A stretch of DNA of 37,285 bases from Candidatus Methanoplasma glyptotermitis (GTDB lineage: Archaea; Thermoplasmatota; Thermoplasmata; Methanomassiliicoccales; Methanomethylophilaceae), in NCBI GenBank assembly GCA_031267895.1, contig JAIRYF010000019.1, forward strand, positions 1 to 37,285. The letters are read 5' to 3'. The stretch's first letter is position 1. Every line of letters starts with the position of its first letter. Positions 1-37,285 of this stretch are shown here, piece by piece. A program made the position numbers and the translations under genes. The notes beneath the pieces were generated by a model. The model searched no databases and was not told where the DNA came from. It worked only from the letters and a program-made list of their open reading frames with translations.

Positions 1-2341
1 CCCGCCCATACAGGGGGGGGGGGGAAATTATAATTTCCCCAGCCGTCTGAATGTAACTGTATTATTTGCTGCCGCTCTGTTTCTGGCAGCAGCATTCTTT
101 GTAACGTATTCCGAACAAAATGAGTCGGATGCTGCAGGTGTCATCGGTACATGGGGCTGCGGTTCCGGAGGCAGCAGCGACAGCAGTGTTACAGCGACTC
201 TTACGGATGACGGTGTTCTCACGATATCCGGTACTGGTGATATGGATAATTATGCCAATAGCACCTACAACAGGCAACCGTGGTACGATGATTCATCGAA
301 AATAACGAAAGTTATAATCGAATCAGGCGTAACATCCATCGGCGACTATGCATTCTACTACTGCTACAAAGTGGAAACCATTACAATAGGGGAAGACGTG
401 AAAACCATCGGTCACCATGCATTCTTATACCTCTCAATCCTGAAAACCGTGACAATATCCGACAAGGTGACAACCATCGGTCACCATGCATTCTATTATT
501 GCGAAAAACTGGCATCCATAACAATACCAAACAGCGTGACATCCATCGGAGAATCTGCGTTTGAGGGATGCGCAGGTCTCAAAACAGTGACGATACCTAA
601 TGGCGTAACATCCATCGAAAGCAATGTATTCAAGTACTGCTCCAAACTGGAAACAGTGACAATAGAGGGAGATGTGACATCCATCAGCGGATCTGCGTTC
701 TACAATTGCACCAGCCTGACATCTATAACAATGTCCGGCGACTTGAAAACTATCGGCGAATCTGCATTCTACAACTGCACCAAACTGGAAACCGTGACAG
801 TCATGGGCAAACATACGGATGCGGACGGAGTAATACAAGGGTATTTCAAGAAGGGAACAGACTGGAAACTTCCCGGAATGTCCCCAGACAGTGATACCTC
901 CATAAAATATCTGTTCCTTCCGGATATCAGTTCCGCGGATTACAATCCTAACGACGGCGACGGAGGCATAGCCGGAGCATACGGAAGAGGACTGTATTAC
1001 GGCAATACTAATTTCACATGGAACTATTACGTATCACTATGGGAGACCGATGGATTCGAAGTATCTCTTACATCGGAAACCGGAATCTCAGGTTTTGAAT
1101 ACAGTATCGTCAGAGGCGGCAGTTCTTCTGTCTATACAGGAGAGTATACAGATCCGTTAATCATTGGTAACGGATACAAGCTTACCGTAACCGCTCTGCT
1201 CGCAACAGGATATGAATTCAAAGAATGGTCCGGATATTCGGATTCCGAAGAGAATCTGTTGGTGGCAGAGTCGGTAACCGGTGCCGTATCCTTAACGGCA
1301 TCCGCCTCGAAGATCAAGTACTCGGTATCCGGTACACTCAAGGTAACAGGAGGGGCATCCGACTCCAAGGGTAAGATCGTAACCCTTACATCAACTTCAG
1401 ACAGCAAGGTTTACACCGCAGTCACAGAATCCGGCGGAACATACGAGATAGAGAATGTTCCTTACGGCACAGCCGGAAACATCACCGCAACAATAACGGG
1501 ATACTCTCAGACCGAGAGTCCGGAGACCATAGATTCGTTAGCCGGACCTCTGACCGGTCAGAACATTACGCTTATGGCTCTGTACACCGTAACCCTTACC
1601 GCAGGAACGGGAATATCAGGTTTCGAATACAGTATCAACGGCGAAGATACCGTTGATTATGAAGAACCGTTCCAAACGGAACACGGCGATACTCTTTCGG
1701 TAACCGCTCTTCTCACGGAAGGATACGAATTCAAAGAGTGGACGGGTTCCGATTCCGATGACAGTCAGTTGGAGATAGAGTCGGTAACCGGTGCCGTATC
1801 GGTAACAGCATCCGGTGAGCTGATACGATACGGTGTAACATTCGATTCAGGTTCGTATTATGCTGTGTACACAAAAGACGGTTCTCTTTCTTCTTCTGTG
1901 ATAAACGTAACTTACGGAAGCAGTCTGTTATTCGGAATACGTGTATCCGAAGGATATTCCGTATATCCTGTTGTTTCCGGAAATGCAAATATCATTCTCC
2001 AGACTGACGGATGGTACAGGATATCGGATATACGTTCCGATATCCTTGTCGGTATAGCCGTAAACACAGTATACGGAGACGGCGGTGGCACCGGCAACGG
2101 TTCCGGAGACAGTCCATACGGTAACGGTAACAGCTCAGGAACAGATACCCGCGGCAGCGGTTCCGGCGTAAACAGTTCCGGCAGCGGAAACGCAGGTAAC
2201 AGTACAGGAAGTGAAAACAACATACCTTATTGGATTCCGATTGCCATAGCGGCAGCGATTATCGCATGTGCCGTTGTAGCTCTGACAGGACAGATCTTGA
2301 TCAAACGCAGGAAGGAGGACGGGGAAGAAGACGGTAACTGA
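1..2341 (+). CDS. BspA-type LRR surface protein L1, 5' partial, G-tract phase-variable family
   Basis: The start codon lies before the window. The body frame is open from base 2 to the TGA at 2339-2341. After the G tract it encodes a hydrophobic signal-anchor (about bases 47-106) ending in the family motif FFVTYSE, then a cap (LTISGTGDM) and seven BspA/LRR_5 repeats of about 23 residues of the form VTSIGxxAFxxCxxLxTVTI (about 305-810). Next come beta-sandwich regions: a carboxypeptidase-regulatory-like module (about 1318-1570) and two InlB-B-repeat-like modules with EGYEFKEWTG-type motifs. A Ser/Gly/Asn-rich linker, one membrane helix (about 2224-2310) and a KRRKEDGEEDGN tail close the protein. 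BspA-like LRR proteins are typically adhesins on the cell surface; adhesion here is inference. If its leader equals that of L3, whose last 14 visible bases before the G run match, the ATG frame is out of frame with the body (12 G), so the gene is OFF in this sequence. Confidence 0.85.
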   Translation, partial: PPIQGGGGNYNFPSRLNVTVLFAAALFLAAAFFVTYSEQNESDAAGVIGTWGCGSGGSSDSSVTATLTDDGVLTISGTGDMDNYANSTYNRQPWYDDSSKITKVIIESGVTSIGDYAFYYCYKVETITIGEDVKTIGHHAFLYLSILKTVTISDKVTTIGHHAFYYCEKLASITIPNSVTSIGESAFEGCAGLKTVTIPNGVTSIESNVFKYCSKLETVTIEGDVTSISGSAFYNCTSLTSITMSGDLKTIGESAFYNCTKLETVTVMGKHTDADGVIQGYFKKGTDWKLPGMSPDSDTSIKYLFLPDISSADYNPNDGDGGIAGAYGRGLYYGNTNFTWNYYVSLWETDGFEVSLTSETGISGFEYSIVRGGSSSVYTGEYTDPLIIGNGYKLTVTALLATGYEFKEWSGYSDSEENLLVAESVTGAVSLTASASKIKYSVSGTLKVTGGASDSKGKIVTLTSTSDSKVYTAVTESGGTYEIENVPYGTAGNITATITGYSQTESPETIDSLAGPLTGQNITLMALYTVTLTAGTGISGFEYSINGEDTVDYEEPFQTEHGDTLSVTALLTEGYEFKEWTGSDSDDSQLEIESVTGAVSVTASGELIRYGVTFDSGSYYAVYTKDGSLSSSVINVTYGSSLLFGIRVSEGYSVYPVVSGNANIILQTDGWYRISDIRSDILVGIAVNTVYGDGGGTGNGSGDSPYGNGNSSGTDTRGSGSGVNSSGSGNAGNSTGSENNIPYWIPIAIAAAIIACAVVALTGQILIKRRKEDGEEDGN
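13..24 (+). repeat. Homopolymeric tract G12 in the L1 leader
   Basis: Twelve consecutive G lie in the coding leader of L1. The preceding bases (cccgcccataca) match the leader of L3 exactly. By analogy with L3 the upstream frame reads into an early stop; 10 or 13 G would join it to the body frame. Homopolymers of this length are known slippage hot spots in phase-variable bacterial genes. Confidence 0.8.
21..40. repeat. Perfect 20-bp palindrome abutting the G tract (L1)
   Basis: GGGGAAATTATAATTTCCCC equals its own reverse complement. Its left arm is the last four G of the tract. The same palindrome recurs in L3 (14769-14788) and in slightly decayed form in L4 and L5. It also encodes part of the NYNF motif that precedes the signal anchor. 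Confidence 0.85.
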
Positions 2342-2373
2342 TCTCTCCGTCCCCCATTCTCAAACACAAACAA

Positions 2374-2421
2374 GAGATACCGTCGAATCCGTGCGATGGT
2401 GTACCTCTTCTTTTTCTTTCC
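2374..2421 (+). terminator. Probable terminator of L1
   Basis: An imperfect hairpin (arms GAGATAC.. at 2374 and ..GTACCTC to 2407) is followed by the T-rich run ttctttttcttt. The stretch aaacacaaacaagagatacc before and in the hairpin is shared with the stronger L3 terminator at 16939, so the two genes share their 3' flanks as well as their 5' ends. Confidence 0.55.
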
Positions 2422-2909
2422 TTCCACATACCCTTCGGTATTTCCATCGGCATCTTCTTTACGTACCCGCATTTAGAATCCATGGCGGCTCTCTCCCAGA
2501 ACGCAGACCTAATGGCAACATGGGCACATGCGTAAACAGATAAAGCACGGGCCATCAGAAACACGGGTACTGGATTCGTACTAAATTGAAGTACTTATGT
2601 CAAGGTCATTGAACAAGCAAGATTCGAGTTTCGGAGTCTACCGGGCAGTATTGCGGGTATACAAAGACTTCCGAGGACAGTACACTGATCGTCGGCATAG
2701 ATTCCGTTTCGGCTGCTCCTTCTCCGGAAGAGTTTGTTTTTCTCTTCCTGGTTTATTTGTGATGTCACCCGCCGTAATCTTTATGCAGACATACGACAGA
2801 GTCTTCTTCCGAAAATCGTGGAATTTCAGGCCGCCGCACGGTTCATCTGTCACGACCGGGGTTTCCTCTTCTTTATGAACACTGTCTGATAAGCAGTGTA
2901 TTATATGGG
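2422..2909. other. Intergenic region with an operator-like inverted repeat before the exchanger gene
   Basis: No convincing gene. Short open frames here lack family features and good start signals. At 2879-2899 there is an inverted repeat, ACACTG-9nt-CAGTGT, directly before the TATA-like tattatat (about 2899-2906) of the downstream exchanger gene. Its place at the BRE/TATA boundary suits a repressor site, but this is inference. Confidence 0.4.
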
Positions 2910-3899
2910 GTGTTCATCTCCGACAATGTGTCATGGATACTTCTCGGGATACCCGTCGGTATCGCATTTCTGTACTTTGGGTCGGAATGGATGGTCGGCG
3001 GTGCCAAGAAAATGGCTGTGCGCCTGGGTGTGACACCGTTCATTATCGGTCTTACTGTGGTGGCGTTAGGTTCGTCGGCACCGGAAGTCGTGACAGTGCT
3101 GGTGAGCGGAAACAATCCCCAGATAATATTGGGCAACATTGTCGGCAGCAATATAGCCAATGTCGGACTGGCGATAGGTCTTGCAGCACTCATATCTCCT
3201 GTATTCTGTAAATTCTCCGAGATAAAATTCGAGATTATATCTATGCTGGCGGCCACATTTGTGATAACTCTTATGGCATTGACCGGATCGCTGGGGTTCG
3301 CTGAGGGTATAGTGCTCGTCTCGGCTCTGGTGGTGTTCATATATCTTGCGTACAAATTCAAGAGGGGAGTTGCGGCCGAAGAGGGCGAACCGAAACACGT
3401 CTCCGGGAACGGCGATGTCCGGAAGGAGGGGATGTACAAGTTTGTTCTGATGATCGCTGCCGGAATCATTCTGCTTTATTTCGGGGCAAGGGCCTTCATA
3501 GACGGTGCGGTTGAATTGGCGGGGATGTTAGGAGTCTCCGACCTCATGGTGGGTCTCATCGTGGTTGCGGTGGGAGCATCCCTTCCCGAGCTGTGCATAT
3601 GTATAGTAGCCGCATACCGCAAAGAGAATGAACTCGTTGTCAGCAACATCGTCGGGAGCATAGTGTTCAACAGCTTCTTCGCGCTCGGAGTCGGTGTTAT
3701 ATACACAACCGTTTCCGTTTCTCATTACACAATGGTATTCCATCTGCCGGTCATGGTACTGATGTCCGTTCTTATGGCATATATGATAAAGAGGGACGAC
3801 AACGTTTCGAGGACAGAGGGTCTTTTTTTACTCCTTGTCTACGCCGCATACATCGGACTGATGTTTGTCTTTCCGGCTTTGACGCAGGGTGCGATCTGA
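2910..3899 (+). CDS. CaCA-family sodium/calcium (cation) exchanger
   Basis: This 329-residue integral membrane protein has about ten hydrophobic segments. It carries both alpha repeats that define the Ca2+:cation antiporter superfamily: GLTVVALGSSAPEV in the first half with GNIVGSNIANVGLAIGL after it, and GLIVVAVGASLPEL in the second half followed by SNIVGSIVFNSFFALG. The acidic residues in the two (S)xPE motifs are the expected cation ligands. The length suits the YrbG/prokaryotic NCX type. The start is uncertain: GTG at 2910 gives the full reading, while GTG at 2928 would sit about 26 bases after the TATA-like tattatat (2899-2906), as for a leaderless mRNA. The gene ends two bases before the convergent ABCE1 gene. 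The likely role is export of Ca2+ or another cation driven by Na+ or H+; the exact ion cannot be told from sequence. Confidence 0.88.
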   Translation: MFISDNVSWILLGIPVGIAFLYFGSEWMVGGAKKMAVRLGVTPFIIGLTVVALGSSAPEVVTVLVSGNNPQIILGNIVGSNIANVGLAIGLAALISPVFCKFSEIKFEIISMLAATFVITLMALTGSLGFAEGIVLVSALVVFIYLAYKFKRGVAAEEGEPKHVSGNGDVRKEGMYKFVLMIAAGIILLYFGARAFIDGAVELAGMLGVSDLMVGLIVVAVGASLPELCICIVAAYRKENELVVSNIVGSIVFNSFFALGVGVIYTTVSVSHYTMVFHLPVMVLMSVLMAYMIKRDDNVSRTEGLFLLLVYAAYIGLMFVFPALTQGAI

Positions 3900-3901
3900 G
3901 T

Positions 3902-5668
3902 TCACGAGTAGTAATACTCGCCCTTCATCTTCTGTTCCCTGTCGAGTCTGGAATCCGGTTTGTTGATTCTGGGGCGGCATGTGTCGGCATCGCGCCTGAA
4001 TGTTATGTCGACGGCGGAAAGGAATCTGTTCATTCCTTCTCTCATGTCGAACGGTCCCTCTCCTATGCCGCGATGTCCCGGTTCTCCGCCGAAGACCATC
4101 ATCGAATCAGAGACCATGTCGAGGAAATAGATATCGTGATCGACAATCATCCCGCTCCTTCCGGTTTTTTCCATCATCCTTCTGATTGTTTTGGCGGCGT
4201 TCATTCTCTGGTTTGAATCAAGGTACGCAGAAGGTTCGTCAAATAAGTATATGTCAGCTTCTGCCGAGAGACACATAGCTATGGCCACTCTCTGAAGCTC
4301 GCCTCCGGACAGAGTTTTCACGTCTTTTTCCATGAGCTGTTTGATTCCCAGCGGGTTTAGGACCTCGCCCTCGAAGAATCCGGAATTGACTGTATCATAA
4401 GCTTTTGCGTGAAGGACATCTCTGACCGTACCGTCGGCATCGGCTGATATGTATTGGGGTTTGTACGATACTTTCACGGCCGTGCCTAGTACTCCTCTGT
4501 CCGGTTTTATGATACCCGCAAGCATCTTGACGAAAGTGGTCTTTCCCGTGGCATTAGGACCTACGATACCGACCGATTCTCCGATCTTCACCGCTCCCTT
4601 CCCGGTCGTGAGTCTGAATTCTCCCAGATCTTTCTCTACACTGTCGAATTCAAGGAGGTCGGGGGTGTTCCATTCTGTTCTCGGAGGGGAAGTCTCAAAC
4701 TCTATGGGCCTGTCCCTGAATCTTATGTTTTCCTCGGGAAGATATCCGTCGAGGTAGACATTTATGGCCGTCCTGACCTGTCTCGCAAGGGTGAACACGC
4801 CGTACGCCCCTTCCGATCCGTAAACGACGCTGACATTGTCGGCAAGGTAGTCCAGTATCGCAAGGTCGTGTTCTATGACAACAACTTGCTTATCCGCACC
4901 CAAACTTTTGATTATCCTTGCTATTTTGACTCTCTGATATATGTCCAGATATGATGTCGGTTCGTCGAAGAAGTACACATCGGCGTCTCTCATGACCGTG
5001 GCTGCTATCGCAAGTCTCTGGAGTTCTCCGCCGGAGAGTTTAGACAATTCCCGGTCAAGCACCTCTGTCAAGCCAAAAAGTTCGGCAGCCTCATATACCG
5101 ACATCCTCTCTTCAACCCTCCCGAGAAGATCGCGGACTACGCCGCTGACGCTCTGAGGCAACTTGTCCACATATTGCGGTTTCATTGCAATCTTCAAGCT
5201 GCCCGAATAGACCTTTTTGAGGTGGTCGCAGAGTTCGGTGCCTGCAAAATGTTCTAACACTATCTCTTTTGACGGAGGGTCATCGAATTTTCCGAGATTG
5301 GGGATCTCGGTACCGGAGAGTATCTTTATTGCTGTTGTCTTGCCGATGCCGTTCGGCCCCAATATTCCGGTGATAAATCCCTTTTTTGGGATCGGGAGCC
5401 GGTAGAGGCGGAATGAATTCTCGCCGTATTGGTGTACTATCTCGCTTTTAAGTTCATCGGCCAAACCGATTATTTTGATTGATCCGAACTGGCATTTGTT
5501 GACGCATATGCCACATCCGTGGCAGAGAGATTCGGAGATTACAGGTTTTCCTTTCTCATTGAATGTGATACATTCGACCCCTGTTCTCATCAAGGGGCAG
5601 AATTTGACGCACTCTTTGTTGCACTTTCTGTTCTGGCATCTGTCATGCAACACGGCAGCTATTCGCAT
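3902..5668 (-). CDS. abce1: ABCE1/RLI ribosome-recycling ATPase
   Basis: This 588-residue protein has the complete ABCE1 architecture. The N-terminal iron-sulfur domain has two 4Fe-4S cysteine sets (CQNRKCNKECVKFC and CHGCGICVNKC). The first nucleotide-binding domain has Walker A GPNGIGKTT, signature LSGGELQR and Walker B YFFDEPTSYLD. The second has GPNATGKTT, LSGGELQR and YLFDEPSAYLD. ABCE1 splits ribosomes after termination in archaea and eukaryotes and is nearly universal there. The MRIA start matches the family; a TATA-like AAAGATTAAAT lies near 5693-5703 on the minus strand, about 30 bases upstream, consistent with a leaderless or very short-leader mRNA. The C-terminal tail after the second domain is about 70 residues. 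The gene is convergent with the exchanger. Confidence 0.97.
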   Translation of the reverse strand: MRIAAVLHDRCQNRKCNKECVKFCPLMRTGVECITFNEKGKPVISESLCHGCGICVNKCQFGSIKIIGLADELKSEIVHQYGENSFRLYRLPIPKKGFITGILGPNGIGKTTAIKILSGTEIPNLGKFDDPPSKEIVLEHFAGTELCDHLKKVYSGSLKIAMKPQYVDKLPQSVSGVVRDLLGRVEERMSVYEAAELFGLTEVLDRELSKLSGGELQRLAIAATVMRDADVYFFDEPTSYLDIYQRVKIARIIKSLGADKQVVVIEHDLAILDYLADNVSVVYGSEGAYGVFTLARQVRTAINVYLDGYLPEENIRFRDRPIEFETSPPRTEWNTPDLLEFDSVEKDLGEFRLTTGKGAVKIGESVGIVGPNATGKTTFVKMLAGIIKPDRGVLGTAVKVSYKPQYISADADGTVRDVLHAKAYDTVNSGFFEGEVLNPLGIKQLMEKDVKTLSGGELQRVAIAMCLSAEADIYLFDEPSAYLDSNQRMNAAKTIRRMMEKTGRSGMIVDHDIYFLDMVSDSMMVFGGEPGHRGIGEGPFDMREGMNRFLSAVDITFRRDADTCRPRINKPDSRLDREQKMKGEYYYS

Positions 5669-5704
5669 GCTCCTGTCTATTCGTGACGTCGGATTTAATC
5701 TTTA

Positions 5705-5769
5705 GGTCAGCCGCTGGTTCGGCAGTCTCTGCAAATGGACTGCGAGGTACCCGAATCCATCGGCTGACC
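5705..5769. other. Long imperfect hairpin in the abce1-L2 divergent region
   Basis: GGTCAGCCG (5705-5713) pairs with CGGCTGACC (5761-5769). The stem continues inward with TGG/CCA, TTCGG/CCGAA and CAGTC/GACTG, separated by small bulges. It lies just upstream of the abce1 TATA. It could be a small RNA, a decayed mobile-element end, or a bidirectional terminator. It does not fold as a tRNA. The rest of 5669-6037 is AT-rich and without a supported gene. Confidence 0.5.
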
Positions 5770-5975
5770 GGATATTTGATTCTGGATACAGAGTCAGCAG
5801 ATGCGGGTACATTCGGGTACGAATAAAGCATTAAATATAGATTTTAATGCCTACATATAGATAAAAATATGAACAAACAGATAATAGGCGACATTTAGGG
5901 ATATGTTTATTAAGTCATATGTTCTCGTGACACAGCGGTCCCGAAAAGGCCGCACGGGATTGTGATACTATGAAC

Positions 5976-5985
5976 ATAATATATA
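5976..5985 (+). promoter_or_regulatory. TATA box of L2
   Basis: TAATATATAG, centred about 58 bases before the L2 ATG. It predicts a transcript with a leader of about 30 bases that contains the SD-like GGGAG at about 6026-6030. Confidence 0.45.
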
Positions 5986-6037
5986 GAGAACAGAAAAATC
6001 ATCCTTTGAGTCCGTGTTTTGGACTGGGAGAGAAGTT

Positions 6038-8296
6038 ATGAATTTACGTTTTAATCTAGCGATCTTATCCGTCGCTGCTTTGTTTTTCGCAACAGCGGGT
6101 TTAGTAACGTATTCAGAACAGAATGGGTCGGATGCCGCCGGCGGGACCGCGGGAAGTTTGACATGGGACTTCACAAACGGTGTTCTCACGATATCCGGTG
6201 CAGGCGACATGGAAAATTATTCCGATCCAAGCAACAGACCGTGGCACGCCCATGAAACAGACATAACGAGCGCAGTAATCGGTTCGGATGTGACATCCAT
6301 CGGAAACATGGCATTAGACGGTTGCACAAAACTGACATCGATCGCCATACCCAACAGTGTGAAATCAATCGGCATCCGGGCATTCTCTGCGTGCAGCAGT
6401 CTGAAGTATGTCGATATACCGGACAGTGTAAAATCGATCGGCAGTCAGGCATTCTACGAATGCAGCAGCCTGGAGTCAATGAAAATACCCAATGGCGTGA
6501 CATCCATCAGTCAAGATATGTTATACAGCTGTTCCGGCCTGACACACGTTGACATACCGAACAGTGTAACATCTATCGGCAGCATGGCATTCTATGACTG
6601 CGGCAGTCTGGAATCCATTGACATACCGAACAGTGTGAAATCAATCGACAGTCAGGCATTCTATCTCTGTTCCAAACTCGCATCGGTCATCATACCCGAT
6701 GGTGTGGCATCTATGGGATTCAGCGCGTTCGAGAAATGCGCCAGTATGGAGTCTGTGACAATACCGGACAGCCTGACATCCATCGCTGATTATGCATTTG
6801 CAGATTGTATCAAACTCAAGACCGTCAAATTATCCAACAGTGCGATATCCATAAAAGTCGGAGCATTCTGGGGGTGCACTGATCTTGAGTCTGTGACAAT
6901 ACCGGACAGCCTGACATCCATAGAAACATTGGCATTTGCAGATTGCATCAACCTAACGTCTGTGACTATAACAGGCGGACTCGACAGTGAAGGAAGAGCA
7001 ATCACGAACGGAGTGATAGATAAGTATTTCAGCACAGGTAAGGACTGGATACTGTATCAAGCCCCCAACGCCGCAAAATATCTGTTCCTTCAGGATATCG
7101 ACTCCTCGGATTACGGCCCCAACGATGCCGAAGGCATAGCCGGGGCTGAAGGAAGGGAACTGCATTACAAAGACGCAGAATTCAGATGGGACGCGCCGTC
7201 CGGTCTGCAGGCAAGATGGGGATACACAATATCTGGGACCCTGACAGTCTCCGGAGGAACGGCATCCAATGCCGGTGTGACGGTATCTTTTGGATCACGT
7301 ACCGCGGTTACGGCATCTGATGGCAGTTATGCCATAAGAGATCTGCCGATAGGCATATCAGGCAATGTAACGGCAAAAATCCCCGGATATGTACAGACGG
7401 GGACACAGCCCCGTACATCCGGACTGACACAGAGTATGTCGGATGCGAACATAACTCTTTCAGCGGCACATACTGTGACTCTGACGAAAGGAACAGGAAT
7501 AAGCGGGTTCACATACGTGATGAACGGCGGTCCTACCGTAGACTATACGGTACCGTTTGACGCACCGTACGGCAGCAATCTTGTCATAAGTGCCTTGCTG
7601 TCGGATGGATATACGTTCGATAAATGGTCCGGTACGCAGAGTTCTTCGAATAATCCGCTGAGTGTATCGGGATTATCTGGCAGCATATCCCTGATGGCAT
7701 CTGGAATTTCGGCGAAACAATATGTTACGTTCGATTCCGGCTCGGACTACAGGGTGTACGTTGACAGTTCTCTTGTGACTCAGCCGATAGCCGTAGCGAA
7801 AGGAGGCAGTTTGATCTTCTCCGTACAGGTATCCGAAGGGTACACAGTACATCTTTCTGTTTCGGGAGATGCCGGCATGATTCTCCAGACGGATGGATTG
7901 TACAGGATATCTGACATGCGTTCTGATGTACATGTTAGCATAGCTGTACAGCCGGACGGCTCTGGAGACGGTTCCGGAAGCGGTTCCGGAAGCGGCAGCG
8001 GGTGGGCCGTGATAAACCTGATATGCGCAATTATTGCGCTGTCTGCAGGTATCATCGCGATGGTCGCAGGAAGGAGTCGCCGCGCCCGCGAGGGTGTGAC
8101 AGAAAAGAAGAGAAATTCTCTTTTTGTCAGGATAGTGGCGTTACTCATAGGTGCGGTGTCTGTGATAATGTTCCTGCTGACAGAGAACATAGGTTCTCAT
8201 GCGGGCATATCGGATACATGGACTCCGCTGTACGTCGGACTGCTGATAGTCGGTTTAGTCCTGACTGCGATAGGTGCCAGGCCCCGCAGGGATTAA
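6038..8296 (+). CDS. BspA-type LRR surface protein L2, no G tract, intact frame
   Basis: The ATG at 6038 follows a GGGAG ribosome site and begins directly with the signal peptide (MNLRFNLAIL... to LVTYSEQNGSDAA). This is the segment found after the G tract in L1, L3, L4 and L5. A GTG at 6014 in the same frame is a less likely start. The cap WDFTNGVLTISGAGDM precedes ten LRR_5 repeats of 23 residues (about 6290-6980). Then come a linker, a carboxypeptidase-regulatory-like domain (about 7220-7470), InlB-B-repeat-like modules with GYTFDKWSG, a Gly/Ser run, and a C-terminus unlike its paralogs: about three membrane helices with basic loops (about 8005-8290) instead of one helix plus a short tail. 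About 752 residues. The gene reads without interruption, so this paralog should be expressed constitutively. Surface adhesion is inferred from the family. Confidence 0.88.
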   Translation: MNLRFNLAILSVAALFFATAGLVTYSEQNGSDAAGGTAGSLTWDFTNGVLTISGAGDMENYSDPSNRPWHAHETDITSAVIGSDVTSIGNMALDGCTKLTSIAIPNSVKSIGIRAFSACSSLKYVDIPDSVKSIGSQAFYECSSLESMKIPNGVTSISQDMLYSCSGLTHVDIPNSVTSIGSMAFYDCGSLESIDIPNSVKSIDSQAFYLCSKLASVIIPDGVASMGFSAFEKCASMESVTIPDSLTSIADYAFADCIKLKTVKLSNSAISIKVGAFWGCTDLESVTIPDSLTSIETLAFADCINLTSVTITGGLDSEGRAITNGVIDKYFSTGKDWILYQAPNAAKYLFLQDIDSSDYGPNDAEGIAGAEGRELHYKDAEFRWDAPSGLQARWGYTISGTLTVSGGTASNAGVTVSFGSRTAVTASDGSYAIRDLPIGISGNVTAKIPGYVQTGTQPRTSGLTQSMSDANITLSAAHTVTLTKGTGISGFTYVMNGGPTVDYTVPFDAPYGSNLVISALLSDGYTFDKWSGTQSSSNNPLSVSGLSGSISLMASGISAKQYVTFDSGSDYRVYVDSSLVTQPIAVAKGGSLIFSVQVSEGYTVHLSVSGDAGMILQTDGLYRISDMRSDVHVSIAVQPDGSGDGSGSGSGSGSGWAVINLICAIIALSAGIIAMVAGRSRRAREGVTEKKRNSLFVRIVALLIGAVSVIMFLLTENIGSHAGISDTWTPLYVGLLIVGLVLTAIGARPRRD

Positions 8297-8334
8297 ATTT
8301 ATTCAGCAGTGACACGGAACAAACATGGGAGACT

Positions 8335-8371
8335 GCCGCTCCGCGGCTTTCTTCCTCTTTTATCGTTTTTT
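8335..8371 (+). terminator. Terminator after L2
   Basis: Hairpin GCCGC-tcc-GCGGC (8335-8347) followed by tttcttcctcttttatcgttttttt. The rest of 8297-8557 has no supported gene. Confidence 0.65.
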
Positions 8372-8557
8372 TGCGAACTCTCTTTTCAAGACCGTCTCCG
8401 TAGTGAAAAAACAGAGACAGCCATCCATACTTTCTCCTGGCAGAATGCAATTCATCAATCGGCATATGCGGCGGCATCCGACCCAATCCTGCTGTGATTC
8501 CCGGCGGCACGGAAACAACCCCAACTCATCCGGCGGTTCTGAGAACAATTCATAACT

Positions 8558-9961
8558 ATGAAAACCGATTACGCATCCATGGGAGAGACCGCGAAAAAAG
8601 GCGTGGAGATCATGCTGGGCGATCCTAAGAAAGCGATAGCCGCATTTTCGATACCGATCGCGGTCGCACTGTTCGCCCAGCAAAGCAACAATCTTGTCGA
8701 CAGTTTTTGGGTCACAAGCCTAGGTGCGGAAGCGATGGCCGCCCTCGGTCTGGTCTTTCCGATATATGCGGTCCTGATCGGGATAGGGAGCGGCCTTGGA
8801 ATAGGCACTTCCGCTGCGATAGCAAGGAAGATCGGGATGGGCAGGGCGGAGGATGCAAACAGGACTGCGATGCAGTCTCTGATATTATGCATAATCATAT
8901 CGGCCATCGCAACCCCGGTTCTCCTGGTCACCGCAGAGCCGATACTTGTCGCGATAGGAGCAGGACCTACAATAGATATCTCGATGGATTATGCCGTACC
9001 GCTTTACTTATCCACAGCCCTGATTCTTATAAGTGGGGTGATGTCGGGCATCCTGAGAGGCGAGGGAGCAGCCAGAAAATCAATGTATATTCAGGTGGCT
9101 GCGGCTGCAACCAATCTCGTACTGGATCCGATTCTGATCTATACTTTTGACATGGGCGTGGCAGGTGCGGCATGGGCAACGGTAGCTGCTTTTGCAGTCT
9201 CGATAATCATGGGAATGTATTGGTATCTGGCGAAGAAAAACATGTTCCTGACGCTCAGAAGAGAGCATATGAGGTTCAGTATGGAATGTCAGAGAGACAT
9301 AATGTCTGTGGGGCTTCCGCAGTCGGTTGAACTCTCCGTAATGAACCTCTTCAACATAACATTCAACTTCTGCATAGTGATGGTCGGAACCACAGACGCG
9401 CTGGCGATATACACTGTGGCATGGAGAATAGTTTACCTCCTCATGATACCGGCGCAGGCCATGGGAGGGGCGATCGTATCCGCATGCTCTGCGGAATTCG
9501 GGATGAAGAGGTATGACATGATAAAAAAGGCGTACGTCTTCTCGGTCAAGTCATCGGTGATCATTCTGGTTGCGCTGTCTCTAGTAATGGCATTGTTGGC
9601 AGAACCCATATCCGCGGTATTCACAAGTTCTCCGGATATGGAATATCTCCATAATGATATGGTTGTTCTGCTGCGCATATTCGCAGTATTCGTTCCGTTC
9701 ATGTCTCTTGTATTTGTGGGGTCGTCTCTGCTTCAGGCGGTGAAAAGGTCCAAGGTGGCCCTGATGTCCACGGTGATAAGGAACTTGGCTCTTACAGTGA
9801 TATTCGTTGCAGCCGCTTTCCTGGTAGGAACGCTGACGTCTCTCTGGTGGGCGATGACGCTGTCGGAGATATTCGGGGGCCTCCTCATGGGATATTGGGC
9901 ATACATAGTGCTGACAGATGTTGCAAAAAGAGATGCCAGAGCCGCGGAACGCGGCAAGTGA
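8558..9961 (+). CDS. MATE-family multidrug/toxin efflux transporter
   Basis: This 467-residue protein has about twelve hydrophobic helices in two MatE halves. Diagnostic features are the N-terminal IPIAVALFAQQSNNLVDSFW segment, where MATE proteins carry a conserved P..A...Q...N..D pattern, the region GLGIGTSAAIARKIGMGR, and the matching second half beginning near GLPQSVELSVMNLF. Length and layout are typical of DinF/NorM-like archaeal MATE proteins, which exchange Na+ or H+ for organic cations. The substrate is unknown. ATG at 8558 is the only good start; no clear TATA or SD was seen immediately upstream. metG follows 30 bases downstream with its own TATA box. Confidence 0.92.
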   Translation: MKTDYASMGETAKKGVEIMLGDPKKAIAAFSIPIAVALFAQQSNNLVDSFWVTSLGAEAMAALGLVFPIYAVLIGIGSGLGIGTSAAIARKIGMGRAEDANRTAMQSLILCIIISAIATPVLLVTAEPILVAIGAGPTIDISMDYAVPLYLSTALILISGVMSGILRGEGAARKSMYIQVAAAATNLVLDPILIYTFDMGVAGAAWATVAAFAVSIIMGMYWYLAKKNMFLTLRREHMRFSMECQRDIMSVGLPQSVELSVMNLFNITFNFCIVMVGTTDALAIYTVAWRIVYLLMIPAQAMGGAIVSACSAEFGMKRYDMIKKAYVFSVKSSVIILVALSLVMALLAEPISAVFTSSPDMEYLHNDMVVLLRIFAVFVPFMSLVFVGSSLLQAVKRSKVALMSTVIRNLALTVIFVAAAFLVGTLTSLWWAMTLSEIFGGLLMGYWAYIVLTDVAKRDARAAERGK

Positions 9962-9969
9962 CGGCCAAC

Positions 9970-9979
9970 ATATTTATTA
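9970..9979 (+). promoter_or_regulatory. TATA box of metG
   Basis: AT-rich atttattat between the MATE stop and metG. Its position predicts transcription start close to 10000, which favours the internal ATG at 10010 as the true metG start. Confidence 0.5.
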
Positions 9980-9991
9980 TCATTATAGGCC

Positions 9992-12241
9992 ATGGTCTCA
10001 TCGGTTCAAATGTCTAAGATCTGCATCAACATAGCCTGGCCTTATGCGAACGGTCCCATCCATCTCGGACACGTGGCGGGTTCTCTGCTCCCTCCCGACA
10101 TATTCGGCAGATACAATCGTCTGAAAGGGAACGAAGTGCTTGTGGTGGGAGGATCCGATCAGCACGGGACACCGATAACCGTTACGGCCGAGAAAGAAGG
10201 ATCGACACCTGCGGCTGTGGCCGACAGGTTCCATAGTATCAACAAGAAAGCAATAGAAGATATGGACATCGAATACTCTCTTTTCAGCAAGACCCACGGA
10301 GCCAACCATATAGAAGTGGTACAATGGATGTTTACGGACCTCCTTAACAAAGGATACCTGTATGAGAAAGAAACAGATCAATACCGCTGCCCTTCGTGCG
10401 GGAAGTTCCTCCCGGACAGATACGTAGAGGGTACATGCCCAAAATGCGGAGAGACCGATGTCAGAAGCGACCAGTGCGATTCATGCGGTACGACGTTCGA
10501 ACCCGGAGATCTGATAGATGCCAGATGCATACACTGCGGGAGCACGCCGGAGGTCAGACCGTCTAATCACTTCTTCCTTAAACTCAGTGCCTTCAGCGGC
10601 AAACTGACCGAATATCTGGAAGATAAAGACTATTGGAGACCGAATGTCAGAGCATTCACCGAAAATTGGCTGAAGGATGGCCTCATAGACAGAGCGGTCA
10701 CGAGAGACATGTCCTGGGGTGTTCCGGTGCCGCTTCCGAATTGGGATGACAAAGTGATCTACGTGTGGTTTGATGCTGTCATCGGGTACCTCAGCACATC
10801 GATAGAATATTCCAAACAAATCGGCAACCCGGATTACTGGAAGGAATTCTGGAAAGACCCGGAAACGAGACACTACTACTTCATAGGAAAGGATAACATC
10901 CCTTTCCACTCGATAATCTGGCCGGCGATGCTTATGGGTGCGGGAGATCTCAATCTTCCGTATGATATACCGGCCAATGAATATCTTATGTTCAAAGGAG
11001 GCAAACTCTCCAAAAGCCGCGGAGGTGCCATAGACATACCGTCGGTGCTGTCGGCGTACGATGTCGATTCTGTCAGATACTACCTTTCGACCAACATGCC
11101 GGACACTCACGATGCCGAATTTACATGGGAGGACTTCCGGACAAAGGTTAACAGCGAACTTGTGTCCACACTGGGCAATTATTATCACAGATGCCTGAGT
11201 TTTACGTACAAGAACTTCGGAGAGATACCCGAAGCCGATACCGACGGGGGATCAAAAGAGATACGCGGCGCGATATGCTCGACGCTTGCCGAATATGAGG
11301 AATACCTGTCGAAGTGTGACTTCAAGAAAGGCATCAGGACGGTTATGGAGCTTTCCCGTTTCGGAAACAGATACTTTGATTCTGTCAAGCCTTGGTCGCT
11401 TGTGAAAACAGACAGGGAACAATGCGGCAGGGTTATGAACAACAGTCTTCTGATAGCCAAAGCTTTGGCTGTAATGGCTTGGCCATTCATGCCGGGTTCG
11501 TCGGAGAAGATATGGAAATATCTCGGATATGAAGGAACCATAGAAGAAGCCTCCATAAATGCGGTGACATCGCCGCTTCATGCGGGCAGAGTCCTCGCGG
11601 AGCCGGCACCGGTTTACAGGAAAGCGGAGGCAGAAGTTCCGGAATACGATGAAAACAAGGAAGATTCCGGCGCGTTCTCGGACTTCGCTAAGACAGACCT
11701 CCGTGTCGGTGAAATCATAAGTGCGGATGATCACCCGGATGCAGAGAAACTTTTCCTTCTGAGAGTTGATATCGGAGAGGCCGAACCGAGACAGATAGTT
11801 GCCGGACTCAAAAAATATTACAGCAGAGATCAGATCACAGGAAGGAAGGTCATCGTTGTTTCTAATCTCAAACCGGCTAAACTGAGGGGACAGATGTCCG
11901 AAGGCATGCTGCTCGCCGCCGACGACGGGGAACTCGGCGGCACGGCAGTACTTCTGCTGAGACCGTCAAAGAATGTCCCGCCCGGTACGAAGATGAATTC
12001 AGGATTTGACAATTCGTCATCGGAGATCGAATACAAGGATTTCCTGAAGGTAAAGATGATGGTATCCAAAGTCTCCGGCGGTACTGTTCTCTGCAATTCG
12101 ATGACAGCGGAGATTCCGCCGGATGCACCGGATCGCATAGCTGTGATTATTGACGGAGAGGCTGCCGTCGGACTCAGCGACGGCAACGGATGTATGGCAA
12201 CCGTCGATTCCGACATCAAAGACGGGGCAGGCGTAAGATGA
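9992..12241 (+). CDS. metG: Methionyl-tRNA synthetase with C-terminal tRNA-binding domain
   Basis: This class I synthetase charges tRNA-Met. Visible are the HIGH motif as PIHLGH, the KMSKS motif as GGKLSKSRGG, and an inserted zinc domain with four CxxC knuckles (CPSCGKF, CPKCGET, CDSCGTT, CIHCGST), as in archaeal MetRS. The C-terminus holds an EMAPII/Arc1-like OB fold (FAKTDLRVGEIISADDHPDAEKL... LRGQMSEGM) and then about 95 more residues. That extension beyond the OB fold is longer than usual. The start is either ATG 9992 (749 residues) or, more likely, ATG 10010 giving MSKICINIAWPYANGP, which matches family N-termini and the TATA position. The stop overlaps the ATG of the PHP gene (ATGA). 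Confidence 0.96.
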   Translation: MVSSVQMSKICINIAWPYANGPIHLGHVAGSLLPPDIFGRYNRLKGNEVLVVGGSDQHGTPITVTAEKEGSTPAAVADRFHSINKKAIEDMDIEYSLFSKTHGANHIEVVQWMFTDLLNKGYLYEKETDQYRCPSCGKFLPDRYVEGTCPKCGETDVRSDQCDSCGTTFEPGDLIDARCIHCGSTPEVRPSNHFFLKLSAFSGKLTEYLEDKDYWRPNVRAFTENWLKDGLIDRAVTRDMSWGVPVPLPNWDDKVIYVWFDAVIGYLSTSIEYSKQIGNPDYWKEFWKDPETRHYYFIGKDNIPFHSIIWPAMLMGAGDLNLPYDIPANEYLMFKGGKLSKSRGGAIDIPSVLSAYDVDSVRYYLSTNMPDTHDAEFTWEDFRTKVNSELVSTLGNYYHRCLSFTYKNFGEIPEADTDGGSKEIRGAICSTLAEYEEYLSKCDFKKGIRTVMELSRFGNRYFDSVKPWSLVKTDREQCGRVMNNSLLIAKALAVMAWPFMPGSSEKIWKYLGYEGTIEEASINAVTSPLHAGRVLAEPAPVYRKAEAEVPEYDENKEDSGAFSDFAKTDLRVGEIISADDHPDAEKLFLLRVDIGEAEPRQIVAGLKKYYSRDQITGRKVIVVSNLKPAKLRGQMSEGMLLAADDGELGGTAVLLLRPSKNVPPGTKMNSGFDNSSSEIEYKDFLKVKMMVSKVSGGTVLCNSMTAEIPPDAPDRIAVIIDGEAAVGLSDGNGCMATVDSDIKDGAGVR

Positions 12242-12894
12242 GAGCAGATCTTCATATCCATTCCGATTTTTCGAATGACGGAAAGTCTACTGTGGAGGAA
12301 ATAATAGAGGCGGCTGCCGCAAAAGGACTGGGATGCATATCCATCACAGACCACAACAGCTTTGGGGCATACAGACTCGCCAAGGAGAACGGAAAGGTAA
12401 TTGTCATACCCGGTATCGAAGTATCATCAAAAGAAGGGCACATACTGGCATACGGTATTGACAGAGAAATACCGAGAGACATGTCAATAAAAGAAACAAT
12501 CAGCGCGATACATGAAGCGGGCGGAGTAGCATTTGCCGCACACCCATACAGATGGTGGTCTGGCATCGGAGAAAAGAACACTCTTGACAACGATTTTGAC
12601 GGTACCGAGGCAAGGAATGCAAGATCTACCGTTTCGGGAAACAGAAAGTCCGAATCTTTGGCGATGCGTATCGGAAAACCGGTGTCTGCAGGGAGCGATG
12701 CACATACCTGTCAGTATATCGGGGACGGGACAGTGGAACTTCCCGATGATATCGTAACTTGGCAGGATGCTCTGAGTGCCGTGATGAGAGGAAACGCGAA
12801 ACCTTCGAGTTCCGACAGGCACATGAAGAGCACCGTCTGTTATGGCATCAAGTCGATAATCGAATGGATATTCAGAGGATTCCGGAAGATGTGA
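12238..12894 (+). CDS. PHP-domain metal-dependent phosphoesterase
   Basis: The start is the ATG in the ATGA overlap with the metG stop, which implies translational coupling; the same frame is open further upstream but inside metG. The 218 residues carry the PHP motifs in order: DLHIHSDFS (HxH), SITDHNSFG, PGIEVSS, AHPYRWW and GSDAHT, with all expected metal-binding His/Asp residues. Family members hydrolyse phosphoesters such as histidinol phosphate or nucleoside phosphates; the substrate of this stand-alone type (COG0613-like) cannot be assigned. A short region with TLDNDFDGTEARNARS sits between the last two motifs. It ends one base before the convergent transglutaminase-like gene. Confidence 0.85.
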   Translation: MRADLHIHSDFSNDGKSTVEEIIEAAAAKGLGCISITDHNSFGAYRLAKENGKVIVIPGIEVSSKEGHILAYGIDREIPRDMSIKETISAIHEAGGVAFAAHPYRWWSGIGEKNTLDNDFDGTEARNARSTVSGNRKSESLAMRIGKPVSAGSDAHTCQYIGDGTVELPDDIVTWQDALSAVMRGNAKPSSSDRHMKSTVCYGIKSIIEWIFRGFRKM

Positions 12895-12895
12895 T

Positions 12896-14197
12896 TTACA
12901 CAACGTAGAATCCGTATTTTTCCGTCCCGATGTAATCGCTGTATGGACTGCCCTCGTATCCGGCCAGACTCACAAGGCCGATACCCAAAGACCTGTTTAC
13001 GGTCGTCTCGCACGCATAGTACGTCTCTCCGCCGATATTCTGTGACAGCACTTCATAAGATGATGTGCTGTAGTTTCCGGGGCTGTATTGCTCCAGGCTG
13101 ACTGCTGAGACGGCATGCCCTGGAATTATAACGACTGCCGTGTCAAAGCCGAGTGCCTTGAACAGAGCCGACAGAAGTATCGATGTGTCCTCACAGTCTC
13201 CCATGCCGAAGAATATTGTCTCCACAGGATATGCGAAATACTCGCTCAGGCCGTATTGGTATTTATCGGCACCCATGTATGAGGAGAACGGAGGATAACC
13301 GAAGCATATCTGAACGAATGACACTATGTACTGTGCGAAGGCCTGACCATTTCTGTCCGCATTTCCGTACGCACTCGAAAGAGACTCTGCCAGGGACCCG
13401 ATCACAGGATCATCATATATCACGAATGAAACGGTATCTCCGTAGTTCGTCACGGATCTCCCGTTAGTATTCAGATTCTTGTAATAGCGGTAATAATCGT
13501 AACCGAACGCTGTTTGGGCAGTGTATTCGGTATTCTGGTAAATCCATGTGTATTCTTTTGTTATTGTTCCGATATAGCCGACTGTGCCGGAATAGGTCGC
13601 GGCATAGGTGCGCTGGCCGTTAGATTCGACATAGCATTTCACCGAGATATCATATTCTCCGATGGCCTGAGACAGAAGATACAGCACAGGTTCGGCCTTG
13701 CTGACTGTATTCCCTCTGTACTCGGAATATGCATATGCCGATGTTGAAGACACATGGTCTCTGTCAAACAAAGTCCACACGTAGTAATCGTACTTTGAGG
13801 AGACGCTGTCACTAAGAGTGAAGGCAATTCTGCCGTTATCGGCCAGGTTCACAGAGAGTATGTTCATTTCGACCAAGAAATCTCCGCTCAATTCGAAGTA
13901 TGTATCATCCGTTGCGGTCTGTATCTCCACTTTTCCGTACGGTTGGTCATCATCGGATGCCTGGAAGATGCAGATCACGGCTCCGGATATTATTGCGAAT
14001 ACGAGGCACAATGCAAGGGCTTTGTTTCTCCGGCTGCCTCTAGGAACCTGTTTTTGAGGAACAGGAGCAGGCACCCATTCCGAAAAATTCCGCTGCACCA
14101 ATATCGGCACGCTGTATGAACCGAGTTCATATCCGCAGTTCGGACAGTAATTAACGGCCGCACTGTCTATAAACCGACCGCACCTTGGGCACAACAT
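12896..14197 (-). CDS. Zinc-ribbon, membrane-anchored transglutaminase-like protein
   Basis: The chosen ATG (14197) gives MLCPRCGRFIDSAAVNYCPN, a two-knuckle zinc ribbon (CPRC, CPNC). A TATA-like taataataaatt lies about 30 bases upstream, whereas the longer open frame would start at 14296 without signals. After a basic linker one membrane helix (ALALCLVFAIISGAVICIF) is followed by an exported region of about 330 residues. That region is Tyr/Ser/Asp-rich and ends in a transglutaminase-like core with the Cys in GMGDCEDTSILLSALFKALG and the His in IPGHAVSAV; an Asp/Asn third residue is expected downstream. Such domains act as cysteine proteases or amide-bond enzymes. A role in processing neighbouring surface proteins is only a guess. 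433 residues. Confidence 0.75.
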   Translation of the reverse strand: MLCPRCGRFIDSAAVNYCPNCGYELGSYSVPILVQRNFSEWVPAPVPQKQVPRGSRRNKALALCLVFAIISGAVICIFQASDDDQPYGKVEIQTATDDTYFELSGDFLVEMNILSVNLADNGRIAFTLSDSVSSKYDYYVWTLFDRDHVSSTSAYAYSEYRGNTVSKAEPVLYLLSQAIGEYDISVKCYVESNGQRTYAATYSGTVGYIGTITKEYTWIYQNTEYTAQTAFGYDYYRYYKNLNTNGRSVTNYGDTVSFVIYDDPVIGSLAESLSSAYGNADRNGQAFAQYIVSFVQICFGYPPFSSYMGADKYQYGLSEYFAYPVETIFFGMGDCEDTSILLSALFKALGFDTAVVIIPGHAVSAVSLEQYSPGNYSTSSYEVLSQNIGGETYYACETTVNRSLGIGLVSLAGYEGSPYSDYIGTEKYGFYVV

Positions 14198-14220
14198 GTT
14201 CGGGTGGAGTGCGTTTCTTG

Positions 14221-14232
14221 AATTTATTATTA
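14221..14232 (-). promoter_or_regulatory. TATA box of the transglutaminase-like gene
   Basis: Minus-strand taataataaatt is centred about 30 bases before the chosen ATG, the spacing of a leaderless archaeal promoter. Confidence 0.5.
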
Positions 14233-14379
14233 ACTGCAAGCGGAGCCGTGTCCGGTCTTTCTTTTCTGTTTCCTTTCCGGTGTACTGCGTAAACAATCTC
14301 TCCGGTATGTCCGCAAAGGTTTGTTAGGATCAGTATGTCAGAGGAAATCGTCTACCATACAGCAAATTCCTGAGTAATA

Positions 14380-14566
14380 CGGCTCTGGTGAAACCATCAT
14401 ATTTTCATTCCGAACTCAAATATCCTTCATGATATTGTATTACATGTGAAACGAATCATATTCAGAGGACACAGGGAGATATACCGTTCAGATGTATCCC
14501 TCATAATATCCGGAGACTAACACGGACAGAGAGTATTTGCTTTGAGGATGGTTTCACCAGGAGCCG
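14380..14566. mobile_element. MITE-like non-coding element, copy 1 (187 bp)
   Basis: The ends are inverted repeats of about 20 bp: CGGCTCTGGTGAAACCATC on the left and the reverse complement CGGCTCCTGGTGAAACCATC on the right. AATA flanks both sides (14376-14379 and 14567-14570), a possible 4-bp target duplication. No ORF of note inside. A copy in the opposite orientation, clearly alignable throughout, lies at 34508-34682. Both sit shortly upstream of G-tract LRR genes. The rest of 14198-14699 shows no gene. Confidence 0.75.
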
Positions 14567-14632
14567 AATACAGTTCGTCAGACATCGAATCGCTCTACGT
14601 GTTCTCCGAAAGAGAACTGCAAGTTTGGGTGA

Positions 14633-14641
14633 ATTATATAT
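14633..14641 (+). promoter_or_regulatory. TATA box of L3
   Basis: ATTATATAT lies about 63 bases before the ATG at 14700, predicting a leader of nearly 40 bases ending in the SD AAGGAG. The same arrangement precedes L4 and L5. Confidence 0.6.
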
Positions 14642-14699
14642 CCAAGCGTAATAATACGCCATACTATACTTTGATCAATACAATAAGGAGTGAAACATC

Positions 14700-16837
14700 A
14701 TGAGCATCAAACTTCTGAGAGGAATCCTTTCCTCCGCCAAAACATCCGCCCGCCCATACAGGGGGGGGGGGGAAATTATAATTTCCCCGGCCGTCTGAAT
14801 ATAACAGTATTGTTTGCTGCTGCTCTGTTTCTCGCAGCAGCATTCTTTGTAACGTATTCCGAACCTGATGAATCGGATGCAGACATCGTAGGCAGCGGGA
14901 CCGAAGAAGATCCATGGTACTGCGGTCCCAGTGACAGCGACAGCGTGACAGCGACTCTTACGGATGACGGTGTTCTCACGATATCCGGTACCGGCAATAT
15001 GAACGATTACAGCAGTTATTCATCCACGCCGTGGTACAGCGTCAGGATGAACATAACCAGTATCATAATCGAATCAGGCGTGACATCCATCGGCGACTGG
15101 GCATTCTTTTACTGCATCAGCCTAAAAACCGTGACAATACCCAATGGCGTGACATCCATCGGCGAATATGCATTCTGTGGCTGCGAAAGCCTGACCTCCA
15201 TCGACATACCAGACAGCGTGATATTCATAGGCGACGTTGCATTCGCCGATTCCGGCCTGACATCTTTCGATATACCCAGCGGTATGAAAACCATCAGCAA
15301 TGGGGTATTCAGCGGCTCCGCCCTGCTCTCCATAGTCATACCGGACAGTGTGACATATATCGAATCCGGTGCATTCTACGGTTGCGCAAGCCTGACATCC
15401 ATTACAATACCGGACAGTGTGGAATTCCATGGATATGAGTCGGCAGGCGGAGAGATATTCTACGGCTGCACCAGCCTTGAAACCGTAACCGTAACAGGAG
15501 GACTTGCCGGTGAGGAGAAAACACTCTTAGAGGACGGAGTAATAGATCAGTTTTTCAAAGACGGAACGGACTGGAAACTGCCCAAAATGTACTCTGATCC
15601 TACTCCGATAAAGACTCTGAGATTGGAAGGTATCAGTTCCTCTGATTACGATCCCAACAACGAAGACGGAAAAGGAGGAATAGCCGGAGACGGAGGAAGA
15701 GAACTGTATTACAGCGATCTTGCATTCATATGGAATGAGGATACAGACGAATGGGATGAAGTCAGATATTCGGTATCGGGAACCATCTCGGTAACCGGCG
15801 GATCCGTATCCGCCGGGAACGTTACGGTATCTCTGATATCGTCTTCCGATCCGGATACCGTATATCAGGGAACAGTCGAAGAGAACGGAGACTACACCAT
15901 AACCGGAGTTCCTTACGGCACAACCGGAAACATAACGGTAACGCTGACGGGATACCATCAGACCGATACGGTATCGGTAACCGATCTGAAAAGCAACGAA
16001 ACAGGTAAGAGTATTGATCTGGAAATCAACGAGTACACCGTAACTCTCCCCGCAGAAGGAACGGAAGGAATATCCGGTTTCGAATACAGTATCAACGGCA
16101 GCGGTACCGCTGTGCCGTATACAGAACCGTTCAAAGTAAACCACGGAGATACTCTTACCGTAACTGCTCTGCTCTCCGAAGGATATGCATCCGTCTCATG
16201 GTCGGGATACCCCGAGTCTTCTGTGCAGAATCCCGGAGATGATTCGTTAACCGTACTGTCAGTACCGGGAAACATATCCTTAACGGTATATGCTTCCCTT
16301 ATACCCGTTACTCCGTCGCCTTCGGATACGTACCGTGTTGCATTCAGTTCCGGTTCCTACTATACAGTATATGCGGTGGACGGTTCTCCGATATCATCTT
16401 CATCAATCTCCGTAACGGAAGGAGGAAGTCTTACATTCGGAATACAGGCATCAGAAGGATATACTGCATATCCTTCCGTTGTTTCCGGAAGTGCAAAGAT
16501 TACTGCTCAGGCTGACGGACGGTATATGATATCCGATATACGTTCCGATATCCTTGTCGGTATAACCGTAAACACAGTATCCGGAGACGGTTCCGGTAAC
16601 GGCAGCAGCGGTTCAGGCACCGATATAGGGAGTAACGGAAATAGTTCCGGCAACAGCACCGGAAGCAGCGGATCGGGAAACGGAAGCATAAACAGCAACA
16701 GTACAGACAGTGAAAACAGTATATCTTACTGGATTCCTGTTCTCATAATTGCAGTGTTCCTTGTATGTATCGGAATTGCATGGATATTCCTGTTCTTCAT
16801 TAAACGCAGGAAGGATGAGGAAGAAGACGGCAATTGA
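14700..16837 (+). CDS. BspA-type LRR surface protein L3, G-tract gene, phase OFF as sequenced
   Basis: ATG at 14700 follows AAGGAG with ideal spacing and reads MSIKLLRGILSSAKTSARPY before the G12 tract. With 12 G this frame continues as GGGEIIISPAV and stops at 14796-14798. The body is open in another frame; 10 or 13 G would fuse them. A caller will probably use GTG 14690, which lies in the body frame but overlaps the SD itself, so it is unlikely to be the start. The body encodes NYNFPGRLN, a signal anchor (VLFAAALFLAAAFFVTYSE), the cap LTISGTGNM, about six LRR_5 repeats (15060-15500), a carboxypeptidase-regulatory-like domain (about 15765-16020), InlB-B-repeat-like modules, a Ser/Gly/Asn linker, one membrane helix (about 16725-16800) and KRRKDEEEDGN. 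Its C-terminal half is close to L1. Confidence 0.87.
14761..14772 (+). repeat. Homopolymeric tract G12 in the L3 leader
   Basis: Twelve G follow codon 20 (tac agg...) of the ATG 14700 frame. One more G (13), or two fewer (10), gives the continuous reading RGGGGNYNF or RGGGNYNF into the LRR body. Confidence 0.88.
14769..14788. repeat. Perfect 20-bp palindrome abutting the G tract (L3)
   Basis: Identical to the palindrome of L1 (GGGGAAATTATAATTTCCCC). In DNA it could extrude as a cruciform; in mRNA it could form an 8-bp stem with a UAUA loop. Confidence 0.85.
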
Positions 16838-16938
16838 TTTCTCTTTCCTCCTCTCTCTCCGTCTTCCCTTCCCTATCCCCACTGCCACCCTCTTCCGCCA
16901 ACCCCTCTTCTGCCACCCTTAAACGTAAACACAAACAA

Positions 16939-16990
16939 GAGATACCGCCGCAACATCTGTGCGGCAGTATCTCTTCCATTCCATTTTTCG
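16939..16990 (+). terminator. Terminator of L3
   Basis: Strong hairpin: GAGATAC (16939-16945) with GTATCTC (16967-16973) and GCCGCA with TGCGGC, one mismatch, 7-base loop, followed by ttccattccattttt. It is homologous to the weaker terminator of L1. Confidence 0.75.
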
Positions 16991-17583
16991 TGCTTCACTC
17001 CTATCTATTCCTTTCTTCGTCTCTTCATATTCCATCTCCCCTTTCCTTTCTTTCTTCCCACTTGATATTTCAATTTGGCATTTTCTTTGCATTTCCGCAT
17101 TCTGAGAGATTCTCTTCCAAAAGATATGCATACTATGCGGAAACAGACTCTGGTACCAAAGAGGTATCATGTCTCAAATCTGTGTTGTAGATGTATAGTC
17201 TTCTGGGTACTGCGTACGCACATATGGCATATTGGCGAAAAAAAGAAGGAACATACACATCTGCATCCTGATAATTCACACAGTACACACTGCCGTTCCC
17301 CACGCAACACCCGTTCTGTCAAATCGAAAGGAACCCGCAGAGCAATTTGGTTCTTTCATGGTTTTCTTATCCGTTCCCCGCCGTCCTCCCGGTCTCCGTA
17401 CATCGGTCGGGAAGAAGAATAACAAAAATAAGCATGAAGAGAAGGGAAGAAGCAGATTCATCAAATACAGATTACGAGCGGGAGTCCCGGGGAAGGATTG
17501 GCCCGTGGCAATACAGGGGTTTCCGAACTCCTGCGGCAGCCATCAGCCGAATCCTAAAGATTAAGAGGGTTTCCGTTGAGCAG
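16991..17583. other. Gene-poor region between L3 and tbp
   Basis: No ORF here has recognisable domains, and the short open frames overlap one another in several frames. A hairpin with arms GAAAG-GAACC and GGTTC-TTTC lies at 17326-17357, function unknown. The pyrimidine-rich start (16838-17080) may simply be decaying 3' flank of the LRR gene. Confidence 0.4.
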
Positions 17584-18147
17584 TCACACCATTAGACTTG
17601 CCGCTCTGAGTTCTGCGGCTATCTTCTCGACCGCACGCACAACATCCTCCGGAACTTTGGCACCCGTGCATACCATTTTGCCGGATCCGAAAAGAAGGAC
17701 GACAACTTTGGGATCATCCAGTCTGTAGACCAGGCCGGGGAATTGTTCGGGTTCGTACTCAACCTTCTCAAGACCGAGCGTGATGGCAACCGTATTAAGA
17801 TTGATTTCCTGCTCCAGATCGGAGGATGCAACGATATTCTGAACTTCTATCTTTGGCTCGATGCTGATCTTGATGTCTGCTTTCTCAAGGTCCTTCGCCA
17901 CCTTGCTGATCGCGATCTTCACGTCACCCAGGCTTTTTGCGCCCGTGCAAACGACCTTTCCGCTCCTAAAGAGAAGTGTGGCGGTCTTCGGCTCTTTGAT
18001 CCTGTACACAAGTCCGGGGAACTGCTGAGGGTTGTAATCCGCACCTTCAAGCGCCGCTTCGATTGCATTCAGGTTGAGTTCCTGTCCGAGGGAAGTGGAA
18101 GCAACAACATTCTCGATATTCATCTTGGCCAACTTTTCACCGAGCAT
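17584..18147 (-). CDS. tbp: TATA-box-binding protein (TBP)
   Basis: The protein has the two imperfect direct repeats of archaeal TBP: IENVVASTSLGQELNLNAIE...FPGLVYRIKEPKTATLLFRSGKVVCTGAKS, and VQNIVASSDLEQEINLNTVA...FPGLVYRLDDPKVVVLLFGSGKMVCTGAKV. These form the saddle that binds the TATA box and recruits TFB and RNA polymerase. Length is 187 residues from ATG 18147. Two TATA-like boxes upstream (18153-18160 and 18164-18171 on the minus strand) predict transcription starts at or after that codon, so the internal ATG at 18123 (MNIENVVAS, 179 residues) may be the real start. No other transcription factor is adjacent. A tRNA-Cys gene lies immediately upstream on the same strand. Confidence 0.97.
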   Translation of the reverse strand: MLGEKLAKMNIENVVASTSLGQELNLNAIEAALEGADYNPQQFPGLVYRIKEPKTATLLFRSGKVVCTGAKSLGDVKIAISKVAKDLEKADIKISIEPKIEVQNIVASSDLEQEINLNTVAITLGLEKVEYEPEQFPGLVYRLDDPKVVVLLFGSGKMVCTGAKVPEDVVRAVEKIAAELRAASLMV

Positions 18148-18152
18148 GGCTA

Positions 18153-18171
18153 TTTATAAGCTGTTTATAAA
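18153..18171 (-). promoter_or_regulatory. Tandem TATA boxes of tbp
   Basis: Minus strand reads TTTATAAA and CTTATAAA, 11 bases apart. Two TATA sites in front of the TBP gene could allow autoregulation; that is inference. Confidence 0.5.
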
Positions 18172-18221
18172 GGTTGTGCACTTTCTTGGAATCATGCAGA
18201 TCGGGAGAGACGGAAAATTTA

Positions 18222-18295
18222 TGGGGTCGGGAGAGGGACTCGAACCCCCGTATGCGGATCTGCAGTCCGCCACATAGCCTCTGTGTTATCCCGAC
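18222..18295 (-). tRNA. tRNA-Cys (GCA), CCA encoded
   Basis: On the minus strand the acceptor stem GTCGGGA pairs with TCCCGAC, the anticodon arm is GCGGA-CTGCAGA-TCCGC with anticodon GCA, and the T arm has stem GGGGG/CCCTC with loop TTCGAGT. CCA follows in the DNA. No intron in the anticodon loop. By this fold position 73 is C, while U73 is the usual cysteine identity base. A TATA-like TTTATTAC lies about 30 bases upstream (about 18320-18330). Confidence 0.93.
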
Positions 18296-18828
18296 GCTGA
18301 TCAACCCCATTGTCAGCAATGTAATAAACGTTTCGTACCGGGCTTTGGTGAAACCACGGAGACGGTTGATAGCCCATTGTGCAATTCACTACCGACGGAA
18401 GCTCCCCGAAAGGAATGGCCGGCCGAGGATGGAACCAATGCGCTCATCAGACGATTCTTTTAAGGAAAAAGATCTGCATTATTCAGATCACGTCAATGGT
18501 CTGGATAAGACAGGGTCCCCGGATACTTCTCAGAATACAGCAACAAGGATCCGGATGCAACTGGATTTTTCTGCCCAATGTACTCAGACACTTCGTCCGA
18601 GGCAGGGGAAGGAGCAGAAGAGGTGCGGCCGTCTACACGATATGTGCTGCTTTTGGCTGTGCGTGCCCGTACCGCAATCCGCACGGGCCTGCTGGGGGGG
18701 GGACATTGGATTATGATATATGCAATCAATATGGTTTGCACGCGAACGTGCCATGCATTATATATACATGGGTGCCAGTGCACATCCGTCGCTGTAAAAT
18801 ATGGCATCATACAATGAGGAGAAACCCC
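18296..18828. other. Region upstream of L4 with a hairpin and a non-coding G9 tract
   Basis: No supported gene. Features seen: hairpin GCCCGT (18665-18670) with ACGGGC (18683-18688), a run of nine G at 18694-18702, and the L4 promoter. A single copy of GGTGAAACCA at about 18347-18356 resembles the MITE end, but no partner end was found. Confidence 0.45.
18757..18766 (+). promoter_or_regulatory. TATA box of L4
   Basis: ATTATATATA lies about 67 bases before ATG 18829. The leader ends in atacaatgaggag, matching the SD context of L3 (atacaataaggag) and L5 (gtacaataaggag). Confidence 0.6.
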
Positions 18829-20663
18829 ATGAATACTAAACTTCTGAAAGGATTTATCTCCCTCATCGGAATCACTGAGGGGGGGGGGGGAATTATAATT
18901 TCCCCAGCCGTCTGAACATAACAGTCTTACTCGCAGTTGCTTTATTTCTTGCGGTGGCATTCTTTGTAACATACACGGAACCAAATGAATCGGATGCCGA
19001 CGGTGGCGGTTCTGCGGGACCGTCGGTGACATGGACTCTTACAGGCACTACTCTTACTATATCCGGTTCCGGTACCATGTATGATTATACTCCTAATTCT
19101 TATCCGCCGTGGCAAAGTGAGAAAGCAAATGTGCAGATAATCAACATAGAGCCGGGTGTGACGTCCATCGGCGATTATTCGTTCAATTGGCTTGAGAACC
19201 TGGTGTCCGTTACAATACCAAACAGCGTGACATCCGTCGGTGCCGGAGCATTCTATAACTGCTACAGACTCGAGTCGGTAACAATACCGAATGGTGTGAC
19301 ATCCATAAAGAATGAGACATTCAATGGATGCAACGGCCTCGAAACCGTTGTCATACCCGACAGCGCGGAATCCATCGGCTACTATGCATTCAACTACTGC
19401 AACAGCCCGACATCTATTACGATACCAAACAGCGTGAAGTCCATCGGTAAGTCGGCATTTGATGGTTGTGTCAAACTCGAATCCGTGACAATGTCCGACA
19501 GCATGGAAACCATCGGCGATATGGCATTCTATGGCTGCACCAAGCTAGAATCCGTGACGATACCCGACAGCGCAGAAACCATTGGCCGCTATGCGTTCTA
19601 TAACTGCTCCGGCCTGACTTCGATCGTCATACCCGACAGCGCAGTATTCTCGGGCACACACGTATTCGCAGGATGCTCCGTACTCAAAATCGTAACCGTC
19701 ACCGGCAGTTATGCAGACACGGACGGAGTAATAGGCAGGTATTTTAGCGCAGGCGGGGAATGGAAGCTGCCATACGCACCTTACGCCGCGGAATCTCTGA
19801 GGCTCAGAGATATCAGCTACAAAGAATACAGCCCCGACAACCTTGACCTGAAAGGAGGCATAGATGGAGACACAGGAAGAATGCTGACTTATAAAGACGA
19901 CAGTTATACGTGGGATACCGTATCAGAATCGTGGGGTTCTGCACGTTCCGTCTCCGGAACCCTTACCGTAAAGGGCGGATCGGCATCCGCCGGAAATGCG
20001 GATGTCTGTCTGGAATATCTAGGATTGAAGTACAATGCAAAAATCACCGGAACCCATTATAGCATAGAGAATGTGCCGAAGGGCGCGTCCGGTTATGTAA
20101 CGGCGGCAATCCCTGGATACTATCAGACGGCAATACCGTTCATACCCTCTCTGGACACAGACATATCGGGCGCGAATCTGGTTCTGACGGCATACGGAGA
20201 ACAGATACAGTACGCCGTGACATTCGGTTCCGGTCCGAACTATGCGGCATATGCAAACGGCTCTCCGGTATCTTCTCAGGTAACTGTTTCGGAAGGAGGA
20301 TATCTGACATTCGGAGTACTGGCATCCGAAGGATATTCCGCATCTCCGGCCGTATCCGGCAGCGCGAAGATTGTTCTTCAGACGGACGGATGGTACAGAA
20401 TATCAGAAATACATTCGGATGTTTACGTTACCGTAACGGTATCCGCAGATGCAGATAACGGTTCAGGAAGAGGTTCCGACAGCGGATCCGGTAGCAACTC
20501 GGATAACGGAAATGCAGACTCGGAAGGAGACTCCGGAAACGACGGAATGTTCTATGCTGTTTTTACTATCATAATTGCGGCATTTATTGTCTGCATAGCA
20601 GCATCGTTCATTTTGTTTATTATCAGGCGCAGGGAGGATGACAGGGAAGAGGACGGCAGATGA
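18829..20663 (+). CDS. BspA-type LRR surface protein L4, G-tract gene, phase OFF as sequenced
   Basis: ATG 18829 follows GAGGAG and reads MNTKLLKGFISLIGITE into the G12 tract. With 12 G it continues GGGGIIISPAV and stops at 18913-18915. With 10 or 13 G it would enter the body, which reads NYNFPSRLN, signal anchor (TVLLAVALFLAVAFFVTYTE), the cap LTISGSGTM, eight LRR_5 repeats (about 19150-19705), a carboxypeptidase-regulatory-like domain (about 19945-20190), one InlB-like module, a Gly/Ser/Asp linker, one membrane helix (about 20548-20620) and RRREDDREEDGR. Shorter than L1 and L3, with fewer C-terminal modules. An automatic call would start at the internal GTG 18954, inside the signal peptide. 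Stop TGA 20661-20663. Confidence 0.87.
18879..18890 (+). repeat. Homopolymeric tract G12 in the L4 leader
   Basis: Twelve G beginning at the third base of the GAG codon 17. The following palindrome is one A shorter than in L1 and L3 (GGGAATTATAATTTCCC), so it is no longer perfect. Frame restored at 10 or 13 G. Confidence 0.88.
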
Positions 20664-20757
20664 ATCCGTTCCTAACATAAACAGGAGAACGTCCGCCGTT
20701 TCGCATTACCTCACCATGACTAAACATTTTCAATAGGTCCGCGAATCCGCGCATACA

Positions 20758-21696
20758 ATGCAGACTCCGCCCTCTCCCCGCAGCCGTCCTAAAGAAAAAG
20801 TCAGTGTCTGCCGGTGCGGACGGCAGAATTATACAAGGTTCTGTGCATGCGGTCTTATGCACTGCAAAGACATTTCGCTGCATGATGCGGACTTCCCGCT
20901 TACGGAGAAAGATATATCGGAAGCCGTCATAGGATGGGATGTTTATGTCCGCACAGAATATCTTGTTCTGAGGAAAAAAAAGGACTTTGCGGTTGTAAAG
21001 GTCAAAAAGGAGGAGCCGAAAGATCTCTTCGGGAGAGTCAACAGCGTTGAAATCGTCTCCCTGCCGGATGATACGGTGTTTCTGAAAGACCATGAGGCGG
21101 ATGTCCTCAATGTCCCCGCCCTTGCCCGTATTCAGGAGAAACATCCGGGGAAAACCGTTGTGATAGAGGGAATGTTCTCGCACATAGGATTCGTGTCCGG
21201 ACTGAGAACTCTGAAACTAAGAGTGATAGATAACATACCGCCGGTACCGTCCAAACTCCGTGTTTTGGTGGATCGGGCACTGTCGTCAGGATTCATAAAC
21301 CTGCCCGTGGTGCCTGAATACATCGACGTGGATCTGTCTGACAAAGCAAAGTATGCGGATACCGAGGCGGTTATGTTCCCATGCAGGGGATCAGGGCTTG
21401 TTGCAGACATACCTGTTTACTTTCTCGACGATGCACCGGATATCAGACACCCTGTAACGCTCATAGGGTGCAGTCTCTCAAAAAGAATATACAGCGGGAT
21501 ATACGGCAGGGACGTACCGTTCATAAATGTCTGTCCCGCCGATGCGGTGCCGTATGACGGAGTGAAGACAATAGTCAAATGCTGTATGGTTAAAGAAGGA
21601 CACATCATGAAGGGAAACACAGCAGAGGTCCCGTGGGGTGCCACGGTGCCCGAAATAACGGATGCGATAAACGCGCTGTTTGGAGACTCAGAATAA
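20758..21696 (+). CDS. Conserved-looking hypothetical protein with Cys-rich N-terminus
   Basis: I do not recognise this 312-residue protein with confidence. The N-terminus holds a possible metal site (CRCGRQNYTRFCACGLMHC). There is no signal peptide and no membrane segment. The middle region has alternating hydrophobic strands (TVVIEGMFSHIGFV, LRTLKLRVIDNIPPVPSKL), and the C-terminal half contains further Cys residues (FPCRGSG, LIGCSLSKR, VKCCMVKEGH). The overall look is a cytoplasmic alpha/beta enzyme or metal-binding protein. The ATG follows the L4 gene by about 95 bases; its 3' end overlaps the convergent TPR gene by 9 bases. Codon use matches its housekeeping neighbours. Confidence 0.7.
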   Translation: MQTPPSPRSRPKEKVSVCRCGRQNYTRFCACGLMHCKDISLHDADFPLTEKDISEAVIGWDVYVRTEYLVLRKKKDFAVVKVKKEEPKDLFGRVNSVEIVSLPDDTVFLKDHEADVLNVPALARIQEKHPGKTVVIEGMFSHIGFVSGLRTLKLRVIDNIPPVPSKLRVLVDRALSSGFINLPVVPEYIDVDLSDKAKYADTEAVMFPCRGSGLVADIPVYFLDDAPDIRHPVTLIGCSLSKRIYSGIYGRDVPFINVCPADAVPYDGVKTIVKCCMVKEGHIMKGNTAEVPWGATVPEITDAINALFGDSE

Positions 21697-22011
21697 GTCT
21701 CTTCCTCTTGCGAATGCTTTGTAGCCTTCTTCTGCCCTGCCGGCTTTGCACAGAAGTTCGCCGAGGGCATACCATGTGTCGGCATCGTTCGGATTTTTTT
21801 CCAGATGTCTCTTCAAATGTCTTATGGCCTCTTCCGTCCTGCCGGCTGACTCGAGTTCCCTGCTGAGCGAGCGTCCGTTAGTCTCCTCGTCAAGCGTATC
21901 CGTCATGGTCTTCTTCGCCTTATCCATGAGGACGTCCAACGAGTTGTCTGTGAGCCAAGGATACCTGCTTCCGAGCACATCTCTGAATGTCGCGGCTTTG
22001 TTTTCATCCAT
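21688..22011 (-). CDS. Small TPR-repeat protein
   Basis: 107 residues. The C-terminal 65 residues form tetratricopeptide repeats (RELESAGRTEEAIRHLKRHL, EKNPNDADTWYALGELLCKA, GRAEEGYKAFARG) with the canonical W/G/A/P pattern. The N-terminal 40 residues are helical and lack a signal, so it is probably a cytoplasmic scaffold or partner protein. An AT-rich atatttttaag (about 22026-22036, minus strand) may be its TATA box. It lies downstream of pyrDK on the same strand, about 95 bases beyond pyrK, but with its own promoter. Confidence 0.75.
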   Translation of the reverse strand: MDENKAATFRDVLGSRYPWLTDNSLDVLMDKAKKTMTDTLDEETNGRSLSRELESAGRTEEAIRHLKRHLEKNPNDADTWYALGELLCKAGRAEEGYKAFARGRDLF

Positions 22012-22105
22012 CGCCGTCCCGCCGTTCTTAAAAATATTCCTGGGAATGCTGACGACAAGATTTCCGTGGACGACAGAGATGTGGTCTGCAGGGATTCCTA
22101 TGCTA

Positions 22106-22873
22106 TCACCTTTTCACTGCACGGCCGCATTCATCCCGGGACAACATCCCAAAGTCCTTCATCTGTGAAATCTGTTCTCTGGTGAAAACGGGACCGTCTT
22201 TGCACACTCTCATATCGTCTATCACACAGCATCCGCAGACTCCGGCTCCGCATTTCATATGTCTTTCGAGTGACATCTGGCAATCGATATTCAGCTCTAC
22301 GCATGCGTTGTAGAGGTGGTACAGCATGATCTCCGGCCCGCAGGCCAGTATCATATCGTACTTCCTGTCCGAGGCTTTTTCTTTCATAAGCTGTACGGCA
22401 TTCCCATGGAACCCTCTGCTGCCGTCGTCTGTCGCTATCCACAGATTCTTCGTGTATCTGTCCGCATAATCCATGATTATATCCTTATCCGTTCTGGCAC
22501 CGATGATTGTATCGGCACCCGTTTCTTTTACGGCAGGTATTACGGCGGCGGCTCCTGCGCCTCCCCCGACTATAAGCATCTTTTTACTCTTTCTGAGATC
22601 GAATCCCTTCCCGTAAGGTCCCCTGATCCTCATAGGGTCTCCGAGACCGAGACTGTGCAGTTTCTCTGTGTCCTTCCCTATCTTTTTGACGGTTATGCTT
22701 TTTATGCGGTCGACTTTAGAGAGGGACATCGGGATCTCCTCCATTCCCGGCACCCAAACCATTATAAACTGTCCAGGAAGGGCCTTCTCGTCCCAATGAA
22801 ACTCAAGGGTCTTCGTGTCATGGGAGTCCTCTATTATGCCTATTATCCTCACCGTATCACTCATGCGCAACAC
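22106..22873 (-). CDS. pyrK: Dihydroorotate dehydrogenase electron-transfer subunit PyrK
   Basis: This FAD and 2Fe-2S protein passes electrons from PyrD to NAD+ in pyrimidine synthesis. It shows a ferredoxin-reductase-like fold with FAD-binding region PGQFIMVWVPGMEEIPMSLS, NAD-binding GGGAGAAAVIPA, the ACGPEIML motif, and a C-terminal 2Fe-2S ligand set CGAGVCGCCVIDDMRVCKDGP. Length 255 is typical. The upstream pyrD stop overlaps its start: ATG 22873 gives MLRMSDT, while ATG 22864 in ATGAGTGA gives an 8-base overlap and is an equally good start. Translational coupling with pyrD is expected. Confidence 0.94.
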   Translation of the reverse strand: MLRMSDTVRIIGIIEDSHDTKTLEFHWDEKALPGQFIMVWVPGMEEIPMSLSKVDRIKSITVKKIGKDTEKLHSLGLGDPMRIRGPYGKGFDLRKSKKMLIVGGGAGAAAVIPAVKETGADTIIGARTDKDIIMDYADRYTKNLWIATDDGSRGFHGNAVQLMKEKASDRKYDMILACGPEIMLYHLYNACVELNIDCQMSLERHMKCGAGVCGCCVIDDMRVCKDGPVFTREQISQMKDFGMLSRDECGRAVKR

Positions 22874-23756
22874 CCACCATATCCGATATTGATCCGTAGC
22901 CGTAGTCCGTCATGAATCTTTCCAAGTCTTTGTTGATAGTTTCAAAGACGCATATACCCTTTGTTCCTATTGCGCTTCCTATCTGGAACGCGCTCGCGCC
23001 TGCCATGATGTATTGTACCGCATCTCTCCAATCCGATATGCCTCCGACCCCCACGATCGGAACATCAACGGCGGCCCTTATATCAAAAACCGTTCTGACT
23101 CCTATAGATCGTACAGCCGGTCCTGACAGTCCGCCGAACTTGTTGCTCAGTATGGGTTTTCCGAACTGCGGCGATATCACCATTGCTTTTACTGTGTTTA
23201 TGGCGACAATGGCATCCCCTTCGGCATCCTGAACCGCCATCGCCAGCCCCCCTATTATGTGAGTATTCGGAGTCAGTTTGGTCCACACAGGTATATTTAC
23301 CGCTGATTTCACCGCGGAGACTATGGAACCGACGGTTTCCGGATCAGTTCCGAGTTCCATCCCGTATCCTTTTGCGTGAGGACAAGAGAGGTTAAGTTCG
23401 ACGGCTGCTGCACCGTATTCCTCCATCTTTGCAGCCAACCCGGAAAATTCCTCGGGAGACGAACCGTATATCGACCCAATGACATTTCCGCATTTCGCAG
23501 CCACCGCCATCTCATCCCGGAAAAGTTCAATCCCGGGATTCGGAAGCCCCATAGCGTTGATATATCCCCCCTTCACCTCAGTAAATGTCGGGTTCGGATG
23601 TCCCCGGTTTGGGTTTGATCCTATGGATTTTGTGACAACCGCGCCCGCACCGGACCTCAGCATCCTTTTGATTGACTGTCCGGTCTCATCCATTATGCCC
23701 GACGCGACCATACCCGGTTTTTCAAGTCTCAGTTTTCCGACGGAAGTCACCAGCAT
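22857..23756 (-). CDS. pyrD: Dihydroorotate dehydrogenase, class 1B catalytic subunit PyrD
   Basis: The FMN enzyme oxidises dihydroorotate to orotate. 299 residues with the class 1 signatures: TKSIGSNPNRGHPNPT, NAMGLPNPG, the catalytic cysteine in ELNLSCPHAKGYG (Cys marks class 1, Ser class 2), WTKLTPN, and the FMN-phosphate site GVGGISDWRDAV...GASAFQIGSA. The adjacent pyrK makes it the NAD-linked 1B form. A TATA-like ttatttaatc about 32 bases upstream predicts a nearly leaderless mRNA starting about 6 bases before the ATG. That AT-rich box lies between divergent genes and may serve both. Confidence 0.96.
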   Translation of the reverse strand: MLVTSVGKLRLEKPGMVASGIMDETGQSIKRMLRSGAGAVVTKSIGSNPNRGHPNPTFTEVKGGYINAMGLPNPGIELFRDEMAVAAKCGNVIGSIYGSSPEEFSGLAAKMEEYGAAAVELNLSCPHAKGYGMELGTDPETVGSIVSAVKSAVNIPVWTKLTPNTHIIGGLAMAVQDAEGDAIVAINTVKAMVISPQFGKPILSNKFGGLSGPAVRSIGVRTVFDIRAAVDVPIVGVGGISDWRDAVQYIMAGASAFQIGSAIGTKGICVFETINKDLERFMTDYGYGSISDMVGVAHE

Positions 23757-23781
23757 TGTATCGGACGGGGATACACGTAAC

Positions 23782-23794
23782 CGATTAAATAATT
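23782..23794. promoter_or_regulatory. Shared divergent TATA region of pyrD and the cysteine desulfurase gene
   Basis: gattaaataattg is TATA-like on both strands. On the minus strand it lies about 32 bases from the pyrD ATG, and on the plus strand about 26 bases before ATG 23814. Confidence 0.45.
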
Positions 23795-23813
23795 GTAAGT
23801 GATGGACCGCACC

Positions 23814-25028
23814 ATGAATGTGTCTCGCCTGAGAAATGATTTCCCGACCATTAGGAATAATGAGGGAGTTTATCTCGACAGTGCGTGCCAGTCTCTGAGG
23901 CCAGACCGGGTGATAGGAGCAATAACCGATTACTACGAAAATTATCCTTCATGCGGGGGACGGAGTGTTTACGGAATGTCGGCGAAAGTTTCTCTGATGA
24001 TAGACGACACAAGAGAAAAGGCGGCCGAATTTTTTTCAACCGATGATCCCGAATGTTATATCTTCACCAAGAACTGCACTGAAGGCATCAATACGGTGGC
24101 CAGAGGGTTCGGACTGAGAAACGGAGATATCATAGTCACCACAGACACGGAACACAACTCCAATCACGTTCCGTGGACAGTGCTGTCGGAAGAAATCGGG
24201 ATACGCAGGGTGTATTCCAGATCTCATAACAACGGCGAATTCGACATAGAGAACTTCAAAATGGCCGTCAAAAAGGGCGTGAAGCTCGTCTCCGTCCATC
24301 ATTCCAGCAATGTGACCGGCTGCATAGTTCCGATAAAAGAGGCAGCGGAGATAGCGCACGACGTAGGTGCGAAAATAATGATTGACGGGTCGCAGGCTGC
24401 CCCGCATATGAAACTCGATCTGAAGAAAACGGACGCAGATTTTTATACGATGTCTGTTCACAAGATGCTCGGACCATCGGGCATGGGCATACTGTACGGA
24501 AAGAGAGAGTGTCTGGAGAGCATAAAACCTCTGACGGCAGGCGGCGGGGCGGTCGGTCTGGCAACATACGAGCACACAGACCTCGCGCCGATCCCCGATA
24601 AATTCGAGGCCGGACTTCAAAACTATTCCGGCATCGCAGGCACCAAAGCGGCACTGGAATACCTGTCATCGGTCGGCATGGAGGAGATACGGGATCACGA
24701 CAGGCGTCTGATGAGATATATTTTCAAAAGGGTCAGCGGGATAGAGGGGCTGAGCACAGTCGGTCCGGAAGACCCCGACAGACGGTGCGGCGTGTTTTCA
24801 TTTAACATAGACGGGCTGTCGCCGCACGACATAGCCATGATACTCGACAAAATGGACAGCGTGATGATAAGGTCTGGGATGCACTGCGCCCATCCGTTTT
24901 TTGCCTCAAAGGGGATAGAAGGAAGTGCCAGAGCTTCGGTGTACCTTTATAACAACGAAGATGACATAGACAGATTCGCCAATGCCCTCGGCAAGACGGC
25001 TGAGATGTTCGGAAGATCAGTTCTTTGA
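23814..25028 (+). CDS. Cysteine desulfurase, SufS/CsdA-type aminotransferase class V
   Basis: This PLP enzyme would take sulfur from cysteine for Fe-S clusters or thiolated cofactors. Visible are the PLP-lysine motif SVHKMLGPSGMG, the preceding MIDGSQAAPHM (Asp pairs with the pyridine nitrogen, as in DGAQ/DGSQ motifs), HHSSNVTG, and the mobile-loop cysteine in RSGMHCAHPFF, typical of group II (SufS) enzymes. The frame is open from GTG 23799, but ATG 23814 (MNVSRLRNDFPTI, 404 residues) fits both family N-termini and the TATA box 26 bases upstream. The 3' end overlaps the convergent pilin-like gene by 12 bases. No SufU/IscU or other suf gene is adjacent. Confidence 0.92.
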   Translation: MNVSRLRNDFPTIRNNEGVYLDSACQSLRPDRVIGAITDYYENYPSCGGRSVYGMSAKVSLMIDDTREKAAEFFSTDDPECYIFTKNCTEGINTVARGFGLRNGDIIVTTDTEHNSNHVPWTVLSEEIGIRRVYSRSHNNGEFDIENFKMAVKKGVKLVSVHHSSNVTGCIVPIKEAAEIAHDVGAKIMIDGSQAAPHMKLDLKKTDADFYTMSVHKMLGPSGMGILYGKRECLESIKPLTAGGGAVGLATYEHTDLAPIPDKFEAGLQNYSGIAGTKAALEYLSSVGMEEIRDHDRRLMRYIFKRVSGIEGLSTVGPEDPDRRCGVFSFNIDGLSPHDIAMILDKMDSVMIRSGMHCAHPFFASKGIEGSARASVYLYNNEDDIDRFANALGKTAEMFGRSVL

Positions 25029-25361
25029 TATGCTGACCTCGTCCCCGTATCCGAAAACCACTCTGTCCATCTCCTTTGAGATAAGAGATCTGTATGATAC
25101 ATCGCCGGCATGCACGGCGAGATGATGCCCTTCGATCTCGATGTAGCCTCCCGGAGGCAGTATCTCCCATCCCCTTACTGTCAGAGTGTCGGCTTCAGAG
25201 GCCCAGAACTCATCGATGATGAACGAGATCCTGTCTGCGGCATCGGACATAGACTCATCATACCTGTATTCGCAGAGTGATTGGATCGGTACGAAGACCG
25301 TACCGAGGATGGCTGCGCCGCATATTATAAGGACCACTCTCGACAGTGTGAATTCAATCAT
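25017..25361 (-). CDS. Small membrane-anchored protein, third gene of the pilin-like cluster
   Basis: 114 residues from the ATG in ATGATTGA, overlapping the stop of the upstream pilin-like gene by 8 bases; the frame is open to 25394 but an earlier start would lie deep in that gene. It has one N-terminal membrane helix (FTLSRVVLIICGAAILGTVFV) followed by an extracytoplasmic domain of about 90 residues with beta-rich segments (GGYIEIEGHHLAVHAG). There is no KKG-type class III cleavage motif, so it may be a minor pseudopilin-like or assembly subunit. I do not recognise the family. Confidence 0.68.
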   Translation of the reverse strand: MIEFTLSRVVLIICGAAILGTVFVPIQSLCEYRYDESMSDAADRISFIIDEFWASEADTLTVRGWEILPPGGYIEIEGHHLAVHAGDVSYRSLISKEMDRVVFGYGDEVSISKN

Positions 25362-25788
25362 ATTGTGCCGTGACTCCGTATTTGCCGCCGTCATTTACGC
25401 ACACAAACGAAATGGTTCTGCTGCCTGTTATCTGCAGAGGGTCTCCGATGAACATCACCGAAGGCCTCTGCATGTAAATCTTCCCGACAGAGACATCGCC
25501 AAACAGTATTGTGATGCAGTATGAATCGGAACCCTCCCCGCCTAGCACAAGACACGACCCGGAAACGAGTGAAACATCAACGGTGCCTTTGCTGCCGGTT
25601 CCGGAGTAGTATATCCTCTTGACGGTGTCGGAGATCCGTTCAGCCTCCGTCTTTGCTGCCGATATAGATGTATCTTTTTCCAGATCGCCGATCATACCCG
25701 CTGCGGCGGGGACGAATACGGCGAGTATCAGAGAGGCTACGGCCAGACGCAGCGGAAACCCGACGATTCCTTTTTTGTTTAATATCAC
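25354..25788 (-). CDS. Type IV pilin-like protein with class III signal
   Basis: 144 residues beginning MILNKKG-IVGFPLRLAVASL: a short positive N-terminus, a KKG site where an archaeal prepilin peptidase could cut, then a continuous hydrophobic helix of about 20 residues. The rest is a beta-rich extracellular domain (VDVSLVSGSCLVLGG, ITILFGDVSVGKIYMQRPSV) with two Cys. Such proteins polymerise into or cap archaeal pili. Its start overlaps the stop of the upstream pilin-like gene by 4 bases (ATGA) and its stop overlaps the next gene, so the three are one operon. No assembly ATPase or membrane platform is in the window. Confidence 0.75.
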   Translation of the reverse strand: MILNKKGIVGFPLRLAVASLILAVFVPAAAGMIGDLEKDTSISAAKTEAERISDTVKRIYYSGTGSKGTVDVSLVSGSCLVLGGEGSDSYCITILFGDVSVGKIYMQRPSVMFIGDPLQITGSRTISFVCVNDGGKYGVTAQYD

Positions 25789-26252
25789 GAGATCACGGCC
25801 ACTCTTGCGGTGTTATTTTCCCCGTATTCGGACATAGAGACATTGACAGTTATGAAACCGATATCCGCACCTCTGAGAGTTATGCTGAGATGTTCGAATT
25901 CCGCGTATCCTCTGCTGTCAGTTGTTTTGTATGCGGTTCTGCCGTTTCCGTCTGTTACACCGAGTCCCGAAAGAACAACCGTCGCACCGCCGAGTGGATT
26001 TCCGTCCTGATCCGAAACGTATATTCGTATGGCTCCGTCGGAAGTGCTGTTGCCGTCAAGTATGATTTCTCCGGAGACAACCTCCACCGAACCGATGTGT
26101 TTGGGCGAGTCTATGCTGCCCATCCACCCAACCAATATCGCAGTGCCCATTGTTGCGATAATAATCATTATCATGAGCTGAAGGGGTAACCCTTCGATAC
26201 TTCCCTTTTTATTTTTGCCTAGCTTCTTTATGAGATGTTGCATGTTCCTCAT
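25785..26252 (-). CDS. Type IV pilin-like protein with Ig-like domain
   Basis: 155 residues. The N-terminus RNMQHLIKKLGKNKKG-SIEGLPLQL has a class III signal (KNKKG), followed by the hydrophobic helix MIMIIIATMGTAILVGW. The rest is a bacterial Ig-like/carboxypeptidase-regulatory type sandwich (IRIYVSDQDGNPLGGATVVL, TTDSRGYAEFEHLSITL), the type seen in surface adhesins and in the LRR proteins of this window. First gene of the three-gene pilin-like operon. A TATA box at about 26277-26282 predicts a transcription start at or just before the ATG (leaderless). Confidence 0.78.
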   Translation of the reverse strand: MRNMQHLIKKLGKNKKGSIEGLPLQLMIMIIIATMGTAILVGWMGSIDSPKHIGSVEVVSGEIILDGNSTSDGAIRIYVSDQDGNPLGGATVVLSGLGVTDGNGRTAYKTTDSRGYAEFEHLSITLRGADIGFITVNVSMSEYGENNTARVAVIS

Positions 26253-26276
26253 GGAAAATGGACTGAAACATCCTCC

Positions 26277-26282
26277 TATATA
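26277..26282 (-). promoter_or_regulatory. TATA box of the pilin-like operon
   Basis: Minus strand reads gtatatagg, about 28 bases before ATG 26252, leaderless spacing. Confidence 0.5.
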
Positions 26283-26315
26283 CGGAAATACATACAGTTA
26301 GCATTCGGCCGGAGG

Positions 26316-26861
26316 TTATAAGAGATCAAAAGCAAGTATCGCCGAGGCCAATTTCGGATCGTCCAGGGGGATACCGAAGTGTTTTCTGAGCATTATGTCG
26401 GTTGTGGTGGCCGGATACAGCAGAATGGGATTCTTCACACCTTCTTCCTTTCCTACTGATTCGACATTCTGAGGAAGCATGATCATAAATGTCTCCTGTG
26501 ATTCTGCTTTTTGGGGGTATATCGCAAAATCGTCGCAAAGCCAGAATATTTCCGGATCGTCTTTGAAATCATCCATCATGCACACCGGCACATCGTGGCC
26601 GATTCTGTTCCCGCACCCATCCTCCATCACCATGACATGGCCGGTGGGAACCTCGAATGTGCCGTCGCAGAACAGACAGATAGCGACATCTCTCCTGAGA
26701 GCTTCTTCCAGGGCCCTATTGACGATCGGCATCCCGAATGAAGATTCCGTTATGCTGCCTTCCTCCATGATGACTTCTTTGTAGAAGTCCCCCTCCAAAG
26801 GAAAAATGGCTTTCACTGACCTCTCAGCACCGAGTCTTGCGAGAACATCTTCCAAGCCCAT
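26316..26861 (-). CDS. Hypothetical protein, 181 residues
   Basis: Not recognised. A soluble acidic protein without signal or membrane segment. The first 100 residues alternate strands and helices (VKAIFPLEGDFYKEVIMEEG, PIVNRALEEALRRDVAICLF) and contain three Cys with spacing that does not form a standard zinc motif (CLFCDGTFE, DGCGN). The C-terminus is LLYPATTTDIMLRKHFGIPL. It may be a SseB-like or regulatory protein, but nothing decisive is visible. TATA-like gatattatc about 29 bases upstream (about 26886-26893) supports ATG 26861 and expression as a leaderless mRNA. It is probably transcribed apart from the pilin-like operon downstream. Confidence 0.65.
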   Translation of the reverse strand: MGLEDVLARLGAERSVKAIFPLEGDFYKEVIMEEGSITESSFGMPIVNRALEEALRRDVAICLFCDGTFEVPTGHVMVMEDGCGNRIGHDVPVCMMDDFKDDPEIFWLCDDFAIYPQKAESQETFMIMLPQNVESVGKEEGVKNPILLYPATTTDIMLRKHFGIPLDDPKLASAILAFDLL

Positions 26862-26968
26862 ACTGTGCGGTATGAATCAATGAGATAATATCGTTGCGCA
26901 TGCAGGCGCGCGAATCTTTCGGTTCGCTGCCGTGAGCGGGTGATCCGGCGGATGCCGGATCGATTTGA

Positions 26969-27385
26969 TTATATGTCTCTGAATAAAACGGTGAACTCCA
27001 TCTTTTTGGCACCGAAGAACTCTTTTACGTATTCTGCGGTCCTCTTGGGCGGGAACTCTTTGCACGAGAACACGTCAATGAATGCTCTGTCGGTGCTCTC
27101 TGCGAAATGTCCTGAGATCTGAGATGTTTCGATCAGCTGAACAAGTGAGTACCCCTGCACCTTCGGTTCGTCGCCGAAGAACACGACCAGAGGTTCGCCG
27201 TACCTCTTCATATTTATAAAGTTTGCAAGGTCAACGGCGAATTTCGTTATATGCTCCTTTGACGAGATCTTCCCGTGATCACATTCTCCGAGATCTATGC
27301 TCACTGCGAGACCCCAGCGTTTCTCTTCGTTGTACCTTCTCATTATCTCCTCGTCCGAGGCGAGGTTATCTGTGTAAGAACTCAT
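26969..27385 (-). CDS. S-adenosylmethionine decarboxylase-like (SpeD family) protein
   Basis: 138 residues from ATG 27385 (MSSYTDNLASDEE); GTG 27403 and ATG 27394 are alternatives. The fold signature of SpeD is visible: GLAVSIDLGECD, YGEPLVVFFGDEP, then YSLVQLIETSQISGHFAEST and AFIDVFSCKEFPPKRTAEYVKEFFGA. By alignment from memory the processing serine (S of ETS), the catalytic His (SGH) and the catalytic Cys (FSC) are all kept, but the residue before the serine is Thr rather than the Glu of classical AdoMetDC. SpeD enzymes self-cleave to form a pyruvoyl group and make the aminopropyl donor for spermidine; several archaeal relatives act on arginine or other amino acids instead. The substrate is therefore open. 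A TATA-like box at 27438-27445 drives it divergently from the DUF362 gene. Confidence 0.75.
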   Translation of the reverse strand: MSSYTDNLASDEEIMRRYNEEKRWGLAVSIDLGECDHGKISSKEHITKFAVDLANFINMKRYGEPLVVFFGDEPKVQGYSLVQLIETSQISGHFAESTDRAFIDVFSCKEFPPKRTAEYVKEFFGAKKMEFTVLFRDI

Positions 27386-27437
27386 AGCGTGCATTGCTCT
27401 CACCGTGTTATTCCCGAAAAGCCCACTTATCTTTCAG

Positions 27438-27505
27438 TATTTTAAGTGTTTCCCGGCGATAAACGAACATTATCCGACATAAGACACTTAAATAGGCAAA
27501 GTGTC
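27438..27505. promoter_or_regulatory. Divergent promoters with symmetric ACACTTAAA sites
   Basis: TATTTTAAGTGT (27438-27449) and its mirror ACACTTAAATA (27484-27494) form TATA-like boxes pointing away from each other. The right one sits inside a second palindrome, GACAC-13nt-GTGTC (27483-27505). The left box fits the SpeD-like gene; the right would start a transcript near 27516. Shared half-sites suggest one regulator for both, by inference. Confidence 0.45.
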
Positions 27506-27559
27506 GAAAAAAGATTTATCAGTGTATCATTCCCGACATACACATGCTCCGGGGTCACT

Positions 27560-27569
27560 CTTTATATTG
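27560..27569 (+). promoter_or_regulatory. TATA box of the DUF362 gene
   Basis: ctttatattg, about 32 bases before ATG 27596, leaderless spacing; a second, upstream promoter is possible at 27484. Confidence 0.5.
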
Positions 27570-27595
27570 GTAATCTGGTTATGGAGCGATACAAA

Positions 27596-28708
27596 ATGAG
27601 GCCGTCAGAAGTGTACTATACGAGCATGCGCACGGGCATGCGGGGAAGTCTTCTGGACAAGTTCGGAAGACTGATCGATGCGGCAGGCATAGGAAGCATC
27701 GAGATGGACAGAAAATTTGTTGCCATTAAGGCTCATTTCGGCGAACTCGGCAATATGGCATTTCTGAGGCCGAATTACTCTAAAGTCGTGGCGGACAGAG
27801 TATATGGGCTGGGAGGTATTCCTTTTCTCACCGACTGCAGCACACTGTATGTCGGAAAAAGAAAGAATGCCGTGGAGCATCTGAACACGGCAAACATAAA
27901 CGGATTCAATACAATATCCGCAGGATGTCAGATCATAATAGGCGACGGTCTTAAAGGCACTAACGACGCAGAGATACCGGTCAAAGGCCGCTACGTCGAA
28001 ACAGCGAAGATAGGACGGGAGATATGCGATGCGGATGCGATCATCTCGCTGAATCACTTCAAATGCCATGAGATGACGGGTTTCGGCGGAGCGGTTAAAA
28101 ATATCGGGATGGGATGTGCCTCAAAGAGGGGCAAGATGGAACTCCACAGTTCCGGAAAACCGAGTGTCGACGAAAAGAAATGCAGAGGCTGCGGAAAATG
28201 CCTCAGAGTCTGCGCGCATTCCGCAGTAGACATGATAAAGAAAAAGGCGAGGATAGACCGCAGCAGATGCGCCGGATGCGGAAGATGCATCGGGGCATGT
28301 CCGTTCGATGCCGTAAGTGCGAGTATGGATGAGGCGATGGATGTAGTATGCTGCAAAATAGTCGAATATGCAGCGGCTGTGCTGTCCGACAAACCGAACT
28401 TCCATGCGTCTGTTGTTGCCGATGTGTCTCCTTTCTGCGATTGTTACGGGGAGAATGATCTGCCGATAATACCCAATGTGGGAATGCTCGCATCATTCGA
28501 TCCTGTCGCGCTGGACAAGGCATGCGCAGACCTTGCTCAGAAACAGCCTATGATTGAGGGGAGCAGACTTCATATCAACTCCGACGGCATAAAACCGGAT
28601 GATATATTCAAATGCACCCACCCGGCCACGAGGTGGCAGGCTACGTTTGAGCATGCTGAAAGGATAGGACTCGGATCGTCTGAATACAAAATTACCGAAA
28701 TCGAGTGA
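27596..28708 (+). CDS. DUF362 domain protein with 2x[4Fe-4S] ferredoxin
   Basis: The DUF362 part (EVYYTSMRTG..., AIKAHFGELGNMAFLRPN, ISLNHFKCHEMTGFGGAVKNIGMGCASKRGKM) is interrupted by a bacterial-type ferredoxin with two clusters (CRGCGKCLRVC and CAGCGRCIGAC), then resumes with DVSPFCDCYGENDLPIIPNVGMLASFDPVALDKACAD. This layout is common in anaerobes and methanogens and is thought to be an electron-transfer or metallocofactor protein; its reaction is not known. 370 residues from ATG 27596. The same frame is open back to 27446, and ATG 27581 is a close alternative, but 27596 suits the TATA box and family N-termini. A small ORF and an MFS gene follow closely. Confidence 0.88.
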   Translation: MRPSEVYYTSMRTGMRGSLLDKFGRLIDAAGIGSIEMDRKFVAIKAHFGELGNMAFLRPNYSKVVADRVYGLGGIPFLTDCSTLYVGKRKNAVEHLNTANINGFNTISAGCQIIIGDGLKGTNDAEIPVKGRYVETAKIGREICDADAIISLNHFKCHEMTGFGGAVKNIGMGCASKRGKMELHSSGKPSVDEKKCRGCGKCLRVCAHSAVDMIKKKARIDRSRCAGCGRCIGACPFDAVSASMDEAMDVVCCKIVEYAAAVLSDKPNFHASVVADVSPFCDCYGENDLPIIPNVGMLASFDPVALDKACADLAQKQPMIEGSRLHINSDGIKPDDIFKCTHPATRWQATFEHAERIGLGSSEYKITEIE

Positions 28709-28724
28709 TACGCGGAGCCGGAAG

Positions 28725-29063
28725 ATGAAGACAGACAGAGTCATCGGCAAAACATGGATCGGTACCGGTTCCGAAGGACCGCAGATCGCGCCGTCCCGCC
28801 CGCTTCCTCCGGCCGCGGCGGATCGGCCTGAGGTGTCTTTTACGGCATCGGCGGATCGCAGTATCGCGGCGGCCTGCCGTTTCACGCGGACGCACAGACT
28901 GACCGCAGGCACAAGAATATGTCTGTATGAGCACATAACAGAAGTTTCACCGTCGGACAGAGAATCGGATCCGAAAAACGTGTCGGTATTCGGAGGTCCT
29001 GTAAAAACTGCGGACGACACCAGTGTCCGTGCGGGAATAAAAGGCACATGCTTTTCGGGGTGA
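28725..29063 (+). CDS. Small hypothetical ORF between DUF362 and MFS genes
   Basis: 112 residues, ATG 17 bases after the DUF362 stop, preceded by GGAG at about 28714-28717. Codon use (many aga, ata, gga) resembles neighbours. No membrane segment, no motif I recognise; the first third is Pro/Ala-rich (SRPLPPAAADRP). Its TGA lies within the GGGGTGA that could serve as ribosome site for the next gene, so if real it is coupled to the MFS gene. It may equally be non-coding leader of the MFS transcript. Confidence 0.4.
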   Translation: MKTDRVIGKTWIGTGSEGPQIAPSRPLPPAAADRPEVSFTASADRSIAAACRFTRTHRLTAGTRICLYEHITEVSPSDRESDPKNVSVFGGPVKTADDTSVRAGIKGTCFSG

Positions 29064-29067
29064 ACGG

Positions 29068-30384
29068 CTGAACAGCACCGGTGTTCTCGGAGAAAAGGTC
29101 CGCAGGTATCGCTGGATAATATTCATCATACTGATATCCGCGTATTTTTTCGTGTACTTTCACAGAATGGCGGGAGGTATAGTCGGGGGAGACATCGTCA
29201 GCGATGTCGGAGGGTCCATCGGACTTCTGAGTTCGGTCTACTTTTGGACCTATGCCGCGATGCAGATCCCGAGCGGTCTCCTTGCGGACCATCTCGGTCC
29301 GAGGAAGGCCGCCGCAATCTTTTTGTCGGTGGCGGCGGCAGGGTCGTTCCTGACATTCGCAGGTACAGGGTTCTGGACGATCATCCTGGGCAAGATATTC
29401 ATTGCGGCCGGTATGGCAGTCGTGTACATACCGCTCATGAAGATTATCTCGGTCTGGTTCGGAAAGACGGATTTTTCGCAGCTTACAGGTATTGTAATAG
29501 CCGTCGGCAACGTCGGAGCGATAGCGGCATCAGCACCGCTTGAAGCCTTGGCCGACTCACTCGGATGGAGAGAAACGTTTCTGATTCTCGGGGCTGTGAC
29601 CATGACTCTGGCCGTGCTGTGTTTTATCTTTGTAAGAGACCATCCGCACTGCAAAGGTCTGCCGGCGATAGAAGAGATCGAGAATTTGGAGAAAGGAACA
29701 CCCATAGATGATGTCACCGACTCGAAACTGCCTGTCATGGAAGGTCTGAAAATGGTCGCATCCGGCGGAAGGAAGTTTTGGACCCTTGCGGCCGCGTACT
29801 TTCTGGTATACGGTTCCATAATGGTCTTTCAGGGTACTTGGGCGAAAACATACTTCAGCAGTTCGTATGATTTCACACTGAGTGTGGTTTGGTTCGTCAC
29901 CATGATCGGTGCCGGAAAGATACTGAGCACCGTGGCGATAGGCGTGATGAACGGCAGAGGGATCATAAATTCGAAACGCAAAGCGATGATATGGGGGACG
30001 CTGCTGTTCGCGGCTACATGGGGAATAATATGGATATTCGCCGGACGCCTTGACAGTTATTGGTTCTGGATGATAATATGTTTCTTCTTCGGTCTCTTCG
30101 GAGGGTTCATGACGCTTTCGTTCACTCAGGTGAAAGAGTGGTATCCTACATCTATATCGGGTACCGCAGTGTCTGCGATGAACCTCTTCCTGTTTTTGGG
30201 AGCATCTGTGTGCACGACGATAACAGGATTGATAATAGGGACGGCATACACAATCGAGAATTTTGCCTTCGTGTGGGCACTGATGTTCGTATTTTCACTG
30301 TTGGCATTGCTGATGGTTGTATTGTCCGTAGAAAAGAAGGAAGGGGACCAGTTTGCAGATCTGCAACCGAACGGGGTAGGTTAA
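29068..30384 (+). CDS. MFS transporter, apparently with a CTG start
   Basis: A 12-helix major facilitator. The loop motif GLLADHLGPRKA after helix 2 and the central break (VRDHPHCKGLPAIEEIENLEKG) are typical. The first ATG/GTG-type start in frame is GTG 29152, but it cuts away helix 1: the frame before it reads RYRWIIFIILISAYFFVYFH, a classic first helix of this family. Between the in-frame stop at 29038 and 29152 there is no ATG, GTG or TTG. CTG 29068, four bases after GGGGTGA, is the only plausible initiator (438 residues). The substrate is unknown; the HRMAGGIVGGDIV start resembles organic-anion or sugar-phosphate MFS types. Ends overlapping the TATA region of the Sel1 gene. Confidence 0.85.
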   Translation: MNSTGVLGEKVRRYRWIIFIILISAYFFVYFHRMAGGIVGGDIVSDVGGSIGLLSSVYFWTYAAMQIPSGLLADHLGPRKAAAIFLSVAAAGSFLTFAGTGFWTIILGKIFIAAGMAVVYIPLMKIISVWFGKTDFSQLTGIVIAVGNVGAIAASAPLEALADSLGWRETFLILGAVTMTLAVLCFIFVRDHPHCKGLPAIEEIENLEKGTPIDDVTDSKLPVMEGLKMVASGGRKFWTLAAAYFLVYGSIMVFQGTWAKTYFSSSYDFTLSVVWFVTMIGAGKILSTVAIGVMNGRGIINSKRKAMIWGTLLFAATWGIIWIFAGRLDSYWFWMIICFFFGLFGGFMTLSFTQVKEWYPTSISGTAVSAMNLFLFLGASVCTTITGLIIGTAYTIENFAFVWALMFVFSLLALLMVVLSVEKKEGDQFADLQPNGVG

Positions 30385-30390
30385 TATAAT
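30381..30390 (+). promoter_or_regulatory. TATA box of the Sel1-repeat gene
   Basis: ttaatataat overlaps the MFS stop and lies about 27 bases before ATG 30412, which implies a leaderless transcript. Confidence 0.5.
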
Positions 30391-30411
30391 GCAGAAGGGT
30401 TAGGGTCCCCG

Positions 30412-32229
30412 ATGGAAATTTCGGAAGATCTGATTTCCAAAGCTGAGGCTGGCGATGCCGACTCCTGTTTCAAACTCGGACAGGCCTACGCGATGGGCGG
30501 CGGCGTTGATGTGGATGAGGCTGCAGCGTTTGAATGGTACATGAGAGCGGCTGCGCTCGGCCACACGGATTCAGAATTCATAATAGGCAAATGCTACGCC
30601 GAGGGCATAGCCGTGCCGGAAGATACCGACGAAGCGATAATGTGGTACTCCAAAGCCGCACTGAAAGGGTACAGGGATGCGGTAGCGGAATTAAACTCAA
30701 TATTCGAAGAGACGGATGTCCCTAGGGACAGGAAGCTCTTCGATTACCATCTGAAGAAGTCGGAGGAAGGGTCTCCGAGTTCCATGTACATGCTCGGTGT
30801 GTTTTATGATTTGGGTGTCGGCACCGACTCGGATTTCGCAAAGGCCTTCGAGATGTTCTCAAGGTCTGCGGAGAAGGGAAACATAGATGGGGAGTGCTCG
30901 GCGGCAGTCTGCGTGCTCAGAGGCACGGGCACATCCCGAGACCGTGTCAGAGGAGCACAGCTTCTGAAGATATGCGCGGACAAAGGGTCGGAGAGGGCCA
31001 GGTGTGAACTCGCAAGATGCTATGAGCACGGACTCGGAGTGCAGAGAGATCCGAAAACGGCATTTCAGATGTATTCGGAGATGTCCGATGCAGGTTCTTC
31101 AATAGGCAAATATCACCTGGGCAGATGCTACATGGATGGGGTCGGCACCGAAAAGGACCCAATATTTGCAAGCAGCTGGTACGATGTGTCCGCCAGAGAG
31201 GGCTGTCTCGATGCCGAATTCGGTCTGGCAAGATGTCTGCTGGGGGGAGTGGGGCTGGATAAGGACCGGGAACAGGGTATAAGAAGGCTTACGGAGTCGG
31301 CGGAAAACGGTCAGACAGATGCGATGATAATGCTTGGCCAGATGCATGCAAAGGGGAGTCAGGTCCCAAAGAGTGCCTCACTGTCGGCGGAGTGGTTCAG
31401 AAAGGCCGCGGATCTCGGCGATCCATTCGCAGAATACACGACGGGCGTTAACTATGCAGACGGAAACGGAGTCAGAAGGGACCCAAAGAGAGCAATGAAG
31501 TATTTCGAAAGATCGGCGCAGCACGGGCACACTCTCGGCTGCCACATGGCAGGAAGTGCCTACATGTCCGGGAACGGGGCGGACAGAGATGAAAAAAAAG
31601 GTTTCGATCTGTGCATGAGATCGGCCGAGGACGGATACCTCAAATCCAAATACATCGTTGCGGAGAGCTACGCCAGAGGAAAAGGTGTGGAAAAGGACCC
31701 GGACAAAGCTTTGGAGATGCATACGCAGCTTGGTGACAGCGGGTACGCCAGATCTCAGCTGTATGTGGGCATCTGTCATCTGGAAGGCAAAGGAGTGAAA
31801 GTCAGCGAAAAAAAGGCGTTCGAATGGTTCTCGAAGGGTGCCGAAAGCGGCAATCCCATCTGCCAGTATTACATGGGATACTGCTACGCCAACGGTTTCG
31901 GTGTCGGGCAGGACAAAGACAAAGCTCTTATGTGGTACACAAGGGCTGCCGAACGCGGACATACGGTCTCAAAGAAACTCGTTGAAGATTACACAGGCAA
32001 CAAAGTAGTCGTCAAAGGCGATGCGTCCCCGTTTGAGTCATATATGTTTTCGGCAGAGAATGGCGACCCCGACGCGATGTTCATTCTCGCCAGATACTAT
32101 GAGGATGGCATCGGTGTTGGAAAAGACATCAATACGGCCAAGAAGTGGTACAATAAAGCCGCATCTCTCGGACATTTTGGAGCCAAGAAGGCGATTCTGC
32201 GTTTCAGAAGAGACAGCAGAGTAATCTGA
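30412..32229 (+). CDS. Sel1-like repeat (SLR) protein
   Basis: 605 residues made almost entirely of about fifteen Sel1-type repeats of 36 residues, for example KLGQAYAMGGGVDVDEAAAF then EWYMRAAALGHTDSEFIIGK, and YYMGYCYANGFGVGQDKDKA. Each has the A..LG..Y..G.GV..D..KA..W..KAA..G pattern of two antiparallel helices. One repeat is irregular near residues 95-110 and another near 535, where TGNKVVVKGDASPFESYMF interrupts the series. No signal peptide or membrane helix, so it is cytoplasmic. SLR proteins are scaffolds for protein complexes; the partner is unknown. Confidence 0.92.
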   Translation: MEISEDLISKAEAGDADSCFKLGQAYAMGGGVDVDEAAAFEWYMRAAALGHTDSEFIIGKCYAEGIAVPEDTDEAIMWYSKAALKGYRDAVAELNSIFEETDVPRDRKLFDYHLKKSEEGSPSSMYMLGVFYDLGVGTDSDFAKAFEMFSRSAEKGNIDGECSAAVCVLRGTGTSRDRVRGAQLLKICADKGSERARCELARCYEHGLGVQRDPKTAFQMYSEMSDAGSSIGKYHLGRCYMDGVGTEKDPIFASSWYDVSAREGCLDAEFGLARCLLGGVGLDKDREQGIRRLTESAENGQTDAMIMLGQMHAKGSQVPKSASLSAEWFRKAADLGDPFAEYTTGVNYADGNGVRRDPKRAMKYFERSAQHGHTLGCHMAGSAYMSGNGADRDEKKGFDLCMRSAEDGYLKSKYIVAESYARGKGVEKDPDKALEMHTQLGDSGYARSQLYVGICHLEGKGVKVSEKKAFEWFSKGAESGNPICQYYMGYCYANGFGVGQDKDKALMWYTRAAERGHTVSKKLVEDYTGNKVVVKGDASPFESYMFSAENGDPDAMFILARYYEDGIGVGKDINTAKKWYNKAASLGHFGAKKAILRFRRDSRVI

Positions 32230-32658
32230 TCCGGTTGCTTTTGTTTCCTCACAATCGGTAAGACAGGCCGCTGTATTCCTTATTTTTCATGCCGAATGGC
32301 ATCAACATAGACATTCGGATCCATTTTTTTCCATTGTAAGTTTCAGCGATAATCCGATGTGTATTGTCCCAACATTAATACTATATTATACTTCCTAAAA
32401 TATAGGATGTGTGCCATATTATTACTATTTAAATGTTGTTGTTATATTTTAACGAAAATAGGTTTTTGTTGTCGTATTATGACTGATTTTCTAAAAAATA
32501 TAGAAATTTTTAAATATGATGGATATAACTAACGATATGTTGGCAAATGCTAACGAAGGTTGGACGCTTATCCAAACAATCATCGGCTGTACATTCGGTT
32601 GAAAAATAACCGTATCTGTGCCGCCGGCTGACCGTCCGATCAAGAGGAGGGATATAGA
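32230..32658. other. AT-rich intergenic region upstream of the permease
   Basis: Bases 32330-32530 are clearly more AT-rich than the rest of the window and contain several TATA-like boxes (for example ttttaaatat near 32508-32517). The long leader before the permease suggests regulation, but no riboswitch fold is recognisable to me. One tiny ORF is listed separately. Confidence 0.4.
32537..32602 (+). CDS. Possible 21-residue leader peptide upstream of the permease
   Basis: MLANANEGWTLIQTIIGCTF.., ending in TGA at 32600-32602; the frame is open from ATG 32516. TATA-like ttttaaatat ends just before 32518, which would place a leaderless start near 32537. Too short to judge from composition. Confidence 0.2.
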   Translation: MLANANEGWTLIQTIIGCTFG

Positions 32659-34134
32659 CTGGTATCAGATAGCGAAACGGAAACGGAAAGGCCCGATTGG
32701 GCACCCCAAACTTTAGTCAGATCAATAAGCTGGAAGCAAGGTACAATTATCGCGATGGGTGTCCCGATATTGATTCTTCCGTCACTTTTCGATGTGACCG
32801 ATACCCTCTGGGCATTCAGCATAATTATGTGGTGTGTTTCGGTTGTGCAGGGATTTGCGCAGAACTTTGCTATAGGCGAGGTTTCTGCCACATTCGGCTG
32901 CGCAGGCATACCCGGCAGTGTTCAGCTGATGTTCACGGACAAAAACGTCAAATCCAGAATAAACAAGGGGAGATTCATGAGCGGGTTTGCCTCTTGGTGC
33001 TATTGGTTCACATGGACTCCCGTGATACCGATTTTCACCATAATGTGCGGCACATATCTTCAGGAGTTCGTGGAACCTCTGTCAGGGGTGAACTCCACTC
33101 TTCTGAACCTTTGTCTGGGCGCGTTGATTTTCCTGTTGCTCATAGCCGTCAGTTCAAGAGGACTTGCCGGAGGGGCAAGACTGGGGCTGATCCTTGCAGT
33201 CGTGACGATATTGCCGCTGGTTTTGGTATGTTCGCTTACGTTTTTCAACGGATCTTTTGAACTCTCTCACATAATGAATGAGTTCCTGCCGCCTGAGTGG
33301 GGATGGAGCGCCACCGACCTGGTCATGCTGTTCGGTACTTTTGCATTGGCCCAGTGGAGTGCCTGTGCCTGGGAGACTGCCGCGGTATACGGCAGCGAGT
33401 ACAAAAACCCCGGAAAAGATCTGCCGAAGGCACTTCTAAGCTGCGGTGCCATATGTTTCATCGTTTATGCGATCGTTGCCATTGCTGTTTTCGGTGTTTT
33501 GGGCGTCGGAGGCGTCGAGGATGCGGGATATGCAACTTTGGTCCCGGTGGCTGTTGCTGATTTCGGAGAGATAGGGTCTTCGATCGCCCTGATCATGCTG
33601 GTGGCCGGAATGGTGCTGCTGATTCAAACGGCGTTCCTAGGGAGTTCCAGAGCTTTGTATACTATGGGTGAAGAACAGCATATGCCTGCCTTCTTCGCCA
33701 AAAAGAATAAACATGGGACACCGTACGTGGCAATGATGTTTCAGGCATGCATGGGCATGATCCTGATCCCGCTCGGCAGTCCGGAAATGATCCTTGCCGC
33801 ATCGTCTTTCGGGTTCTGTCTCGCTCTGGGATTTGCTATGTGGGCATTCCGCAGATCCAGAACCGACCCCAGGTTCAGAGATGTGGAAAGGCCGTGGCGT
33901 GCGCCCAGGGGATGGTATTGGGTATCCACTGGTATCACGATCTACCAGTTCTTTGTACTCATACCCTGTCTTGCGTATTGGAGTTACTGCTATTTCGGTG
34001 TCAGCTCGGTCATACTGGGCGGTGTCATTCTGGCATGCTACATACCGTTTTGGTTCTTCCTTCAGAAATATTATGATAGCAAGGACAAAGAGCCTAATGC
34101 CGAGGTAGACACAGAAACCGAAGCCGTCTCCTGA
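32659..34134 (+). CDS. APC-superfamily amino acid/amine permease, apparently with a CTG start
   Basis: A 12-helix APC permease. The first ATG in frame (32755) starts inside helix 1. Upstream codons read SETETERPDWAPQTLVRSIS then WKQGTIIAMGVPILILPSLF, the usual cytoplasmic lead-in and helix 1 of APC proteins. Between the stop at 32629 and 32755 there is no ATG, GTG or TTG; CTG 32659 follows GAGGAGGG by seven bases, an ideal ribosome site (491 residues). Further family signs are GFAQNFAIGEVSATFGCAG, ACAWETAAVYGSEYKNPGKD, and FLGSSRALYTMGEEQHMPAFFAKKNKHGTPYVAM. In methanogens related APC proteins are proposed methylamine permeases next to methyltransferase genes; none is visible here, so the substrate is open. 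The C-terminus is Glu/Thr-rich and cytoplasmic. Confidence 0.88.
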   Translation: MVSDSETETERPDWAPQTLVRSISWKQGTIIAMGVPILILPSLFDVTDTLWAFSIIMWCVSVVQGFAQNFAIGEVSATFGCAGIPGSVQLMFTDKNVKSRINKGRFMSGFASWCYWFTWTPVIPIFTIMCGTYLQEFVEPLSGVNSTLLNLCLGALIFLLLIAVSSRGLAGGARLGLILAVVTILPLVLVCSLTFFNGSFELSHIMNEFLPPEWGWSATDLVMLFGTFALAQWSACAWETAAVYGSEYKNPGKDLPKALLSCGAICFIVYAIVAIAVFGVLGVGGVEDAGYATLVPVAVADFGEIGSSIALIMLVAGMVLLIQTAFLGSSRALYTMGEEQHMPAFFAKKNKHGTPYVAMMFQACMGMILIPLGSPEMILAASSFGFCLALGFAMWAFRRSRTDPRFRDVERPWRAPRGWYWVSTGITIYQFFVLIPCLAYWSYCYFGVSSVILGGVILACYIPFWFFLQKYYDSKDKEPNAEVDTETEAVS

Positions 34135-34162
34135 TACGCTGAACCCTTTAGTAAACACCTTA

Positions 34163-34222
34163 ACTCCCGATCCGGCAGAACGATGTGCAAAAACGGAGCC
34201 GGACGGGAGTGTATATTCATTT
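34163..34222 (+). terminator. Terminator of the permease gene
   Basis: A 13-bp stem with one bulged A: ACTCCCG-a-TCCGGC (34163-34176) pairs with GCCGGACGGGAGT (34198-34210), followed by gtatattcattttt. Confidence 0.75.
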
Positions 34223-34507
34223 TTCAGAAGCCGGTGTAAATTCTGTCTGACAGCGGTTCAGATATTCTGTCTACGGTTTGGCGATCTTACGGCCGATTCG
34301 GTTTCGCCGATATCTCTGCCGGTATGTCCGCTTGCAATGAGTTTATCGGTCAGACTGTTTTGAGTCAGACGCAGGACGTAAAATTGCGGGAAGGAGGAAG
34401 CGGCAGTCTCCCGTCGATGTTTGCTGAACAAAACAAAAAGCCGGCCGGAGTGACGGTATGAGGAATATAAGACACTGCGGAGTACTTAGCCGATACGGCT
34501 TGGGCAG
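34223..34507. other. Intergenic region without a visible gene
   Basis: Between the permease terminator and the second MITE-like element. Only a short hairpin (AGCCG-ata-CGGCT, 34488-34500) is seen; no supported coding region. Confidence 0.35.
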
Positions 34508-34682
34508 GACTCCGGTGAAACCATCCTCAAAGCGAATACTCTCCGCCCGTAAGTCTCCGGATATTGTGAGAAAAATATCTGAACGGCATCTCCTTGTGTT
34601 ACGATATGATTCGCTTCCCCTGAATACAATATCGGGAGGATATTTGAGTTTGGAGCGAAAATATGAGGGTTTAACCGGAGTC
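34508..34682. mobile_element. MITE-like non-coding element, copy 2 (about 175 bp)
   Basis: Ends GACTCCGGTGAAACCATC and, as reverse complement of the right end, GACTCCGGTTAAACCCTC. The interior aligns along its length with the reverse complement of 14380-14566 (shared blocks such as AGTCTCCGGATATT, AATACAATATC and GGATATTTGAGTT). No clear target duplication. It lies about 88 bases before ATG 34771. Confidence 0.75.
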
Positions 34683-34693
34683 GCGATACGTAG

Positions 34694-34703
34694 GTTATAT
34701 ATT
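34694..34703 (+). promoter_or_regulatory. TATA box of L5
   Basis: GTTATATATT, about 72 bases before ATG 34771, followed by a leader ending in acaataaggag, as in L3 and L4. Confidence 0.6.
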
Positions 34704-34770
34704 CGGGTGTGAGTATACAATGTCGCGTGCCGTTGATATGCGGTAATCGTACAATAAGGAGAAAAATCAT

Positions 34771-37285
34771 ATGAATATGAAATCTTCAAGAGAAATTATC
34801 TCTTCCCTGAGTGTAACACACAGGCAGGGGGGGGGGGAATTATAATTTTCCCCGCCGTCTGAACACGACGGTCTTGTTCGCTGTTGCTTTATTTCTGGCA
34901 GCAGCATTCTTTGTAACATACTCTGAACCGAATGAGTCGGATGCTGCCAATGGTGTCTTTGCATCCGGAGCAGTGTGGGACCTTACAGGCGACACTCTAA
35001 CGATAACCGGTCCCGGTGCTATGGATGATTTCTTGGTACAGGGAGCACCGTGGTTCGGCGACGGAGCGGACGTAACAAGCGTTGTAATCGGATCGGGCGT
35101 AACAACTATCGGCAACAATGCATTCGAAGGCTGCCTCAACCTGACATCCGTTGTCATACCGAGTAGTGTGACGACCATCGGTGAAAATGCATTCCGTGGG
35201 TGCGTAAGACTGACAACCATCGATATTAGCAACGTGACAAGCATCTATGAACATGCATTCTATGGGTGCCTCAGCCTGATATCCGTTGATCTTAGCAACG
35301 TGACATCTCTCTATAATGGTGCCTTTACGGCCTGCGAAAGCCTGAGATCTGTGACAATGCCCAGCAACATAACATTCATTGGCGACCGTATGTTTATAGG
35401 TTGTATAAGCTTGACGTCTATCGATTTTAGCAATGTAATAGCCATAGGCCAGGAAGCATTCTCTCGTACTGGTCTGATATCTGCTGATCTCAGCAATATG
35501 CAACACATCGGCGAGCGTGCATTCGCGGAGTGCTACAGCCTGATATCCGTTGATCTCAGCAATATGCAATCCATAGGTCGAGATGCATTTGGTAATTGTA
35601 CAAGCTTGACATCCGTTGATCTTAGCAACGTGGGTTACATAGGTGAAGGTGCATTCAAAGCGTGCTTCAGCCTGGCATCCGTCGTCATACCGAGTAGTGT
35701 GACGGTCATCAACGAATATACATTCGCCAGTTGCATCAGTTTGGAATCTATTGTTATTCCGGATACTGTGGTGATCGGTACCTATGCGTTCGCTGATTGC
35801 GATGTCCTGACATCCGTTACAGCGGTAATGGCAGTGACACCTCAGGGAGGAATATATATTGACCCGTTCGGACTCATCAGCGAGTATTTCATTCCTACCA
35901 GGACCTGGGTGCTGCCCGATGCACCTAAAGCCGTAACGTCTCTTACGTTTGGTATCCAAAGTACAGATTTTGATCCCAATAGCAACATAGCCGGAGACGT
36001 TGGAAGAGTGCTGCATTACACCGATGCTGACTTTGCGTGGGATGCAGGTACGAGTAGCTGGGTAGTTGCTGCGTGTTCGGTATCCGGACACCTGACGGTA
36101 AACGGAGGAGCATCCAACGCCAATGTTACGGTGTCTCTTGCGGGATACGCTGCGCTCACCGATTCGAACGGCGACTATACCATAGCAGTTCCTCTCGGAA
36201 CATCCGGAGGCATAGGCGCAGCGATAGCAGGATATCATCCGAGCGTTTTCGCGTCCGTAACATCGATAAGCGGAAACGAATCCGGCAAGGACATTACGCT
36301 GGACATCGACATGTTCTCGGTATCCGGAAGTGTAACGGTTAACGGATCGCCCGGTGTCAATATCCCTGTATCTCTTGTGGGATACACTGCGCTCACCGAT
36401 TCGTACGGCAGCTACATAATACTGAATGTTCCCTACGGAACGTCGGGAAGCATAACCGCGGCGGCAGCGGGATATGCTCAGGTGAGTATCCCCAGCGTAA
36501 CGCTGACAAGCGGAAACGCAACCAACCAGGACATTTTGCTTGTGTCAGGGCCTTTGATATTCGGACACCTGACGGTAAACGGAGGAACGGCATCCAACGT
36601 TGGAGTTATGGTAGTCCTATTCCCTTCGGGATTTGCGCTCACCGACGGGAACGGCAACTATACCATAGCAGTTCCTCTCGGAACATCCGGAAACATAACC
36701 GCATCCATTCCGGGATACACCCAAACGGGAACGGCATCCGTAACATCGATAAGCGGAAACGAATCCGGTAAGGACATTACGCTGGACATCGACATATTCT
36801 CGGTATACGGACGCCTGACGGTAGTGGGAGGAGCATCCAATGTCGGCGTGACAGTCTCTCTGGGAGCGTACACCGCAGTCACCGATGCAAGCGGTGACTA
36901 CACCATAACCGGAGTCCCTTACGGAACATCCGGAAACATAACCGCATCCGTACCCGGATACGTTCAGACGGTTACTCTGAATGTAGCACCGCTGACTTAC
37001 CATCTTTTCAATCAGAATCTTAGGTTTTTGCCAGGGTTTTCAGTATCTGGTAATCTCGCGGTAAACGGAGGAGCATCCAACGCCAATGTTACGGTGTCTC
37101 TTGCGGGATACGCTGCGCTCACCGACGGGAGTGGCGACTACATAATCGCAGTTCGTCCCGGAACATCCGGAAGCATAACCGCATCCATTGCGGGATACAC
37201 CCAAACGGGAACGGCATCCGTAACATCGATAAGCGGAAACGAATCCGGTAAGGATATTGCGCTGACGCTGAACGCGTATGTTTAC
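34771..37285 (+). CDS. BspA-type LRR surface protein L5, G-tract gene, phase OFF as sequenced, 3' partial
   Basis: ATG 34771 follows AAGGAG and reads MNMKSSREIISSLSVTHRQ into a G11 tract. With 11 G it stops at 34843-34845; with 10 or 13 G it would enter the body (frame of 34838), which stays open to the window end. The body reads NYNFPRRLN, signal anchor (TVLFAVALFLAAAFFVTYSE), the cap LTITGPGAM, about eleven LRR_5 repeats (35095-35825; several shortened to 21-22 residues with DLSN instead of IPNS), a spacer (to about 36070), then five tandem carboxypeptidase-regulatory-like modules of about 80 residues. The end lies outside the window. A long minus-strand open frame over 34997-36238 is a by-product of codon bias. 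Confidence 0.86.
34827..34837 (+). repeat. Homopolymeric tract G11 in the L5 leader
   Basis: Eleven G from the last base of a CAG codon. The adjoining palindrome is altered to GGGGAATTATAATTTTCCCC. Frame restored at 10 or 13 G, so the sequenced state is one deletion from ON. Confidence 0.88.
36076..37285 (+). repeat. Five tandem 240-bp repeats in L5
   Basis: Units begin near 36076, 36316, 36556, 36799 and 37039, each encoding SVSGxLTVNGGASNxxVTVS and then a GTSGxITA..GY pattern. DNA identity between units 1 and 5 is very high (for example gtgtctcttgcgggatacgc in both), so recent duplication or conversion is likely. Unit number may vary between strains. Confidence 0.8.

Follow-up and report, generated by a model that had tools for sequence, protein, structure and literature searches.

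Phase variation by simple sequence repeats has been studied almost only in bacteria. In the Opa genes of Neisseria, a pentamer repeat prone to slippage lies close to the beginning of each reading frame. They form a family of several paralogous surface proteins, each phase-variable, for which a total of about 11 genes is given in the cited account (PMC3745409). In the Campylobacter phasome, as described in PMC6321876, many poly-G runs, mostly located within genes, turn expression ON or OFF by reading frame; these tracts peak at 9-10 residues, and C. jejuni strains have 18-39 phase-variable genes. In the NgoAV type I system of Neisseria gonorrhoeae, hsdS is divided by a poly-G run of 6-9 residues, so that the specificity subunit is made either truncated or at full length depending on the frame, according to PMC9577141. 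For archaea, a 2025 review leaves the distribution of phase variation to future work (PMC11868660), and a comparison of 99 genomes, including 18 from archaea, reports that poly-A and poly-T tracts are overrepresented and placed toward the 5′ ends of genes, with poly-C and poly-G tracts lacking this placement (PMC2831843). Our searches of open-licence full texts yielded no report of simple-repeat phase variation in an archaeon.

The locus considered here, designated L4, and the gene family to which it belongs probably represent this known bacterial mechanism, simple-sequence phase variation by poly-G, operating genome-wide in an archaeon, as judged from the arrangement of their sequences. Apart from the archaeal host, the system differs from that of Campylobacter in that its runs peak at 11-12 instead of the 9-10 given in PMC6321876, and in that 43 runs occupy one conserved junction of one family, in a register which is mostly OFF at the commonest lengths. 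In comparison with the roughly 11 Opa genes of the cited account, there are 43 or more copies with poly-G. Leucine-rich repeat (LRR) genes have been recorded in host-associated taxa of the Methanomassiliicoccales at an average of 1.5 LRR gene clusters (PMC7883539); LRR_5 is likewise found in L4, and compared with the average given in that source, the junction profile described below is matched 52 times in the present genome.

The window, by which we mean the whole analysed stretch of 37,285 nucleotides, is part of a 1.72-Mb genome assembled in 72 contigs with 97.85% completeness. It belongs to an archaeal methanogen, since TBP (E=6.6e-64) and RNase L inhibitor (RLI) domain genes are present in the window and methyl-coenzyme M reductase in the genome (MCR_alpha match, E=1.2e-60). 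Its gene content and size suggest a member of the Methanomassiliicoccales. L4 lies on the forward strand, and its upstream part consists of a TATA-like box, TTATATATA (18758-18766), about 70 bases 5′ of an ATG at 18829, and a Shine-Dalgarno sequence, GAGGAG (18816-18821), ending seven bases ahead of it. The ATG frame (18829-18915) is 28 residues long, MNTKLLKGFISLIGITEGGGGIIISPAV, with 17 codons ahead of the G codons; it enters a homopolymer of 12 G (18879-18890), which starts 50 bases after the ATG, inside the coding frame and near its start, and ends at a TGA stop at 18913-18915. The ATG with its GAGGAG, the 17 codons, the 12 G and the stop agreed base for base with the sequence-only reading that had drawn attention to the locus, as did the opening of the body with NYNFP: the body frame from 18891 reads NYNFPSRLN and continues for 590 residues to the stop at 20663, with the N-terminal sequence NYNFPSRLNITVLLAVALFLAVAFFVTY. 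This body (18891-20663) is composed of a signal-peptide-like segment, BspA-type LRR_5 repeats (Pfam PF13306, E=4.4e-64, 214.5 bits versus a curated cut-off of 27.7), a C-terminal hydrophobic segment and a basic tail, the signal and C-terminal anchor segments being hydrophobic stretches judged by eye. Among run lengths from 9 to 15, only 10 or 13 G place the body in frame with the ATG.

A near-palindrome, GGGGAATTATAATTTCCCC, extends across the end of the G-run (18887-18905); its counterpart in the paralog L3 (14769-14788) is perfect, GGGGAAATTATAATTTCCCC, the L4 version being one A shorter. As RNA, positions 18879-18912 of L4 fold with a z-score of -2.14 (5 of 200 shuffles are equally stable), and across three copies the junction hairpin gives moderate z-scores, from -1.4 to -2.6. 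The palindrome could act as an RNA hairpin, as a slippage enhancer or as a site of recombination between paralogs. A separate run of 9 G is found at 18694-18702, between a tRNA gene (18225-18295, minus strand) and the L4 TATA box, 127 bases 5′ of the ATG and outside any clear gene.

Four paralogs of L4 are located in the window, all on the forward strand. L1 has 12 G at positions 13-24, at the contig end, with its body at 26-2341 and its upstream start outside the contig, and L2 (6014-8296) is an LRR_5 gene lacking a tract. L3 (14700-16837) starts with ATG at 14700 and has 12 G at 14761-14772 and a body from 14774; it is out of frame and, as L4, belongs to the class needing 10 or 13 G. L5 (34771-37285) has its ATG at 34771, 11 G at 34827-34837 and a body occupying the rest of the window from 34838 on, and is also out of frame. 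Overall, the window contains 21 overlapping G8 words; 100 shuffles gave 1.12 on average and never as many as 21. The ends of the OFF peptides of L3 and L4 had been noted as nearly the same, and the L3 frame does end with RGGGEIIISPAV; the shared IIISPAV is, however, uninformative, as it is merely an alternative frame of conserved junction DNA.

We inspected all 99 runs of at least 8 G in the genome together with their flanks. At one junction, which encodes N-[YSF]-[NDEKI]-F-[PS] or a frame variant thereof followed by a shared signal-peptide-like segment, 43 such runs were found. This family size is a minimum: two additional copies, L058 and L071, both out of frame, end 9 residues past the run at contig ends and were missed by the filter, and three more members without a run of at least 8 G stand outside the counts, namely L116 (6 G), L115 (interrupted run) and L118 (cut by a contig end). 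Frames could be scored in 41 of the 43; L073 and the window run at 13-24, which have no upstream sequence, were left out.

The upstream layout of L4 is common to most of its paralogs. An upstream ATG with a Shine-Dalgarno match of at least 4 bases is present in 38 of 41, and a TATA-like word occurs 45-100 bases ahead of the start in 35 of 41, as compared with 44 of 6400 random body windows, 2 of 123 windows located further upstream, and none of the 41 stretches of 55 bases that follow the run. Four paralogs read from the same upstream ATG in frame through the glycines of the G-run into NFDFP or NYNFP (one of them, L055, is cut by a contig end), and L115, in which two C break the G-run, likewise reads in frame from an ATG of this kind (MNMKYSKGTLSSPKPQMGGGRKNYNFPSRLS). 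These observations support ATG 18829 as the probable true start of L4, as the sequence-only reading had proposed in calling it hidden from gene callers. The in-frame NYNFP homologs which that reading looked for do exist among the paralogs; a direct comparison with an L4 ortholog was not possible across the genus, because the 50-position junction profile matched in only 2 of 17 genus genomes, with 52 matches in the host and two in G008, and in neither G008 gene does the corresponding position carry 8 or more G in a row. Two scans against named genomes and one against viral contigs yielded no second copy of the L4 locus.

Could translation of L4 instead begin inside the body, at GTG 18954 or by re-initiation past the upstream stop, with the upstream frame serving as a leader peptide? 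A mechanical ORF list, which is not a real gene caller, does start L4 at GTG 18954-18956 to give 569 aa, as had been anticipated for automatic annotation. That codon, however, lies within the hydrophobic segment and has no ribosome site ahead of it, and its product would be without the hydrophobic export segment. Neither is there a ribosome site ahead of any in-frame start in the first 26 body codons in any of the 43 copies, and these potential starts lack conservation, whereas the tract-less paralogs that do start there, L117 and L120, have a Shine-Dalgarno directly ahead of an ATG at the signal peptide. L4 thus lacks the internal ribosome site that would have counted against the sequence-only reading. 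We therefore regard an internal start as highly improbable.

As assembled, paralogs are present in both states, with 4 of 41 in frame (L037 with 13 G, L055 with 10 G, and L034 and one copy in L081 with 11 G) and 37 out of frame. L116, read by eye, is out of frame from its upstream ATG with only 6 G. Tract lengths in the family are 11 (20 copies), 12 (19 copies), 10 and 13 (one copy each), and the length needed for frame is 10 or 13 in 36 of 41 (L4 and 35 others), 11 in 3 and 12 in 2, so that most copies are shut at the commonest tract lengths. The in-frame fraction is below one third (binomial 0.0007, for copies that are related to each other). The number in frame also coincides with the 4.1 copies predicted from the class and length marginals, so that it describes the family and is no evidence of lengths adjusted for individual genes. 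In 37 of 43 copies both alternative frames stop no more than 8 codons after the run. The OFF state of L4 is that of one assembly, and it is from this overall pattern that we infer switching in cells.

The excess of out-of-frame copies, together with the short bodies of L079 and L045 (55 and 138 residues), might suggest a decayed family of frameshifted pseudogenes left by duplication. However, the bodies are mostly long and open, the frame is broken at the G-run and not at scattered positions, and the bodies are under constraint, with a median dN/dS of 0.47 and none of 350 pairs reaching 1 (350 of 451 body pairs were in the usable synonymous range; the pairs are non-independent and mix in-frame with out-of-frame copies). 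Decay of this kind can hardly be credited.

The same constraint on bodies of which 37 of 41 are out of frame, and the run of 11-12 G directly followed by a possible hairpin, are what one would also expect from recoding, in which RNA polymerase slippage or ribosomal frameshifting at the G-run, aided by the GGGG...CCCC hairpin, would yield some full-length protein at any run length. Within one register, copies with 11 G and copies with 12 G would have to be shifted in opposite directions, which no single programmed ribosomal frameshift could achieve, although transcript slippage could serve both. Moreover, the paralogs with an interrupted run or no tract are in frame unaided, and we consider recoding unlikely. 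As for the run lengths themselves, many runs are situated near contig ends (e.g., C46:12, C49:54, C61:33 and C62:23) and 36 of 41 copies share the 10-or-13 register, as if the true runs were mostly longer, for instance 13 G and in frame, and had been shortened in a short-read consensus of ordinary, constantly expressed genes. Against such an error, all lengths from 10 to 13 G occur among near-identical upstream sequences, the non-family runs of at least 10 G show the same lengths of 10-13, and the in-frame 13-G copy (L037) was assembled normally; even if off by one base, the runs would still be long slip-prone tracts within coding sequence. This explanation, with recoding the chief rival, appears quite improbable, and phase variation is the reading that we follow below.

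The upstream mini-ORF showed no frame-specific coding signal (pS 0.235, pN 0.151, nearly equal in the two shifted frames). Junctions with an extra A are paired with upstream lengths that keep the register in 19 of 20 cases, versus 3 of 21 otherwise (Fisher 1.3e-7 when members are counted); over distinct length combinations the association is weak (Fisher 0.12), and a single class holds 10 of the 15 combinations (corrected value 0.026).

In the genome as a whole, the 99 G-runs of 8 or more include 36 of 11, 35 of 12, 18 of 10, 5 of 13 and 5 shorter ones. Thus, 94 runs (51 + 43) reach at least 10 G, where a first-order model derived from the window alone predicts about 2.8. Among 61 genomes, the host included, the next richest in such runs are three of the same genus, with 63, 37 and 21, and 18 of the 61 have none. 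The two other species of the genus with 63 and 37 runs (G014 and G003, loci L124-L183) carry them mostly in different genes. In the survey of these two related species, for which 30 loci per species were read out of 64 and 42 runs of at least 9, the runs were found in other genes, in both in-frame and shifted states.

Outside the LRR family, runs were found in two restriction-modification genes of the host. A D12/Dam-type adenine methylase has 11 G (L008:502-512) just ahead of its family-matching part, which is out of frame. Homologs of this methylase were matched in 5 of 17 genomes, host included, and in the stretch examined, G or C runs in those of G007 (42% identical) and G003 never exceed 6 bases, so that the G-run is not general to the methylase family. 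In a type I hsdS gene, 10 G (L010:2499-2508, minus strand) lie between two Methylase_S specificity domains and put them out of frame, an arrangement similar to that of NgoAV, from which it differs in its archaeal host, in having 10 G versus the 6-9 given for NgoAV in PMC9577141, and in being known from sequence alone. Further runs are located in two periplasmic-binding-type proteins, one CBM_X2 protein and two LRR proteins outside the junction family. The runs hence occur in surface-protein and restriction-modification genes, types typical of bacterial phase variation, which is said as a tally and not as an enrichment statistic. One more candidate, L025, was rejected as a restriction enzyme, its only Pfam match being to SWI2_SNF2 below the cut-off.

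In addition, ORFs of 74-95 residues in L053, L061, L084 and L170, the last from another species, resemble ribbon-helix-helix regulators by eye and end at a run of 11-12 G. A second repeated family, represented by L004, L021 and L041 and situated partly at contig ends, has G-runs ahead of a shared segment, which is LLPAFNEEQEYPCNCN in L004 and L021 and takes a diverged form in L041.

Searches for mismatch repair proteins gave no profile matches to MutS_V or NucS_C in the host genome, while 11 and 7 of 14 control genomes, respectively, were positive. Over the whole set, MutS_V exceeded the cut-off in 0 of 61 genomes and NucS_C in 1 of 61. Missing mismatch repair was rejected as the specific cause of tract richness, since it is order-wide and extends to genomes without any run of at least 10. 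The absence of detectable MutS/NucS permits slippage and does not single out tract-rich genomes. The archaeal polymerases PolB and PolD are described in PMC4134008 as slipping in vitro when the template carries a hairpin and short direct repeats.

In the mechanism that we propose, slipped-strand changes during replication would alter the length of the poly-G run between the upstream start and the signal peptide. Each upstream unit would comprise a TATA box, a Shine-Dalgarno sequence and an ATG, with about 17-23 codons ahead of the run. At 10 or 13 G, the ATG would be read into the exported LRR protein (ON), while at 11 or 12 G translation, in either of the other frames, would end at a stop only a few codons further on (OFF). 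With most runs at 11 or 12 G and a requirement for 10 or 13 in the majority of copies, few of them would be readable at any one time. We infer that the tracts change in length in the course of growth, that the frame governs expression, and that the system serves stochastic variation of surface proteins, to which the methylase and HsdS runs may add variation of DNA methylation. A more far-reaching version can be put forward only tentatively, namely that the poly-G phasome of this archaeon is at least as large as that of C. jejuni, with its principal surface-protein family, over 40 antigens in a common register, switched OFF at the 11 or 12 G that mutation favours and ON only at the rarer 10 or 13, so that a small random subset is displayed at any time, and with methylation varied through the Dam-type methylase and HsdS.

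If the proposed mechanism is correct, simple-sequence phase variation would extend to a domain in which replication relies on different polymerases and, in the present case, MutS/NucS are not detectable. It would then become testable whether slippage alone suffices for archaeal contingency loci, and whether surface display in a methanogen is stochastic. A practical consequence would be that, in assemblies of such archaea, genes for surface proteins and DNA methylases may be mis-annotated or overlooked.

Follow-up and report, generated by a model that had tools for sequence, protein, structure and literature searches.

The genome analysed here, that of a methanogenic archaeon, encodes a family of about 45 BspA-type leucine-rich repeat (LRR) surface proteins, L5 among them, that is probably subject to slipped-strand phase variation. 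This reading rests on the architecture of the genes, the lengths of their G tracts, their reading frames, an in-frame (ON) class common to most members, and differences in tract length between near-identical paralogues, all of them observed directly. The genes are built on one plan: behind a ribosome-binding site and an ATG come a leader of ~15-22 codons, 10-13 consecutive Gs, a short N-x-x-F-P element, a signal peptide and, wherever the contig permits reading, a BspA-type LRR body. In the proposed mechanism, slippage of the DNA polymerase at the G run would add or remove Gs. With 10 or 13 G, leader and signal peptide would share one frame and the protein would be made; with 11 or 12 G, translation would usually end within ~10 codons of the tract. 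We infer that tract lengths change in vivo and that in-frame but not out-of-frame cells make the protein, and any statement on what the proteins bind is of the same kind. As in recognized contingency loci, the tracts are placed where a change of one G alters the reading frame, and they occur far more often than chance predicts, both against shuffles of the window and when G tracts of at least eight are compared with A tracts of at least nine across the genome.

The window, that is, the whole stretch of 37,285 nucleotides, is the entire contig C46 and contains five LRR genes (Table 1), all five of which match LRR_5 (PF13306, BspA-type LRR) above the Pfam curated cut-off. It contains 16 overlapping matches to runs of at least nine Gs, against 0.21 expected from shuffles. 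Read from its ATG, L5 passes through the tract as CAG GGG GGG GGG GAA TTA TAA and terminates at the stop within the post-tract element; the body is read as AAT TAT AAT from the first base behind the tract, so that a shift of -1 (or +2) is required. Lengths, starts and frames of L3, L4 and L5 were read off the sequence and then recomputed by script, and both agree with the initial annotation that L5, with 11 G, needs one G fewer, and that L3 and L4, with 12 G, need one more. All three would thus be OFF, one slip short of ON. Their starts are sound, since the ATG, the ribosome-binding site and the leader pattern repeat across the family. Internal starts in the body frame (TTG 34874 in L5, GTG 18954 in L4) are not favoured; they differ from gene to gene and would truncate the signal peptide. 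A further G9 tract (18694-18702) lies ~125 bases upstream of the L4 ATG and upstream of a TATA-like stretch (cattatatatac), where it might affect L4 transcription. Each end of the contig (1-40 and 37285) falls within an LRR-type gene, and genome-wide several contigs start or stop no more than ~170 bases from a family tract, a pattern that breaks of the assembly in the shared signal-peptide region would produce.

Table 1. Coordinates of the parts of L5 and of the other LRR genes in the window
Feature	Position	Strand	Basis or remark
TATA-box-like TTATATA, upstream of L5	34695..34701	+	Sequence; putative archaeal promoter
AAGGAG ribosome-binding site, L5	34756..34761	+	Sequence; motif kept in nearly all family members
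L5 leader, begins MNMKSSREIISSLSVTHR	34771..34826	+	Sequence and family script; ATG at 34771
L5 G11 tract	34827..34837	+	Sequence; 10 or 13 G would be in frame
Post-tract element AATTATAATTTTCCCC, conserved	34838..34853	+	Body frame N-Y-N-F-P; holds off-frame stop TAA 34843-34845
L5 body: signal peptide, BspA-type LRR_5, CarboxypepD_reg-like repeats	34838..37285	+	Open at contig end
L3: ATG 14700, G12 14761-14772, body from 14774	14700..16837	+	Needs +1 (or -2)
L4: ATG 18829, G12 18879-18890, body from 18891	18829..20663	+	Needs +1 (or -2)
L1: G12 13-24 and body	13..2341	+	Leader beyond contig start, hence no frame state readable
L2: LRR_5 paralogue, ATG at signal peptide, without G tract	6038..8296	+	Apparently always in frame

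The scan of the genome (1,717,415 bases in 72 contigs) returned 99 hits for eight consecutive Gs preceded by another base, which after reading of the loci gave 98 distinct tracts of at least eight Gs; tracts of at least nine As number only 11 in the same 1.72 Mb. The family script assigned 45 tracts to the surface-protein family and 59 to the rest, 5 of the latter being shorter than 8 G. Taken as assembly consensus, the lengths within the family are 11 G (21 members), 12 G (20), 10 G (2), 13 G (1) and 6 G (1). Two members at contig starts have no readable leader, and the remaining 43 were scored for frame. Their starts are ATG, GTG or TTG with a ribosome-binding-site-like motif in 42 cases, and an ATG without the motif in L059; the start of L091 is a TTG as chosen by the script. 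L072 (at 1546, + strand) has 6 G only, after the interruption GGAGGGGGG, and was scored out of frame, slipping not being expected there; its body is nevertheless open over ~600 codons despite the short tract, which counts against the switch. With L059, L091 and L072 counted in, 21 members need +1, 18 need -1 and 4 are in frame, namely L060 (G11), L063 (G13), L078 (G10, at a contig end) and L102 at 3759 (G11).

The phases of leader and element are coupled. Leader phase 1 goes with element phase 1 in 20 members and leader phase 2 with element phase 0 in 18, with 5 exceptions, which places 38 of the 43 members in the class that is ON at 10 or 13 G (L072, with 6 G, falls in the same residue class). 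In L069 and L070 an additional C behind the tract preserves this class. When the pairing was shuffled 20,000 times the largest class averaged 21.0 and 38 was never reached, a value that is descriptive only because shared ancestry of leaders and elements reduces the number of independent cases. Since one ON class holds in 38 of 43 members, the sign of the required shift mostly tells whether a tract has 11 or 12 G, and the opposite signs of L5 and of L3 and L4 arise because all three are in frame at 10 or 13 G and sit at 11 or 12. The initial annotation had taken these opposite offsets as the mark of independent slippage. Slippage remains the best reading and the signs are indeed mixed genome-wide, but with a shared ON class the sign in one gene is not independent of that in the others.

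Selection on the parts around the tract was considered as well. Differences between leaders fall on codon positions 1, 2 and 3 in 391, 330 and 421 cases; with so little codon-position signature, the case for the leader being selected as a protein is weak. A hairpin of tract and element as a selected structure was set aside: a fold is predicted for 18 of 18 element variants, yet in most of them it is matched by 16-19% of the synonymous codings.

Eleven or twelve identical bases in a row can be slippery for RNA polymerase as well. One paper (PMC1088944) deals with A and T runs in bacteria. Transcriptional slippage, in which RNA polymerase adds or drops Gs so that part of the mRNA would be in frame however long the DNA tract is, without any switch in the DNA, is an unlikely explanation on its own, although the direction of the shifts does not by itself speak against it. 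The initial annotation had argued from direction alone; this counts against programmed ribosomal frameshifting, whereas slipping transcripts can gain or lose Gs and mixed directions pose them no problem. Two observations speak against transcriptional slippage. Near-identical paralogues differ in length at the DNA level: among 11 pairs at least 93% identical on both flanks, a comparison between paralogues only, drawn from a few related and hence non-independent members, tract length differs in 8, and the near-identical leaders of L062, L078 and L089 (MNMKSSKGITSS, then P or L, then GVTHG) are followed by 11, 10 and 12 G. In addition, transcriptional slippage leaves the rarity of in-frame lengths without a reason. 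Slippage at the DNA level and in transcription could also act together.

Errors of sequencing or assembly, by which the tract lengths would be wrong and the genes truly in frame, are very improbable. Homopolymers are error-prone, and the assembly does break at these repeats, as the 72 contigs and the several tracts close to contig ends indicate; a uniform error of one G, however, would rescue most 11 G genes or most 12 G genes, never both. No more credible is programmed ribosomal frameshifting at the G run, with a fixed share of ribosomes changing frame to make the body. The element 3' of the run is able to fold with it, but the fold overlaps the tract without a spacer and is not unusual against synonymous codings (fractions mostly 0.16-0.19), and the members require opposite shifts where such a device would need the same one; the contrast between mixed and one-way shifts, drawn initially from three genes, is borne out by the genome-wide 21 and 18. 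That the out-of-frame genes are decayed pseudogenes, as their majority might suggest, is practically negligible, since their bodies are long and open, with only two closed bodies of fewer than 300 codons, and the OFF genes do not resemble decayed ones.

Under DNA-level slippage, the scarcity of ON members calls for comment. Four of 43 in frame is well below one third (binomial p = 0.0005, with paralogues whose independence is reduced by kinship and by gene conversion). Within the 10/13 class, members with tracts of at least 8 G are in frame in 2 of 37 cases, where the pooled lengths predict 8.7 (permutation p = 0.00055), and lengths of 10 or 13 versus 11 or 12 G number 3 versus 41 in the family and 20 versus 29 among tracts of at least 8 G elsewhere in the genome (Fisher p = 0.0002). 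Because these tests draw on overlapping data, from which the hypothesis itself arose, and the paralogues are kin, the excess is suggestive only; it suggests a repertoire that is OFF by default and is no proof of selection for OFF. We tentatively consider it possible, though rather less than even, that the family is tuned in this manner: 10 and 13 flank the common 11 and 12, so that most genes would be off in any one cell, a single slip in one direction would turn a gene ON, and a population would display many sparse combinations of surface proteins. If so, this would be a large slippage-based repertoire of antigens or adhesins in an archaeon.

G tracts also lie in other genes of the genome. 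Pfam matches above cut-off beside tracts include MethyltransfD12 (L038, a DNA adenine methylase), Methylase_S on both sides of the tract (L040) and ResIII (L052), as well as Peripla_BP_2 (L046, L075, two binding-protein genes), LRR_5 (L097, L103) and Big_5 (L082). By their frame sums, the open stretches flanking the tracts of L038, L040 and L052 are mutually out of frame at the assembled length. In L040 (at 1540, - strand) the G10 tract lies between two Methylase_S half-domains (HsdS-like), out of frame as assembled, and possibly switches the specificity of a type I restriction-modification system. At L082 (at 1519, - strand) a family-like leader (MNPKPLEEIISSVKTSARPS) and a G13 tract precede a secreted protein that is not of the LRR type and matches Big_5; here the leader may have been transferred, together with its tract, to a gene outside the family. 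Among bacterial phase-variable loci, most fall into two classes, surface structures and restriction-modification genes (PMC11868660).

The host is a pyrrolysine-encoding methanogen. McrA and PylS are found above cut-off in the genome, and the window itself encodes an archaeal TATA-binding protein (TBP) and RLI; together with a transporter that resembles the TMAO permease, at a score below that family's cut-off, McrA and PylS suggest Methanomassiliicoccales. If TAG is read as pyrrolysine, this does not touch the relevant stops, TAA and TGA. A search that detected MutS1 in Methanosarcina and Haloferax controls detected none in this genome or in 40 relatives, a point in favour of slippage. The element family was likewise found in none of the 40 relatives, two of which have one match each with one mismatch, and the element pattern had no match in IMG/VR. 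Tracts of at least 10 G are also numerous in two genomes of the same genus (G014, G003), where some precede secreted proteins, but the leader-tract-element arrangement of the family is absent from both. LRR_5 matches are many in G000, G003, G014 and G018; G018 is LRR-rich yet has two tracts of at least 10 G, so LRR-rich genomes are not always tract-rich. Very long G runs at contig ends in G014, of 83 (L266, start of C65) and 25 (L261, end of C46), are probably assembly artefacts. In a contig scan of other genomes, the own genome excluded, a single locus was archaeal (L202, Candidatus Methanomethylophilaceae); the rest came from bacteria of the gut and elsewhere.

On/off poly-G switches are known from bacteria, and no description for an archaeon was found in the literature searched; for archaeal phase variation by sequence repeats in general, no precedent was identified at the level of titles and abstracts in a partial coverage of that literature. 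Why phase variation at many loci seems confined to pathogens is a question raised in a 2025 review, which allows database bias as a reason and looks to archaeal phylogenies for future work (PMC11868660). Tens of G-tract switches in the surface and DNA-modification genes of a methanogen would bear directly on this question. If the reading is true, gene prediction would miss or split many surface proteins in such genomes, because the assembly has the body in a different frame from the start. Work on Methanomassiliicoccales (PMC7883539, PMC10673518) concerns what is probably the same methanogen order and likewise LRR and other adhesion-type (adhesin-like) surface proteins; there, the proteins are counted or described, and a term search of the two papers gave no mention of phase variation or frameshift. 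In Bifidobacterium breve, slippage at intragenic G tracts links a leader ORF to a surface-protein ORF of a sortase-pilus system, with G11 and G12 populations (PMC9187656). That organism is a gut commensal in which the length of an intragenic G tract decides whether a leader ORF continues into a surface-protein ORF; two loci with population data are described there, compared with ~45 read from the assembly here. The phasome of Campylobacter, with its poly-G contingency loci (PMC6321876), is similar in having mononucleotide G tracts across many genes per genome and in the recurrence of surface functions in such loci. It differs in being bacterial, whereas here an archaeon has ~45 paralogues with one leader-tract-element arrangement and, mostly, one in-frame class.
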